Source: a bacterium BMS3Bbin05 (lineage in GTDB: Bacteria; Nitrospirota; Thermodesulfovibrionia; Thermodesulfovibrionales; BMS3Bbin05). Taken from it: a DNA stretch of 55,793 nucleotides. Where the stretch lies: NCBI GenBank assembly GCA_002897855.1, contig BDTO01000016.1, positions 1-55,793 on the forward strand, given 5' to 3'. Below, one piece after another: positions 1-55,793 of the stretch (positions are counted from its first letter, which is position 1; each line of letters begins with the position of its first letter). The notes beneath the pieces were generated by a model. It did not search any database. It had not been told where the DNA came from and was given only the letters and a program-made list of their open reading frames with translations. The position numbers and the translations under genes were made by a program.

Positions 1-63
1 GGTGGCTTAAGTATTGAAAGTATCTAATCATTAAGTGGTAATCTGTTTATTAAGTTTTCAATA

Positions 64-88
64 CCCCGCAGTCTCGGCTGCGGGGTTT
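64..88 (+). terminator. Rho-independent terminator of an off-window gene
   Basis: An 8-bp G+C-rich stem (CCCCGCAG / CTGCGGGG) with a 6-base loop is followed by TTT. No gene precedes it inside the window, so it probably ends transcription of a gene to the left. The preceding 63 bases hold no recognisable feature. Confidence 0.7.
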
Positions 89-107
89 CCTTCTCCCCTC
101 CCCCTTT

Positions 108-240
108 GGAGGCTGTGTCACAATCCTGAAAACGTATATGATGTCATTCTGAATTTATTTCAGAATCTCGTGTTTTCAATATGTTACGTTTTATATAGAT
201 CCTGAAACAAGTTCAGGATGACAATTATGACACAGCCTCC
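108..240. repeat. palindromic element, outer stem plus two inner hairpins
   Basis: The ends are perfect 13-bp inverted repeats (GGAGGCTGTGTCA / TGACACAGCCTCC). Inside are two hairpins, ATTCTGAA-TTTAT-TTCAGAAT and ATCCTGAA-ACAAG-TTCAGGAT. The inner modules begin with GTCATTC and end with ATGAC, as in the 143-bp family elsewhere in this window, but the outer ends are different. It looks like a non-autonomous palindromic repeat. No ORF is encoded. Confidence 0.7.
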
Positions 241-291
241 GGGGGGAGGGGAAATATTAATTTTTACTGTTTTGTCAAAATAAAAGTCACT

Positions 292-386
292 CAATGGATA
301 GCGAGCGGAAGTGAGCGAATATAATAATGCAAAGTTCCTTGCATTAGATTACCGGTGGCGGAGCCACTGGGAAGATCAATCTGTGA
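292..386 (+). repeat. dispersed repeat R2, copy 1
   Basis: A block beginning CAATGGATAGCGAGCGGAAG and running through ATTAGATTACCGGTGGC to GAAGATCAA recurs at 3152-3297 (same strand) and 26442-26526 (opposite strand). It contains a short hairpin GTGGC/GAGCCAC. It is non-coding and lies in front of the DUF1385 gene. Confidence 0.75.
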
Positions 387-513
387 TAATCTGCGGACAT
401 CTACGGCAGAGAAACAAGGGGTTTGGGGGTTAGGGGTTGGTAAAAAACAAAACCCTAATCCCCCGTTAGTCTGTGGAAGCTGTGGCAATTAATCCATTTT
501 TTCAGGAGTCAGG
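387..513 (+). other. leader region with an imperfect stem-loop
   Basis: This spacer before the DUF1385 gene holds an imperfect stem at 425-464: GGGGGTTAGGG pairs with CCCTAATCCCCC with one bulged base. The loop is A-rich. No T-run follows, so it is not a clear terminator; it may be another eroded repeat. A ribosome binding site (AGGAG, 505-509) precedes the ATG at 514. No confident promoter was seen. Confidence 0.4.
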
Positions 514-1374
514 ATGCAGAATGTAGGCGGACAGGCAGTAATCGAAGGGGTGATGATGAAGTCCCCCGGCGGATGGTCGGTAGCGGTAAGAGACCAGAAA
601 GGGGAGATACATGTAAAACGGCAGCTTGTAGAACCGCGCAAAGGATTACTGAAGATGCCGTTTGTGAGGGGAGTCATGGCCCTGATTGATGCAATCGTCA
701 TCGGGGTTAAGGCAATCGATTTTTCCGCTTCCAGGGCGTATTCAGAGGATGAAAAACCCATCAGCCCTCTTTCGATAGCCCTGACCATAATATTGGCGTT
801 CGGTCTTGCGGTTGCCATATTCATATTCCTTCCCCTGTACCTGACAAAGCTCATCCCGTTTACTGCAAGCCATTCACTATGGTTCAACACAATAGACGGT
901 TTCATAAGGGTAGGCCTCTTCATCCTGTACGTATTTGCAATCGGTCTCTGGAAAGATATGGCCCGAATATTCGAATATCACGGAGCTGAACATAAGGTAA
1001 TTCACGCATACGAAGAAGGTCTGGAACTCGGCATAGACAACATCAGGCCTTACAGCCCTCACCATCCCAGATGCGGAACGAGCTTTCTCTTCATTGTCAT
1101 GGTCTTGAGTATATTTGTATTTTCGCTCATCCCTCACTCATGGGATTTTATGCTCAAATTTCTTTCAAGAATAGTACTGATTCCTTTGATCGCAGGCATC
1201 TCGTATGAGGCACTGCGGTACTCGGCAAAAAAGAAGGATAATGCATTTATTAATCTAATGATTCAGCCGGGGCTTCTGCTTCAGAGGCTTACGACACGGG
1301 AACCGGACGAATCACAGATCGAGGTCGCCGTAGTGGCGCTGAGGGAAGCTGTTTCACTTGCGGGGGATAGATGA
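514..1374 (+). CDS. DUF1385 family membrane protein (YqhQ-like)
   Basis: The 286-residue protein opens with the family signature [11 protein letters not shown] (residues 5-15) and has HGAEHK around residues 156-161 and the later [10 protein letters not shown] motif. About four hydrophobic segments (roughly 88-109, 130-146, 192-207, 220-234) indicate an inner-membrane protein. The biochemical role of DUF1385 proteins is not established; His, Glu and Cys residues in the motifs would suit metal binding, but that is inference. The start is supported by AGGAG five bases upstream. Its stop overlaps the prfA start by four bases (ATGA), so the two are translationally coupled. The DUF1385-prfA pairing occurs in several phyla. 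Confidence 0.9.
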
Positions 1375-2444
1375 TAGGCAAGCTCAAAGAGATAGAGGCG
1401 CACTACGATGAATTGACTGCTAAACTGTCGGACCCCGCGGTTTTATCGTCGCCAAAGGAACTGCAGAGGATCTCAAAAGAGCAGTCCGGCCTCGAATCCA
1501 TAGTTTCAAAAATACGTGAGTACTCAAAAATGCTGAGCGATATCGAAGAAGCCGAGGATGTTCTTAGAAGCGGTGATCCGGAACTGAAAGAGCTTGCAAA
1601 GGAAGAACTTGCGATGCTCAGGGAGCAAATCCCGGATATTGAGGAAGAGCTGAAAATAATGCTGATACCCAGAGATAAACGCGACGAGAAGAACGTAATT
1701 ATAGAGATAAGGGGTGGTACAGGGGGTGACGAAGCGGCGCTCTTCGCAGCCGACCTCTTCAGGATGTATTCGAAATATGCAGAATCAAAGGGATGGAAGG
1801 TGGAGATAATAGAATCTCATCCTACCGGCATCGGGGGAATAAAGGAGATTATCGCAACAATAAGCGGAAAAGGCGTTTACAGCAGGCTCAAATATGAGAG
1901 CGGAGTACATCGTGTGCAGCGCATCCCCTCAACCGAGACGTCGGGCAGGATTCATACATCTGCCGCTACTGTGGCAGTGCTCCCGGAGGCGGAAGAGTTA
2001 GACCTCCGGATAGATGAAAAAGACCTGAGGATCGATACATTCTGTTCCTCCGGACCCGGCGGCCAGGGTGTTAACACAACTTATTCCGCTGTAAGGATAG
2101 TTCATATCCCGACAGGCATCACGGTTCAGTGCCAGGACGAAAGGTCACAGATAAAGAACAGGGCAAAGGCGCTGAAAGTTTTGCGTTCCCGGCTTTATGA
2201 TATCGAAATGGAAAAACAGTCGCAGGAAATTGCCGAATCAAGGAAGACGCAGGTCGGGACGGGGGACAGGAGTGAACGCATCCGCACCTACAACTATCCT
2301 CAGACGCGGGTAACAGACCACAGGATCGGGCTTACACTGCACAAACTGCCGCACATTATGGAAGGTAATCTCGACGAGATTATCGACACTCTGATTACCT
2401 ATTACCAGGCAGAAAAACTCAAGCAGATAGAACACACGAAGTAA
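1371..2444 (+). CDS. prfA: peptide chain release factor 1
   Basis: This is a 357-residue class I release factor of normal length. The GGQ motif (residues 230-232) triggers peptidyl-tRNA hydrolysis in the ribosome. The codon-recognition tripeptide is PST (186-188), matching the PxT of RF1 rather than the SPF of RF2, so it should read UAA and UAG. The N-terminal third is a charged coiled-coil-like domain. It overlaps the DUF1385 gene by four bases. The usual downstream partner prmC, which methylates the GGQ glutamine, is not next to it; the next gene is a P-loop kinase 112 bases away. Confidence 0.98.
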
Positions 2445-2556
2445 AAACCGGGACCCTGGCAACTGCATTTTTTCCATTACTTGAGAAACAGATATAGAAA
2501 GGTATGAGGTTGACGATTGCTTGAATCCCGGAATCCTTAATGTTTAAACTAATAAT

Positions 2557-3078
2557 ATGCCTTTTGTTATCTGGATAACGGGCCTGCCGGGGAGCGGGAA
2601 GAGCACAATCGCAGATGCCCTCAAGCCTGAATTGGCCAACGCAGTCGTTCTTCGAATGGACGAACTCCGAAAGATCGCCACGCCTCATCCCACCTATGCT
2701 GAAGATGAAAGGGACCTTCTCTATCGTGCACTGGTATTTACAGCAATCAAGCTCTACGAAAACGGCCACAACGTCATAATCGATGCTACCGCAAATATGA
2801 GAAGGTGGCGGGAACTCGCGAGAAACAGGATAAAGGACTATATCGAGGTTTACCTGAAGTGTACTGTCGAAGAGTGCAGAATGCGGGAAATTAAGAGAGC
2901 AGACACGCACCTGGCGCCGAAGGATATCTACAAAAAGGCCGACGCAGGCTGGCCTGTACCGGGCGTTAACGTCCCGTATGAAGAACCCCTGGATCCCGAC
3001 ATAGTAATTGACACCGAGAAAACCGATATTAGCACATCAGTGGAAATGATACTCGAAAAATCGGCTCATTGCACTTAG
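2557..3078 (+). CDS. adenylyl-sulfate kinase-like P-loop kinase (CysC family)
   Basis: The 173-residue protein has a Walker A motif GLPGSGKS at residues 9-16. The C-terminal half resembles APS kinases, with a YKKAD-type segment followed by PYEEPLDPDIVIDTE. True APS kinases phosphorylate adenosine 5'-phosphosulfate to PAPS. Here the expected DGDxxR segment reads RMDELRK, so the substrate could differ. No sulfate adenylyltransferase, sulfotransferase or PAPS reductase is nearby. Such orphan kinases sometimes act in sulfated glycan or nucleotide-sugar work, but nothing here shows that. There is no clear Shine-Dalgarno sequence before the ATG. It is followed by repeat-rich spacer. Confidence 0.75.
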   Translation: MPFVIWITGLPGSGKSTIADALKPELANAVVLRMDELRKIATPHPTYAEDERDLLYRALVFTAIKLYENGHNVIIDATANMRRWRELARNRIKDYIEVYLKCTVEECRMREIKRADTHLAPKDIYKKADAGWPVPGVNVPYEEPLDPDIVIDTEKTDISTSVEMILEKSAHCT

Positions 3079-3151
3079 CAACTCGACCCATGGTTAGAAT
3101 CCGATAAAAGCCTTCCGCCCGCAAGGGCAAGGTGCCGGCTACTGCGTTGCA

Positions 3152-3297
3152 TCAAATGGATAGCGAACGTATTCCCCGTGGTCTTTCCACGGGGTGGAGT
3201 GAGCGAATATAATAATAAAATCTTCCCTGCATTAGATTACCGGTGGCCTGCCTGTGCGTGCCGCACGCAGACAGGCGGAGCCACCGGAAAGATCAAC
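3152..3297 (+). repeat. dispersed repeat R2, copy 2, with extra nested hairpins
   Basis: This is the same family as 292-386 but longer. Two additional hairpins are present: CCCCGTGG-TCTTT-CCACGGGG replaces the GAGCGGAA segment, and a GC-rich hairpin (CTGCCTGTGCGT paired with ACGCAGACAGG) sits in the loop of the GTGGC/GAGCCAC stem. An open reading frame of 94 codons crosses the repeat but has no coding character. Confidence 0.7.
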
Positions 3298-3300
3298 TAT

Positions 3301-3415
3301 CTCCTCACTGCGGCGTACGTAAGTAAGCACGCCTCATTGCCTGGAAATTTGTGCGCCTTGTATCTGAGTTTTTTGCTTAGGCATTCTCTTTTCGGATTTT
3401 TTATGAGTCCATCAA
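3301..3415 (-). repeat. dispersed repeat R4, degenerate copy
   Basis: Read on the minus strand, this matches the 6319-6459 element. The shared pieces are GCGTACGTAAGTA, GCCTCATT, TTTTTTGCTTAG and the end ATGAGTCCATCAA. One terminal repeat is missing, and the region abuts the R2 copy, so it is probably truncated. Confidence 0.55.
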
Positions 3416-3458
3416 ACTTGACAATCAAATTGTTTGATGCTATAAAGGAATTAAAGAG

Positions 3459-3541
3459 TTAGGGGGGATAGAAAAAGCGGGGCAATGTTGCCTGCTGTGA
3501 TAGACAGGGAGAGGGCTCAACCCCCCTGTCTTCCCCCCTAA
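3459..3541. repeat. palindromic element, outer stem plus two inner hairpins
   Basis: The outer inverted repeat is TTAGGGGGGA / TTCCCCCCTAA. Inside are the hairpins GGCAA-TG-TTGCC (3481-3492) and GACAGGG/CCCTGTC (3503-3530). The plan is the same as in the 108-240 and 143-bp elements although the sequences differ. It is a single copy in this window. Confidence 0.5.
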
Positions 3542-3600
3542 TTATTTATGCTTCTTTTGCCTGTGATATTGCTTTAATCCACATTCCCGGTAACCGGAAA

Positions 3601-3635
3601 AGGCAGATGCAGGGAAACCCGCATCTGCCTTTTTC
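3601..3635. terminator. bidirectional Rho-independent terminator
   Basis: A near-perfect stem (GGCAGATGC and GCATCTGCC, extended by GGG/CCC) has a small loop. TTTTT follows on the plus strand and a T-rich run follows on the minus strand. It lies just past the stop codon of the minus-strand SWIB gene and probably terminates that transcript. Confidence 0.75.
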
Positions 3636-3656
3636 ACATCTGAATCCGGGAAGTTA

Positions 3657-4118
3657 TTAACTCAAATGTTTGTTCACCAGTTTGGTCATCTCAAACATGG
3701 ATACGGTCTTCTTGCCTCCGAATACTACCAGGAGATTTGCATCGGCATTGATATTTCTCTTATTTACTTTGTCCTGCAATCCGTTCTTCTTGATATAAGC
3801 CCAAAGTTTCTTGGTTACCTCGGTTCTCGGAAGAGGTTTGCTCCCAACTATCATTGCCAGTTCAGGACTTATATTCATCGCCTTCATGAATGCAGGATTT
3901 GGTTTTCTTTTTGTTTTCTTCCCGGTTTTTTTCTTTGCAGTTTTCTTTTTTGCAGCCGCCTTCTTTATCTTCTTTTTTGCAGCTTTTTTTACTTTCTTTT
4001 TGGCGGTTTTTTTGACTTTTTTCTTCACTGCTTTTTTCTTCACGGTCTTCTTTTTAATTTTTTTCTTTGAGACCTTTTTCTTTGCAGTCTTTTTTTTCGC
4101 AGCTTTCTTTTTTGCCAT
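3657..4118 (-). CDS. SWIB/MDM2-domain protein with lysine-alanine-rich tail
   Basis: The first ~70 residues are almost entirely Lys and Ala repeats (AKKK/VKKK units), like the tail of histone H1 or bacterial H1-like proteins. The last ~80 residues form a SWIB/MDM2 fold domain with LAMIVGSKPLPRTEV, KLWAYIKKNGLQD and FEMTKLVNKHL. SWIB domains are best known from eukaryotic chromatin remodelling and chlamydial proteins; bacterial ones are thought to be nucleoid-associated. The start is set at 4118 because GGAGGTG lies five bases upstream; an ATG at 4130 overlaps that ribosome site. A promoter with perfect TATAAT lies upstream and a terminator follows. DNA binding is inferred. Confidence 0.88.
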   Translation of the reverse strand: MAKKKAAKKKTAKKKVSKKKIKKKTVKKKAVKKKVKKTAKKKVKKAAKKKIKKAAAKKKTAKKKTGKKTKRKPNPAFMKAMNISPELAMIVGSKPLPRTEVTKKLWAYIKKNGLQDKVNKRNINADANLLVVFGGKKTVSMFEMTKLVNKHLS

Positions 4119-4194
4119 CTTCACCTCCATAATGTTTTAGCATCCTGAATTAGATGCGTTACGGCAAAAATACACTATGAAAATCCTATCAGAC

Positions 4195-4224
4195 ATTATA
4201 TTTATTGTCAATAATTTTCGACAA
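4195..4224 (-). promoter_or_regulatory. sigma-70-like promoter for the SWIB gene
   Basis: On the minus strand the -35 box is TTGTCG (4 of 6 matches), the spacer is 18 bases and the -10 box is TATAAT (6 of 6). It lies about 77 bases upstream of the SWIB start codon in an A+T-rich stretch. The call rests on sequence match alone. Confidence 0.5.
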
Positions 4225-4523
4225 AAAAATTGTATAAATTTTTTTCGGATGAAACGCTCATGAGCCGGTACACGTCGGGACACAAAGGAGGATGCCCCCC
4301 ATCCCCCCTTACCAAGGGAGAAATTAAAGAGGAGTGGGGTATTTTCGTATGCAAATGACCTTCAAATTATTCTTATGACTTAATTGACCCCTTCGCAAAA
4401 AAATCGAACTCGAAACGGCAAAGGAAAAAGCTCCGGAAAGTCCGGTAACGGTTAACCGGTCTGCCCGGCGGCAGACAGGTAACAAAGCCTGTATCGTAAT
4501 GCATTTGACGGTAAGCATTTAAC
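4225..4523. other. intergenic spacer, no gene seen
   Basis: This stretch holds A+T-rich sequence and a few short C-rich and G-rich runs. A 64-codon minus-strand ORF lacks a ribosome site and a recognisable sequence. Nothing functional was identified before the palindromic elements that start at 4524. Confidence 0.4.
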
Positions 4524-4549
4524 AGAGTCTGTTAATAAAGACAGACTCT
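4524..4549. repeat. minimal (end-only) copy of the 143-bp palindromic element
   Basis: AGAGTCTGT - TAATAAAG - ACAGACTCT is a perfect 9-bp stem made of the two terminal repeats of the neighbouring element with the whole interior missing. It sits four bases before the full copy at 4554. It looks like an internal deletion product or a nested insertion. Confidence 0.65.
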
Positions 4550-4553
4550 AAAT

Positions 4554-4697
4554 AGAGTCTGTGTATAAAGTAAGTCTCTTTATCTGTCATTCCGGCAGTC
4601 CTTAAGCCGGAATCTATTCTTTTCTATAAGTTCTGAATGTCCCGAACGCTTTCAGGACATGACAAAAATAAAAAACGGCAATTTATACACAGACTCT
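4554..4697 (+). repeat. 143-bp palindromic element R1, copy 1
   Basis: The terminal inverted repeats are AGAGTCTGTGTATAAA / TTTATACACAGACTCT. Inner hairpin one is TTCCGGC/GCCGGAA (4590-4612); inner hairpin two is ATGTCC/GGACAT (4637-4660). An A-rich segment precedes the right end. Full copies also lie at 9198, 31671, 52310 and 55318. No coding capacity or transposase is present, so it resembles a MITE or REPIN-like element mobilised in trans. Confidence 0.85.
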
Positions 4698-4796
4698 AAG
4701 TAATGGGAAATGACAAAAGGAAAACAGTTTTATTGACCAGGTGAGAAATTAATTCCCTAAAATCGGATAAATTTGGCACAGCCCATTAAAGATGAA

Positions 4797-4823
4797 AATT
4801 TACATTTCATTGTAATGTAAATT
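4797..4823. repeat. perfect 10-bp inverted repeat
   Basis: AATTTACATT and AATGTAAATT are separated by 7 bases, 138 bases upstream of the Cys-rich gene at 4961. It could be an operator or a hairpin. The rest of the spacer (4698-4960) shows no gene, and no promoter is convincing. Confidence 0.4.
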
Positions 4824-4960
4824 GCATGTAATCATTGCAACCTCTTAATTTAACGGCATAATTATGCCGGATGCGGACTCAGCAGGCGTTCCTTTCGAGA
4901 GTGCTTTAAATGGAATAAAAGTGGTATAAATATTGCAAATACAACTATGAGGAGGCTAAC

Positions 4961-5383
4961 ATGGGCAAAATAAAAGAAAAAGATTGCTCAGCAGCCTGGT
5001 GGGCGGAACTGGAAGATATCGAGGACAAGAACAGGGATCTCAACTGGTGTTGCAAACTTATACTTAAAACCGGATTCGAGGAGTTCATTCAAAATGAGAT
5101 AGGTGTTTGTGTTTCACTTCGGTTTGGAGTTAATTACTGTCCTCATTGTGGAAAACTTCTAAAGAGAAATCGTCCCCCTATAAGTTCCAACACGTGCTGT
5201 TATCTCTTCAGAGACATCGGACTTGAAGGCATGCAATTTGAAGAAAATTGCACAAATCTGAACAATCAGGATGAAATTATTGTTCATCGCATCTTCATGA
5301 ATTACTGTTTCAATTGCGGCAGAGAGATGAGGCGGGAGTCAGGAGATAATCCAAACAGCTGGGCCGGCGAGTGCGCGGACTGA
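4961..5383 (+). CDS. Cys-rich protein with two zinc-knuckle pairs, unknown function
   Basis: The 140-residue protein has a strong ribosome site (AGGAGG) eight bases before the ATG. Two zinc-ribbon-like knuckles are visible, CPHCGK near residue 66 and CFNCGR near residue 117, with further Cys residues (CC pairs) between them. There is no signal peptide or membrane segment, so it is probably a cytoplasmic zinc protein. I do not recognise the family. It lies 46 bases upstream of the ATP-cone nuclease gene on the same strand and may be co-transcribed. An inverted repeat lies upstream. Confidence 0.7.
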   Translation: MGKIKEKDCSAAWWAELEDIEDKNRDLNWCCKLILKTGFEEFIQNEIGVCVSLRFGVNYCPHCGKLLKRNRPPISSNTCCYLFRDIGLEGMQFEENCTNLNNQDEIIVHRIFMNYCFNCGREMRRESGDNPNSWAGECAD

Positions 5384-5429
5384 TCCATATTACATCTTAG
5401 TAGTCAGCTTCAGGCTTCAATTCAGAAAA

Positions 5430-6272
5430 ATGGCATATAAGGCAATGAAAATCACCAAGGCTTCAGGCATGGTTGAAGACCTGAGGCCCGAAAAACTGAA
5501 GGCGTCACTCATGCGCTCCGGAGCGGATGAGGAAGCGGCTGAGGAGATAATAGAAAGGGTCATGAAGGAGATCGAACCATATGCCGGTACGGGCAGGATT
5601 TACAGGCTTGTAAGAAAATATCTCAGGCGCTACAACCATGCATCGAGCCTCAGATATTCCCTGAAGAAGGCTATTTTCCGGCTGGGACCTACCGGATATC
5701 CTTTTGAGAAATATTTTGGTGAAATTCTCAAAAACTACGGTAATGACGTAAAGGTAGACACCATTATAAACGGGAGGTGCGTAAAGCATGAAGTCGATGT
5801 GGTTGCGGTCGGAGACAGAGAGGTGTCGGTTGTGGAATGCAAATACCATAACACAACCGGAAGGACCTCTGATGTAAAGGTTGCAATGTATGTCCATTCG
5901 AGGTTCAGGGATTTAGAGCCGGTTTTTAAATCCATGTATCCGGGAAGGAGCTTTTCCGGATGGCTGGTCACAAATACGCGTTTCACATCCGATGCTGTTC
6001 GATACGCTGAATGCTCCGGACTCAAGATCGTCGGTTGGAGATATCCGGATAATGGAAGTCTTGAAAAGATGATTGAAGACAAACTGCTCTACCCCGTAAC
6101 GGTAATCTCAGGTATTAAAAAAGGGCTCATTAAAGATCTGATCAGCAGAAATATTGTTCTGCTGAAAGACCTGACGGAAATGGATACCGATGATATTCAG
6201 TCCATGTTCTCCCTGAGCAAAGGCAAGGCAGTTGCGTTGAAAGAGCAGGCTGACTCACTTTGCCTCTGCTGA
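5430..6272 (+). CDS. ATP-cone domain fused to Mrr-like restriction endonuclease domain
   Basis: The N-terminal ~90 residues form an ATP-cone, the regulatory nucleotide-binding domain known from ribonucleotide reductases and NrdR. The middle carries a PD-(D/E)XK nuclease core: D123 in HEVDVV and E136-C137-K138 in VECKYH, typical of Mrr-type and related DNA endonucleases. The C-terminal ~70 residues (LIKDLISRNIVLLKDL) resemble a helix-hairpin-helix-like segment. This suggests a DNA nuclease controlled by ATP or dATP, which is inference. The start could also be the Met at codon 6, since neither has a strong ribosome site. The 280-residue length suits the ATP-cone/nuclease family annotated in other genomes. 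Confidence 0.8.
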   Translation: MAYKAMKITKASGMVEDLRPEKLKASLMRSGADEEAAEEIIERVMKEIEPYAGTGRIYRLVRKYLRRYNHASSLRYSLKKAIFRLGPTGYPFEKYFGEILKNYGNDVKVDTIINGRCVKHEVDVVAVGDREVSVVECKYHNTTGRTSDVKVAMYVHSRFRDLEPVFKSMYPGRSFSGWLVTNTRFTSDAVRYAECSGLKIVGWRYPDNGSLEKMIEDKLLYPVTVISGIKKGLIKDLISRNIVLLKDLTEMDTDDIQSMFSLSKGKAVALKEQADSLCLC

Positions 6273-6318
6273 TATCCTGTAATCTATCGTCTTCGAGAGA
6301 TTTTATAACTGCGCAATC

Positions 6319-6459
6319 TTGATGGACTCGTAAAAAGTCCATCGATGGGATGGCTAAGCAAAAATCGTCAAATGCAAGGAACGCGGATTTCGAGGAATGA
6401 GGCATACTTACGTACGCCTCAGTGACGCAGCAGTCGGCGACTTTTTGCGACGCCATCAA
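6319..6459 (+). repeat. dispersed repeat R4, full copy
   Basis: The ends are 21-base imperfect inverted repeats: TTGATGGACTCGTAAAAAGTC on the left and, read in reverse complement, TTGATGGCGTCGCAAAAAGTC on the right (each quoted in pieces: TTGATGG, then TCG, then AAAAAGTC). The interior contains TACTTACGTACGCCTC. A degenerate copy in the opposite orientation is at 3301-3415. It is non-coding, between the nuclease and protease genes. Confidence 0.7.
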
Positions 6460-6507
6460 TCTTGACCATTACCTTCACATAGACTAAAATATTGGTAACA
6501 GGTTATT

Positions 6508-7452
6508 ATGAGACCAGCGCTGAAATTAATATTCCTTATCACATTTTTAATTCTTTTCATTGCCGGCACACGGGCATACGGGGGCGATCTCTATAAATGG
6601 GTTGATCATAACGGCAATCTGCATTTTTCGGACTCACCTGCATCAATACCCCCTGAATATCGGGAACAGGCGGAGGTAAACGAATTCGGTGAATCCGGAA
6701 GCAAAAAGCCCCTTCGAAAAGCAACTAAAAACGATACCATGGAGATCAGCCCCGAACCCGTTGAAACGGGCAACAAGCCCGGACTTAATAAATATGAAAT
6801 ACCTTACATAGCTTATGAAGGCGCTGCAAAGAGGATAATAGTGGCGGTAGTACTGAACGGGTACGTTACCGCAAATATGGCTCTGGATACCGGCGCACCG
6901 GGCACCATTATTTCTTTTGCGCTTGCAGAAAAACTCGGCATGCTCCATCATAATGAAGGCGCATTGGTCGTCACCGCCGGGGGTATCGGGGGGACAACCC
7001 CTGCGATACGAACAGTTATTGACAGCATACGGATAGGCGGAGCTGAAGAAAAGTTCATACCAACCACCGTAGTCAAAATCCCTTCTTCTGCATTCGAAGG
7101 GCTTATCGGAATGGACATCATGTCAAATTATTCATTAAGGATCGATCCCCGGCGACGGATGGTTATCCTCGAAGAAATCCCTTCATCCCCGAATCAGCCG
7201 GGAGGTCATGATGAGATGTGGTGGAGGACTTACTACAGCGAATTTTCGGCATACAAAAAAGGCTGGAAGGCATATATGAAATTCCTCGACACAAAATTAA
7301 GCGAATCCGGGATAAGCCTGTCAACCAGGGATCTTATATTCAGCCTGAAGGATTTTTCCGGAAAACAGTACAGGGAAGCCGACAGGCTTTTCTTTAAACT
7401 TAACAGCTATGCGACTGATAATGCCGTTCCCATGAGCTGGAGGGAGTACTGA
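6508..7452 (+). CDS. secreted retropepsin-like aspartic protease with DUF4124 domain
   Basis: The 314-residue protein starts with a signal peptide (about residues 1-25, ending GTRAYG). A DUF4124 segment follows (LYKWVDHNGNLHFSDSP, about 28-45), usually found in periplasmic proteins. The central domain is a single-chain retropepsin-like aspartic protease with the catalytic DTGA at 127-130, the flap-like GGIGG, and FEGLIGMDIM later. Such proteins may act as periplasmic dimeric proteases; the substrate is unknown. The C-terminal ~90 residues are not recognised. It converges on the small Cys protein gene with only 9 bases between them. Confidence 0.82.
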   Translation: MRPALKLIFLITFLILFIAGTRAYGGDLYKWVDHNGNLHFSDSPASIPPEYREQAEVNEFGESGSKKPLRKATKNDTMEISPEPVETGNKPGLNKYEIPYIAYEGAAKRIIVAVVLNGYVTANMALDTGAPGTIISFALAEKLGMLHHNEGALVVTAGGIGGTTPAIRTVIDSIRIGGAEEKFIPTTVVKIPSSAFEGLIGMDIMSNYSLRIDPRRRMVILEEIPSSPNQPGGHDEMWWRTYYSEFSAYKKGWKAYMKFLDTKLSESGISLSTRDLIFSLKDFSGKQYREADRLFFKLNSYATDNAVPMSWREY

Positions 7453-7461
7453 CCGCAACAA

Positions 7462-7773
7462 TTATCCCGGCATCGCCTTTTTAACCAAATACTCAACTAT
7501 TACGTATCCGCCGCAGGGAGGAGAATCTTCGTCGTCTCTGTAACCACACCCATCCACAAGGAAATCACACCTGTTGCAAATATGCTCCCGGATGTAACCA
7601 TCCATGGAAAAGTCGGGAGATTCCTGGATATCCGTTATGGCTGATATCAGGTCCGCCGGTAATAGTTTTTCCCTGAGGAAGAGGTACGTTCCGCACTGGA
7701 GTTCCTCTTTTCCTTCTTTATAGAATCTGCAGAATCCCCTGCAGACTATTTCTGTATATTCTTTCTGTTTCAT
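7462..7773 (-). CDS. small Cys-rich protein, unknown function
   Basis: The 103-residue protein has seven Cys: an early CRGFC pair, one before LFLREK, and a C-terminal cluster CNRC...GCGY...PPCGGY. That pattern could hold zinc or an Fe-S cluster. There is no signal peptide. The gene stands alone on the minus strand, convergent with the protease gene and divergent from the adenosine-kinase-type gene. Family not recognised. The spaced Cys pattern and charged composition support real coding. Confidence 0.6.
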   Translation of the reverse strand: MKQKEYTEIVCRGFCRFYKEGKEELQCGTYLFLREKLLPADLISAITDIQESPDFSMDGYIREHICNRCDFLVDGCGYRDDEDSPPCGGYVIVEYLVKKAMPG

Positions 7774-7873
7774 AAGCAGGACATACTTAGAGGCTTACAT
7801 TATATGGTTTCATATATTTTCTTTCTTTTATTATAATTAATAGCAGAATATTTTTTCTCAAAGGGGGCACTTC

Positions 7874-8356
7874 ATGGATATTAAAAGTATCAGGCTTGAT
7901 ATACCTGAGGACTGCAACATTATTCTCGGCCAGACCCATTTTATCAAAACAACTGAAGATCTCTATGAGGTTATGGCAACAACGGTTCCTCATGCTAAAT
8001 TCGGCATTGCCTTTACAGAGGCTTCCCAGCAATGCCTTATAAGAACAGAAGGCAATGACGACGAACTCATAAATACATGTGTAGGGAATCTTGAAAATAT
8101 CGGCGCAGGACATATTTTCTGCATACTCATGAAAATTGCGTTCCCGATAAATGTATTAAACCAGATAAAGAACTGCCCCGAAGTATGCAGGATTTTTTGT
8201 GCCACTGCAAATCCTCTCGAAGTGATCGTTGCTGTGACCGAGCAGGGGGCAGGCGTGCTTGGAGTTGTAGACGGCCTTTCACCCCAGGGAGTAGAAAATG
8301 CGGATGACAAGGCACAGAGGAAAGAGTTTCTGAGAAAAATCGGCTATAAGCTGTAG
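7874..8356 (+). CDS. adenosine-specific kinase family protein
   Basis: The 160-residue protein resembles the Adenosine_kin family (PF04008), with ILGQTHFIKTTEDLYE near the start, a central KFGIAFTEASQQCLIR segment and the conserved GVVDGLSPQGVE near residue 140. The family is named from structural work suggesting adenosine binding; its biological role is weakly defined. GGGGG lies before the ATG as ribosome site. It is followed 21 bases later by hisI and then hisE, so it appears co-transcribed with late steps of histidine biosynthesis, which use adenylated intermediates. Confidence 0.85.
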   Translation: MDIKSIRLDIPEDCNIILGQTHFIKTTEDLYEVMATTVPHAKFGIAFTEASQQCLIRTEGNDDELINTCVGNLENIGAGHIFCILMKIAFPINVLNQIKNCPEVCRIFCATANPLEVIVAVTEQGAGVLGVVDGLSPQGVENADDKAQRKEFLRKIGYKL

Positions 8357-8377
8357 GTTACGCAACCTGGAGGAACC

Positions 8378-8755
8378 ATGTTTGAAAAGATGAAATATGA
8401 TGACAAGGGCCTGGTACCTGCAATTATACAGGATGCCGGCACAGGTGAAATCCTGATGATGGCCTACATGAATGAGAAATCGTTGAGAAAGACCGTTGAG
8501 ACCGGATTTACACATTTCTGGTCGCGCTCCAGGCAGAAATACTGGAAAAAGGGTGAAACATCCGGGCATGTCCAGGAAGTAAGGGAAATACTTGTCGATT
8601 GCGACGAAGATACTGTTTTAATAAAAGTGATCCAGCACGGCCCCGGGGCCTGTCATACAGGACACAGAAGCTGTTTTTACCGGGACATACACGGCAGGGA
8701 AATAGCGGAAAAGACATTTTCCGAAGAAAAGGTGTATGGGAAAAAAGATAATTAA
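8378..8755 (+). CDS. hisI: phosphoribosyl-AMP cyclohydrolase
   Basis: This 125-residue stand-alone enzyme opens the adenine ring of phosphoribosyl-AMP, the third step of histidine biosynthesis. Visible signatures are [11 protein letters not shown] (metal ligands) and [17 protein letters not shown] (zinc-binding Cys). GGAGG precedes the ATG. Its end overlaps hisE by 20 bases. The two activities are separate polypeptides here rather than a HisIE fusion. Confidence 0.96.
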
Positions 8756-9047
8756 AAGATTATATGACCTCATACTGGAACGGAAAGAACATCCTGTAAA
8801 AGATTCCTATACCTGCCGCCTTTTCAAAACAGGCAAGGACGAAATCCTGAAGAAAATCGGCGAAGAGGCAATAGAGGTCATTGTCGCATCAAAGGGGCAG
8901 ACGAGGGACAGGTTGATTTCGGAGATAGCCGACCTTATCTACCATACTCTTGTCCTTATGGCAGAGGAGGGAATAAAGCCTGAGGATGTATATGCTGAAC
9001 TCGAATCCCGCTTTGGGGAATCCGGGTTAAAAGCTCCATCAAACTGA
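8736..9047 (+). CDS. hisE: phosphoribosyl-ATP diphosphatase
   Basis: This 103-residue MazG-like all-alpha pyrophosphatase converts phosphoribosyl-ATP to phosphoribosyl-AMP, feeding HisI. Typical features are [14 protein letters not shown] and the [13 protein letters not shown] helix with the metal-binding E/D residues. The start lies inside the end of hisI, so translation is coupled. A weak stem plus a T7 run at about 9071-9090 may terminate the transcript. Confidence 0.95.
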
Positions 9048-9088
9048 CGGGGTCTGAACTTCATGCGAATCCGGATTCCCGGGTTTTT

Positions 9089-9192
9089 TTAACCCCGCAT
9101 TATTCATGAACCGGGTGCCATGCAGACGCCGGACATGCGGATTTTCACCACATCCGCCGTCCTCAGCAATAGCTTACGAATTATCAGGACTA
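9089..9192 (+). repeat. dispersed repeat R3, copy 1
   Basis: A ~104-bp block starting TTAACCCCGCATTATTCATG and ending ACGAATTATCAGGAC matches 11599-11703 on the same strand. The ends form an imperfect inverted repeat in the second copy, and an inner hairpin CGGAT/ATCCG is kept in both. It is directly followed by an R1 element. The 343-base gap between hisE and the next gene is filled almost entirely by these two repeats. Confidence 0.7.
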
Positions 9193-9197
9193 TAATT

Positions 9198-9341
9198 AGA
9201 GTCTGTCCATAAAGTCAGTCTCTCTATCTGTCATTCCGGCAGTCCTTAAGCCGGAATCCAATCTTTTCAATAAGTTCTGAATGTCTCGAAAGCGTTCGGG
9301 GCATGACAAAAATAAAAAATGGCAATTTATGGACAGACTCT
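9198..9341 (+). repeat. 143-bp palindromic element R1, copy 2
   Basis: The layout is as in the 4554 copy, but the ends read AGAGTCTGTCCATAAA / TTTATGGACAGACTCT. The GT-to-CC change on the left is matched by AC-to-GG on the right, preserving the stem. The stem extends outward into flanking ATAATT on both sides, giving a 22-bp perfect inverted repeat. Inner hairpin two is TGTCTCGAA/TTCGGGGCA. Confidence 0.85.
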
Positions 9342-9390
9342 AATTATCTAACCTGCTTTCGGACTTATTGATGCAAAACGGTTTTTAAGA

Positions 9391-9996
9391 TTAACTGTAT
9401 GCAGACTTGTCCCCGATATCGTAATGCATGGGCTGGAAGACCTTCCTGAAGGTAAACAGAACGAGTAATCCGGTAATAATGGTAAGACCATACAATGCCC
9501 CCCTGGCCGACATTCCGCCCGCCGCAAAGAAGAGGAGATACAGAGGCAGAATAAGGGCGATGATGTATCCCTCGAGCAACCTGAAGCAGAATGCCTCTTT
9601 GGCTGTAATGAAACCAATACATCCCGAAACCGGGAGCAGCAGCAGGGGGCCGTAATGCTTGTAAATAAGAACACCGAGTGCGTTTCCCCTGCCAAGCAGG
9701 ATAAGAACGACAAGCGCCGCTACCGAAAGATAATAGAGTTTTTTGAGCGCCCTGTGAAATCTGCTCACATAAAGGTGAATAAAAAAAACACTTAGCCCCG
9801 TGGCGAAATATAGAGCAAGAATAAGAAAATCGAATTTCAGTGATATTGCCGGATCACTCCTGGACCCGGACAAATTGAAAAACATGTATGAAAAGACAAC
9901 CATGACGGCCGTAATCAGCACGATCCCCGACCGGTAGAGTACAACGCTGATCCGGTCCTCTTTGCTAAGCGGCTGGCATGGCATTCTTTCACCCAT
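9391..9996 (-). CDS. DUF2301-like integral membrane protein
   Basis: The 201-residue protein has about six hydrophobic segments (about 22-41, 55-73, 88-102, 110-128, 138-156, 165-182). A conserved-looking IGFITAKEAFCFRLLEGY motif sits between the later helices. This matches my memory of the DUF2301 family of bacterial and cyanobacterial membrane proteins, whose function is unknown. It stands alone on the minus strand and diverges from the nucleotidyltransferase-like gene. Confidence 0.65.
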   Translation of the reverse strand: MGERMPCQPLSKEDRISVVLYRSGIVLITAVMVVFSYMFFNLSGSRSDPAISLKFDFLILALYFATGLSVFFIHLYVSRFHRALKKLYYLSVAALVVLILLGRGNALGVLIYKHYGPLLLLPVSGCIGFITAKEAFCFRLLEGYIIALILPLYLLFFAAGGMSARGALYGLTIITGLLVLFTFRKVFQPMHYDIGDKSAYS

Positions 9997-10084
9997 GCCT
10001 TAATTATAAGAATTCAACTCCAATAATGCAATTTACGAGGCATAAAAGTATAATAAATAAAGACTGAATAGAATGGAGGAATAC

Positions 10085-10828
10085 ATGGAAAGTCCGGGTA
10101 TGGAAAAAATAAGACCTTTTGTCAGGGAACGGCTTGAACCATTCATTGATGATTTAACGAGAGGGTATGAAAATATTCATTCTTACCATGTCGTCGGCAG
10201 TGCGGTTACCGGCGATTTTGTCGAGGGAGTCTCCGACATCAACAGTGTTGCCGTACTGACATCAATGGATCTGTCATTCCTTGACAGAGTTGCGCCTCTG
10301 GGTAAAAAGTATCAGAAAAAGAAGATTGCAGCCCCCCTTATTATGACGCCGGAATATGTCACTAATTCACTCGATGTCTTCCCGGTTGAGTTCCTGAATT
10401 TCAAACTCATCCACCAGACGATCTTCGGTCCGGACATATTCTCTGAAATCGAGGTAGGCAGAAAAAACCTGAGGATTCAATGCGAAAGGGAGATAAAGAG
10501 TAAACTTATCTGGCTCAGACAGCATTATATATCTTCGATGGGAGACAGCAGGCTCCTGCTTGACAACATGACCGGCTTAATCTCGGGATTCATGCCGCTC
10601 TTCAGGAGTATAATCTGGCTGATGGACCGGGAACCTCCGCGTGAAACCGGACAAATAACGGACACTCTCTGTTCCATATTTAATTTCAAGGCGAATATAT
10701 TTGAGAAAATACTGGACATCAAGCATAAGAGATACAAGCCTTCAAAACAGGAAATCTCAGAAATATTCAGAGAATATTACAGGGCATCAGAGAAGATAGG
10801 GAGGGCTGTAAATGATCTCCAGGTATAA
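10085..10828 (+). CDS. nucleotidyltransferase-fold protein
   Basis: The 247-residue protein has a minimal nucleotidyltransferase signature: VVGSAVTGDFVEGVSDINSV (the GS...G...D-x-N pattern, with Asn in place of the usual second Asp). The rest is mostly helical with no second domain recognised. It may be an inactive or antibiotic-adenylyltransferase-like member. The start is placed at 10085 because GGAGGA (10075-10080) lies four bases upstream; an earlier in-frame ATG at 10073 overlaps that site. The 3' end overlaps the TPM-domain gene by 17 bases, so the pair is coupled. Confidence 0.65.
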   Translation: MESPGMEKIRPFVRERLEPFIDDLTRGYENIHSYHVVGSAVTGDFVEGVSDINSVAVLTSMDLSFLDRVAPLGKKYQKKKIAAPLIMTPEYVTNSLDVFPVEFLNFKLIHQTIFGPDIFSEIEVGRKNLRIQCEREIKSKLIWLRQHYISSMGDSRLLLDNMTGLISGFMPLFRSIIWLMDREPPRETGQITDTLCSIFNFKANIFEKILDIKHKRYKPSKQEISEIFREYYRASEKIGRAVNDLQV

Positions 10829-11573
10829 AACAGCGCTGCTTCTGATCTTTTTTATTGTTATCCCTGCCGTCTGCTATTCTGTAACACCCCCGGTTCCGGA
10901 CGTGCCCCCGAACTACGTCGTAGACCTTGCAAATATTATTAATGACAGTGCCGAGATGAAGCTTGATGCATATCTCCGGGAACTTGAACAGAAAACAACG
11001 GCACAGGTGGTTGTCCTGACAATCCTCAGCCTTGACGGAGAATCACTTGAAGATTTCTCCATCAATCTGGCAAACAACCGGTGGAAACTCGGCCGTAAGG
11101 GTAAGGACAACGGCGCCCTCCTGCTCATTTCTCTCAAGGACAAAAAATACCGTTTTGAGATAGGATACGGCCTCGAAGGTCTCCTGCCGGACAGTATGGT
11201 TGGAAGCATAGGCAGAAAATATCTGGTACCCTATTTCAGACGGGGGGATTACTCATCAGGCATCTATCTCGCAACTCTCGCAGTAATAAATACGATCTCA
11301 AAGAATGCCGGTGTAACGATAGGCAATATACCGGAGGCATACGGATCCCCCCGGAGTATACCGGCAAAAAAATTAAGTACCGCAAATATGATCTGGGGCA
11401 TCCTCTTTCTGGTTGTGGCTGTCTACCTGTTCATACGCCATCCCTGGCTTTTTCTGTTACTGCTGTTCGGCGGAGGGGGCAGGGGTGGCTGGGGCGGCGG
11501 CGGAGGAGGCGGCGGATTCGGCGGCGGAGGAGGAGGTGGTTTCGGCGGCGGCGGCGCCTCAGGAGGATGGTAG
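10812..11573 (+). CDS. TPM-domain membrane protein with Gly-rich tail
   Basis: The 253-residue protein has a signal peptide or anchor (residues 1-22) and a TPM domain (about 32-160; YVVDLANIINDSAE, AQVVVLTI, GALLLISLKDKKYRFEIGYGLEG). One membrane helix follows (about 194-220), then a tail made almost only of Gly. TPM proteins have been linked to photosystem repair and acid phosphatase activity in plants and to LemA-associated envelope functions in bacteria. LemA is encoded 200 bases downstream across repeat R3, a common pairing. The Gly tail is encoded by GGC/GGA/GGT triplets with no long pure tract. Confidence 0.88.
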   Translation: MISRYKTALLLIFFIVIPAVCYSVTPPVPDVPPNYVVDLANIINDSAEMKLDAYLRELEQKTTAQVVVLTILSLDGESLEDFSINLANNRWKLGRKGKDNGALLLISLKDKKYRFEIGYGLEGLLPDSMVGSIGRKYLVPYFRRGDYSSGIYLATLAVINTISKNAGVTIGNIPEAYGSPRSIPAKKLSTANMIWGILFLVVAVYLFIRHPWLFLLLLFGGGGRGGWGGGGGGGGFGGGGGGGFGGGGASGGW

Positions 11574-11598
11574 AAATCGTTAATTCATGGTGAACCAT

Positions 11599-11703
11599 TT
11601 AACCCTGCATTATTCATGAAGCGGGTGCCGGGCGGATGCCGGAGATGCGGATTATCACCACATCCGACGTTCGCAGTGATGGTTTATGAATTATCCGGGT
11701 TAA
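11599..11703 (+). repeat. dispersed repeat R3, copy 2
   Basis: The 105-bp element has ends TTAACCCTGCATTATTCATGAA and TTATGAATTATCCGGGTTAA forming an imperfect inverted repeat. It contains the hairpin CGGAT-TATCACCAC-ATCCG. It is similar across its length to 9089-9192 and lies between the TPM and lemA genes. Confidence 0.7.
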
Positions 11704-11773
11704 GCGTTTTATTCAGCTTTGCAAATTCGGCATATTTAGTTTGATTTAAAATAATTTTTCAGGAGGTTGGGAA

Positions 11774-12349
11774 ATGAGCAATGGTGTAAAGACTTCACTT
11801 ATAGTTCTGGGGATACTGGTTATTGTATTAATCGGCATGGTCAGCTGGGGCGTAGGACAATACAACAGTGCAATTACTATGGACGAGAATGTAAAGGCCA
11901 GGTGGGCACAGGTTGAAAACCAGTTGAAGAGACGGTATGACCTTATCCCGAATCTCGTCGCAACCGTCAAGGGATATGCTAAACATGAGAAAGAACTCTT
12001 TGAGAACATTGCAGAGGCAAGAACAAAATATTTTCAGGCAAATAGTGTAAAGGATAAGATAGGCGCATCAAACCGGCTTGAAGGCGTCCTTTCACGGCTG
12101 TTAATGCTGAGAGAGCAATACCCCCAATTGAAGGCAAATGAGTCATTCCTGAAACTGCAGGACAGTCTGGAGGGTACGGAAAACCGCATAGCTGTTGAGC
12201 GAAAGAGATATAATGATGCGGTAAGGGCATTGAATACGTACAGGCGAACGGTCTTTGGCAGATTCTTCGCTGCACTGGCAGGCGTGGAGAAGGCGGAATA
12301 TTACGAGATACCAAAAGGCCAGGCCGAAACCCCGAAGGTTAAATTTTGA
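11774..12349 (+). CDS. lemA: LemA family protein
   Basis: The 191-residue protein has one N-terminal membrane helix (about 7-27) followed by the family core YNSAITMDENVKARWAQVEN, QLKRRYDLIPNLV and the later ENRIAVERKRYNDAV and LNTYRR motifs. LemA proteins are helical, envelope-anchored and of unclear function. AGGAGG precedes the ATG by 7 bases. Four genes follow with very short gaps (26, 1, 0 and -4 bases), so lemA probably heads the transcript that carries the gamma-glutamyl enzymes. Confidence 0.93.
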   Translation: MSNGVKTSLIVLGILVIVLIGMVSWGVGQYNSAITMDENVKARWAQVENQLKRRYDLIPNLVATVKGYAKHEKELFENIAEARTKYFQANSVKDKIGASNRLEGVLSRLLMLREQYPQLKANESFLKLQDSLEGTENRIAVERKRYNDAVRALNTYRRTVFGRFFAALAGVEKAEYYEIPKGQAETPKVKF

Positions 12350-12375
12350 TTTCATTCAGGAATTTATGAAATTCC

Positions 12376-12960
12376 ATGGCGGTTAACGTAAATGGTAACC
12401 CTGATTCCGGGCCGGTGGGACTTGAAGTCAATTTTGACAGGATACAGAAGGCTATGGAGGACGTAAGAAGGGATTCGTTTGATTACTATCTTGACACAAT
12501 CACCGGTAAAGTCATCAGTATACCCGTAAATCTCTTTGACGATACGCTGAAACATCTCTATAAAGAAGAGATACCTGATGACGATCCGTATGACAATATC
12601 GAATTCGACAGTGAACTCGATACCGGCGCTGAGCTGCCTTTGGACATGCTCGACGAACTCGAGGTGGCCATTTCGGTAATACATGAGACGGAAAGATACA
12701 TCAGGATACCTGAGAGAGACAAATCGGAAGCGTTTGGTTGCATGAAGGTGTTTGCTGAAAGCCGAACCGGTGACAAACTGAAGAAAAGTTTACTGAAGGC
12801 GCTCGATGGCGAAAAGGCCTTCAGAAGATTCAAGGATGTATTAATCAAATATCCGGAAGAGAGAAAGAAATGGAACAGGTTTAATGCTAAAAAGATCCAT
12901 AACGTAATCAGACGCTGGCTGAAGACCTGTAAGATAACGGCCGCAAGAAAAAGGAAGTAA
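12376..12960 (+). CDS. UPF0158 family protein
   Basis: The 194-residue protein is rich in acidic residues. It carries the UPF0158 pattern: an N-terminal segment with RRDSFDYYLDTITGKVIS, a middle with RYIRIPERDKSEAFGCMKVF, and a C-terminal FRRFKDVLIKYPEERKKWNRF. The function of the family is unknown. No strong ribosome site is visible. The gene is only one base upstream of the M20 gene and 26 bases after lemA, placing it in the same operon. Confidence 0.75.
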   Translation: MAVNVNGNPDSGPVGLEVNFDRIQKAMEDVRRDSFDYYLDTITGKVISIPVNLFDDTLKHLYKEEIPDDDPYDNIEFDSELDTGAELPLDMLDELEVAISVIHETERYIRIPERDKSEAFGCMKVFAESRTGDKLKKSLLKALDGEKAFRRFKDVLIKYPEERKKWNRFNAKKIHNVIRRWLKTCKITAARKRK

Positions 12961-12961
12961 C

Positions 12962-14146
12962 ATGACTAAAAAAGAAGATATGATGGATAATGAGCTCTTT
13001 GATTATCTCTGTTCAATAAGGAGGACTGTTCACCAGTGGCCCGAGCCGGCATTTGAAGAACACAAAACGGCGGAGGTAATTTCCAATGCCCTTGAGAAAC
13101 TCTCGTTATGGCATAAATCCGGCATTGCAAAGACAGGGGTTATCGGACGTCTCGATAGCGGGATTAAAGGCGCTCCTGTAGTAGCATTAAGGGCGGACAT
13201 GGACGCCCTGCCCATCAGTGAGAACACAGGCCTTCCCTTCAGCTCGAAAAACCATGGTTTCATGCACGCATGCGGTCATGATGGCCATATCGCAATACTG
13301 ATTGGTGCCGCCGCTCTCTTGAAGGAAACATATCCTGAAGGCGATGTCGTCTTCATATTTCAACCTGCTGAAGAAGGCGGGGGAGGAGCCCGGCATATGA
13401 TCGAGGCAGGCGTACTCGACGGTGTGAATATGATCTTCGGATGCCATATCGACAGGCATCTCCAGGTAGGGCAGATTGGAGTAAAGAAAGGTATAGAGAC
13501 ATCTTTTACTGATGCATTTGAAATAAAGGTACTGGGGAAGGGGGGTCATGCAGCGCGGCCTCATGAAGCAGTAGATGCGGTAGTAATCGCGAGTCTTCTC
13601 GTGGTGTTATTACAGACAATCGTTTCACGCAGTACCGATCCTCTCAATCCAACCGTAATTACAATTGGAAGCATACACAGTGGTTCCGCATATAACGTAA
13701 TTGCTGATGAAGCAACACTTAGAGGCACGATCCGCTCAATTGACGACAGGAACAGAAGGCAGGTGTTTCATAAAATAAAGAAAACCGCTGCTTCGCTGGC
13801 TTCCCTGAACGATGCGGAAATACACGTAGACATCAACGAGGGCTACCCTCCGGTCGTAAACCCGTATTCAGGCTATAACCTGGCCCGCCATACTGCCGAA
13901 AAAATAGTCGGGCACAACAATGTCCTGACACTGACTCACCCCAGCATGGGAGGCGAGGACTTTGCGTATTATCTTGAAAAGGTCCCTGGTTGTTTTGTGA
14001 GATTGGGCGGGGCAAAAAAGGGTCTGGAGAACGTTGCATCCCACAGTTCGAGGTTCGACTTTGATGAAGAGGCGATACGGATCGGTGCGACTTTCCTTGC
14101 AGAACTCACAAGGGATGCAATAATAAAATTGAAGAAAAGGGGTTAA
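12962..14146 (+). CDS. M20 family amidohydrolase / carboxypeptidase
   Basis: The 394-residue M20D-type hydrolase resembles hippurate hydrolase and N-acyl-L-amino-acid amidohydrolase. Metal-binding and catalytic motifs are visible: ALRADMDALPI, HACGHDGH (the Cys is typical of M20D), QPAEEGGGGARHMI and the GGEDFAYY motif near the C-terminus. The dimerisation/lid domain is the middle segment beginning GKGGHAARPHEAVDAV. It would hydrolyse an amide bond of an N-acylated amino acid or dipeptide in the cytoplasm; no signal peptide is seen. It is followed without a gap by the carboxylate-amine ligase, which suggests a shared substrate. Confidence 0.92.
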   Translation: MTKKEDMMDNELFDYLCSIRRTVHQWPEPAFEEHKTAEVISNALEKLSLWHKSGIAKTGVIGRLDSGIKGAPVVALRADMDALPISENTGLPFSSKNHGFMHACGHDGHIAILIGAAALLKETYPEGDVVFIFQPAEEGGGGARHMIEAGVLDGVNMIFGCHIDRHLQVGQIGVKKGIETSFTDAFEIKVLGKGGHAARPHEAVDAVVIASLLVVLLQTIVSRSTDPLNPTVITIGSIHSGSAYNVIADEATLRGTIRSIDDRNRRQVFHKIKKTAASLASLNDAEIHVDINEGYPPVVNPYSGYNLARHTAEKIVGHNNVLTLTHPSMGGEDFAYYLEKVPGCFVRLGGAKKGLENVASHSSRFDFDEEAIRIGATFLAELTRDAIIKLKKRG

Positions 14147-15244
14147 GTGCAGGAATTCAATTCAAGTCCTTTACCTACTATAGGGGTCGAACTGGAACTC
14201 CAGCTCATTGATGCCGGCACACTGGACCTGACAAATATCGCAGAGACAGTCCTGTGTCAGATTCATCCCTCATTTGAAAAAAGGATAAAGCAGGAGTTTA
14301 TCCAGTCAATGATAGAAATCAATACCGGCATCTGCTCATCCGTTTCAGAAGTCGAAAACGACCTCAGGGCAACACTGGAGCACCTCGAATCCATTTTGTC
14401 ATTCAACAATGCGGTGTACCTCAGCTCCAGCCTGCACCCGACGGCAAGGGGCCGTGATCAGAAGATCATGAACCATCCACGTTACAGGCGGATACTGGAT
14501 GACCTTCAACTCATCGGGAGAAGGTTTATTTCGCAGGGGCTTCATGTACACATAGGCGTTGATGATCCTGAAAAGGCAGTGCACATCTGCAATACAATCA
14601 GGATATTTCTCCCGCATCTCCTGGCCCTTTCGACATCATCACCTTTTTATGAGGCTGAACTGACCGGTCTCATGTCTTACAGGACCAAACTCTTCGAGGC
14701 CCTCCCCCTTGCAGGCATGCCGGATTACCTTGACGGGTGGGAGGAGTTCAACCACATGGCCGATCTGCTTATCAGGGGTGGATACATCGAATCCGTGAAA
14801 GACCTCTGGTGGGATGTAAGGCCCCATCCGGAATTTGGGACAGTTGAGGTCAGGGTCTGCGACATACCTGTTAAATTCCGGGACATACTGTCTATTACTG
14901 CCCTGATACAGGCGCTTGTGGTTACCGTTACCGGGGAATCCACCCATCCCGATCCACATATGCAGATCCTTAAGGCCAATAAATGGCAGGCTGCCAGATA
15001 CGGTTTTGATGGGGTATTCGTCGATCCCGTATTCGGAACCCGCTTCGGGATTACAGATGCCATTACTGATCTTTACAGGTTTGTTAAACCTTACGCTGAG
15101 ATGCTTGGGTCCGTTCCATATCTTGACGGAATTCCCGATATACTGAAGAGAAAAACCGGTGCGCATTATCAGATAGAGATGTATAAAAAGACCGAAGATT
15201 TCATAAAGGTAATTGAGAAGATTAGAGACGGGTTCTTTAAATGA
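14147..15244 (+). CDS. carboxylate-amine ligase, GCS2 family (YbdK-like)
   Basis: The 365-residue protein belongs to the glutamate-cysteine ligase type 2 fold, which joins the gamma-carboxyl of glutamate or another carboxylate to an amine using ATP. Signatures are IGVELELQLID (residues 12-22), the ATP/metal segment INTGICSSVSEVENDLR and HVHIGVDD. Its substrate cannot be read from sequence; EgtA and YbdK are relatives. The start codon is GTG, placed directly after the stop of the M20 gene. The stop overlaps the gamma-glutamyltransferase start by four bases (ATGA), so the ligase and transferase genes are tightly coupled. Confidence 0.88.
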   Translation: MQEFNSSPLPTIGVELELQLIDAGTLDLTNIAETVLCQIHPSFEKRIKQEFIQSMIEINTGICSSVSEVENDLRATLEHLESILSFNNAVYLSSSLHPTARGRDQKIMNHPRYRRILDDLQLIGRRFISQGLHVHIGVDDPEKAVHICNTIRIFLPHLLALSTSSPFYEAELTGLMSYRTKLFEALPLAGMPDYLDGWEEFNHMADLLIRGGYIESVKDLWWDVRPHPEFGTVEVRVCDIPVKFRDILSITALIQALVVTVTGESTHPDPHMQILKANKWQAARYGFDGVFVDPVFGTRFGITDAITDLYRFVKPYAEMLGSVPYLDGIPDILKRKTGAHYQIEMYKKTEDFIKVIEKIRDGFFK

Positions 15245-16758
15245 AGGGTGCAGTTGCTTCCGGACATCCCCTGACATCCGATGCCGCATGTGAGATGCTC
15301 AGTAAAGGCGGCAATGCATTTGACGCAGTCGTTGCCGCCGGATTTGCTTCTGCTGTTACCGAGCCTACACTGACAGGTCTCGGCGGAGGAGGTTTTATGG
15401 TTTGTCATAAACATAAAACCCGGCAGGATATAGTGATTGATTTCTTTGTCAATACACCCGGGGTGGGCTGCAGAAATATCACCCCTCCCCAGCTAATACC
15501 TGTAGATATCAGGTTCAGATCGACTATCCAGAGATTTTATACAGGTATCGGCTCTGTTGCGGTGCCCGGGACACTCCGTGGCCTGATCCACTGTTATAAG
15601 AACTTCTGTACAATGGATATCGGCGACATCATCAGACCTGCGCTCGAATATCTTGAAAAAGGGGTAGAGGTAACGGAAACCATGGCATACCTGCTGAACA
15701 TACTGAGGCCGATACTTACCTCTGAAGCATATGGGAGAGAAATATTCAACGTCGGCAAGGGTGATATATTATATAATCCCCTGCTAAGGGAGTTCCTTAA
15801 CGGAAGTAATCCTGAACAGTGGTTACGCAGGTTATATCGATTCGGCCACCAGCCCTTCCTGGAACATATGAACAGGGGAGAATGTCTTCTAACTGAAAAC
15901 GACTTCAGGAAGTATCGCGTAATTGAGAGAAGACCCCTGATTATCAGATACAGGGATTATGAGATAATGACCAATCCGCCACCTTCATTCGGCGGAATAC
16001 TGCTTAAGCTGTCCCTGTCCCTGCTCAATGAGTATGAAATAAGTGGCATGTCTGATGAAGAATACCGGCATCTCCTGGCATCGCTCATGGAATCAACTCT
16101 CGAAATGAAAAAAGATAGTCCGTCAGATGAAAAGGAACGATTTCCTTTCAACAGGGATATAATTATGAGTGCAAAGAGAGAACTTGACAGGATATTCAGG
16201 GGGGTATCTTCCATCTCCACCAGGGGCACTACACATATCAGCATTCTGGACAGCGACGGGAATGCTGCATCAATGACTGCATCAAACGGTTCGAATTCCG
16301 GCTGTTTCTTCGGGGATACCGGAATAATGCTTAATAACATGATGGGAGAAGATGATCTGCATCCCTGTGGTTTCTATTCCCTCTCCCCCGGCAGACGGGT
16401 CAGTTCTATGATGTCTCCTTCCTTAATCCGGGAAAATGGCAATATTTTTGGTGTTATGGGCAGTGGAGGCAGCAAAAGGATAAGGACGGCGATCCCACAG
16501 GTAATAATTAATCTGCTTGACAGGGGAATGGATGTCCGGGATGCTGTCGAGGCGCCGAGACTACACCTTGATGAAGCCGGGATACTTCAGGTAGAACCCG
16601 GGATCGACAAAGATACAATCGATTCACTCAATGAACATTATGATGTCAATCAATGGCAGTACAAAGACATGTACTTCGGTGGCGTCCATACCGTTCTAAA
16701 TGATCTCACGGGCCACGGCGACTCCCGGAGAGGCGGGTGTTTCATGAAGGTTCATTAA
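15241..16758 (+). CDS. gamma-glutamyltransferase family protein, no signal peptide
   Basis: The 505-residue Ntn-hydrolase shows the N-terminal GKGGNAFDAVVAA-type segment, the autoprocessing site GTTHISILD with Thr330 as probable nucleophile, and C-terminal SPGRRVSSMMSPS and GSGGSKRI motifs. Classical enzymes are secreted; this one starts directly at the fold (KGAVASGHPLTSDAA), so it should be cytoplasmic. The segment that normally carries the glutamate-binding Arg (as DxREtAP) reads VIDFFVNTPG instead. That hints at a different substrate or a non-classical subgroup. It is coupled to the GCS2 ligase and M20 hydrolase. Activity could be transfer, hydrolysis or amide cleavage. Confidence 0.88.
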   Translation: MKGAVASGHPLTSDAACEMLSKGGNAFDAVVAAGFASAVTEPTLTGLGGGGFMVCHKHKTRQDIVIDFFVNTPGVGCRNITPPQLIPVDIRFRSTIQRFYTGIGSVAVPGTLRGLIHCYKNFCTMDIGDIIRPALEYLEKGVEVTETMAYLLNILRPILTSEAYGREIFNVGKGDILYNPLLREFLNGSNPEQWLRRLYRFGHQPFLEHMNRGECLLTENDFRKYRVIERRPLIIRYRDYEIMTNPPPSFGGILLKLSLSLLNEYEISGMSDEEYRHLLASLMESTLEMKKDSPSDEKERFPFNRDIIMSAKRELDRIFRGVSSISTRGTTHISILDSDGNAASMTASNGSNSGCFFGDTGIMLNNMMGEDDLHPCGFYSLSPGRRVSSMMSPSLIRENGNIFGVMGSGGSKRIRTAIPQVIINLLDRGMDVRDAVEAPRLHLDEAGILQVEPGIDKDTIDSLNEHYDVNQWQYKDMYFGGVHTVLNDLTGHGDSRRGGCFMKVH

Positions 16759-16822
16759 ATTTGCTGCAAACATTTCATGATATGGCTTTGATTGAACAGC
16801 AACTCTCTGCAATAATACTGAC

Positions 16823-17599
16823 ATGGATAAAATAAATAATATTAAACTGCTCACAGAATACGACGGGACCGCGTACATAGGGTGGCAGGTCCAGCCTAAT
16901 GGCAGAAGTGTCCAGGGAGTCATTGAGGATAAACTCAGGAAGATCGCCCCGGACAGCACCGGACTGATAGCTGCCGGAAGGACGGATGCAGGTGTTCATG
17001 CACTTCGGCAGGTAGCCTGCTTCAGATCTTCGGTCAAACATCCTCCGGACACAATTAAACGGGCTCTCAATGCATTACTTCCACGGGATATCAAGATAGT
17101 CGGTGCCGGGTATTGCAATCAGTCTTTTCATCCGCGATTTGACGCAAAGAAAAAGACTTATACATATGTAATTTATAGCGGCAGGAATGCCTCTCCATTC
17201 ATTTACAGGTATGTATGGCGCGTTAATCAGAAATTAAATATTCACAGGATGAAGATGGCATCGGCATTTCTTACAGGGAAACACGACTTTTCTTCATTCC
17301 GGGCTTCGGGTTGCGCATCCGGAAACCCCGTCAGGGAGATAATGTCATTAGCTATTAAAAAAACGAAAACAATAAATTTCCTGGATTTTAAAATAGAGGG
17401 AGCTTTTGTAATCATCGACATAGAGGCAAATGCATTTCTTCGTCATATGGTGAGAAATATAGTTGGGACTCTTGTCCAGACGGGAACGGGAAGATCAATG
17501 CCTGAAGACGTAAAAAAAATCCTGTCGGCCAGAGACAGGACTGTTGCAGGACCAACAGCCCCGGCGTCGGGTTTATTCTTAAAGAAAATCTATTATTAA
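16823..17599 (+). CDS. truA: tRNA pseudouridine(38-40) synthase
   Basis: This 258-residue enzyme isomerises uridines 38-40 in the tRNA anticodon stem. The catalytic Asp is D55 in AAGRTDAGVHAL. Other family landmarks are LLTEYDGTAYIGWQ at the start and AFLRHMVRNIVGTL near residue 210. Length is normal. It starts 64 bases after the transferase gene and converges on the DksA-like gene with a 4-base gap and no obvious terminator between them. Confidence 0.97.
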   Translation: MDKINNIKLLTEYDGTAYIGWQVQPNGRSVQGVIEDKLRKIAPDSTGLIAAGRTDAGVHALRQVACFRSSVKHPPDTIKRALNALLPRDIKIVGAGYCNQSFHPRFDAKKKTYTYVIYSGRNASPFIYRYVWRVNQKLNIHRMKMASAFLTGKHDFSSFRASGCASGNPVREIMSLAIKKTKTINFLDFKIEGAFVIIDIEANAFLRHMVRNIVGTLVQTGTGRSMPEDVKKILSARDRTVAGPTAPASGLFLKKIYY

Positions 17600-17603
17600 T
17601 ACC

Positions 17604-18128
17604 CTAAAATTCATACTCTTTTTCGAGATCTTCAAACCTTTCCCTCTGTTCCTTGCATTCAACACAATGTATGGCAAACGGCATCACCTTCAATCTTGCC
17701 TCACTGATTTCAGCCCCGCAGTCATCACAGAGTCCATACGTCCCTTCATCCAACTTTCTTAAAGATTCGTCGATCTTATTAAGTCTATCTTTGTAGGAAG
17801 ACAGTTTTTTCAGATTAATGTCTTCTGCAAGGTCTACAAATGATAAATCTCCGTCATCAACTGCAGTATCGACCAGTTGCTTTGCCTCACCGCTTATGAA
17901 CTTTGATATTTCCTCCTTAACATTCCTGAGGATTTTTTTCCTGTAACCAAGCAGGAGCTTTCTTAATTCCGCGTGCTTTTCCTTTTTGCCACTCGTAACC
18001 GCACTTCTCTTATGGGCTTTTCGGGCAGTCTTCTTCGCTACCTTTTTTGTAGTTTTTTTTGTATGCGCAGTGGTCCCGGGCTTTCCCTTGGCCACAGATT
18101 TTTTGATTGTCTTTTTTTTAGGCGACAT
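17604..18128 (-). CDS. DksA/TraR-type zinc finger protein with lysine-rich tail
   Basis: The C-terminal ~115 residues form a DksA/TraR-like protein: a helical region then a C4 zinc finger, CDDC-x17-CVEC, preceded by RKLDEGTYGLCD. The first ~50 residues are Lys, Ala and Thr repeats resembling an H1-like tail. DksA proteins enter the RNA polymerase secondary channel. Whether this one does is unclear, since the acidic coiled-coil-tip residues are not obvious. It is the last gene of the rpsB-tsf-pyrH-frr transcript and its start overlaps the small ORF upstream by 11 bases. The lysine tail could bind nucleic acid. Confidence 0.88.
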   Translation of the reverse strand: MSPKKKTIKKSVAKGKPGTTAHTKKTTKKVAKKTARKAHKRSAVTSGKKEKHAELRKLLLGYRKKILRNVKEEISKFISGEAKQLVDTAVDDGDLSFVDLAEDINLKKLSSYKDRLNKIDESLRKLDEGTYGLCDDCGAEISEARLKVMPFAIHCVECKEQRERFEDLEKEYEF

Positions 18129-18270
18129 TGCCTTCTTCTGTCCTGGATGTCCCGGTCTCTTCCTTGTAAATCTGCACGATACTCCTCACCTTTATCCCCG
18201 CCCCCTTAAGAGCCTTTTGAATGTCAGGCAACTTTGCATCTTCGACCTTGACAATGAAATTACTATTCAT
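18118..18270 (-). CDS. small conserved-position ORF between frr and the DksA-like gene
   Basis: The 50-residue frame begins MNSNFIVKVEDAKLPDIQK and has a strong ribosome site, GGAGGT, five bases before its ATG and inside the last codons of frr. It starts one base after the frr stop and ends overlapping the DksA-like start by 11 bases. The composition is that of a compact, charged soluble alpha/beta peptide without membrane segment. Tight coupling on both sides argues that it is translated. I do not recognise a family. A regulatory role in the translation operon is only a guess. Confidence 0.65.
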   Translation of the reverse strand: MNSNFIVKVEDAKLPDIQKALKGAGIKVRSIVQIYKEETGTSRTEEGNVA

Positions 18271-18271
18271 T

Positions 18272-18828
18272 TCATACCTCCATTATCTCTTTTTCTTTGC
18301 GTTCCAGCACCTCTTCTACTTTTTCAATAAAGCTGTTGGTAATCTTTTGCACCTCATCGAGGGATTTTCTTATTTCATCTTCACTTATATGTTCCTGTTT
18401 TTCCATCTTTTTGAGTTCTTCATTGATTTCTCTTCTAATATTTCTGATCGAAACCTTGCACTCTTCAGCCCTTTTCTTAACTACCTTAACAAGCTGTTTT
18501 CTCCTCTCTTCCGTTAAAGGTGGAATATTTATCCTTATTACCTTGCCGTCATTAGTCGGGGTCAGGTCGAGATCAGACCTCATTATAGCCTTTTCGATAT
18601 CTGCTATAATCTTCTGCTCCCATGGCTGTATGGCAATTGTCCTGGGATCAGGCACGGACAGAGTAGCCACCTGGTTAATGGGTGTCTGATTACCGTAATA
18701 GGCAATAGATGTACCGTCAAGGAGTGACAAAGCAGCCCTGCCGGTTCTTATGGACCCAAAATCCTTTCTCAGAAATTCTATCGACTTCTCCATATTCTCC
18801 TGCAATTTGTTCTGTAATGTCTTATCCA

Positions 18829-18829
<1 letters not shown>
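18272..18829 (-). CDS. frr: ribosome recycling factor
   Basis: The 185-residue three-helix-bundle protein works with EF-G to split post-termination ribosomes. Family motifs are FGSIRTGRAALSLLDG, TLSVPDPRTIAIQPW, PPLTEERRKQLVK and the C-terminal DEVQKITNSFI. Its start overlaps the pyrH stop by one base. It is in the standard order rpsB-tsf-pyrH-frr. Confidence 0.98.
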
Positions 18830-19560
<731 letters not shown>

Positions 19561-19565
19561 TTAAT

Positions 19566-20174
19566 TTATTCTTCTTTCGACTGTTTCTCACCAAGCTGGA
19601 ACCTGATAAACCGCCTTATAACTATATTCTCCCCGAGTTTGGCTATCTTATCCGCCAGAAGATCTTTTATCCTTTTTTTGCCATCAGGATCTTTTACAAA
19701 TATCTGGTCCATAAGGCAGGAGTCGGAGTAAAATTTTTCGAGCTTCCCTTCGATTATCTTATCAACAATGTTTGCCGGTTTGTTTTCAATCTGTGCCCGG
19801 TATATCTCTTTCTCCCTTTCAATTACATCCCGGGGGACATTTTCCCTTGACAGGTATGCCGGATTTGCCGCTGCTATGTGCATAGAGAGGTCCTTAACGA
19901 ATTCTTTGAAATCATCTGTTCTGGCAACGAAGTCTGTTTCACAGTTGACTTCAACCATGACCCCTAACTTGTCCATATGTATATATGACCCTATCAATCC
20001 CTCCGATGCTGTCCTGCCGGCCTTTCCGGCTGCAGAGGCAAGGCCTTTCTGTCTCAGGAAGTCTACCGCCTTTTCAAAATCCCCTTCCGATTCTGCAAGG
20101 GCCTTTTTGCAATCCATCATGCCTGCACCGGTTTTATCCCTGAGTTCTTTAACCATTGATGCCGATATAGCCAT
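19566..20174 (-). CDS. tsf: elongation factor Ts
   Basis: The 202-residue protein is the short form of EF-Ts, with one core subdomain, and recycles EF-Tu-GDP. The N-terminal motif [19 protein letters not shown] and the core [10 protein letters not shown] are intact. It is shorter than E. coli EF-Ts (283 residues) because the second half of the core is reduced, as in Thermus. The start overlaps the rpsB stop by one base. Confidence 0.97.
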
Positions 20175-20938
20175 TATTCAGACTCCTCCTCACTCTCATC
20201 CTGTCCGATTTTCTCCTGGATCTCGGCCTCATTAGCCGCCTCTTCAAGTTCTTTTGCGAGGATTTCCCTGCTCTCGATGATGGCATCTGCCATTCTCGAA
20301 GTTATTAATCTTATAGCCCTGATAGCATCATCGTTTCCCGGAATTACGTAATCTATTACGTCCGGGTCGCAGTTTGTATCTACCACCGCAACAACAGGTA
20401 TCGAGAGTTTTCTTGCCTCGTCTACGGCTATCTTCTCCTTTTTTGGATCTATTACAAAGACAGCCCCGGGAATATCTTCCATATCCTTTATCCCGCCAAG
20501 GTACTTCTCAAGTTTTCCCTTCTCTTTTTCAAGTTTCGAGACCTCTTTCTTGGTAAGAACATTGAAAGTGCCGTCCTCCTGCATCGTTTCGATGCGCTTC
20601 AGCTTTTCTATGCTCTGTTTGATAGTGACAAAATTGGTGAGCATTCCCCCCGGCCATCTCTGGTTTACAAAAAAAGCTTCTGCCCTTCTGGCCTCCTCCA
20701 TTATGGAATCCTGTGCCTGCCGCTTGGTACCGACGAAGAGGACTCTCTGTCCGTTCATGGCGACCTGTTTAATGAAATTATAAGCCTCTTCAAGACCCTT
20801 CATCGTTTTCTGCAGATCGATGATATAGATCCCATTTCTCTCTCCGAAGATATATTTCTTCATCTTCGGATTCCAGCGCTTTACCTGGTGGCCGAAATGG
20901 ACACCGGATTCCAGAAGTTCCTTCATAGTCGCTACCAT
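20174..20938 (-). CDS. rpsB: 30S ribosomal protein S2
   Basis: This 254-residue small-subunit protein has the family opening [17 protein letters not shown], the IIDLQKT segment and the [10 protein letters not shown] motif. The acidic C-terminal tail is Glu-rich. AAGGAGG precedes the ATG. It is the first gene of rpsB-tsf-pyrH-frr. The 151 bases between it and the divergent pseudouridine synthase gene must hold promoters for both, but I saw no strong consensus and no obvious S2-binding leader. Confidence 0.98.
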
Positions 20939-21089
20939 AAATCCTCCTTAAGGTTTTTCCTCCGCCCTGTTTCTCCATACCCTATCGGGACCTAAAAGAG
21001 AAAACGTACCGGGCGTGTGTTTTTCAGGCAAAAAAGAGTAACATACTGAAGGCAGATAATTCAAGGAAACCCGTTCTGAAAAAATATTT

Positions 21090-22031
21090 ATGAAGATGCC
21101 AGGCAGGGAGAATTTAACTGTAAATTCTGAAGATTCAGGGAAAAGGCTCGACCAGTTTGTCTCCGAATCATTAAATATCAGCAGATCCAGGGCTCAGAAA
21201 CTTGTTGAATCCGGAAATGTATCGCTGGACGGAGTCGCTCCCAAAAAGAACTACAGGATCAGAGAGGGTGAAGTAATCAACATTGAACCGATGAGCGACG
21301 ATTCCGGAATCCTTGTTCCCCAGGATTTTGAAATTAAGATAGTCTATGAAGATGCCACTCTTGTAGTTATCGATAAACCACCAGGACTTGTTATGTACCC
21401 GGCAGCCGGGCATCCTGATGGCACATTAATGAATGCCCTTGCGCATCATTGCCCCAACTTGGCTTCTATAGGCGGCCCTCTGAGGCCGGGTATCGTTCAC
21501 AGGCTGGATAAGGACACGTCGGGGCTGGTTGTAGTAGCCCTTGAAGACGAGGCGTACTACTCCCTGCAGCAGCAGTTCAGGGAAAGGACTATTGAACGGA
21601 GGTATCTGGTATTGGCATACGGCAGGTTCCGGTCATCATCAGGTGAAATAGATAAAGCTATAGGGAGGGCTTTGTCCGACAGGAAAAAGATGTCGACCAG
21701 GACCAGGCGAGGCAAAGAGGCAAGGACCTGCTACAGGGTAATAAAAGAGTTCAATGGCGTTTCTCTGGTCGAAGCAAGACTTGCGACCGGAAGGACTCAT
21801 CAGATACGGGTCCATTTTGCATTCGGGGGGCATCCCGTCCTTGGCGACAGGACTTACGGCAAGAAGACCTCTCTTTTAATTGGAGGCAGAACCGTCAGGA
21901 TCCCGAGACAGATGCTGCACGCACAGACGCTTGGATTTAAACATCCGGCTGACGGAGCCCATATGTTATTTGATTCGCCGATTCCGGATGATATGAATGA
22001 AATATTGAATCTTCTCAGGAATGTGTCATGA
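21090..22031 (+). CDS. RluA-family 23S rRNA pseudouridine synthase (RluD-like)
   Basis: The 313-residue protein has an N-terminal S4 RNA-binding domain (about 15-75; KRLDQFVSESL, SRSRAQKLV) followed by the RluA catalytic domain. The catalytic Asp is D140 in GIVHRLDKDTSGL. The later ATGRTHQIRVHFAFGGHPVLGD motif is intact. Length and domain order fit RluD, which modifies helix 69 of 23S rRNA, though RluC-like specificity cannot be excluded. Confidence 0.93.
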   Translation: MKMPGRENLTVNSEDSGKRLDQFVSESLNISRSRAQKLVESGNVSLDGVAPKKNYRIREGEVINIEPMSDDSGILVPQDFEIKIVYEDATLVVIDKPPGLVMYPAAGHPDGTLMNALAHHCPNLASIGGPLRPGIVHRLDKDTSGLVVVALEDEAYYSLQQQFRERTIERRYLVLAYGRFRSSSGEIDKAIGRALSDRKKMSTRTRRGKEARTCYRVIKEFNGVSLVEARLATGRTHQIRVHFAFGGHPVLGDRTYGKKTSLLIGGRTVRIPRQMLHAQTLGFKHPADGAHMLFDSPIPDDMNEILNLLRNVS

Positions 22032-22072
22032 TTGCAACCACAAAATCTCAGGAATCGGACACATGCCTGACT

Positions 22073-22963
22073 TTATCCGGCTTTCTTTAACAGATCAATG
22101 ATCTCGGAAATCTGACGCTCGGCATCTTCGGGATTGACCGGGCATGCGCCCGCCCCGTTGTGTCCTCCCCCTCCGTACCTGCTGCATATCTGCCCGCACT
22201 TTGCATTGCTCGTCCTGTTAAATATATTATGCCCAAGTGTTACCGCAGCAAATTTCTTTTCAGGCCCCCACTGTATGCGAACGGATACATTGGTATCAGG
22301 GTAAAGCGTGTAAACCAGAAATCTGTTGCCGACGGGTATTTTATCAAGCTGACGGAAATCCGTTATCAGGACATTTCCGTCTTTTCTTGAATTTTTTTTC
22401 AGTATGCTGAGAAAATTTGCATTCTGTTCCTTGAGTATTTTTATCCTCTCCCTGACCGCCGGCTGTAAAAGGACTTCTTCTATGGTCATGGTCTTGAGCC
22501 ATGATACAAGTTTCTCAAAATACTCCCTGAAACCGCCAAGCCCGGACCTGGAATCTATTGTAAAACCGAGCAGTATTACCCTGCGAGGGTCTATTATGTC
22601 ATCCATGTCAAGCCGGGCCGAATCAAAACGGTCTGTTTCACTTACGAGGTATTCGTACCTCCTGAGCTGCTCTGAATCATAATAACCGTAGATTATTCTT
22701 GCGACACTTGGGGCAATAGAATGGTTTCCCGTGAAATTTTCAGGCGGTTTCAGGTTGTTTTCAGTCAGTTCATGGTGATCAAACCACATGGTTGCCTTCG
22801 GATGATAAGGAAGATTAGCCATAATATCATTTTCTTTGATCTCAAACTTATCGTCGGTTATATCCTGGGGATGGATAAGCTCAATAGAATCAATATGTTC
22901 CATGGTTATCAACAGAACTGATGATGTAACACCATCAAGATCTCCGCGGGTGACAAGTCTCAT
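22073..22963 (-). CDS. DHH-family phosphoesterase (exopolyphosphatase-like)
   Basis: The start is set at 22963 because AGGAGG lies 6 bases upstream; a longer frame from a TTG at 23089 has no ribosome site. The 296-residue product opens with MRLVTRGDLDG, where D8 and D10 are metal ligands. It has MWFDHHE (the DHH motif), GFTIDSRSGLGG, and the C-terminal DHHA1 motif GGGGHNGAGACPV. DHH/DHHA1 proteins hydrolyse phosphoanhydride or phosphodiester bonds in polyphosphate, pAp, nanoRNA or cyclic dinucleotides; which applies here is not readable. Confidence 0.85.
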   Translation of the reverse strand: MRLVTRGDLDGVTSSVLLITMEHIDSIELIHPQDITDDKFEIKENDIMANLPYHPKATMWFDHHELTENNLKPPENFTGNHSIAPSVARIIYGYYDSEQLRRYEYLVSETDRFDSARLDMDDIIDPRRVILLGFTIDSRSGLGGFREYFEKLVSWLKTMTIEEVLLQPAVRERIKILKEQNANFLSILKKNSRKDGNVLITDFRQLDKIPVGNRFLVYTLYPDTNVSVRIQWGPEKKFAAVTLGHNIFNRTSNAKCGQICSRYGGGGHNGAGACPVNPEDAERQISEIIDLLKKAG

Positions 22964-23161
22964 AGATTCCTCCTGAGGATAATTATAGTGAGTTGCTGCT
23001 ATTTTACCATGCATCCGGGATAAAAGTGTAATTAGTTTTTGCCCCGGGTTGCCGATTTCCAGCATATTCGGTGTGTTTATATGTATCAAAAATGATACAT
23101 GCTGTCACGCAGTCAACTCCTTTTATGTAGGAATTTTCTTTTATTTCAACAAGTTAAAACT

Positions 23162-23178
23162 TGGCATTAAATATGCCA
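23162..23178. promoter_or_regulatory. possible operator, inverted repeat
   Basis: TGGCAT-TAAAT-ATGCCA forms a 6-bp inverted repeat 70 bases upstream of the transglycosylase-like gene. A TATGAT box follows it with a long spacing from TTGGCA. It may be a regulator site overlapping a promoter; the evidence is weak. Confidence 0.3.
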
Positions 23179-23248
23179 TATGTGGTATGATATTTGCTGA
23201 TTTATTGTAATATAGCACAACATATTGATATGAAATGGATGGTTAAAG

Positions 23249-24451
23249 ATGACTAAAAAGATTACCACATGTCTTATTCCAATTTCGGTAGTGATAATTG
23301 CCGGGATTACACTATTATTTTTCGGGATGTCTCCGAAAAATCTTGTGAGGCCTGCTTATTTAACAGAGCCGGCGGTTCATCATAAAAGATTTCTTAGTTC
23401 GGAAGTTTCAGTTTTTGATGCGCTCACAAATGACAAGACTGAAAACATGAAATTTGTGTCATGGTTCAATGCGCTTAACGAAGAAGAAAAAAGAGGATTT
23501 ATTCTCTTTACCAGGTCGGCCGCCCTTTCATCGGTGTTGAGAGACAAGGTGAATTTTACGGATAAGGACTGGATGACAGGAACTTCAAGGGGCGTCACCG
23601 AATTGGCAGGGGAATTCATGAAAAATATCGACATAATGAACCTGGCGAGACAATACGAAGATATTTACCTGACAGCCGAAGAGCAGAGGGCATTGTTTCT
23701 GAAAAATAATAGATGGATTCGTCATTATTTAGATGAAAATTTTACGGATTTTAAGAAAGGATTGTTTTATTTCTTTGCTGAACACTCTTTTGATTATAGT
23801 GATGTTATCACGAGATCAAATAAATTTTCTGCGCTGGAATATACAATCATGAACGTATCGGATGCGATAGTTGCCAGTCGCGGTAATAACTCAAGAATCT
23901 CCCCGAAACCGGGGGTCAGCGATGCCCAGATCAGAGAACTTGTTGCGAGCTCATTCTTTGCCAAACTCTTTTACGGCGTTCCTGCGGATTTTATGCTACT
24001 CATCAGTGCTTATGAAACGAATTTCTCTATGGAGTACTGGGCCGGAGGATTCGGGGCCACACAACAGACTATCCGGTCGGCAAATACCGTTCTTCAATCC
24101 GGCTACTGGATAAACAGGGTATATCAGGCCTCAGGAGTGAGGATCAGAGACCAGATAGTACCAAAAAGCGCTCTTGACAATGTTTTTCTCTGCATAACGG
24201 AAGCAGCAAAGACAATTGCCATCAAGGCAGCAGAGCTCAGGATAAAAACAGATGAGATCAACTCGGTTACGAGAGTAAGATTTGCGGGTCAGTTACTGCC
24301 TACTGCATGGGCAACTGCTTATAAATACAATGGTTCGGAAAAATATGCAAGGCAATATGCAAACAATATCAACTACTATTATAAAAAAAGAAAATGGTGG
24401 TTGAAATCATTCAGGAATTACGGCTACAGGCTTTATGCTTTAAACAATTGA
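23249..24451 (+). CDS. putative lytic transglycosylase-like envelope protein
   Basis: The 400-residue protein has an N-terminal membrane anchor or signal (about 7-28). A C-terminal half from about residue 245 resembles an SLT-type muramidase: VPADFMLLISAYETNFS matches the 'P...l.ia..ESnF' pattern with Glu as candidate catalyst, and GGFGATQQT takes the place of the usual GAxGlMQ. A classical GLMQ is absent, so catalysis is uncertain. It would act on peptidoglycan outside the inner membrane. It is a monocistronic gene. The N-terminal 220 residues are not recognised. Confidence 0.6.
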   Translation: MTKKITTCLIPISVVIIAGITLLFFGMSPKNLVRPAYLTEPAVHHKRFLSSEVSVFDALTNDKTENMKFVSWFNALNEEEKRGFILFTRSAALSSVLRDKVNFTDKDWMTGTSRGVTELAGEFMKNIDIMNLARQYEDIYLTAEEQRALFLKNNRWIRHYLDENFTDFKKGLFYFFAEHSFDYSDVITRSNKFSALEYTIMNVSDAIVASRGNNSRISPKPGVSDAQIRELVASSFFAKLFYGVPADFMLLISAYETNFSMEYWAGGFGATQQTIRSANTVLQSGYWINRVYQASGVRIRDQIVPKSALDNVFLCITEAAKTIAIKAAELRIKTDEINSVTRVRFAGQLLPTAWATAYKYNGSEKYARQYANNINYYYKKRKWWLKSFRNYGYRLYALNN

Positions 24452-24599
24452 CTCTGCCCGCGTACTGTTGCCTTTGATGTTTAGTTGACAGAGGAATTCC
24501 CAATTGGATGTAAATACTGTCCCTGTGGCCCGAACAGATTGTATTATCAATAAAACAGCGCCTCGACACGGTTGATTTTAGATACATCTTTCAAGCAAA

Positions 24600-25886
24600 A
24601 TGGAAACCATGAAGATCATTGAAACCCGGAAAGATCTGGAATCCTTCCTCTGCATGTTAAAAAAAAGAGCTTCGGGGCTCGGCGGCACCGTTATTTCGGA
24701 TACTCGTCAGATACTTGATGACGTCAGGAAGCAGGGGGACAAGGCGATAATCAAATATACAGGGCGTTTCGACGGTGTTAGTCCGGGCAGCCTGCGGATT
24801 AATAAAAAAGAGATAGCGAGGGCCTGCTGCAAAGCCGACGCCAAAGTAGTCCGGGCACTCGGGGTTTCTGCAAGGCGCATACGCAGATTCCACAAAAACC
24901 AGAGGGAAAAGTCGTGGAGTATTTCTTACGAAGGCGCTACGATGGGACAGATAGTCAGGCCGATAGAGAGGGTGGGCATCTATGTCCCGGGCGGAAAGGC
25001 CGCATATCCTTCAACTGTATTGATGAACGTGATCCCGGCTCAGGTTGCCGGTGTAAAAGAGATAGCCCTATGTGTTCCCGCACCCGGTGGAGATGTTAAT
25101 CCCTATGTAATGGCTGCCGTAAATATGCTCGGTATCAATGAGGTATACAGGATTGGTGGTGCGCAGGCGATTGGTGCATTGGCTTTCGGTACAAAGACCA
25201 TCAGAAAAGTGGACAAGATCGTAGGGCCGGGCAATATTTATGTTGCTACAGCCAAGAAACTTGTTTTCGGTGAAGTGGACATCGACATGATTGCAGGTCC
25301 CAGCGAGGTCCTGGTTATAGCAGATAAAACCGCCGATCCGTCATTTATAGCAGCGGATCTTTTGAGCCAGGCAGAGCATGATGAGTTTGCATCCGCATTA
25401 TGTGTTACGGATTCCAGAGTAATGGCGCATCGTGTTAATGATGAAGTCATAAAACAGTTGATAACGCTATCCAGAAATGAAATAGCCGCCACATCGCTAA
25501 AGAATTTCGGAGCGATAATTTATGTCAAAAATATGGAAAAGGCTGCAGAGGTATCCAATATGGTAGCTCCCGAACACCTTGAGATAATGACGAAGAGTCC
25601 GGGATCCGTACTCAGGGACATAAAAAATGCAGGGGCAATTTTTCTGGGCAAGTGGACACCCGAACCTTTGGGGGATTATTCAGCAGGGCCCAACCATACG
25701 CTTCCCACCGGTGGCACATCCAGGTTCTTCTCGCCCCTGGGTGTTTATGACTTTGTAAAGCGGTCCAGTCTTCTGGAGTTTACAAAAGATGGATTCGATA
25801 AGCTCTCCGGAACTGTTGAGAAGATAGCCGGGATTGAGGGTCTCGAAGCCCATGCAAACGCGATCAGGATCAGGAAGAAATGCTGA
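24600..25886 (+). CDS. hisD: histidinol dehydrogenase
   Basis: This 428-residue zinc enzyme carries out the last two steps of histidine synthesis, L-histidinol to L-histidine with NAD+. Visible landmarks are PIERVGIYVPGGKAAYPS, KIVGPGNIYVATAKK, DMIAGPSEVLVIAD, LLSQAEHDEFA (zinc ligands Gln and His) and APEHLEIM. Length is normal. The start could be the Met at codon 4 since no strong ribosome site separates them. It is not next to hisI/hisE, so the his genes are scattered. Confidence 0.97.
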   Translation: METMKIIETRKDLESFLCMLKKRASGLGGTVISDTRQILDDVRKQGDKAIIKYTGRFDGVSPGSLRINKKEIARACCKADAKVVRALGVSARRIRRFHKNQREKSWSISYEGATMGQIVRPIERVGIYVPGGKAAYPSTVLMNVIPAQVAGVKEIALCVPAPGGDVNPYVMAAVNMLGINEVYRIGGAQAIGALAFGTKTIRKVDKIVGPGNIYVATAKKLVFGEVDIDMIAGPSEVLVIADKTADPSFIAADLLSQAEHDEFASALCVTDSRVMAHRVNDEVIKQLITLSRNEIAATSLKNFGAIIYVKNMEKAAEVSNMVAPEHLEIMTKSPGSVLRDIKNAGAIFLGKWTPEPLGDYSAGPNHTLPTGGTSRFFSPLGVYDFVKRSSLLEFTKDGFDKLSGTVEKIAGIEGLEAHANAIRIRKKC

Positions 25887-25976
25887 ATCCGGTAAAATAC
25901 CTCTGATTCCTGAATGTATGTACAAAAACCCGTGTCCTCCGGGCAGGGTGCTTGATTTTAATGCCTTCGAAGAGCT

Positions 25977-26330
25977 TCACCGGCTACTGCTTTTCTCCAC
26001 AGCTTTCCTGATTATCTCTTCAACTTTGGGCATAAATGCCCTGATCTGTGTTGGTGAATAATCAGGGTCAACCAGGTACGCATCCCTGAAATATTTGTCA
26101 GACTCATCGAACCTTTTCAGTTTATATAACGAATACCCTGTAAGCCAGTATGCCGATGGGTCGGGATCCCGCTGAACATACTCAGATAAAATACCGACAA
26201 CCTGTTCATAGTTGCCATGACTATAAAGTTCCACAGCCTTATCGAGCGCACTATCCGCCTTTGAGTCTAATGGAAATAATACGATGAGAAAAGCGCTTAA
26301 CAGGAATACTGCAATAAAAATTTTCTTCAT
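25977..26330 (-). CDS. exported TPR-repeat protein
   Basis: The 117-residue protein has a signal peptide (about 1-25, ending DSKADS) followed by two or three tetratricopeptide-like helices (LDKAVELYSHGNYEQVVGIL; AYWLTGYSLYKLKRFDES). GGAGG lies before the ATG. It is probably a small periplasmic protein-interaction module. It is convergent with hisD. No specific role can be read. Confidence 0.75.
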   Translation of the reverse strand: MKKIFIAVFLLSAFLIVLFPLDSKADSALDKAVELYSHGNYEQVVGILSEYVQRDPDPSAYWLTGYSLYKLKRFDESDKYFRDAYLVDPDYSPTQIRAFMPKVEEIIRKAVEKSSSR

Positions 26331-26441
26331 AATTACCTCCGTATATTATTTTATGGGCTTATGAATGATCAATCACAATTTATTAAAGCGATTATATCAT
26401 ATTTTACCCTGGATTGCACGTATAACTTTAAGAATTTATGA

Positions 26442-26526
26442 ATTGATCTTCCCTGTGGCTCCGCCACCGGTAATCTAATGCAGGGAATTTTGCATTATTA
26501 TATTCGCTCACTTCCGCTCGCTATTC
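26442..26526 (-). repeat. dispersed repeat R2, copy 3
   Basis: This is a reverse-orientation copy of the 292-386 repeat: GATCTTCC, GTGGCTCCGCCACCGGTAATCT, TGCATTATTATATTCGCTCA and CGCTATTCATT. It ends just before the stop codon of the minus-strand methyltransferase gene and so lies in that gene's 3' region. Confidence 0.75.
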
Positions 26527-26528
26527 AT

Positions 26529-27317
26529 TTAATTTCTATTGGAAAATTCATAAAAAATCAGGGCCGAGGCAATTGCCACATTAAGGCTCTCGGCTTTTCC
26601 AGGCATATCAATCCGGAAGAGTTCATCGGCTTTTTTCTTTAAAAAGCTATCTGCACCGGCCGACTCATTACCCAGCACAACCGAATATATTCCCTTATAC
26701 GTTATTTTATCGACAGTCTTCTTTGCCCTGGAGTCGGACACAAGGATCCTGATCCCTTTTCCCATGGCCCAGTTCACAAAGTCAGCTGGCGATGTTTTTG
26801 CAATGTTAAGGTTGAAAAGACTTCCCGCAGATGACCTGATCACTTTCTGGTTCGATGTGCTGCATGATCCATCGAGAACAACCATGTTTATTATCCCGAA
26901 TGCATCTGCAGTCCTTATTATGGTTCCCAGATTCCCGGGGTCCTGTATCCCGTCGATAACGGGGATTATCGAGGACATGGACATGTCCAATTCACTTAAG
27001 CTCTTTAATTTATACTCAACAACTGCAAATATTCCCTGCGGCACTACCGTATCTGAAAGTCTCTTCGCAACTTTATGGCTTATTTTGATAATATTTGAGC
27101 GGGAATGAATCAATGATTGAACTTTTTCACTCTGTCTTTCCATAAGATCTTCCGCGACCAGGAGTTCCATTACAGGATGTCCGGAGTTTACAGCAGTCTC
27201 GACAACCCTGAGGCCTTCGACGAGCAGTAAATTGTCCGATGCCTTCCCATTGCGCATGTTGATCAGCTCTTTAACCTTGCTGTTTGAAGGACTTCCGATA
27301 ACTTTCATTCTTTTCAT
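26529..27317 (-). CDS. SpoU/TrmH-family RNA 2'-O-methyltransferase
   Basis: The 262-residue protein has an N-terminal substrate-binding domain (about 1-100; LLLVEGLRVVETAV) and a C-terminal SPOUT knot. The three family motifs are visible: GIQDPGNLGTIIRTADAFG, VVLGNESAGAD and IDMPGKAESLNVAIAS. It methylates 2'-OH of rRNA or tRNA using S-adenosylmethionine; the exact target is unknown. The start is uncertain between codons 1 and 4. Repeat R2 abuts the 3' end. Confidence 0.93.
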   Translation of the reverse strand: MKRMKVIGSPSNSKVKELINMRNGKASDNLLLVEGLRVVETAVNSGHPVMELLVAEDLMERQSEKVQSLIHSRSNIIKISHKVAKRLSDTVVPQGIFAVVEYKLKSLSELDMSMSSIIPVIDGIQDPGNLGTIIRTADAFGIINMVVLDGSCSTSNQKVIRSSAGSLFNLNIAKTSPADFVNWAMGKGIRILVSDSRAKKTVDKITYKGIYSVVLGNESAGADSFLKKKADELFRIDMPGKAESLNVAIASALIFYEFSNRN

Positions 27318-27418
27318 GATGATAAGTATAGCAGGGAAGGAAAGAGTTTTGATATTTCTGCACCATATCCTTTATCATTTAATACTAATGTCTTTGACTG
27401 AATAAAGGAGTGTACGAG

Positions 27419-28075
27419 ATGAACCGGTCGACAATTATGGGCATAATTATCGCAGCGCTACCGATACTCATAGCGATAACATTTCATGAGGTTGCACATG
27501 GTTTTGCAGCATACAAACTCGGCGACCCCACCGCCAAAATGAAGGGCAGGCTGACTCTTAATCCGTTGGCTCATATAGATCTGTTCGGAACGATCATAAT
27601 CCCCTTCATCCTCTTCATAACTGCCGGTTTTGTCATTGGCTATGCCAAACCGGTCCCCATTAATCCCTATAACTTCAAAAATCCGAAAAGGGATATGGCC
27701 ATATCGGCTATCGCAGGTCCTGCAACTAACATTGTTCTGGCTGTCCTCAGTATTGCGGTTATACGAATGGTTATATATCCCCTGTCTTCTATACTGCCGC
27801 AGGCTGTTGTAAGCACCGTGTTGTCACCGATATTCCAGATGTTTCGTGTAAGTGTAGTCATTAACGTTATTCTTGCCATATTCAATATGGTGCCGATCCC
27901 CCCTCTTGACGGCGGGAGGGTTGCTGTGGGGTTTCTTCCGCACAAACAGGCCGAGGCCTTAAGCAAGCTTGAACCATTTGGATTGATAATCGTCATTGTT
28001 CTATTTTTCGTATTAGATCTGGGACGTTTCATGTTTGATCCGATAATACGCTTTGTTTATGCACTGATAGGCTGA
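27419..28075 (+). CDS. site-2 protease family (M50) metalloprotease
   Basis: The 218-residue polytopic membrane protein has the zinc motif HEVAH at residues 23-27 and the second motif NMVPIPPLDGGRV near residue 160. It belongs to the small prokaryotic M50 group that lacks a PDZ domain. The ATG at 27419 is preferred because AAAGGAG ends 8 bases before it; a GTG at 27410 overlaps that site. Four to five membrane segments are visible. The next gene, trpS, starts 28 bases downstream on the same strand, so the two are probably co-transcribed, as is often seen. Confidence 0.9.
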   Translation: MNRSTIMGIIIAALPILIAITFHEVAHGFAAYKLGDPTAKMKGRLTLNPLAHIDLFGTIIIPFILFITAGFVIGYAKPVPINPYNFKNPKRDMAISAIAGPATNIVLAVLSIAVIRMVIYPLSSILPQAVVSTVLSPIFQMFRVSVVINVILAIFNMVPIPPLDGGRVAVGFLPHKQAEALSKLEPFGLIIVIVLFFVLDLGRFMFDPIIRFVYALIG

Positions 28076-28103
28076 ACAACAGAATTAAAGGAGATAAATC
28101 CAA

Positions 28104-29087
28104 ATGGACAGAGTCTTAAGCGGGATGCAACCGAGCGGGTATCTTCATCTTGGAAATCTGGTGGGTGCACTGCAGAGCTGGGTGAAGCTTCAGGATGACT
28201 ATGAGTGTTTCTATTTTGTGGCGGACTGGCATGCACTGACTACGAACTTTGCCAATCCGGAAATGATAAAGGGCTACACGGAAGACCTTGTCCTCAATTT
28301 TTTGGCTGCGGGGCTTGATCCGGAAAAGTGTACAATGTTCGTGCAGTCCAGGATTCTGCAGCACGCCGAGTTCCATGTGCTCCTGAGCATGATTACTCCA
28401 CTCGGATGGCTCGAGAGGGTTCCTACTTATAAGGAGAAAAAAGAAGAGATCGGGGACAGGGATATAGATTCTTACGGTTTCCTCGGTTATCCGGTTCTCC
28501 AGTCTGCGGATATTATGATCTACCGGGCCCGGTATGTGCCTGTCGGCATCGATCAGGTGCCGCATCTTGAGATTACAAGGGAGATATGCAGGAGATTCAA
28601 TTTCATATACAAAACCGGTGCCCTTGTTGAACCCGAGCCATTGCTCACTCAATTTCCGAAGGTGGTAGGGGTTGACGGAAGAAAGATGTCCAAGAGCTAT
28701 GATAACTGTATCTATCTGAACGATCCGGCTGAGGTAGTCGAGCAAAAACTAAAGACTATGGTGACAGATCCTGCGAGAAAGCGCCGTCATGATCCGGGGA
28801 CCCCTGACCTTTCACCCGTTTTCGCGCTTCACAGGATATTTTCAACCACGGAGCAGCAGGAGGAGGTTGCAGAAGGCTGCCGGACTGCCTCGATCGGTTG
28901 TATCGATTGTAAAAAGATTCTCATAGATAACATCTTCAGGGTGCTTGAGCCCATCTGGGAAAAGAGAAAATACTATGGTGCAAACCCGTCTATAATTCAG
29001 GATATACTGGAGACCGGAACAAAGAAGGCAACAGCCATTGCGGAAGAGACCATGCAGCTTGTAAGGAGTGCAATGAAGTTTTCATAG
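28104..29087 (+). CDS. trpS: tryptophan--tRNA ligase
   Basis: This 327-residue class I aminoacyl-tRNA synthetase charges tRNA-Trp. The HIGH signature appears as SGYLHLGNLVGAL near the N-terminus and KMSKS as GRKMSKSYDN near residue 190. Length is normal for the bacterial enzyme. AAAGGAG precedes the ATG. It follows the M50 protease gene closely. Confidence 0.97.
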   Translation: MDRVLSGMQPSGYLHLGNLVGALQSWVKLQDDYECFYFVADWHALTTNFANPEMIKGYTEDLVLNFLAAGLDPEKCTMFVQSRILQHAEFHVLLSMITPLGWLERVPTYKEKKEEIGDRDIDSYGFLGYPVLQSADIMIYRARYVPVGIDQVPHLEITREICRRFNFIYKTGALVEPEPLLTQFPKVVGVDGRKMSKSYDNCIYLNDPAEVVEQKLKTMVTDPARKRRHDPGTPDLSPVFALHRIFSTTEQQEEVAEGCRTASIGCIDCKKILIDNIFRVLEPIWEKRKYYGANPSIIQDILETGTKKATAIAEETMQLVRSAMKFS

Positions 29088-29097
29088 TGGCCGGGAA

Positions 29098-29790
29098 TCA
29101 GTATGCCGAAAAATAGCCTTTTATCTCACTAAGCATCCCCTCTGCCGTCATGGGTACCATCGTTGCAAAGCAGTCGAGATTGACCAGTGCATTTACATTC
29201 GCATCTTTATTGGCTGCAACAATGAGCCTTTTCGCAAAATCCCGGTTAACCTGTCCGACTTCGGCATATATCTTTTTCAGACCTTTCAGTTCCCAATCCG
29301 CCAACCTGCCTTCCATCTTCCTGAAGTACTGTGCCATCAGATACATTGATACCATGCGGAATACCGTCTCCTGAAGAGTAGCAAATGGAAGATGGAATCT
29401 TACCATGGGTTTCAGCTTATCCATAACAGGACATCCGCTGGTTACCATGATAATGCCGATCAATGAACTCAGGCCCTCCTGCAGGGACGTTGTCCTGGAA
29501 TATGTCCGCTCCCGTGTGGTTACGGTTACCTGTACGTTTTCATATGAAAAGCAGTCCCTGAATTCCGCTGCTACATCTGCAAGATTGGCCGCAACAGGGC
29601 AATGGCTCATCTCTGCGGTCTTAAGGGTACAATTAAGGCACTGATTCTCTTTTAGTTTCGCCCATGGAGGCGGCTCGTCTCTTCTTTCCATTATAATGGA
29701 AAGATCCTTTTCGTGGAGTGAAATGTTAAATTGATTTGATTTATTGTTTTCGAAAATAAAACTGTAGCTGATATCAAATGTCTTATCCAT
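29098..29790 (-). CDS. conserved hypothetical protein with N-terminal Cys motif
   Basis: The 230-residue soluble protein has a Cys cluster CLNCTLKTAEMSHCPVA (about 51-66), then a helical C-terminal half with LKPMVRFHLPFATLQETVFR. It may belong to an uncharacterised DUF (DUF6901-like is possible, from memory). The Cys cluster suits zinc or Fe-S binding. It is convergent with trpS and one base downstream of the CDF transporter gene on the same strand, so it is probably in an operon with it. Confidence 0.6.
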   Translation of the reverse strand: MDKTFDISYSFIFENNKSNQFNISLHEKDLSIIMERRDEPPPWAKLKENQCLNCTLKTAEMSHCPVAANLADVAAEFRDCFSYENVQVTVTTRERTYSRTTSLQEGLSSLIGIIMVTSGCPVMDKLKPMVRFHLPFATLQETVFRMVSMYLMAQYFRKMEGRLADWELKGLKKIYAEVGQVNRDFAKRLIVAANKDANVNALVNLDCFATMVPMTAEGMLSEIKGYFSAY

Positions 29791-29791
29791 T

Positions 29792-30754
29792 TTATTCCTC
29801 CTGTTCTTTATTTATCGGGCCAACCCAATAACAGTGCGAAGGGCACTTTTCTTCGTCATAATGATCGCACGGTTCAGGATGTATCAACACCTTTGTGCCG
29901 GGAAATATCTTCTGCAGATTTGCCTCGATCCTGTCCATGAGATTATGGCTCACAGAGATATCTGCATCCTTGCATAAAACTGCATGGAAATCGATATGCC
30001 GCTCACTTCCGGATTTCCTTGTCCTTAGACTGTGATAATTCCTGAGTTCATCTTTGTATCCGTCAAGAACCGCCCTTATCTTCCTTTCTTCTTTCTCGGG
30101 CAGTCTTACATCCATAAGTCCACGAACGGATTTCCTGCTTATGCCTATACCTTCATACGCTATATACAGGGCAATAATGATTGCGACAATAGAATCCAAT
30201 ACAGCCAGACCTGTCTGTGCGACAATGAGCAGTCCTGTAAGTACCCCCATCGAAGTATATACATCTGCACTGAGGTGCTTTGCGTCCGCCTCAAGTGCAA
30301 GTGAATCCGTTTCTTTAGATACTTTAAATAAATGGCGGGATACAATTATATTGACGACTGAAGATATTGCCATGACGACTATGGCTACCGACGGATGATG
30401 TACGGTCCCGTCATACATTATCCTTCTGCCGGATTCATAAATGATGATCCCCGCGGCTACGACTAAAAGCATGGCCTCAAAAAGGCCGCTCAGGTTTTCA
30501 GCCTTTCCATGCCCGAAAGGATGTTCCCTGTCCGCCGGTTGTGATGCCTGCTTTACGCTGTAGTATGCGATTATCGAGGCAGCCAGGTCCATGAGACTGT
30601 GAAGGGCCTCGGAGATAATGCTGATGCTGCCGGAGATGCTGCCGGCAATAAGTTTGATGGTAATCAGCGCTGTGTTGGAAGTTATGGATAAGAGCGCTGC
30701 TTTCTTTTTCCTCATTGAAGATTTTAAACAACAAACAGCAATTTGGTCAAACAT
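29792..30754 (-). CDS. cation diffusion facilitator family transporter
   Basis: This inner-membrane divalent-metal/proton antiporter is 320 residues from the ATG at 30754. An upstream TTG (30784) or downstream ATG (30715) are alternatives, none with a strong ribosome site. Transmembrane helices carry EALHSLMD and DAKHLSAD, the paired His/Asp metal-binding motifs. The C-terminal cytoplasmic domain (about 210-320) ends with a Cys/His-rich tail, CDHYDEEKCPSHC, that could bind metal. The metal could be zinc, iron, manganese or cobalt. It diverges from the radical SAM gene. Confidence 0.9.
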   Translation of the reverse strand: MFDQIAVCCLKSSMRKKKAALLSITSNTALITIKLIAGSISGSISIISEALHSLMDLAASIIAYYSVKQASQPADREHPFGHGKAENLSGLFEAMLLVVAAGIIIYESGRRIMYDGTVHHPSVAIVVMAISSVVNIIVSRHLFKVSKETDSLALEADAKHLSADVYTSMGVLTGLLIVAQTGLAVLDSIVAIIIALYIAYEGIGISRKSVRGLMDVRLPEKEERKIRAVLDGYKDELRNYHSLRTRKSGSERHIDFHAVLCKDADISVSHNLMDRIEANLQKIFPGTKVLIHPEPCDHYDEEKCPSHCYWVGPINKEQEE

Positions 30755-30801
30755 ATGTAACTCTACTTCAAAACAGGGTTTCAAAGCGTTAAACTATAAT
30801 T

Positions 30802-31668
30802 ATGGACATCGATGAAAAAATCAGACAGGCAGATGAGATTCTAACCGGATGTACGCTCTGTCCGAGGCGGTGTGGGGTCAACCGCAAGGCGGGAGAACAC
30901 GGTTTCTGCAGAACTGCCGATAAACTGATTGTGTCGAGTTGGGGACCTCATTTCGGTGAAGAAAGGCCTCTCGTCGGCAGGGGTGGTTCAGGAACCATAT
31001 TTTTTACGAACTGCAATCTTGGCTGTTTTTTTTGCCAGAACTACCCGGTTAGCCATCTTTCCGATGGAAGCGAAATGTCTGAAGACAAGTTGGCCTCGGT
31101 TATGATCGACCTCCAGAATATGGGATGCGAAAATATCAATTTAGTTACCCCGACGCATCAGGTACCCATGATCCTGAAGGCTTTAAAGATTGCCTTTAAT
31201 TGCGGTTTGCGATTACCTGTAGTATACAACAGCGGCGGTTATGAATCTGTTGATACACTGAAGATACTCCAGGGCGTGGTGGATATTTTTATGCCGGATT
31301 TCAAGTATGCAAATCCCAGGGTATCAGAGAAGTATTCACTCGCAAAAGATTATCCCGATATAGCAAAGGCTGCTCTCAAAGAAATGCACCGGCAGGTATC
31401 CGATCTCCTTATGAATGAGAGGGGCGTGGCTGTCCGGGGACTCCTGGTCCGTCACCTTGTCATGCCTCAGGGTATTGCAGGCACTGAAGAAGTGGTAAGA
31501 TTTATTGCAGAGGAGATATCCGTTAATACTTACCTCAACATAATGGATCAGTACCATCCATGTTATAAGGCATTCGAATATCCTGAAATAAGCCGGCGTA
31601 TCTCTGAAAGAGAATATAAGGATGCAATTAACTATGCTTTAAAGGCAGGGATCAAAAGGATTGATTAG
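30802..31668 (+). CDS. radical SAM protein, PflX-like (COG1313)
   Basis: The 288-residue protein resembles pyruvate-formate-lyase-activating enzyme homologues. A CTLCPRRCGVNR segment lies at the start, and the radical SAM cluster motif CNLGCFFCQN (CxxxCxxC) is near residue 74. Such proteins use a 4Fe-4S cluster and S-adenosylmethionine to generate a radical. The target is unknown, as no glycyl-radical enzyme lies nearby. The gene stands alone. An R1 palindromic element begins three bases after its stop codon. Confidence 0.87.
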   Translation: MDIDEKIRQADEILTGCTLCPRRCGVNRKAGEHGFCRTADKLIVSSWGPHFGEERPLVGRGGSGTIFFTNCNLGCFFCQNYPVSHLSDGSEMSEDKLASVMIDLQNMGCENINLVTPTHQVPMILKALKIAFNCGLRLPVVYNSGGYESVDTLKILQGVVDIFMPDFKYANPRVSEKYSLAKDYPDIAKAALKEMHRQVSDLLMNERGVAVRGLLVRHLVMPQGIAGTEEVVRFIAEEISVNTYLNIMDQYHPCYKAFEYPEISRRISEREYKDAINYALKAGIKRID

Positions 31669-31670
31669 AT

Positions 31671-31812
31671 AGCGTCTATGTATAAATTGCCATTTTTTAT
31701 TTTTGTCATGTCCCGAAAGCGTTCGGAGCATCCGCAACTTATTGAAAAGAATGGATTCCCCGACTAAGTCGGGAAATGACAGATAGAGAGACTGACTTTA
31801 TACACAGACTCT
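31671..31812 (-). repeat. 143-bp palindromic element R1, copy 3 (reverse orientation)
   Basis: The ends are AGCGTCTATGTATAAA and TTTATACACAGACTCT, less perfectly paired than in other copies. Inner hairpins are TGTCCCGAA/TTCGGAGCA and CCCGAC-TTA-GTCGGG. It lies directly after the PflX-like gene. Confidence 0.8.
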
Positions 31813-31880
31813 GAATACGGAATACCCTCTCCGGTAATTCTTCAACATGCGCTATGATGTTGTATGCGTATTATTTTAAT

Positions 31881-32462
31881 TTATTCTTTATTGCTGCATT
31901 CGGGGCATATGAACTTGCCCGAAAACCAGTTTGTGCCTTCCGAAAAATCCGGTATCATGTCAAAGACCATAATTGTACCGCATTCCGTGCATTTAAGATT
32001 ATTCATATTGAAGTCCGATGAAACAAGAGGGGCGTCAAGGGCATTTACATCAACTTTTAATCTGTAATGCACTACCGACTTGCTCCTCGTTCTCTCGGAG
32101 AGAACCTTTTTTATCCTTTCAACTACCTGCGCCGGTTTTGTTGTAGCCTTGACGATATAGTCGGATGCCCCAAGTTGCATGGCCTTTTCGACTTCTCCAG
32201 GCTGACCTTTTGCGGAAAAGACTATGACAGGTATGCTTTTCAACCTTGAATCCGTTTTAATGACCTGTAGAACCTTGTATCCATCCATGATAGGCATCAT
32301 GAGATCCAGCAATATCAGATCAGGAGTCTCTTTTGCCAGTACCTTTATCCCTTCCGCCCCATTATCCGCAGTAATTACATTAAACTTTTCAAAGAGCAGT
32401 TTATTTTTATATATCTCCTGTATCATTTTTGAATCTTCGACAAGAAGGATCTTGCCTTCCAT
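31881..32462 (-). CDS. response regulator receiver domain with C-terminal zinc ribbon
   Basis: The ATG at 32462 is chosen because AAAGGAGG lies 6 bases upstream; a longer frame to 32561 is unsupported. The 193-residue product has a CheY-like receiver (1-120) with acidic pocket E9-D10, phosphoacceptor D53 and K105. It has no HTH or enzymatic output. Instead the tail carries a zinc ribbon, CTEC (about 155-158) and CPEC (186-189). This could tie a phosphorelay to a protein or nucleic-acid interaction. No histidine kinase is adjacent. It is convergent with the PflX-like gene and divergent from bioA. Confidence 0.85.
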   Translation of the reverse strand: MEGKILLVEDSKMIQEIYKNKLLFEKFNVITADNGAEGIKVLAKETPDLILLDLMMPIMDGYKVLQVIKTDSRLKSIPVIVFSAKGQPGEVEKAMQLGASDYIVKATTKPAQVVERIKKVLSERTRSKSVVHYRLKVDVNALDAPLVSSDFNMNNLKCTECGTIMVFDMIPDFSEGTNWFSGKFICPECSNKE

Positions 32463-32698
32463 TTTTTCCTCCTTTAAAACAGTTTGATTAACCGCAATAG
32501 CCATTATACGATCGGTAATGTGCCATTCTATCATAAAATTCGGAATAATTTCATTTTTCATAACCTCCGGTCACGAATCCGAAATACTATTAAATTTCCA
32601 TATCCGAAAGCATTATGATAAAATTCCATATTACGAGAAACAATTTAACCGTAGAGGGCACAGAGGTAAAGAAATACTGTTTAAGGAATATTGTCAAA

Positions 32699-34054
32699 AT
32701 GGATATTTTTGAACACATAAATAGACTAAGGGAAGACGACAGAAAGTACATCTGGCATCCTTTTACCCAGATGAAGGAATGGGTTGAAGAGCCCCCTGTC
32801 ATTATTACAGAGGCAAAGGACTGTTTTATAAAGGATATTAAAGGCACCTGGTATCTGGACGGTGTGTCTTCGTTGTGGGTAAATATCCACGGCCACGGGC
32901 GCAGGGAGATTAATGATGCGATAAAGGCACAACTGGACAAGGTCTCTCATACAACCCTTCTCGGTCTTGCAAATGTCCCCTCAATAGAGCTCGCAAAGAG
33001 ACTTGTCGACATCACGCCGGAAGGTCTAAGCAGGGTTTTCTATTCCGACAACGGTTCAACTTCAGTTGAGGTGGCACTGAAGATGGCCTTCCAGTACTGG
33101 AAGCATAAAGGAGTTAAGTCGAGGAATACATTTATTGCCCTGAACAATGCCTATCATGGAGATACCCTTGGAGCCGTTAGTGCCGGGGGCGTTGATATCT
33201 TCCATGAGACCTTCGGCCCTCTGTTGTTCAGGACATTCAGGGCGCCTTCCCCCTACTGTTACCGCTGTGAACTCAAGCGTGAGCCGGATAGTTGTAAAAC
33301 GGCCTGCCTTGAAGTTATGGAGGAGATACTGAAAAGGCATTCGGATGAGATAGCCGGAGTTATCCTTGAACCGCTTGTGCAGGCGGCGGGTGGAATGATA
33401 TGTGCTCCCGGTGGTTATCTGAAAGGAGTGAGAGACCTGTGCAGCAGGTACGATGTCCTTCTCATCCTTGATGAGGTTGCGACCGGATTCGGCAGGACAG
33501 GAAAGATGTTTGCCTGTGAGCATGAGGATGTCGTGCCGGATATAATCTGCCTGTCAAAGGGATTGACAGGAGGCTACCTGCCACTTGCCGCTACGATATG
33601 TACAGATGAAATTCATGAGGCTTTTTTAGGCGAGTTCAGAGAGATGAAGACCTTCTTTCACGGCCATTCCTATACGGGCAACCAGCTCGGATGCGTTGCC
33701 GGCCTTGCATGTCTTGATATTTTCGAAAACGACAGGACTGTCGAAAAGTTGCAGCCCGGGATTGCACTGTTTAATAAATGGCTCAAAGAAGTTGAAAAAC
33801 TTGATCATGTCGGTGATGCACGGGCATGGGGGATGATGGGCGGTGTAGAGCTGGTAAAGGATAAAGATATAAAAGAAGAATATCCATGGGAGGAAAAGAT
33901 GGGTTGGCAGGTGGTGTATAAGGCAAGGGAGAAAGGCGTGTTCCTCAGGCCCCTTGGCAATATCATCGTAATTATGCCGCCGCTCGTGATATCGGAGGAA
34001 AATTTTAACCTCATGCTCGAGATAATCTCGAATGCCATTCAGGAGATAACGTAA
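32699..34054 (+). CDS. bioA: adenosylmethionine-8-amino-7-oxononanoate aminotransferase
   Basis: The protein is 451 residues from the ATG at 32699; the frame is open to 32615 but that region contains repeat-like non-coding sequence. This PLP enzyme makes 7,8-diaminopelargonic acid in biotin synthesis using S-adenosylmethionine as donor. Landmarks are YIWHPFTQMKEW, SVEVALKMAFQYWK, ILEPLVQAAGG, LILDEVATGFGRTG, and the PLP-binding Lys in SKGLTGGYLPLAA. No other bio gene is in the window. The neighbour downstream overlaps in spacing (two bases). Confidence 0.95.
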   Translation: MDIFEHINRLREDDRKYIWHPFTQMKEWVEEPPVIITEAKDCFIKDIKGTWYLDGVSSLWVNIHGHGRREINDAIKAQLDKVSHTTLLGLANVPSIELAKRLVDITPEGLSRVFYSDNGSTSVEVALKMAFQYWKHKGVKSRNTFIALNNAYHGDTLGAVSAGGVDIFHETFGPLLFRTFRAPSPYCYRCELKREPDSCKTACLEVMEEILKRHSDEIAGVILEPLVQAAGGMICAPGGYLKGVRDLCSRYDVLLILDEVATGFGRTGKMFACEHEDVVPDIICLSKGLTGGYLPLAATICTDEIHEAFLGEFREMKTFFHGHSYTGNQLGCVAGLACLDIFENDRTVEKLQPGIALFNKWLKEVEKLDHVGDARAWGMMGGVELVKDKDIKEEYPWEEKMGWQVVYKAREKGVFLRPLGNIIVIMPPLVISEENFNLMLEIISNAIQEIT

Positions 34055-34056
34055 AG

Positions 34057-34512
34057 GTGCGCAAAAAGACCGTTATTCTCCTGTTTTTTTTTATTGTGGT
34101 CCCTCTCATGATCTGGTTCTTTATCCCGACTGACAAAAGCCGCATAAGGAAACTGATCGGAAGCGGCTCTGCCGCAATCGAACAGGAAGACCTTGAATCC
34201 GTCATGTCCCGTGTGTCCTACAATTACAGGGATGATTACGGCATGACCTATCTATACCTCAAGGAAAGTCTCAAACGTTTCTTTAAGAGATATAATAATA
34301 TCAATATTCATTACAGTAATTTACATATACAGGTGAACGGCCATGTGGCAACTGCCGGACTTGATGTCAGGGTACTGGTTGGCGAGGGTAAAGACAGGGG
34401 ATACATTGCCGGAAATACTTCCGGAGCGCTTCATATAGTTTTTTCACTTGAGAAAGAAAAGTTCAGGTGGCAGATAGTAAAGACAGAAGGAGTTCCGACA
34501 AATTACTTTTAA
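34057..34512 (+). CDS. membrane-anchored hypothetical protein (NTF2-like domain)
   Basis: The 151-residue protein starts with GTG and has an N-terminal membrane anchor (about 5-22). A soluble domain resembles the NTF2/SnoaL-like fold, with the alternating helix-strand pattern VMSRVSYNYRD...LHIVFSLEKEKFRWQIVKTEG. Such domains often bind small ligands or partner proteins. No closer family is recognised. It follows bioA by two bases and converges on the LptD gene with a four-base gap. Confidence 0.65.
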   Translation: MRKKTVILLFFFIVVPLMIWFFIPTDKSRIRKLIGSGSAAIEQEDLESVMSRVSYNYRDDYGMTYLYLKESLKRFFKRYNNINIHYSNLHIQVNGHVATAGLDVRVLVGEGKDRGYIAGNTSGALHIVFSLEKEKFRWQIVKTEGVPTNYF

Positions 34513-34516
34513 CTGT

Positions 34517-36484
34517 TTATAGCATGCCCATTCCATATTCACCCAGCCCCTTCAGCGAGAAAAGTAATGATATGCTGTAACTACCGGGTTTTTTTGTATA
34601 GGTGGCTGTAATACCCCAGCACTGTGCTGCATATGAAGCTGAGGATGTTATGTTCCTGATCCTGGTGTCCGACGCCTTTTCATCGTACCAGACTGAGCTG
34701 TTGAAAGTGAGCTTTTCAGTGATATTGAAACCAAGACCACCCGTATAGAACCGTATTCCGTTTTTCCTGTCATATCTCTCGCCGACGGAAATATTGATGT
34801 TCCTGAAGTTTAAGCCGGCATTTCCATTAATAATACTTATGCTTTTAATGTAATGGTCGTAAGACGCTTCAAGGCCAAGGGAGAAAGGTTGACGGTTAAT
34901 ATACAGATCAGAATCGAGCGGCTTCCATTGCCGGTAACCCTCTCGCATATCATATGGCTGAACAAGCCTGAAAGACATAAACATGCCTTCTTTATCAATA
35001 AGTTTATTGGTGACCGAAAGCATTAAGTCTGAACGGTCTTTTATTGCTTCCTGCGAGTCGAGTAGCGGAGCATCATAATCGGAATCCGTAATGTAGTTAT
35101 AGCTCAATACGGGTTCAATCGTATGAGTGAGGCCGGCGTAACGTCTGAATATCGAAGTGGTCAACCCTATTTTGTAATCTATCATTGCCCTCTGCGTGCC
35201 TGAAGGGAATGCATCCGTATGGTATATGCTGTATGCAGCCCCGATCATCCTGAATGTCTGGTTGAGCCGGAATGCATCACCAATGACGGTTGATATCTCA
35301 GGGGAGACCGAATATCTCTGTGCATTATAAGAATCGTTTGACTGGAAATTAGTCGCTTCGGTATTCATTGAAAACAGGAAAGGCCCCAGACCGACAGGAT
35401 GAAGGGTAATGCCTGCTGTCGGCATTTTGTCGACTGTATCCCCATCGTTGAACTGGAGGTCCTGCCAATACTGTGCCGACAGATAATACCTGAGATGGCC
35501 GGCAGCATATGAGACCGCCCCGGAAGACTTCAGGAACCTCTGGATACGTGTCTCCACATTTGGACCGTATTCATGGTAGAACTCTTTTTCGTTCAGCAGA
35601 TTAAGATTGATAAAATGAGAAATCCCCTTCCTGTCATACCGGCTTTGCGAAGCCTTAAGAAGATAGAAGTTCTTTTTCAGTTTCCTGTCACTCACATGAT
35701 AACCCCACCACTTGCCTGAGAGGCCACCCTTTTCTACATATCTGTACTCCAGCCCTTCGCCGATTCCCCTGTTGGAAAAGTAATCCAGCCTGACCGTGGC
35801 ATCCCTGTTATCGGCAAGCACAATAAAAAACGGCTGTTTATAGAATGCTCCCAGATCACTCCTGTATCCAAATTGCGGGAAAAGAAGACCTGTCTTCCTT
35901 GACGTAAGAATAGGCGCCCAGAGATAGGGTGTGTAAAGAACAGGAACCCCTTTAACCCTGAAGGTGACATTGCCGGCCTTCAACCGGTCGCCAACGACGA
36001 GGTCCGCGTGAGACGAAGAGAAGCACCATGCAGGAAGCGGTGCATCACACGTTGTAAAACTGGCTCCCCTGAGGATATATTTCTTATCTCCCACTTTTTC
36101 TATCTCATCTGCTTTGATGTGATAGTTGCCTTTTTTAAAGAATATGCGTCCGTCATGGATTTTCCCTGTCTTTTCGTTAATGTTTATCTCCGCTGAATCT
36201 GCTTTAATAACTGAACCCTTATCCTCATATGTAACATTGCCCCGCAGGAGTACATGAGCAGAATCTTTATTAAATTCTGCTTCATCCGCCTTTAGAATGA
36301 TACCTCCCCTTCTTATCTCCACATTACCCTTCAGGAAATAATTATCGTTGCCTTTCCGGTATTCGAGGCTATCAGAAGAAATTGTTGTTTTTACGTCATC
36401 GGCAGAAGATCGAAGCGGAGCAAAGATTACAATGATGGAAAGAAGGATAATTATGAATATTGATTTCGAAAAGTTTTCTCTCAT
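34517..36484 (-). CDS. lptD: LPS-assembly protein LptD
   Basis: The 655-residue outer-membrane beta-barrel protein has a signal peptide (1-28) and an N-terminal OstA/LptA-like domain of beta-jelly-roll repeats (about 32-140; SDSLEYRKGNDNYFLKGN). The large LptD barrel domain follows, with TTCDAPLPAWCF, FRVKGVPVLYTPYLWAP and GLLFPQFGYR. It inserts LPS at the outer leaflet. It is somewhat shorter than the E. coli protein. Its ATG overlaps the folC stop by three bases. It shows a Gram-negative cell. Confidence 0.87.
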   Translation of the reverse strand: MRENFSKSIFIIILLSIIVIFAPLRSSADDVKTTISSDSLEYRKGNDNYFLKGNVEIRRGGIILKADEAEFNKDSAHVLLRGNVTYEDKGSVIKADSAEININEKTGKIHDGRIFFKKGNYHIKADEIEKVGDKKYILRGASFTTCDAPLPAWCFSSSHADLVVGDRLKAGNVTFRVKGVPVLYTPYLWAPILTSRKTGLLFPQFGYRSDLGAFYKQPFFIVLADNRDATVRLDYFSNRGIGEGLEYRYVEKGGLSGKWWGYHVSDRKLKKNFYLLKASQSRYDRKGISHFINLNLLNEKEFYHEYGPNVETRIQRFLKSSGAVSYAAGHLRYYLSAQYWQDLQFNDGDTVDKMPTAGITLHPVGLGPFLFSMNTEATNFQSNDSYNAQRYSVSPEISTVIGDAFRLNQTFRMIGAAYSIYHTDAFPSGTQRAMIDYKIGLTTSIFRRYAGLTHTIEPVLSYNYITDSDYDAPLLDSQEAIKDRSDLMLSVTNKLIDKEGMFMSFRLVQPYDMREGYRQWKPLDSDLYINRQPFSLGLEASYDHYIKSISIINGNAGLNFRNINISVGERYDRKNGIRFYTGGLGFNITEKLTFNSSVWYDEKASDTRIRNITSSASYAAQCWGITATYTKKPGSYSISLLFSLKGLGEYGMGML

Positions 36485-37830
36485 TATCTGAATTCCGTCA
36501 GGCCTATGAGGGATGAATCACACCCGATAACCCCCTTTGCCTCTCCGACAGCATAGAATGAGCCGGTTACTGCAACAAGGTCGCCTTCCCTGTAATGAGT
36601 GCCGGCCAGTTCAAGGGCTTCCGCCATATCTCCGGCAATAATCGAATTAAGGCCGGCCTTTTTTGAAATCGCACGAAGACCTTCCGCCGTGGCTGCCCTG
36701 TGAAATCCGAGAGTCGTAAAAATGATCAACCTTCCAAGGGGGAGGAGATATCTCAGATGCCCGTCTATATCCTTGTCCTCCATCGAGCCCATTATAAATA
36801 TGATGTCTTTAAACTCTTTTAAATAAAGACCCTTGAGCGTTTTGCCGAGGGACTGTGCTGCATCCGGGTTGTGAGCGCCGTCAAACAGGATGGGGTATTT
36901 CCAGTGAACAAGTTCACACCGCCCTTCCCAGCGTGTTGAAGCAAGCCCCTCCCTGATTATATCGTTGCTTAATTCAGGACATCCAATAATCTCCAGGGCC
37001 TTTATGGCAGCCGATGCATTTTCCGGCTGAAAATAGCCTCCGAGAGGTATAAAGATATCCATAATTTTATTACCGGATGAATAGTCGAACCTGGAACCTT
37101 TTATCCCCGAACCGGTAATTTGTATCCCGAAGTCTCTGCCGTAGCTGTACACCGGTGACTGCTTCATGCCGGCCTCTTCCCTGATAACCTTAATTGCCCG
37201 GTCATCCTGCCTTCCCGTAACAACCGGGATACCCTTTTTTATTATTCCGGCCTTCTCGCCCGCAATATCTTCCAGTGTATTGCCAAGGTATTCCATGTGG
37301 TCCATTCCTATACGGGTGATAACGGTTATCTCGGGGCTGAGAGTATTCGTGGCATCAAGCCTTCCCCCCATACCGGTCTCCACAACCGCCCACTGTACAC
37401 CTGACGTCCTGAAATAATGAAATGCCATTGCCGTCACAAATTCGAAGAATGTAGGTTTCAGTTCTTTTTCAGCATTAATAAGTTTGCGGATATGGTTGGT
37501 AGCACGAATAATCTCAGCCCTGTTAATCTGTATGCCGTTAACCCTTATCCTTTCGGTGAAGCTGACGAGATGAGGAGAAGTGAACATGCCGACTTTGTAT
37601 CCTGCCCTCCTCAGGACGGATGCGATAAATGAAGCAACAGACCCTTTTCCATTAGTACCGGCAATATGGACGGACCTGAAGGTTTTATGGGGATTATCGA
37701 GGAGGTTCAGGAGTCTGCCGATATTTTTCAGGCCGAGCTTGATTCCGTGAAGCTGAAGACCGTATAGATAATCGATAGTTTCATTATATGTATTCCCATC
37801 TATCCGAAAGGACTGGTCATCATGTTTCAT
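36484..37830 (-). CDS. folC: dihydrofolate/folylpolyglutamate synthase
   Basis: This 448-residue Mur-ligase-type enzyme adds glutamate to dihydropteroate and folates. Landmarks are the ATP loop HIAGTNGKGSVASF, TSPHLVSFTERIRVNG, ETGMGGRLDATN and FDGAHNPDAAQSL. The length matches the bifunctional form. It is 3' of accD with a four-base overlap, and is followed by lptD. Confidence 0.94.
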   Translation of the reverse strand: MKHDDQSFRIDGNTYNETIDYLYGLQLHGIKLGLKNIGRLLNLLDNPHKTFRSVHIAGTNGKGSVASFIASVLRRAGYKVGMFTSPHLVSFTERIRVNGIQINRAEIIRATNHIRKLINAEKELKPTFFEFVTAMAFHYFRTSGVQWAVVETGMGGRLDATNTLSPEITVITRIGMDHMEYLGNTLEDIAGEKAGIIKKGIPVVTGRQDDRAIKVIREEAGMKQSPVYSYGRDFGIQITGSGIKGSRFDYSSGNKIMDIFIPLGGYFQPENASAAIKALEIIGCPELSNDIIREGLASTRWEGRCELVHWKYPILFDGAHNPDAAQSLGKTLKGLYLKEFKDIIFIMGSMEDKDIDGHLRYLLPLGRLIIFTTLGFHRAATAEGLRAISKKAGLNSIIAGDMAEALELAGTHYREGDLVAVTGSFYAVGEAKGVIGCDSSLIGLTEFR

Positions 37831-38663
37831 TTCAGAAGTTTAAGCAGTCTTGTAATGGTTTCCTTGATATCCTTACGCGCCACTACCATGTCAATGAGGC
37901 CATGCTCCAACAAAAATTCCGCTTTCTGGAAATTGCCGGGGAGCTGCTGCTTTATTGTCTGCTCAATTACCCGTGGCCCCGCAAAACCTATGAGACTGCG
38001 GGGCTCGGCAATGATTATATCCCCAAGCATTGCAAAACTTGCGCTAACACCTCCGAAGGTCGGATCCGTCAGAATGGATATATACAGTCCTCCGTCATCT
38101 TTAAATTTTCCTATGGCAGCGGATGTCTTTGCCATCTGCATGAGTGAAAGGATGCCTTCCTGCATCCTGGCACCGCCCGACGAGGAGAAAATTACAAGAG
38201 GCGTTTTTTTCTCCATAGCGTGTTCTACAGACCTTACCAGTCTTTCTCCTACGACTGACCCCATGCTCCCCCCCATGAAAGAGAAATCAAGTACACAGAG
38301 GACGATCTTTATCTTGTTGACATCGGCTTCACCGCATATAATCGCTTCATCATTACCGCTCTTTTCCCGGTTCTGCCTGATGCGTTCTTCGTAAGGCATG
38401 GAATCCGCAAAATCGAGTGGATTTATGGTCTTTATGTTTGAAAACATCTCTTTAAAACTGCCGTTGTCCGACAGAAGCTTTAATCTTTCCCCGGCTGATA
38501 TCCTGAAATGATAGTTGCATTTGGGACAGACCTTCAGGTTTCTTTCGAACTCCTTTTTATAGATGATCTCCTTGCAGTTGTTGCACTTGACCCACAAACC
38601 TTCCGGTATCTTTACCTTTTTGTCTACCCTTGAATCTTTTGGAGTCCTCTTGAACCACGCCAT
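37827..38663 (-). CDS. accD: acetyl-CoA carboxylase carboxyltransferase beta subunit
   Basis: This 278-residue subunit transfers carboxyl to acetyl-CoA in fatty-acid synthesis. The N-terminal zinc ribbon uses C27, C30, C46 and C49 (VKCNNCK and VCPKC). The crotonase-type core has SSSGGARMQEGILSLMQM and GGVSASFAMLGD. It lies between trpA and folC, a common arrangement. The partner accA is not in the window. Confidence 0.96.
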   Translation of the reverse strand: MAWFKRTPKDSRVDKKVKIPEGLWVKCNNCKEIIYKKEFERNLKVCPKCNYHFRISAGERLKLLSDNGSFKEMFSNIKTINPLDFADSMPYEERIRQNREKSGNDEAIICGEADVNKIKIVLCVLDFSFMGGSMGSVVGERLVRSVEHAMEKKTPLVIFSSSGGARMQEGILSLMQMAKTSAAIGKFKDDGGLYISILTDPTFGGVSASFAMLGDIIIAEPRSLIGFAGPRVIEQTIKQQLPGNFQKAEFLLEHGLIDMVVARKDIKETITRLLKLLK

Positions 38664-38675
38664 GACGGTATACCT

Positions 38676-39452
38676 TTATATTGCCTTTCTGAGACCGAGC
38701 AGGAATTTCTCCAGTTTCGACGGTGCTGTGTTTATTGTTTTAACGATTGCGCTTCCGATTATTACCCCGTCGGCAACAGCAGCCATAGCCTTTGCCTGAT
38801 CAGGGGTCGAAACACCGAAACCCACACATACGGGCTTGTCTGAAACGGCCTTTATCTTCCCGATCAATCGTTTGATCGAATCATCCATTTTCAGTTTTGA
38901 TCCGGTTATCCCGGTCATTGATACATAGTAAACAAAGCCCCTTGAGGCCCTTGCCACAAGCCTTATTCTCTCTTCAGTAGAAGTCGGCGCAAGGAGGAAG
39001 ATCGTGTCTAAATTCCTTCCTCTTGCTTCGCTGATAAACTCATGAGCTTCATCCGGCGGAAGGTCGGGGATAATCACACCGTCCACCCCGGCATTGGCCG
39101 CATCCCTTACGAAACGGACATCGCCGTATTTATAAACAGGGTTGTAATAGGTCATAAGGACTATCGGTATATCGGTCTTTTCTCTTATCGAAGCAACGGC
39201 CCTGATTATGCCTTTCAGCGTTACCCCCTGTGCCAATGCGCGTTCAGCCGCCATCTGGATCGTAGGGCCGTCTGCAAGCGGATCAGTAAACGGGACTCCC
39301 AGCTCGATCACATCAGCGCCGCAGTCTTCCAGCATAAGGATAAGCGATTCCGTGGTACCGGTATCCGGATCACCGAACATTATATAAGGGATGAAAGCCT
39401 TTCTGCCCTCAGCCCTTAACGAGTTAAACCTGTCCTGAATCCTGCTGTTCAA
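38676..39452 (-). CDS. trpA: tryptophan synthase alpha chain
   Basis: This 258-residue TIM-barrel enzyme splits indole-3-glycerol phosphate to indole. Catalytic residues E50 and D61 lie in [31 protein letters not shown] supplies phosphate binding. It overlaps trpB by four bases. No other trp genes are present in the window. Confidence 0.97.
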
Positions 39453-40624
39453 ATTTCTGTCCCCTTTATCCTTGCCACATGCTGGACATCCTTGTCTCCC
39501 CTGCCTGAGAGATTCACTATAATTATGTCCTTTTTCGAAAGTCCCGGCGCAAGCTTTACCGCCTCTGCTATCGCATGGGCAGATTCAAGCGCAGGGATTA
39601 TTCCCTCTACTTCCGGCAGGAGCTCGAATGCCCTTAAGGCTTCTTTATCCGTTGCATAAGTGTATCTTACTCTTTTTGAATCGTGAAGAAACGCATGCTC
39701 CGGACCGACAGATGCATAATCGAGTCCAGCAGATACGGAATGCGTGGACAGGACATTGCCGTCCCTGTCCTGGAGTAGATAGCTCTTGCATCCCTGGAAG
39801 ACCCCGACTGAGCCCCCCGCAAACCTTGCGGCATGTTTACCACTTCTGATACCCTCACCTCCGGCCTCAACGCCGACCATCCCGACCTTATCTTTCAGGA
39901 ATGCATTGAACAGCCCCATGGCATTGCTGCCTCCTCCAACGCATGCTATGAGATAATCAGGCAGTCTGTTTTCGGCTTTGATGATCTGTTTTCTGGCTTC
40001 CCTGCCTATTACCGACTGGAAATACTTTACAATAGTGGGGAAGGGATGAGGCCCGAAAACCGTTCCGAGCACATAATGGGTATCCGTTACGTTTGTTGTC
40101 CAGTCCCGCAGCGACTCATTTATTGCATCCTTCAGGGTTTTGGACCCTTTATTGACCTCGATTACACGTGCTCCCAGAAGTTTCATCCTGAATACATTGA
40201 GGGCCTGCCTCCTCATGTCCTCGGTTCCCATATAGATGTCGCATTCAAGCCCGGTTATGGAAGCCCCGGTCGCAGTGGCCACTCCGTGCTGGCCGGCGCC
40301 CGTCTCGGCTATTATTCTCTTCTTGCCCATGACCTTTGCAAGCATTGCCTGTCCAAGGGCGTTGTTGAGCTTGTGGGCCCCGGTGTGGCAGAGGTCTTCA
40401 CGTTTGAGGTATACCTTTGCACCCTTAAGGCGCTCCGTCAGCCTGGATGCAAAATATAAAGGAGTCGGCCTGCCTATGTAAGTTTGCTGAAGTAAGCGAA
40501 GCTCTTCTTTAAAACCGGCGTCATGAGAGGCATCCCTGAAGGCCTGATCAAGCTCCTGCAAGGCAGGTATAAGGGTTTCAGGTACAAATCTCCCGCCGTA
40601 ATTTCCAAAATAACCTTTTTTCAT
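39449..40624 (-). CDS. trpB: tryptophan synthase beta chain
   Basis: This 391-residue PLP enzyme condenses indole with serine. Landmarks are [11 protein letters not shown], the PLP-Lys motif [31 protein letters not shown] and SGRGDKD. It heads the trpB-trpA-accD-folC-lptD run. It diverges from recN; the intervening 110 bases show no confident promoter. Confidence 0.97.
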
Positions 40625-40749
40625 TTTTCCGGCACCGGTATTATTTATAAAGGATTATTATAACAATAATTCATCCCTAATTTTCCATAGATGAGACACT
40701 ACCGGCGGTATATGTTTATCTGCGATGCCGGAATATGTTATTTTTTAGA

Positions 40750-42408
40750 ATGCTCAGAGAATTGAAGATCAAGAATTTTGCAATTGTCGACTCCCTGACA
40801 GTCGAGTTTCATCCCGGGTTGAACATTCTTACCGGAGAGACCGGCGCGGGGAAATCCATAATAATCGGCGCGATAGAGATGCTGCTCGGAGCCCGGGCAC
40901 AGGGCGAGATGATAAAGAGCGGGGCTGACTCTGCCGAATTACAGGCATTTTTTGATATTCATGAAGCCCCGGTTCTTGAAAAGCTGGGGATAGATGCAAG
41001 TGAAGGTGTCATAGTAAGGAGGATCATTTCCGGGAACGGAAGGGGCAGGGTTTATATTAACGATATATTAACGAATGTTAAAAGCCTTGAAGAATTCGGC
41101 CGTTATCTGGTGGACATTCATGGGCAGCATGATCACCAGAGACTGACGGCGGCGGACAGGCAGCTCGAATTTATTGACCTGTTCGGCAGGCTTGAAGACC
41201 TGATAGCTGAATACAGGACTGCCTATGATGAGCGCCATCGTCTTGAGGATGAACTTTTCAGGCTGGGTGCAGATTCCAAGGAGCGGGCACGCAGGCTCGA
41301 TCTCCTGAAATTCCAGATTAATGAAATCGAATCGGCGGACATAAGTCCGGGCGAAATTAACGGCCTTGAAGAAGAAAGGAAGATACTGTTTAATTCTGCG
41401 AGACTCAGGGAGTTATGCGAGGACGCATACGGATTGCTTTACAACGGAGAGAGTGCCGTAGTTGATAATATAAATACGGTCATTTCCAATTTACGGACAA
41501 TATCGGAATATGACAGCTCAGCCGATGAACCGGTTGAACTGCTGAATTCCGCAGCTCCTTTAATCAACGATTCCGCAGCATCTGTAAGAGATATGCGTGA
41601 CAGGTATAACGCAGACCCTGAAAGGCTCGATGCGGTGGAAAGACGGCTTGATACCCTGAGAGGTCTTTGCAGAAAATACGGTGAGACTGAAGAAGAAGTC
41701 ATGGATTACTTAAACAGCACAAAATTCGAATTTGATGAGCTTATGAATTCCGATGAGAAGATTGAAGAACTTAGAGAGAGATATGATGAGATAAAAAAGA
41801 GACTCTCGGATACTGCAAAGGAGATATCGGCGAAACGGAAGGATGCCGCCGCAGAGGTGCAGAAGCTGGTCTCGAAACGGCTTGGCAAACTGGCCTTCGA
41901 TAAAGCCGTCTTCAGGATTGATGTCATTCAGAGAAGGGACGAAAAGGGTGAGAAGGGGTTTGGACCGAAAGGTTGTGATATCGTGGAGTTCCTGTTTTCG
42001 GCAAACCCTTCCGAACCCCCCAGGCCTCTGAAGAAAGTAGCTTCCGGTGGAGAACTTTCAAGGGTAATGCTTGCAATAAAATCTGTATTTGCCGACATCG
42101 ATGACACACCTGTCATGGTCTTTGATGAAATCGACGCGGGCATAGGCGGGAACACGGCAATAAGCGTAGGTGAAGCCTTAAAGGGATTGTCGGCCAACCG
42201 GCAGGTGCTGTGCATCACCCATCTTGCCCAGATTGCATCAAAAGCTGATTTTCACTTCAGCATTGAAAAACACCAGAAGGCAAAAAAGGTAGATATTGAT
42301 GTAAAATTACTTGACAGAAATGAAAGGCTGAAAGAGATTGCAAGGTTGTTGAGCGGTAAAGTGACCCCTGCATCCCTTAAACATTCGGAGGAGTTGCTTG
42401 CAAAATGA
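40750..42408 (+). CDS. recN: DNA repair protein RecN
   Basis: The 552-residue SMC-like ATPase for double-strand-break repair has the N-terminal LKIKNFAIVDSL and Walker A TGETGAGKS, a long coiled-coil middle (about 160-380), and C-terminal ASGGELSRVMLAIKS signature and VMVFDEIDAGIGG Walker B. The Met at 40750 is preferred since the family begins there; an ATG at 40735 would add five residues. Neither has a good ribosome site. The ferredoxin gene follows. Confidence 0.95.
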   Translation: MLRELKIKNFAIVDSLTVEFHPGLNILTGETGAGKSIIIGAIEMLLGARAQGEMIKSGADSAELQAFFDIHEAPVLEKLGIDASEGVIVRRIISGNGRGRVYINDILTNVKSLEEFGRYLVDIHGQHDHQRLTAADRQLEFIDLFGRLEDLIAEYRTAYDERHRLEDELFRLGADSKERARRLDLLKFQINEIESADISPGEINGLEEERKILFNSARLRELCEDAYGLLYNGESAVVDNINTVISNLRTISEYDSSADEPVELLNSAAPLINDSAASVRDMRDRYNADPERLDAVERRLDTLRGLCRKYGETEEEVMDYLNSTKFEFDELMNSDEKIEELRERYDEIKKRLSDTAKEISAKRKDAAAEVQKLVSKRLGKLAFDKAVFRIDVIQRRDEKGEKGFGPKGCDIVEFLFSANPSEPPRPLKKVASGGELSRVMLAIKSVFADIDDTPVMVFDEIDAGIGGNTAISVGEALKGLSANRQVLCITHLAQIASKADFHFSIEKHQKAKKVDIDVKLLDRNERLKEIARLLSGKVTPASLKHSEELLAK

Positions 42409-42433
42409 ACCGGACAATGAAAGGAGTATGTAA

Positions 42434-42652
42434 TTGAAGGGGAAAATTGTAATAGACAGGGAACGCTGCAAAGGTTGTCAATATTGTGTATTAAACTGTC
42501 CCCAAAAACTGATTGAAATAGATGATGCATTTAATACAAACGGGTTTTTCCCGGCTGTTTTCAGGGATGAAAACGGATGTACGGGCTGTGCGCTCTGCGC
42601 AATTTCATGCCCGGATATTGCAATAGAGGTATACAGGGAAGATAAAGATTAA
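42434..42652 (+). CDS. two-[4Fe-4S] ferredoxin, 2-oxoacid oxidoreductase delta-subunit type
   Basis: The 72-residue protein carries two CxxCxxCx3C clusters: C12, C15, C18, C22 and C49, C52, C55, C59, each followed by Pro. The start codon is TTG with AAAGGAG upstream. The sequence resembles the KorD/VorD delta subunit that carries electrons in 2-oxoacid:ferredoxin oxidoreductases. The usual alpha, beta and gamma genes do not follow; an amidohydrolase gene comes next. It lies 25 bases after recN and may be co-transcribed. It could serve IorAB or another oxidoreductase elsewhere. Confidence 0.88.
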   Translation: MKGKIVIDRERCKGCQYCVLNCPQKLIEIDDAFNTNGFFPAVFRDENGCTGCALCAISCPDIAIEVYREDKD

Positions 42653-42806
42653 AAAAGTCCCGCCTTGATACTCAGCCGGTGACACAGACAGGCCTGTCGT
42701 GGTATATGTCTTTCCCTGAATGCTTGATATATTTAACTCGGACCGGTTCCCGACTATGACCGGAACGGAGATTCATATACAACCACAAAGCAGGTAAACA
42801 GCATAA

Positions 42807-43628
42807 ATGAAGGTCATCGATTTTCATACACACATATTCCCCGACAGGATTGCTGCGGATGCCCTGGCAAAGCTTGCGGAGCATTCAGGGGAATACCGGC
42901 CCATTGTCGACGGCACACTGGGCGGCCTGACTGAATCAATGGACAAAGCGGGCATATCCCTGAGTGTCGTATCCAATATCGCTACAAAGCCGGCACAGGC
43001 TTACCCTATTTATGATTTTTGCTGTGAGATACAGAACGACAGGATTTATCCCCTCGTTTCCATTCATCCACTGAATACGTTAACAGAAGCGGAAGACATC
43101 CTTGATAAAGGTGAACAGAGACAAATAAGGGGCATCAAGCTGCACCCCATGTATCAGAACTTCTATATAGATGATGAAAAAATGTTTACATTCTATGAGC
43201 TGTTCGGGAACAGGAATTTCTTTGTTGTATTCCATACAGGATTCGATATAGCATTCCCGGATAACAGACAGGCTGACGTGGAAAGGGTACGCAGAGTGGC
43301 TGATAAGTTCAGGGACCTCAGTATCGTCGTTACACACACCGGGGGGTGGAGACAATGGGACAGGATTGGTGTTTTGACAGGATGCGAAAACATATATTCG
43401 GAGATATCCATGACACAGCCTGAAGTCGATGACAATTCTTTTATAAAATTGATATCGCTTTTTGATGAAAACAGGATATTCTTCGGGACCGACAGTCCAT
43501 GGACCGACCAGAAAGAAATGGTTCAGAAGATATTAAAGCTAAAGATATCCGATAGCTTGAAGGAAAAGATATTATTCAGGAATGCCTCCGCCTTCATGGA
43601 GCTTTTTTCTTACAGAACCGCTACCTGA
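42807..43628 (+). CDS. amidohydrolase-superfamily metal-dependent hydrolase
   Basis: This 273-residue TIM-barrel enzyme of the amidohydrolase_2 group has the metal motifs FHTHIFPD (residues 5-12), GIKLHPMYQ, FHTGFD, THTGG and FGTDSPW. It has one or two divalent metals and would hydrolyse or decarboxylate a small substrate. Its nature is not readable. No signal peptide. It is the last plus-strand gene of this stretch; the 154 bases before it show no clear promoter. Confidence 0.85.
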   Translation: MKVIDFHTHIFPDRIAADALAKLAEHSGEYRPIVDGTLGGLTESMDKAGISLSVVSNIATKPAQAYPIYDFCCEIQNDRIYPLVSIHPLNTLTEAEDILDKGEQRQIRGIKLHPMYQNFYIDDEKMFTFYELFGNRNFFVVFHTGFDIAFPDNRQADVERVRRVADKFRDLSIVVTHTGGWRQWDRIGVLTGCENIYSEISMTQPEVDDNSFIKLISLFDENRIFFGTDSPWTDQKEMVQKILKLKISDSLKEKILFRNASAFMELFSYRTAT

Positions 43629-43994
43629 GCCGGGATTGCCATAATTGCAAACATATTGACATTCCAACCGGTTATTCATTCAGCAAATACAAAAAAAGAT
43701 TTAAAAACCTGGTGTGCCCGGTGGATAAGAAAAGGATTGTGACCCACGAAGGGGCACGAAGGAAGGACAAGAGAAAGAATAAGAGAGATTTTAAACTTTG
43801 TGTGACTTGGTGGATAAAGAAGAAGAGGATTATGCACGAAGAATAAATAAAAAAAAGACTGAGCAACTTCGAGTGCTAAGCGGAGCGATAAAGACTATAG
43901 AGGAAGGGGTGAGAATGAGAAGAAGAGGCGGAAAGAAATGAACTGCTGAAAAGACGGATGGTAAATTGCAAGAGTCACGAATAGCGTTGACGGA
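43629..43994. other. purine-rich intergenic spacer with degenerate repeat fragments
   Basis: The plus strand is strongly A/G-rich and contains ACCCACGAAGGGGCACGAAGG-like pieces that resemble degenerate repeat sequence. Short minus-strand frames are T-rich, low-complexity translations without ribosome sites. No gene was accepted here. Confidence 0.4.
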
Positions 43995-44249
43995 TCAGGG
44001 CTCATTTGAGGTTTTTGAGTCAACTTTCTCTGGCAAAGGAGGACGACAAACTTTACAAGGGATATAACCGGCTTTAATCGCGTCTTCAGGACTTTCAAAT
44101 ATAATCAAGTTATATGGTTTTATCTTTTTTGCCCACCTGCACGAAGTATAATGATATTTATTAGAATTTCTTGAAGCCCGGAATTGGGCAGCAAAAACAC
44201 TTGGAACAAATAAAAGAAGAAAGAATATGGCTATTGAAATTCTTCTCAT
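43995..44249 (-). CDS. exported small protein with Ada-type metal-binding fold
   Basis: The 84-residue protein has a signal peptide (1-20, ending FAAQF). Its domain has the pattern of the Ada metal-binding (DNA-phosphotriester repair) fold: NKYHYTSCRWA then AGYIPCKVCRPP. The Cys positions fit zinc binding. The family is common as a fusion in DNA-repair proteins, but here it is alone and exported, so its role is unknown. GGGAG precedes the ATG. Confidence 0.7.
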   Translation of the reverse strand: MRRISIAIFFLLLFVPSVFAAQFRASRNSNKYHYTSCRWAKKIKPYNLIIFESPEDAIKAGYIPCKVCRPPLPEKVDSKTSNEP

Positions 44250-44351
44250 TTTCTAACTCCCGTATTGATTACTATCATACTCATCCAGTATACCATCATT
44301 GTCATCGAGGGTGTGTTAAACTTAGTTGAAATTTGATGTAGCGGCTCCATA

Positions 44352-44373
44352 AATGGTTAAAATATTAACCATT
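44352..44373. promoter_or_regulatory. perfect 9-bp inverted repeat, possible operator
   Basis: AATGGTTAA-AATA-TTAACCATT is a perfect palindrome. It lies in the 221-base gap between the exported Ada-type gene and paaK1. It could be a repressor site for a small gene or a stem-loop. No T-run marks it as a terminator. An orphan AAGGAGG lies nearby with no following start codon. Confidence 0.4.
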
Positions 44374-44470
44374 CAAAGCAAACAAATTTTATAAGGAGGG
44401 GTCGCATATCTGCCCAATTCCACGGAAGTGACCGGCGAATCCTGATTTTGTAGGCTCTGTTCCGTTCGCC

Positions 44471-45769
44471 TCACAGGTTTCTCTTGTCTATAACCCTTTT
44501 CGCTTTGCCTTCAAACCGCTCAAGGGTCTTTTTTTCCACAAGCCTGACCTCAACGGATATGCCAAGCTCTGAGGCAAGCCGTTTTCTTATAAGGCCGACC
44601 ATCTCGCTCTGTTTCTTCATTTCATCAAAAAAGATCGCCTCCGAAACCTCTACAAGGACTGTCGCCCTGTCAAGGGCATCATCCCGCTCGACCACAATCT
44701 GGTAGTGCGGCTCTGTCCCCTCGATATCAAACAATATTGACTCTATTTGAGAGGGAAATACATTAACTCCCCTGATAATGAGCATATCGTCTGTCCTGCC
44801 CATGACCCGGCTCATCCGGACAAATGTTCTGCCGCATGGACAGGGCTCTGTTATCAACCTGGTCAGGTCTCTGGTTCTGAAACGTATCACGGGGAACGCC
44901 TCTTTTGTCAGGGTAGTGACAACCAGCTCACCGACTTCACCCGGCGCCACCGGCTCAAGTGTATCCGGCTTAATTACCTCGACGAGGAAATGGTCCTCAT
45001 TGATATGCAATCCGTTCCTTTCAAGACATTCACCTGCCACGCCCGGTCCCATGACCTCACTCAGACCGTAATTGTCGGTGGCGACTATCCTTAGCTTTTC
45101 CTGTATCTCCTGTCTCATAGACTCGGACCAGGGTTCAGCACCAAACAGGCCGTATTTTAATGAGAGGGCATTGATATTTATTCCCATCTCGTAGATAGTA
45201 TCCGCAATCAGCATGGCATAACTCGGGGTACAAATGAGCGTCGTCGTCCTGAAGTCCTGCATGATCCTTATCTGTCTTTTCGTATTCCCGCTCGATATGG
45301 GGATTACGGATGCCCCCAAACGCTCCGCCCCGTAGTGCAGGCCAAAACCCCCTGTAAAAAGACCGTATCCGAACGCGATCTGTACAAGATCATCCCGGGT
45401 CACACCTCCGGCGGTCATGATCCTTGCCACAAGATTCGACCATATCTTGATATCGTTCCTTGTATAGCCGACTACAGTTGACATCCCGGTTGTCCCCGAA
45501 GATGCATGAATCCTGACTACTTCCCTGAGCGAAACTGCAAATAGACCGTAGGGATAGTTATCACGCAGATCATCCTTTGTAGTGAACGGCAGCTTCCTGA
45601 AATCATCCATTGTGCGTATCTCATCCGTGTCTATACCGAGTTCATCGAATTTTTTCCTGTAGAAAGGCACATTCATATGCACCCGGTTCAGAGTTGATTC
45701 GAGCTTTTCAAACTGGAACTGCTCCAGTTCATCCCTGCTCATGCACTCATTTTCCTTTTCCCAGTACAT
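44471..45769 (-). CDS. paaK: phenylacetate--CoA ligase, paralogue 1
   Basis: This 432-residue adenylate-forming enzyme activates phenylacetate or related aryl acids to CoA thioesters. Landmarks are [56 protein letters not shown] and the C-terminal KAKRVIDKR. The ATG at 45769 is chosen for the GGAGG six bases upstream. The phosphate-binding loop reads [12 protein letters not shown], whereas the paralogue at 50983 has [12 protein letters not shown]; the usual Lys-Pro is lost here. It follows livF by 23 bases on the same strand, last in the cluster. Confidence 0.9.
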
Positions 45770-45792
45770 TGTCATCCTCCCGGACAAATTAA

Positions 45793-46527
45793 TTATAAAT
45801 TATCTGCATCGATGTCCTTACCGAGATACGCCCGCTGCACATCCCTGTTCGCCAGGAGATCTTCGGCAGGCCCCTGCAATTTTACCCTTCCCGTTTCGAG
45901 CACATAACCCCTGTCGGCAATCCTCAGTGAGGCCTGGGCGTTCTGCTCCACCAGGAGCACGGTTTTGCCCCCTTCCCTGAGCTTGTATATAATATTAAAA
46001 ATATCCTTTACGATTAAAGGGGCAAGCCCCATAGAGGGCTCGTCCATCATGATTAGTGAGGGCCTTGCCATAAGCGCACGCCCGATAGCAAGCATCTGCT
46101 GTTCTCCGCCGGAAAGTGTCCCTGCAAGCTGTTTCTTCCTCTCCCTGAGAAGAGGAAACAGAGAATAGACACTTTCGATTTCATCTTCAACAGCCCCATC
46201 CATCTTTTTGCGCTTGAGGACATACCCCCCAAGCAGAAGATTCTCTTTTACGGTCATGGTAGAAAAAACCTGCCTGCCCTCGGGGACAAGAGAACATCCA
46301 TAGAAGACTATCCTTTCCACAGGTAATCCGTGAATATTCTTCCCGCTGAACATAATTTCTCCGGATTGGGTTTTTATGAGTCCTGCGATGGTATTGAGCA
46401 GAGTAGTCTTGCCTGCGCCGTTTGCTCCTATTATTGTAACTATCTCTCCCTGCTTTACATGAATGGAGACCCTCCTCAATACCTTCAGTTTCCCATAGCC
46501 TGCCTCAAGGTTCCTGACCTTAAGCAT
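45793..46527 (-). CDS. livF: branched-chain amino acid ABC transporter ATP-binding protein LivF
   Basis: The 244-residue ATPase of a hydrophobic amino acid importer has Walker [10 protein letters not shown], signature [16 protein letters not shown], Walker [12 protein letters not shown] and the switch His-like segment. The ATG at 46527 is preferred; ATG at 46530 and GTG at 46536 are alternatives. It overlaps livG by 8 bases. Confidence 0.93.
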
Positions 46528-47287
46528 CATCTTCACCCAGATAAACGCGTACTACTTCCCTGTTCTTCTGTATCGCCAAAGGTACATCTTCGGCAATCTT
46601 TTCTCCATAACTCAACACTATGATCTCATCGGAGATTCCCATAACAAGCGACATGTCGTGCTCTACAATCAGGATTGTTATGCCCGAATCACGTATCTTC
46701 TTTATGAGACCTGCAACCTCCGCCGTTTCTCTCATATTGAGGCCGGCAGCCGGTTCGTCAAGGAGAAGCAGTCTCGGTTCACATGCCAGGGCGCGCGCAA
46801 GCTCTACTGCGCGCTGTTGCCCGTAAGCAAGGTCCGTTGCCTCGATATCGGCGAGGTCCATAATCCCAACCGATTCCATTATCTCAAGAGACCTCTCCCT
46901 TATAAACTTTTCCTCCCTGCTCATACCCGGAAGATGCAGCATGCTCGGGATAAAACCCGCCCTGCTGTGTATATGCCTGCCGGTCATCACATTTTCAAGC
47001 GCCGTCATCTTCGGAAAAAGTTTAATATGCTGAAATGTGCGTGCCATTCCCATTTCTGCTACCTGGAAAGGGCTCTTCCCCGCAATCTCGCGGTCGGCAA
47101 ATACAATTGATCCGGAATCGGGCCTGAGAAAACCGGAAATAAGATTGAAAAGTGTTGTCTTCCCCGCGCCGTTCGGACCGATTACAGCCTTGATCAAACA
47201 CTCTCCGACAGAAAAGGAGATATTATCCACTGCCTTGAGTCCGCCAAAACTGCGATTCAGATTTTCGGCCTTAAGAAGATCCATCAT
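46520..47287 (-). CDS. livG: branched-chain amino acid ABC transporter ATP-binding protein LivG
   Basis: This 255-residue partner ATPase has Walker A GPNGAGKTT, signature YGQQRAVELARALAC, Walker B LLLLDEPAAGLN and a typical C-terminal extension. It overlaps livM by 17 bases and livF by 8. It powers import through LivHM. Confidence 0.94.
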   Translation of the reverse strand: MMDLLKAENLNRSFGGLKAVDNISFSVGECLIKAVIGPNGAGKTTLFNLISGFLRPDSGSIVFADREIAGKSPFQVAEMGMARTFQHIKLFPKMTALENVMTGRHIHSRAGFIPSMLHLPGMSREEKFIRERSLEIMESVGIMDLADIEATDLAYGQQRAVELARALACEPRLLLLDEPAAGLNMRETAEVAGLIKKIRDSGITILIVEHDMSLVMGISDEIIVLSYGEKIAEDVPLAIQKNREVVRVYLGEDDA

Positions 47288-48359
47288 TCTGCTCCCCCGC
47301 TTTTTCTCCGGAGACCGCCCTTTTCAGATATCTGAAGATATCGACCCTGATTAGACCTTCCGGGGCAAAAAGCATAATGACTATCAATATCCCCCCGAAA
47401 ACCGCATCGTCAAACGAACCGAAATAACCCCTCAGTGAGAGGAAATTAAGCAGAACACCCATTATCAAGGCACCCCACAGGTTAGCCATACCTCCGACAG
47501 CAACGATCGCAACATAACGCACTGACTTCATGACCGATGCCTCCGATGGTCCTATACCGCCATTATAGTGGGTGAGAAAGACCCCGGCAATGGAAGCAAA
47601 CGCAGCGCTGAGGACAAATGTGTTCAGCTTGTATTTCGCAGTATTCACGCCCACGGCACTCGAAGCGTCTTCAGCCCCATGGATGGACCTCAAAGCCCTT
47701 CCCACACGTGAATCCACCAGGTTCAGGAGGGTTATAAAAGCAATAATAACCAATCCCCAGGCTATATAATAGTTTGAAATGCGGACGGACAGGTTTCCGC
47801 TCACCTTCAGCCCGGGCAATAGCGTAAAAGCTGGCACTTCGGACAAACCGTCGGCTTCACCAAAAAAGGCGGAGCCAAGGACAATTCTGTAGACAATTAT
47901 GCCAAGCCCCAGCGTTGCCATCGCGAGATAATGGCCCTTCAGTTTCAGTATGGGCCCGCCGATAAGATATGCAACCAATACTGTCATGGATACGGCTATG
48001 ATACAGGCAACCCATGGCTGAAAGTAGAGGATCTCCGAACCGTAAAGGTTCGTTCGGACAACGAGGATACCTGTTTTCATTAACACAGCGATAATGGCGT
48101 TATCTTTGTAAGGCAAGAGGTTATAAGTGGTAAGCAAGGCCGAAATGTAGCCTCCCATCGCAAAGAACCCCGCATGACCCAACGAAATCTGGCCTGCGTA
48201 ACCTATTAAAAGACAGAGACCTATAATGACAAGAGAGTAATATGCAGACATGGTTAACTGGGTCAGGAAGTAACCTGTTCCGGTAAAACGGGTAAGCAAC
48301 TGAACAGTGATAACCCCCGTGATAAGGCCGGCCATCTGCAACACCCTTTTGCCAGGCAT
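47271..48359 (-). CDS. livM: branched-chain amino acid ABC transporter permease LivM
   Basis: The start is placed at 48359, where the ATG overlaps the livH stop (TGATG); a longer frame reaching 48479 would lie inside livH. The 362-residue polytopic permease has eight or more hydrophobic segments, the family motif LIGYAGQISLGHAGFFAMGGY and LYNLLDSRVGRALRSI-like loops. It pairs with LivH to form the pore. Confidence 0.93.
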   Translation of the reverse strand: MPGKRVLQMAGLITGVITVQLLTRFTGTGYFLTQLTMSAYYSLVIIGLCLLIGYAGQISLGHAGFFAMGGYISALLTTYNLLPYKDNAIIAVLMKTGILVVRTNLYGSEILYFQPWVACIIAVSMTVLVAYLIGGPILKLKGHYLAMATLGLGIIVYRIVLGSAFFGEADGLSEVPAFTLLPGLKVSGNLSVRISNYYIAWGLVIIAFITLLNLVDSRVGRALRSIHGAEDASSAVGVNTAKYKLNTFVLSAAFASIAGVFLTHYNGGIGPSEASVMKSVRYVAIVAVGGMANLWGALIMGVLLNFLSLRGYFGSFDDAVFGGILIVIMLFAPEGLIRVDIFRYLKRAVSGEKAGEQNDGSS

Positions 48360-49249
48360 CAGAATTCCTTCAACCTGAAGACCTCCCGGCTGCCGAAGAG
48401 TCCGCTTGGCCTGTAAAACAGGATTATGAGCAGGATGGATATTGCAATTGCATCCTTGTATGCAGCGGGTAATACCCATATGCTGAAAGATTCAAGAATC
48501 CCGAGGATTATGCCGGCCGCAACCGCAGCCATGCTGTTACCAAGCCCACCGAGAATCGCAACTGTAAATCCCTTTATAGCCAGGCCCGTGCCGCTATCAT
48601 ACTGTACGTACGTAATTGGAGATATAACACAACCGGCAAGTGCACCGATACCTGCGCTCAGCACAAATGACAGTGTTACAATATTCTTTGCGTTTATTCC
48701 GCACAATCTTGCCGCATTCCGATTTGAAGCACAGGCACGCATCTGCCTCCCCACAAGGGTAAAGCTGAAAAAGAAATTAAGTGCAATTACCACGACCGAA
48801 CAGACACCGATTACCCACAATACCTGCGGCGATATGTGAACTCCGGCTATGGAGAGGGATGTAATTTCATTTCCCGTAAAATAGGGCAGCGCCCTGACTC
48901 CGTCGCCCCAGACATGAAGCGCTATTTCCCTGATAACGATAGATAATCCGATAGTGATAATTATCATCCTGAGCACTGACGGATTGACAATCCACCTGAT
49001 AAAGATTATATCAATAAGAGCCCCAACCACCATGGTGATGATTACAGCAATGATTATGGCAAGAGGCAGAGGAAGAAAGGCATTCAAAGTTACTGCCGTC
49101 ATTCCGCCGATCATGACGAATTCGCCCTGGGCGAAATTTATAATCCCGGTAGCATTGTATATGATATTGAAGCCTATGGCTACAGTGGAGTATATAATCC
49201 CATAGGTAATTCCGGCAACAAGATACTGGAAAAACAGTTCTATAATCAT
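48359..49249 (-). CDS. livH: branched-chain amino acid ABC transporter permease LivH
   Basis: This 296-residue permease has the motif NATGIINFAQGEFVMIGG and IVGRQMRACASNRNAARLCGI-type loop with GIN, plus about eight transmembrane segments. It is translationally coupled with livM by a TGATG overlap. A stem-loop lies between it and livK upstream. Confidence 0.93.
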   Translation of the reverse strand: MIIELFFQYLVAGITYGIIYSTVAIGFNIIYNATGIINFAQGEFVMIGGMTAVTLNAFLPLPLAIIIAVIITMVVGALIDIIFIRWIVNPSVLRMIIITIGLSIVIREIALHVWGDGVRALPYFTGNEITSLSIAGVHISPQVLWVIGVCSVVVIALNFFFSFTLVGRQMRACASNRNAARLCGINAKNIVTLSFVLSAGIGALAGCVISPITYVQYDSGTGLAIKGFTVAILGGLGNSMAAVAAGIILGILESFSIWVLPAAYKDAIAISILLIILFYRPSGLFGSREVFRLKEF

Positions 49250-49275
49250 ATAATCATATGATTGGAGAAATAACA

Positions 49276-49306
49276 GGGAGTACCCGTGGAAATGCAGGAT
49301 ACTCCC
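49276..49306 (-). terminator. intra-operon stem-loop between livK and livH
   Basis: GGGAGTA and TACTCCC pair over a 17-base loop; only a weak U-rich tail follows on the minus strand. It sits between the binding-protein gene livK and the permease genes. It may attenuate read-through or protect the livK mRNA, giving more binding protein than permease. Confidence 0.4.
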
Positions 49307-49336
49307 CTCTCAATTTGAGACTCTGATATACTGGAA

Positions 49337-50479
49337 CTATTTATTTAACAGGACGAACCGCCCGTTCCTGACGGTAAGCATATCGAAAGAATCCATACCG
49401 AGGCCATTATGATCAGTCGGGGAAAAATTGAATATTCCGCCGGTTCCAACAAAGTCCTTCATGTTTTCTATGGCATCCCTGACCTTTTCCCTGTCGGGCC
49501 CCACCTCCCGGATGGCCTTTACCAGTATGTTAAATGCATCATAGGCATGGCCACCGAATGTGCTCACGGCCTCATGGTATTTTGATTCATAATCCTTTTT
49601 ATATTTCAGGAGTACGGCCCTCTGCCTGTTGCTCTTGGGGAGCGCATCAGATACAAGAAGCCGGCCGGCGGGAAATATTATACCTTCCGCTGCAGCCCCT
49701 GCCGCCTTTACGTACTTGATGTTTCCGAATCCATGGCTCTGAAACAGGGGAACATTCAATCCAATCTGTTTCATGTTCTTTGCCACAATTGACTGGGCAG
49801 GCACAATTGACCAGTTAACAACGGCCTGGATATCCTTTGATTTCAGTTTTGTGACCACAGCGGTCAGGTCAGTGGCCTTCTTGTCATAGACTTCACTGAC
49901 GAGTATCTTTATTCCGTAGTCAGGGGCTATTTTCGCAAGCTGTGCCTTTCCGGCCTTTCCAAATCCGGTATTGCCTGTAACTACCCCTATCCTCTTGATA
50001 CCCATCTTATTCATCTGCATAAAAATCTTTTTCACAGCAAAACTGTCTTTTTGAGGCGTTTTGAACACATATTTTGCGACAGGATTTACGATCACCTCGG
50101 CAGCCGCGCAGGAGAGAAGAATGGTCTTCCCCTCTTGTGCTATATTCTTGATCTTCATTGTTTCACCGCTGGTAGACGGTCCTATTATGGCAAAAACTTT
50201 ATCTTCCTCGATGAGCTGTTTGGCAAATGAAATCGCCTTTTCCGGGTTCGCCCCCGAGTCTTTTATGATAAGCTCTATCTTTTCCCCGTTTATACCTCCC
50301 CCGGCGTTGACTTCGTCGGTCAGCATCCTCAGGGTTTTTGCCTCCGGTGAGCCAAGAAATGAAGCCGGCCCGGTAACTGCGAGAATAGCGCCAATCTTTA
50401 TGGTATCCGCAGCAAATACCGGGGATACGGCCATCGTAAGAATAAACAAAGAAACGACAAATAATTTCAGCCTCTTCAT
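49337..50479 (-). CDS. livK: branched-chain amino acid ABC transporter substrate-binding protein
   Basis: The ATG at 50479 is chosen because AAAGGAGG lies 6 bases before it. The 380-residue product has a signal peptide (1-22, ending PVFAAD) and the periplasmic type I binding fold: DTIKIGAILAVTGPASFLG, GSPEAKTLRMLTDEVN, GGINGEKIELI. The ligand could be leucine/valine, or an aromatic acid given the adjacent ligases. It leads into the LivHMGF genes. Confidence 0.93.
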   Translation of the reverse strand: MKRLKLFVVSLFILTMAVSPVFAADTIKIGAILAVTGPASFLGSPEAKTLRMLTDEVNAGGGINGEKIELIIKDSGANPEKAISFAKQLIEEDKVFAIIGPSTSGETMKIKNIAQEGKTILLSCAAAEVIVNPVAKYVFKTPQKDSFAVKKIFMQMNKMGIKRIGVVTGNTGFGKAGKAQLAKIAPDYGIKILVSEVYDKKATDLTAVVTKLKSKDIQAVVNWSIVPAQSIVAKNMKQIGLNVPLFQSHGFGNIKYVKAAGAAAEGIIFPAGRLLVSDALPKSNRQRAVLLKYKKDYESKYHEAVSTFGGHAYDAFNILVKAIREVGPDREKVRDAIENMKDFVGTGGIFNFSPTDHNGLGMDSFDMLTVRNGRFVLLNK

Positions 50480-50537
50480 ATTATTCCTCCTTTTTATTCC
50501 CTGCATGGCAGGATAATTTTTATAAGACTTGTCAGCC

Positions 50538-50969
50538 TTAAAGAGAATGAACTTCCTCACCCCTGAGAATTCTTACGCCAGCCTTCTGAAGTGTTGATAT
50601 CGCCTTTTCTATCTCATCAAAACGAAAAATAATAATAGCATTTTCCCCGCTCTTTTGTACAAAGGCATACATATACTCAACATTGATATCCTGGCCCGCC
50701 AATGCCCGCAGTATCCCCGAAAGGCCGCCCGGCCTGTCGGGCACCTCAATTGCAACCACCTCGTTCTTTCCGACTGTAAAGCCGTTGTCTTTAAGCACCT
50801 TTTTGGCCTTTTCGGTATCATTTGTAATAATTCTCAATATCCCGAAATCTGCAGTATCGGCAAGCGACAGCGCCCTGATGTTAATACCGTTTTCTGCAAG
50901 TATCCCGGTTACCTCCGTGAGTCTGCCGGACTTGTTTTCAAGAAAAATGGAAATCTGTTCTACCTTCAT
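50538..50969 (-). CDS. ACT-domain protein (tandem ACT)
   Basis: The start is placed at 50969 after GGGGG four bases upstream. The 143-residue product consists of two ACT domains: [20 protein letters not shown] (about 1-65) and [18 protein letters not shown] (about 69-140). ACT modules bind amino acids and regulate enzymes. Such genes regularly accompany iorAB/paaK clusters. It follows paaK2 by 13 bases and likely shares its transcript. Confidence 0.9.
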
Positions 50970-50982
50970 TTTATCCCCCTGT

Positions 50983-52284
50983 TCAGATCTTTCTTTTATC
51001 AATTACTCTCCTGGCCTTGCCCTCGCTCCTCTGTATAGTCTTTGGCTCAACCAGTTTTACCTTGCATGAAATCCCCAGAAGGTCCTTAATCTCTCTCTCC
51101 ACACGTTTGCTCAAAGTCTCCAGCTGCTTCACCTCGTCGGAAAATATATTCTCATTTACCTCGACCTGCACTTCCATTACGTCAAGTGCCCCTTCCCTGG
51201 TGATTATCAACTGGTAATGAGGTTCAACTTCCTCTAAACTCATCAGCACATGTTCTATCTGTGAAGGAAATACATTCACCCCTCTAATGATCATCATATC
51301 GTCCGTTCTGCCGCTAACACGTTTCATCCTGTAAAATGTCCTTCCGCATACACACGGCTCGTCAATCAACTGCGTAATATCCTTTGTCCTGTATCTGATG
51401 ACAGGGAAGGCTTCCTTTGTTATTGTAGTAAATACGAGTTCACCTTTTTCCCCGTGCGGCAGGACTTCACCCGTGTCAGGGTCAATTATTTCAGCAATAA
51501 AATGGTCCTCAAATATGTGCAGACCTTTCTTTTTCTCAATGCATTCACTTGCGACCCCGGGGCCAATGACCTCGCTCAGACCGTAAATATCGAGGGCGCT
51601 TATATTGAGTTTCTTTTCTATCTCTTCTCTCATGTTCTCACTCCATGGTTCAGCGCCGAAATGACCTACCCGGAGCTTAAGTTTTGAGCGGTCCACATTG
51701 GTCTCCCTGATAACCTCAGCTATATTAAGGGCATACGACGGGGTACATAAAAGCACTGTCGAACCAAAATCCTGCATAATCATTATCTGCTTCTTGGTAT
51801 TACCTCCGGACATGGGGATTACGGTCGCCCCGAGTTTTTCAGCTCCGTAGTGTGCGCCAAGACCCCCGGTAAAGAGCCCGTACCCGTAAGCATTATGGAC
51901 GACATCACCCCTTGTCGATCCTCCGCAGGCCAATGTGCGCGCCATTAGTTCCGCCCAGGTATCTATATCCTTTTTTGTATATCCGACAACCGTGGGTTTG
52001 CCGGTAGTCCCCGACGAGGCATGAATCCTGACCACATCTTCAAGCGGGACCGTGAACATGCCGAAAGGATAGTTATCCCTCAGGTCATCCTTGGTGGTAA
52101 ACGGCAGTCTCTTTATATCATCGAGGCTCTTTATGTCATCAGGTGTGACCCCGGCCTTTTCCATTTTCTTATGATAAGGCAGTACCAGGTTGTACTCCCT
52201 CTCAATAAGTCGCTTGAGTCTCTTTAACTGAAGTGCCTCCAGCGCCTCTCTTGGAAGTGTCTCGAATTCCTCGTTCCATATCAT
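50983..52284 (-). CDS. paaK: phenylacetate--CoA ligase, paralogue 2
   Basis: The ATG at 52284 is preferred: AGGAGG lies eight bases upstream; a TTG at 52290 overlaps less well. The 433-residue enzyme has intact loop [34 protein letters not shown] and C-terminal [10 protein letters not shown]. It is clearly related to the first paralogue along its length. It would activate aryl acids such as indoleacetate or phenylacetate formed from the IorAB pathway. An R1 element separates it from iorB. Confidence 0.93.
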
Positions 52285-52309
52285 AAGCAAAGCCTCCTCA
52301 TCATTATAT

Positions 52310-52452
52310 AGTGTCTGTGTATAAGGTCAGCATCTCTATCTGTCATTTCCCGACTTAGTCGGGGAATCTATTCTTTTCTATAAGTTCCGGATGCCCGATT
52401 ACAGACTTCGGGCATGACAAAAATAAAAAACGGCAGTTTATACACAGACACT
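52310..52452 (+). repeat. 143-bp palindromic element R1, copy 4
   Basis: The ends read AGTGTCTGTGTATAA / TTATACACAGACACT: the GAGTC-to-GTGTC change is matched on the other side. Inner hairpins are CCCGAC-TTA-GTCGGG and TGCCCGA/TCGGGCA. It lies in the iorB-paaK2 gap inside the putative cluster. Confidence 0.85.
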
Positions 52453-52474
52453 ATTTATATATGGGACATACTGC

Positions 52475-53083
52475 TTAAACCGTCTTTTCCGCTTTCACCC
52501 GGTCAATTATATCACGCCCTTTCCTGAAGGCCTCTATATTTACCCGGACAAACCTCTCTTTTACTCTTTCGGAAATCACATCAAGGAATATTTTTTCCTC
52601 AACAGGCACAAAACATGAAAGCGCTCCCACCATTACCATATTTACTGTTCTGACTTCACCGACGGCGCCGGCTACAGCAATGGCATCGATCGTATACACA
52701 GAAAGACCCCTCTCTGAAAGTTTCCCCGGAATGTCGGAGGGATACTCTTCACCTCCAGTTGATACAGACAGCGGGAGAATCTTCTGAGTGTTCACTATCA
52801 CCTTACAGTCCTTCTTCAGCAGAGGGAGATACCTGAGTGATTCCATCATCTCAAAGGCAACCTGGATATCGGCCGAACCGGGTTCGATAACAGGAGCATA
52901 TACTTTATCGCCATATCTCATATGGGCAACAACCGCCCCCCCGCGCTGCGCCATCCCGTGCAACTCGCTTTTCTTTACATCCACACCCGCTTTTATCATG
53001 GCAAAAGCGGTTATCTCACTTGCAAGCAGAATTCCCTGCCCGCCAACACCTGAAAATAATATATTGGTAATGGATTTATTCAC
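52475..53083 (-). CDS. iorB: indolepyruvate:ferredoxin oxidoreductase beta subunit
   Basis: This 202-residue gamma-domain subunit starts with GTG one base after the iorA stop region. Landmarks are ILFSGVGGQGILLASEI and KKSELHGMAQRGGAVVAHMRYG. With IorA it converts arylpyruvates to arylacetyl-CoA and reduces ferredoxin. It is separated from the ligase genes by an R1 element. Confidence 0.95.
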   Translation of the reverse strand: MNKSITNILFSGVGGQGILLASEITAFAMIKAGVDVKKSELHGMAQRGGAVVAHMRYGDKVYAPVIEPGSADIQVAFEMMESLRYLPLLKKDCKVIVNTQKILPLSVSTGGEEYPSDIPGKLSERGLSVYTIDAIAVAGAVGEVRTVNMVMVGALSCFVPVEEKIFLDVISERVKERFVRVNIEAFRKGRDIIDRVKAEKTV

Positions 53084-53084
53084 A

Positions 53085-54899
53085 TCACTCGTCCTTAATT
53101 ATAGCCTTGAATTTACACAACCGGATGCATTGGGTACATCCGTTACAGAGGAGATGGTCTATTCTTGCATATCCTTTCTGTTTCTCTCTAAACCCCGGAT
53201 TTACTGCTTCTTCCTTATCAATACCAATCCATTCAATGGCCGGGCAGCCCAGCTTGAGACATGCCCTGCATCCGTTACATCGATCAGTAATAATCCTGTA
53301 AAGTGTCTTTTCCCTCATCCTTTCTTCAGGCAGGAGGACACAGGGGGACTTTGTGATGATTACCGATGGCGCGGGACGTTCAACTTCCCGCTTGACCAGA
53401 TTGAATGTACTGTCTATATCATGGGGTGTTACGGTATATACATGCTTCACCCCAATAGCACGGCAGAGTGATTCCAGATCTATCATTTCCGTACTTTCGC
53501 CGGAGATGGTCTTTCCGCTTGCAGGGTTCGGCTGCTGTCCGGTCATCGCGGTTATACGGTTGTCAAGGATAATAACTGTACTGAATCCCCGGTTATAAAC
53601 CACGTCAATCAGACCGGTAATGCCCGAATGGATGAATGTCGAATCCCCAATGACCGCAACGATCCTGCCGAGGGCATCTCTGCCGAGGGCCTTTTCCATA
53701 CCAAATGCATTCCCGATGCTTGCCCCCATGCATACACAGGAATCCATTGCTGAAAGAGGCTTCAGAAATCCAAGGGTATAGCACCCTATATCACCCGCAA
53801 CAAATACACCAAGCTTTGAGAGGGCATAAAAAAGACCCCTGTGGGGACAACCGGGACACATACCCGGAGGCCTGAGCGGTATTCCGACCGGTTCAAGAAA
53901 TTCTTCGGGGGGATTCCCTCCGGCTAAAGAGCTTTTTATTATATATGAATTCAGTTCTCCGATGGACGGGATAAGCTCTTTGCCCCTGCATGAAACCCCC
54001 ATTGCCTTTACATGCAATTCAATGAACGGGTCGAGTTCTTCGACAACATAGAGCTCCTCTATATCTTCAGCGAAACTCTTAACCAGGTTTTCCGGAAATG
54101 GATATGCCATCCCAAGCTTTAATACCGATGCGCCTGGAAATGCCTCCTTTACGTAGAGATAAGAAACACCTGATGTAATAAATCCCATTTTCCTGCTGCC
54201 CCGCTCAACCCTGTTCTCAGGAAATGTTTCGGCAAACTCCCTGAGCTTTTCCAGCCTCTTTTCAAGATCTGTCCTCCTTTTCCTCGCATTGGCGGGAAGC
54301 ATAACAAACTTTTCCGGTATCTTGACTATACCGGGCAGAATCCGGGATTTCTCCACATCACCCCGTTCGACTAAGCCCTTGACGTGAGAGACCCTGGTTG
54401 TTGTTCTGAGTAAAACCGGGATATCGAATTCCTCACTTATCCGAAAGGCAAGCCTGGTATATTCCTTTGCCTCAGCACTATCCGAAGGCTCGAGCATGGG
54501 TATCTTGGCGGCAAAGGCATAATTGCGGTTATCCTGTTCATTCTGCGAGCTGTGCATGGAAGGGTCATCTGCAGTAACTATCACGAGCCCGCCCCTTACG
54601 CCTGTATAGGCTGACGTAAAGAGAGGGTCCGAGGCAACATTCAGCCCCACATGTTTCATGACCGCAAGCGCTCTGACACCTGCAAAGGACGCCCCTAATG
54701 CAACCTCTAACGCCACCTTTTCATTCGGCGCCCACTCGGAATAGACACCTTCATATCTTGAGAGGTTTTCAAGTATTTCAGTAGACGGGGTTCCCGGATA
54801 GGCAGAGGCGACTTTGACTCCGGATTCAAAAGCCCCCCTCGCTATAGCTTCATTTCCGGACAGGAATAATTTTTCTTTTACAGGCAGACCATTTTTCAT
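53085..54899 (-). CDS. iorA: indolepyruvate:ferredoxin oxidoreductase alpha subunit
   Basis: The 604-residue thiamine-diphosphate enzyme begins with the pyrimidine-binding domain (GNEAIARGAFESGVKVASAYPG). It then has the TPP domain (GDIGCYTLG; GDSTFIHSGITGL; DNRITAMTGQQPNP) and ends with a ferredoxin domain with two clusters, CxxCxxCx4CP and CxxCxxCx3C. It oxidatively decarboxylates indolepyruvate, phenylpyruvate and hydroxyphenylpyruvate. It heads the minus-strand cluster. Confidence 0.96.
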   Translation of the reverse strand: MKNGLPVKEKLFLSGNEAIARGAFESGVKVASAYPGTPSTEILENLSRYEGVYSEWAPNEKVALEVALGASFAGVRALAVMKHVGLNVASDPLFTSAYTGVRGGLVIVTADDPSMHSSQNEQDNRNYAFAAKIPMLEPSDSAEAKEYTRLAFRISEEFDIPVLLRTTTRVSHVKGLVERGDVEKSRILPGIVKIPEKFVMLPANARKRRTDLEKRLEKLREFAETFPENRVERGSRKMGFITSGVSYLYVKEAFPGASVLKLGMAYPFPENLVKSFAEDIEELYVVEELDPFIELHVKAMGVSCRGKELIPSIGELNSYIIKSSLAGGNPPEEFLEPVGIPLRPPGMCPGCPHRGLFYALSKLGVFVAGDIGCYTLGFLKPLSAMDSCVCMGASIGNAFGMEKALGRDALGRIVAVIGDSTFIHSGITGLIDVVYNRGFSTVIILDNRITAMTGQQPNPASGKTISGESTEMIDLESLCRAIGVKHVYTVTPHDIDSTFNLVKREVERPAPSVIITKSPCVLLPEERMREKTLYRIITDRCNGCRACLKLGCPAIEWIGIDKEEAVNPGFREKQKGYARIDHLLCNGCTQCIRLCKFKAIIKDE

Positions 54900-54954
54900 T
54901 CTGGTTTAAATGACTAACGGTTACGAAATAAACAGAACACTATCACAGGTCATC

Positions 54955-55158
54955 TTAAGACCGGGGAGAGCCCTCTGACTTAAAAGAATCTTCCGGGATG
55001 CTGTATTCCATCGAATTATTAACAGGGATAATATTCCTGTTAATAACTATAAATAATAGGTTTATCCATAATGCTTTGTCAAGGCAGGCAAAGGCGGACG
55101 TAACAAATAAGATTGCCGCCCAAAAAACTGTAAAAAACCCGGTCAGGTGTTGCTTCAT
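54955..55158 (-). CDS. small exported protein, unknown
   Basis: The ATG at 55158 is chosen for GGAGGT nine bases upstream; the frame is open to 55182. The 67-residue product has a signal peptide (about 1-24, ending SAFA, followed by Cys) and then a short hydrophobic and polar tail. There is no canonical lipobox. It lies upstream of iorA on the same strand, 55 bases before its start. I do not recognise a family, and coding status is moderately uncertain. Confidence 0.45.
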   Translation of the reverse strand: MKQHLTGFFTVFWAAILFVTSAFACLDKALWINLLFIVINRNIIPVNNSMEYSIPEDSFKSEGSPRS

Positions 55159-55317
55159 AACAGAAATACCTCCGTTTTTCATTTATTCAACATGAATGTT
55201 TATTTGGGATTCCACGTCTTCAAACCTGCGGCCCGAATTCTATGCAATTTCGCAGGAATCAGGCCAGCATGCCAATAAAATACATTATCCCGGAATAGAG
55301 CTGAGAAAACATTATTT

Positions 55318-55459
55318 AGTGTCTGTGTATAAACTGCTGTTTTTTATTTGCGTCATGTCCCGAAAGCGTTCGGGACATCCGGAACTTATTGAAAAGAATG
55401 GATTCCCCGACTAAGTCGGGAAATGACAGATAGAGAGACTTACTTTATACACAGGCTCT
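55318..55459 (-). repeat. 143-bp palindromic element R1, copy 5 (reverse orientation)
   Basis: The ends are AGTGTCTGTGTATAAA and TTTATACACAGGCTCT with two mismatches. Inner hairpins are TGTCCCGAA/TTCGGGACA and CCCGAC-TTA-GTCGGG. It is the same orientation as the 31671 copy. The region from 55159 to 55317 holds no accepted gene. Confidence 0.85.
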
Positions 55460-55676
55460 ATTTAACTCTGCGGGGCACGGACAAAACGCTCTTGATCCTG
55501 ATAGCCTTCCGTTTCCTGCCTATGAGAAACTGCCCGGGTAGCCAAAGACATACCCATTACCGATATTTAATTCACCAATCACCGGCCCCAGCCTTTACCG
55601 GCAGGCTTTTCTTGTGCTATTCTTTAAAATAGCTTATTTATTATTTAGGTTCTTTCTCATTTCAAGTGGGTAAACT

Positions 55677-55793
55677 GTCACCCTGAGAGTAAATTACTGT
55701 CACCCTGAGCCCTTCGGCTACCGTTATTCCAGGCCTGTCGCTTTTTTTGTCACCCTGAGCCCTTCGACTACAGTCATTCCAAACCTGCCGTTT
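55677..55793 (+). repeat. tandem repeat at the window edge
   Basis: Units start TGTCACCCTGAG at about 55677 (short, degenerate), 55699 and 55749; the last two share TGTCACCCTGAGCCCTTCG and TTCCA..CCTG and have a period of about 50 bases. The array runs off the window, so its length is unknown. The interval 55460-55676 shows no gene. Confidence 0.6.

Follow-up and report, generated by a model that had tools for sequence, protein, structure and literature searches.

Palindromic elements in the window

The window, i.e. the whole analysed stretch of 55,793 nucleotides (contig BDTO01000016.1 of the Nitrospirota bacterium BMS3Bbin05), contains five full copies of a palindromic element (Table 1). 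They lie within 1-2 bp of the places named in an earlier note made from the sequence alone and, as stated there, occur in both orientations, the copies at 31671 and 55318 being on the minus strand. Two features that the note did not mention accompany them. TAWWTA-type target duplications flank the copies, with identical hexamers in two of the five cases and 1-2 mismatches in the other three. In addition, a 24-bp collapsed unit is joined to copy 1 by TAAATA, so that this copy belongs to an array; the collapsed unit is probably an internal-deletion derivative.

Table 1. Palindromic elements, target hexamers and collapsed unit in the window (element coordinates exclude the target hexamers)
Feature	Position	Strand	Remarks
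Collapsed unit GAGTCTGT-TAATAAAG-ACAGACTC, 24 bp	4525..4548	.	sequence and repeat search
Copy 1 left target hexamer TAAATA	4549..4554	.	
MITE copy 1	4555..4696	+	ends 4555-4569 and 4682-4696; REP dimer core ~4584-4665
Copy 1 right target hexamer TAAGTA	4697..4702	.	1 mismatch to left
Copy 2 left target hexamer TAATTA	9193..9198	.	
MITE copy 2	9199..9340	+	both arms of the CC/GG variant
Copy 2 right target hexamer TAATTA	9341..9346	.	same as left
Copy 3 left target hexamer TAGATA	31666..31671	.	
MITE copy 3	31672..31811	-	flanked by convergent radical-SAM and response-regulator genes
Copy 3 right target hexamer TGAATA	31812..31817	.	2 mismatches
Copy 4 left target hexamer TATATA	52305..52310	.	
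MITE copy 4	52311..52451	+	co-directional neighbours: POR-type oxidoreductase subunit, AMP-binding ligase
Copy 4 right target hexamer TATTTA	52452..52457	.	1 mismatch
Copy 5 left target hexamer TATTTA	55313..55318	.	
MITE copy 5	55319..55458	-	
Copy 5 right target hexamer TATTTA	55459..55464	.	same as left

A second collapsed unit was seen in stretch L095 (near 17524-17553). Such units, of about 24-30 bp, retain little beyond the two ends, and each is linked to a full unit by TAAATA; they probably arose by deletion of the palindrome. The loop of the second hairpin reads GAAAGCGTTC in the 9198 copy, which is inverted relative to GAACGCTTTC in the 4554 copy.

Several other repeats share the window and the genome with these elements. 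A second REP family, TGTCATTCTGAA(N)TTCAGAATCT, is present at 142-230 of the window and at many places in the genome, free or dimeric and outside the ends described below; it forms a six-fold tandem run at C63:32975-33165 (L114). An interspersed repeat containing AGTGAGCGAATATAATAAT occupies 282-380, 3198-3247 and 26442-26540 of the window (91% identity over 99 bp). A 101-bp repeat (83% identity) lies at 9088-9188 and 11598-11698, and its first copy stops just before the 9199 element. A further family with GCGTATTCCCCGTGGCCTTGCCTGTCCCGACAAAGTCGGGGCCTGCCTGTGCG was found elsewhere in the genome (C36:39326, C8:19427-19469, C77:19256 and others).

Ends, target duplication and insertion sites

Stretches of the BMS3Bbin05 genome totalling 1.166 Mb contained 102 paired units, a density that is biased upward since these stretches (~47% of the genome) are mostly contigs known to carry copies. 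The pattern of hexamer plus end has 200 exact matches in the whole 2.46-Mb assembly. The units measure 140-168 bp in 97 cases and 247-376 bp in the remaining five, and all of them are therefore too short for a transposase gene, as expected of MITEs. Each carries 15-bp terminal inverted repeats, GWGTCTGT(GT/CC)ATAAA, on both sides, and outside these lies the 6-bp target TAWWTA.

The flanking hexamers are identical at 46 of 76 insertion sites, each array being counted as one site, versus 14.6 expected when the right-hand hexamers were permuted (maximum of 27 in 20,000 trials). The asymmetric hexamers TAAATA and TATTTA form 32 direct pairs and a single inverted one, which indicates that the hexamer is a target duplication and not a continuation of the palindrome. 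Beyond the hexamer, the base profile of the targets reveals little preference. The unequal hexamers at about 40% of the sites count against a reading of the family as MITEs and have to be explained by mutation or rearrangement.

None of 77 insertion sites falls within an ORF of at least 130 aa, although such ORFs make up 80% of the sample. By gene context, 41 sites are co-directional, 15 convergent and 13 divergent, and when compared with the corresponding shares of intergenic length (62, 16 and 22%) no arrangement is clearly enriched. Two copies lie inside other repeats, uninterrupted copies of which run through a single hexamer; as only ~15 bp match on one side, this empty-site support is modest. 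The family is missing from the sole genome of the same genus, which was not syntenic at the one locus tried as an empty site. Among 177 genomes of the order, the TAWWTA plus end pattern is present in 42, and a search of viral contigs for the end pattern gave no match.

Mirrored changes and the fold

The earlier note had proposed that a change in one arm of the outer stem mostly has its mirror image in the other arm, and that the palindrome might be maintained by selection on its fold as DNA or RNA. The quoted examples, CC/GG in the 9198 copy and GTGTC/GACAC in the 52310 copy, do exist; nevertheless, mirrored changes are not typical of the family. When 52 copies were aligned, two-sided change was counted at 3 pairs of the outer and GTCAT/ATGAC stems combined. 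Shuffles gave 3.3 such pairs, and 441 of 500 reached the observed count; 93.3% of cells are paired, versus 92.9% in the shuffles. The two arms of the A/T end variant are uncorrelated in 99 copies (Fisher p 0.55). Left-arm CC occurs in 28 copies, and only 9 of these have the matching GG on the right. For the GT/CC variant there is a weak association between the arms (p 0.015 in 99 copies, uncorrected for relatedness), and relatedness alone could give such a value.

RNAalifold reports two-sided change in 2 of 29 pairs, both within a single inner hairpin, one for which two block alleles exist. The co-variation that had been noted in the inner stems is thus real in so far as alternative hairpin sequences exist, but the hairpins change as blocks, not by stepwise compensation. 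The first hairpin has two alleles and the second has two main alleles, and all four combinations occur, as expected from hairpin swapping and unlike stepwise compensation. Gene conversion between copies, which had been offered as the other possible cause, remains plausible for the inner hairpins, given these combinations, and for array units, given neighbours that are identical over one half (see below).

The five copies fold far better than dinucleotide shuffles (z from -5.0 to -9.8), and nearly all relatives have a palindromic payload, both of which would suit a structured cloverleaf or cruciform with a regulatory role, kept by compensatory mutation. The strong folding is nonetheless accounted for by two inverted ends plus two hairpins, and the arms stay complementary because each of them is a transposase end. 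As two-sided changes are no more frequent than in shuffles, arm variants are uncorrelated or weakly correlated, target duplications are present, no Rfam family matches the elements and no gene arrangement is clearly favoured, we regard a selected fold as very unlikely. With high confidence, as part of the MITE interpretation, we suggest that the palindrome reflects transposase binding sites and not a selected RNA fold.

The REP-dimer core

Between the ends lies a core of the form GTCAT[hairpin]ATC(C/T)...GGAT[hairpin]ATGAC, which corresponds to a head-to-head dimer of CGTC-type REP hairpins. The tag, the 8-9-bp stem with its A-T base and the head-to-head dimer fit the definition of CGTC REPs. 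The tail, CCA in that definition, is ATCCAG in most relatives and ATCTA or ATCCR, mostly CTA, in the BMS3Bbin05 genome. Elements framed by the same ends in relatives keep GTCAT/ATGAC-like core boundaries in 44 of 46 cases, with differing stems, which means that across the order the shell stays the same while the core changes; the clustering of payloads was too permissive for counting independent captures of a core. One framed element in genome G127 (L173, C1:1507-1638) has the same ends and a TAATTA duplication around a CACCCTC...GAGGGTG palindrome, which shows that cores other than a REP dimer occur. In the relative G014, four of five such REP dimers lack the ends.

Two further arrangements were observed. 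In L123 (C20:20001-40000), a framed element at C20:34199-34499 has an inner REP unit of ~56 bp repeated about three times. CGTC-type REP dimers also lie inside other inverted ends, e.g. CAGGCTGCTGAAAAA, in L074 (G057), L072 and L081 (G055) and L080 (G005), which suggests that other transposons carry such dimers too.

The match of the core to CGTC-type head-to-head dimers (PMC3733652), together with six Y1 transposase matches in the BMS3Bbin05 genome, raises the question of whether the element is a REPIN moved by a RAYT/TnpA-REP (Y1 HUH) transposase, to which the outer inverted repeats would be incidental. The boundaries and the 6-bp duplication, however, are at the outer ends, and HUH single-strand transposition yields no such duplication. 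In the flanking sequence retrieved for the six Y1 loci, up to 1.5 kb, neither these REPs nor the ends occur. Furthermore, the CGTC-type core is nearly confined to the ends or their remnants in this genome, in which another REP type is free; in the sampled half, the REP alleles of the element that occur outside the ends are almost solely end-linked remnants. A REPIN origin thus appears extremely improbable. Di Nocera et al. (2013, PMC3733652) could link no transposase to CGTC-tagged REPs; they reported that the CGTC dimers of one species regularly lie within a palindrome, as do GTAG dimers of other species.

Tandem arrays

The sampled stretches contain 19 arrays of two to four units each. Every junction is a hexamer of the TAWWTA type, and at junctions with orientable neighbours the units have the same orientation in 24 of 24 cases. 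For 17 arrays, the junction hexamer is identical to one or both of the outer hexamers. The array at C57:32224 has TAATTA at both outer sides and TAAATA at both junctions, and that at C63:26647 has outer TAAATA hexamers and a TATTCA junction; both fit transposition of a ready-made array, although gene conversion between arrays might have had the same outcome.

Neighbours within arrays are more alike than random units, yet far from identical. Near-identity over one half only was seen in 4 of 23 neighbours, versus 3.7% of random pairs. Slippage (tandem duplication) was rejected as the sole source of arrays, since the neighbours are too different. Insertion into a duplicated hexamer was likewise rejected as the sole source, as it leaves the uniform orientation unexplained. 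It is possible that opposed neighbours were removed as unstable long palindromes, giving the fixed orientation.

Transposase and autonomous partner

The earlier note had inferred from the lack of a transposase within the elements that they are mobilised in trans, and had called for a search for a transposase with matching ends. Such an enzyme was found in relatives and not in the BMS3Bbin05 genome itself, and the same ends and duplication occur on insertion sequences (ISs) of those relatives; a non-autonomous element moved in trans is therefore supported. The partner search led from the end pattern in 177 genomes, through one end beside a transposase frame, to a protein query and 13 genomes.

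An intact copy, a 1609-bp IS with GAGTCTGTTTATAAA at both ends and a 462-aa frame, lies on contig PMYY01000202.1 of a Nitrospiraceae MAG (G066), with one flank readable. Its transposase scores 361.1 bits against NF033593 transpos_ISNCY_1 (cut-off 325) and 42.5 bits against Pfam DDE_Tnp_1 (cut-off 23). Genome G161 has a 1607-bp copy with MITE-type ends and a broken frame, as well as a 756-bp deleted copy, both with TAAATA on each flank. Remnants adjoin the same ends in five further genomes (G059, G125, G004, G046 and G176), and in HyVt-268 a GTTTAT end variant is common to an IS end and a MITE.

More distant sister ISs of the ISNCY family have the target duplications TAACTA and TAGCTA. Three Rhizobiaceae plasmid ISs annotated as ISNCY or ISRsp17 carry ends such as GTGCCCGTCCATAAA and GTTTCCGTCCATAAA and the duplications TAGCTA, TAGCTA and TAGCCTA. 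Their transposases are 37-38% identical to the partner enzyme, and for the ISRm17/ISRsp17-like ISs as a group the figure is about 37-39%.

In the BMS3Bbin05 genome, tblastn found no matching transposase. The sole match to the ISNCY_1 profile is a fragment on C13, which lacks these ends and cannot be aligned to the partner enzyme, and a PF01609 search found three DDE genes, none with these ends. A search of 1.17 Mb for a long pair of ends enclosing a gene paired only neighbouring MITEs. It seems that this genome has no matching transposase; as the assembly is 93% complete, the enzyme may be lost or unassembled.

A site-specific tyrosine recombinase, for which TAWWTA would be the 6-bp overlap flanked by inverted arms, might be suggested by the array junction TTTATACACAGACTC-TAAATA-GAGTCTGTGTATAAA, which resembles a 15-6-15 core site, and by the single orientation of all arrays, but isolated target sites have no arms beyond the hexamer and the enzyme encoded by the full-length ISs that share these ends and the duplication is a DDE transposase, so this is hardly credible.

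Interpretation

Taken together, the palindromes are very probably MITEs that belong to the ISNCY group and have a REP dimer as their core, and whose partner enzyme is encoded elsewhere. From the ends and duplications, we infer that an ISNCY enzyme moves them. A DDE transposase of the NF033593 group (ISRm17/ISRsp17-like) would bind the 15-bp ends and, cutting a TAWWTA target with a 6-bp stagger, insert the element there, so that the hexamer would stand on both sides. The palindrome would exist because the same binding site is present at both ends. Relatives also have CGTC-type REP dimers that are not framed by such ends. The shell therefore probably acquired one of these, after which shell and dimer would have multiplied as one unit in the BMS3Bbin05 genome. 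The block alleles suggest that copies recombine and exchange hairpins. Arrays of the unit-TAWWTA-unit type may arise at or beside the duplicated hexamer, and some may later have been moved en bloc by their outermost ends.

More tentatively, and with a fair measure of doubt, one may picture a two-layer mobile element, in which a shell for a DDE transposase (ends plus TAWWTA) holds an exchangeable fold-back core. CGTC-type REP dimers would then have spread as cargo of this shell in the order, the core may confer an advantage in that its hairpins draw the two ends towards each other, and arrays of fixed orientation would be transposed as a block.

Bacterial MITEs such as ERIC, Correia, RUP and Nezha are short, gene-free, high-copy intergenic elements with terminal inverted repeats and a fixed-length target duplication, which are mobilised in trans. 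The family described here is like them in those traits, with probable mobilisation in trans, but differs in its 6-bp TAWWTA duplication, its ISNCY partner, its exchangeable REP-dimer core and its same-orientation arrays. The ISRm17/ISRsp17-like ISs (ISNCY, NF033593) resemble it in their ends (GTGCCCGTCCATAAA/GTTTCCGTCCATAAA versus GWGTCTGT(GT/CC)ATAAA) and in their target duplication (TAGCTA, in one copy TAGCCTA, versus TAWWTA). They are, however, autonomous elements of 1.66 kb, whereas the present family consists of gene-free copies of 140-146 bp, bears REP hairpins and belongs to another phylum. In a REPIN, two inverted REPs form one replicating unit (Bertels and Rainey 2011, PMC3116915), and the arrangement here is the same, except that on this evidence a DDE transposase, in place of a RAYT, would act at the outer ends. 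A literature search on Nitrospirota MITEs found no paper. As far as the literature searched shows, MITEs of this kind are known, and the combination of REP core and arrays, as well as the route for CGTC-type REPs, is new.

With the CGTC-REP dimers (PMC3733652) the family has in common the TGTC/CGTC tag, the A-T stem base, the head-to-head arrangement and, in most relatives, the CCA-like tail. In H. neapolitanus every CGTC-1 dimer lies within a palindrome, and palindromes without a dimer were found neither in that species (PMC3733652) nor in the family studied here. The latter differs in that its tail is mostly CTA in the BMS3Bbin05 genome, its stems and loops are more variable, and the palindrome around it is formed by transposon ends, for which both a target duplication and the transposase family are known.

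Long palindromes with seemingly mirrored changes can thus be transposase ends rather than selected folds, which calls for caution. For Di Nocera et al. (PMC3733652) the spread of CGTC-type REPs was an open question, and they noted dimers inside unexplained palindromes. As the enclosing palindrome here consists of ISNCY ends with a 6-bp duplication, it offers a concrete means of spread, open to testing, for some CGTC dimers at least.
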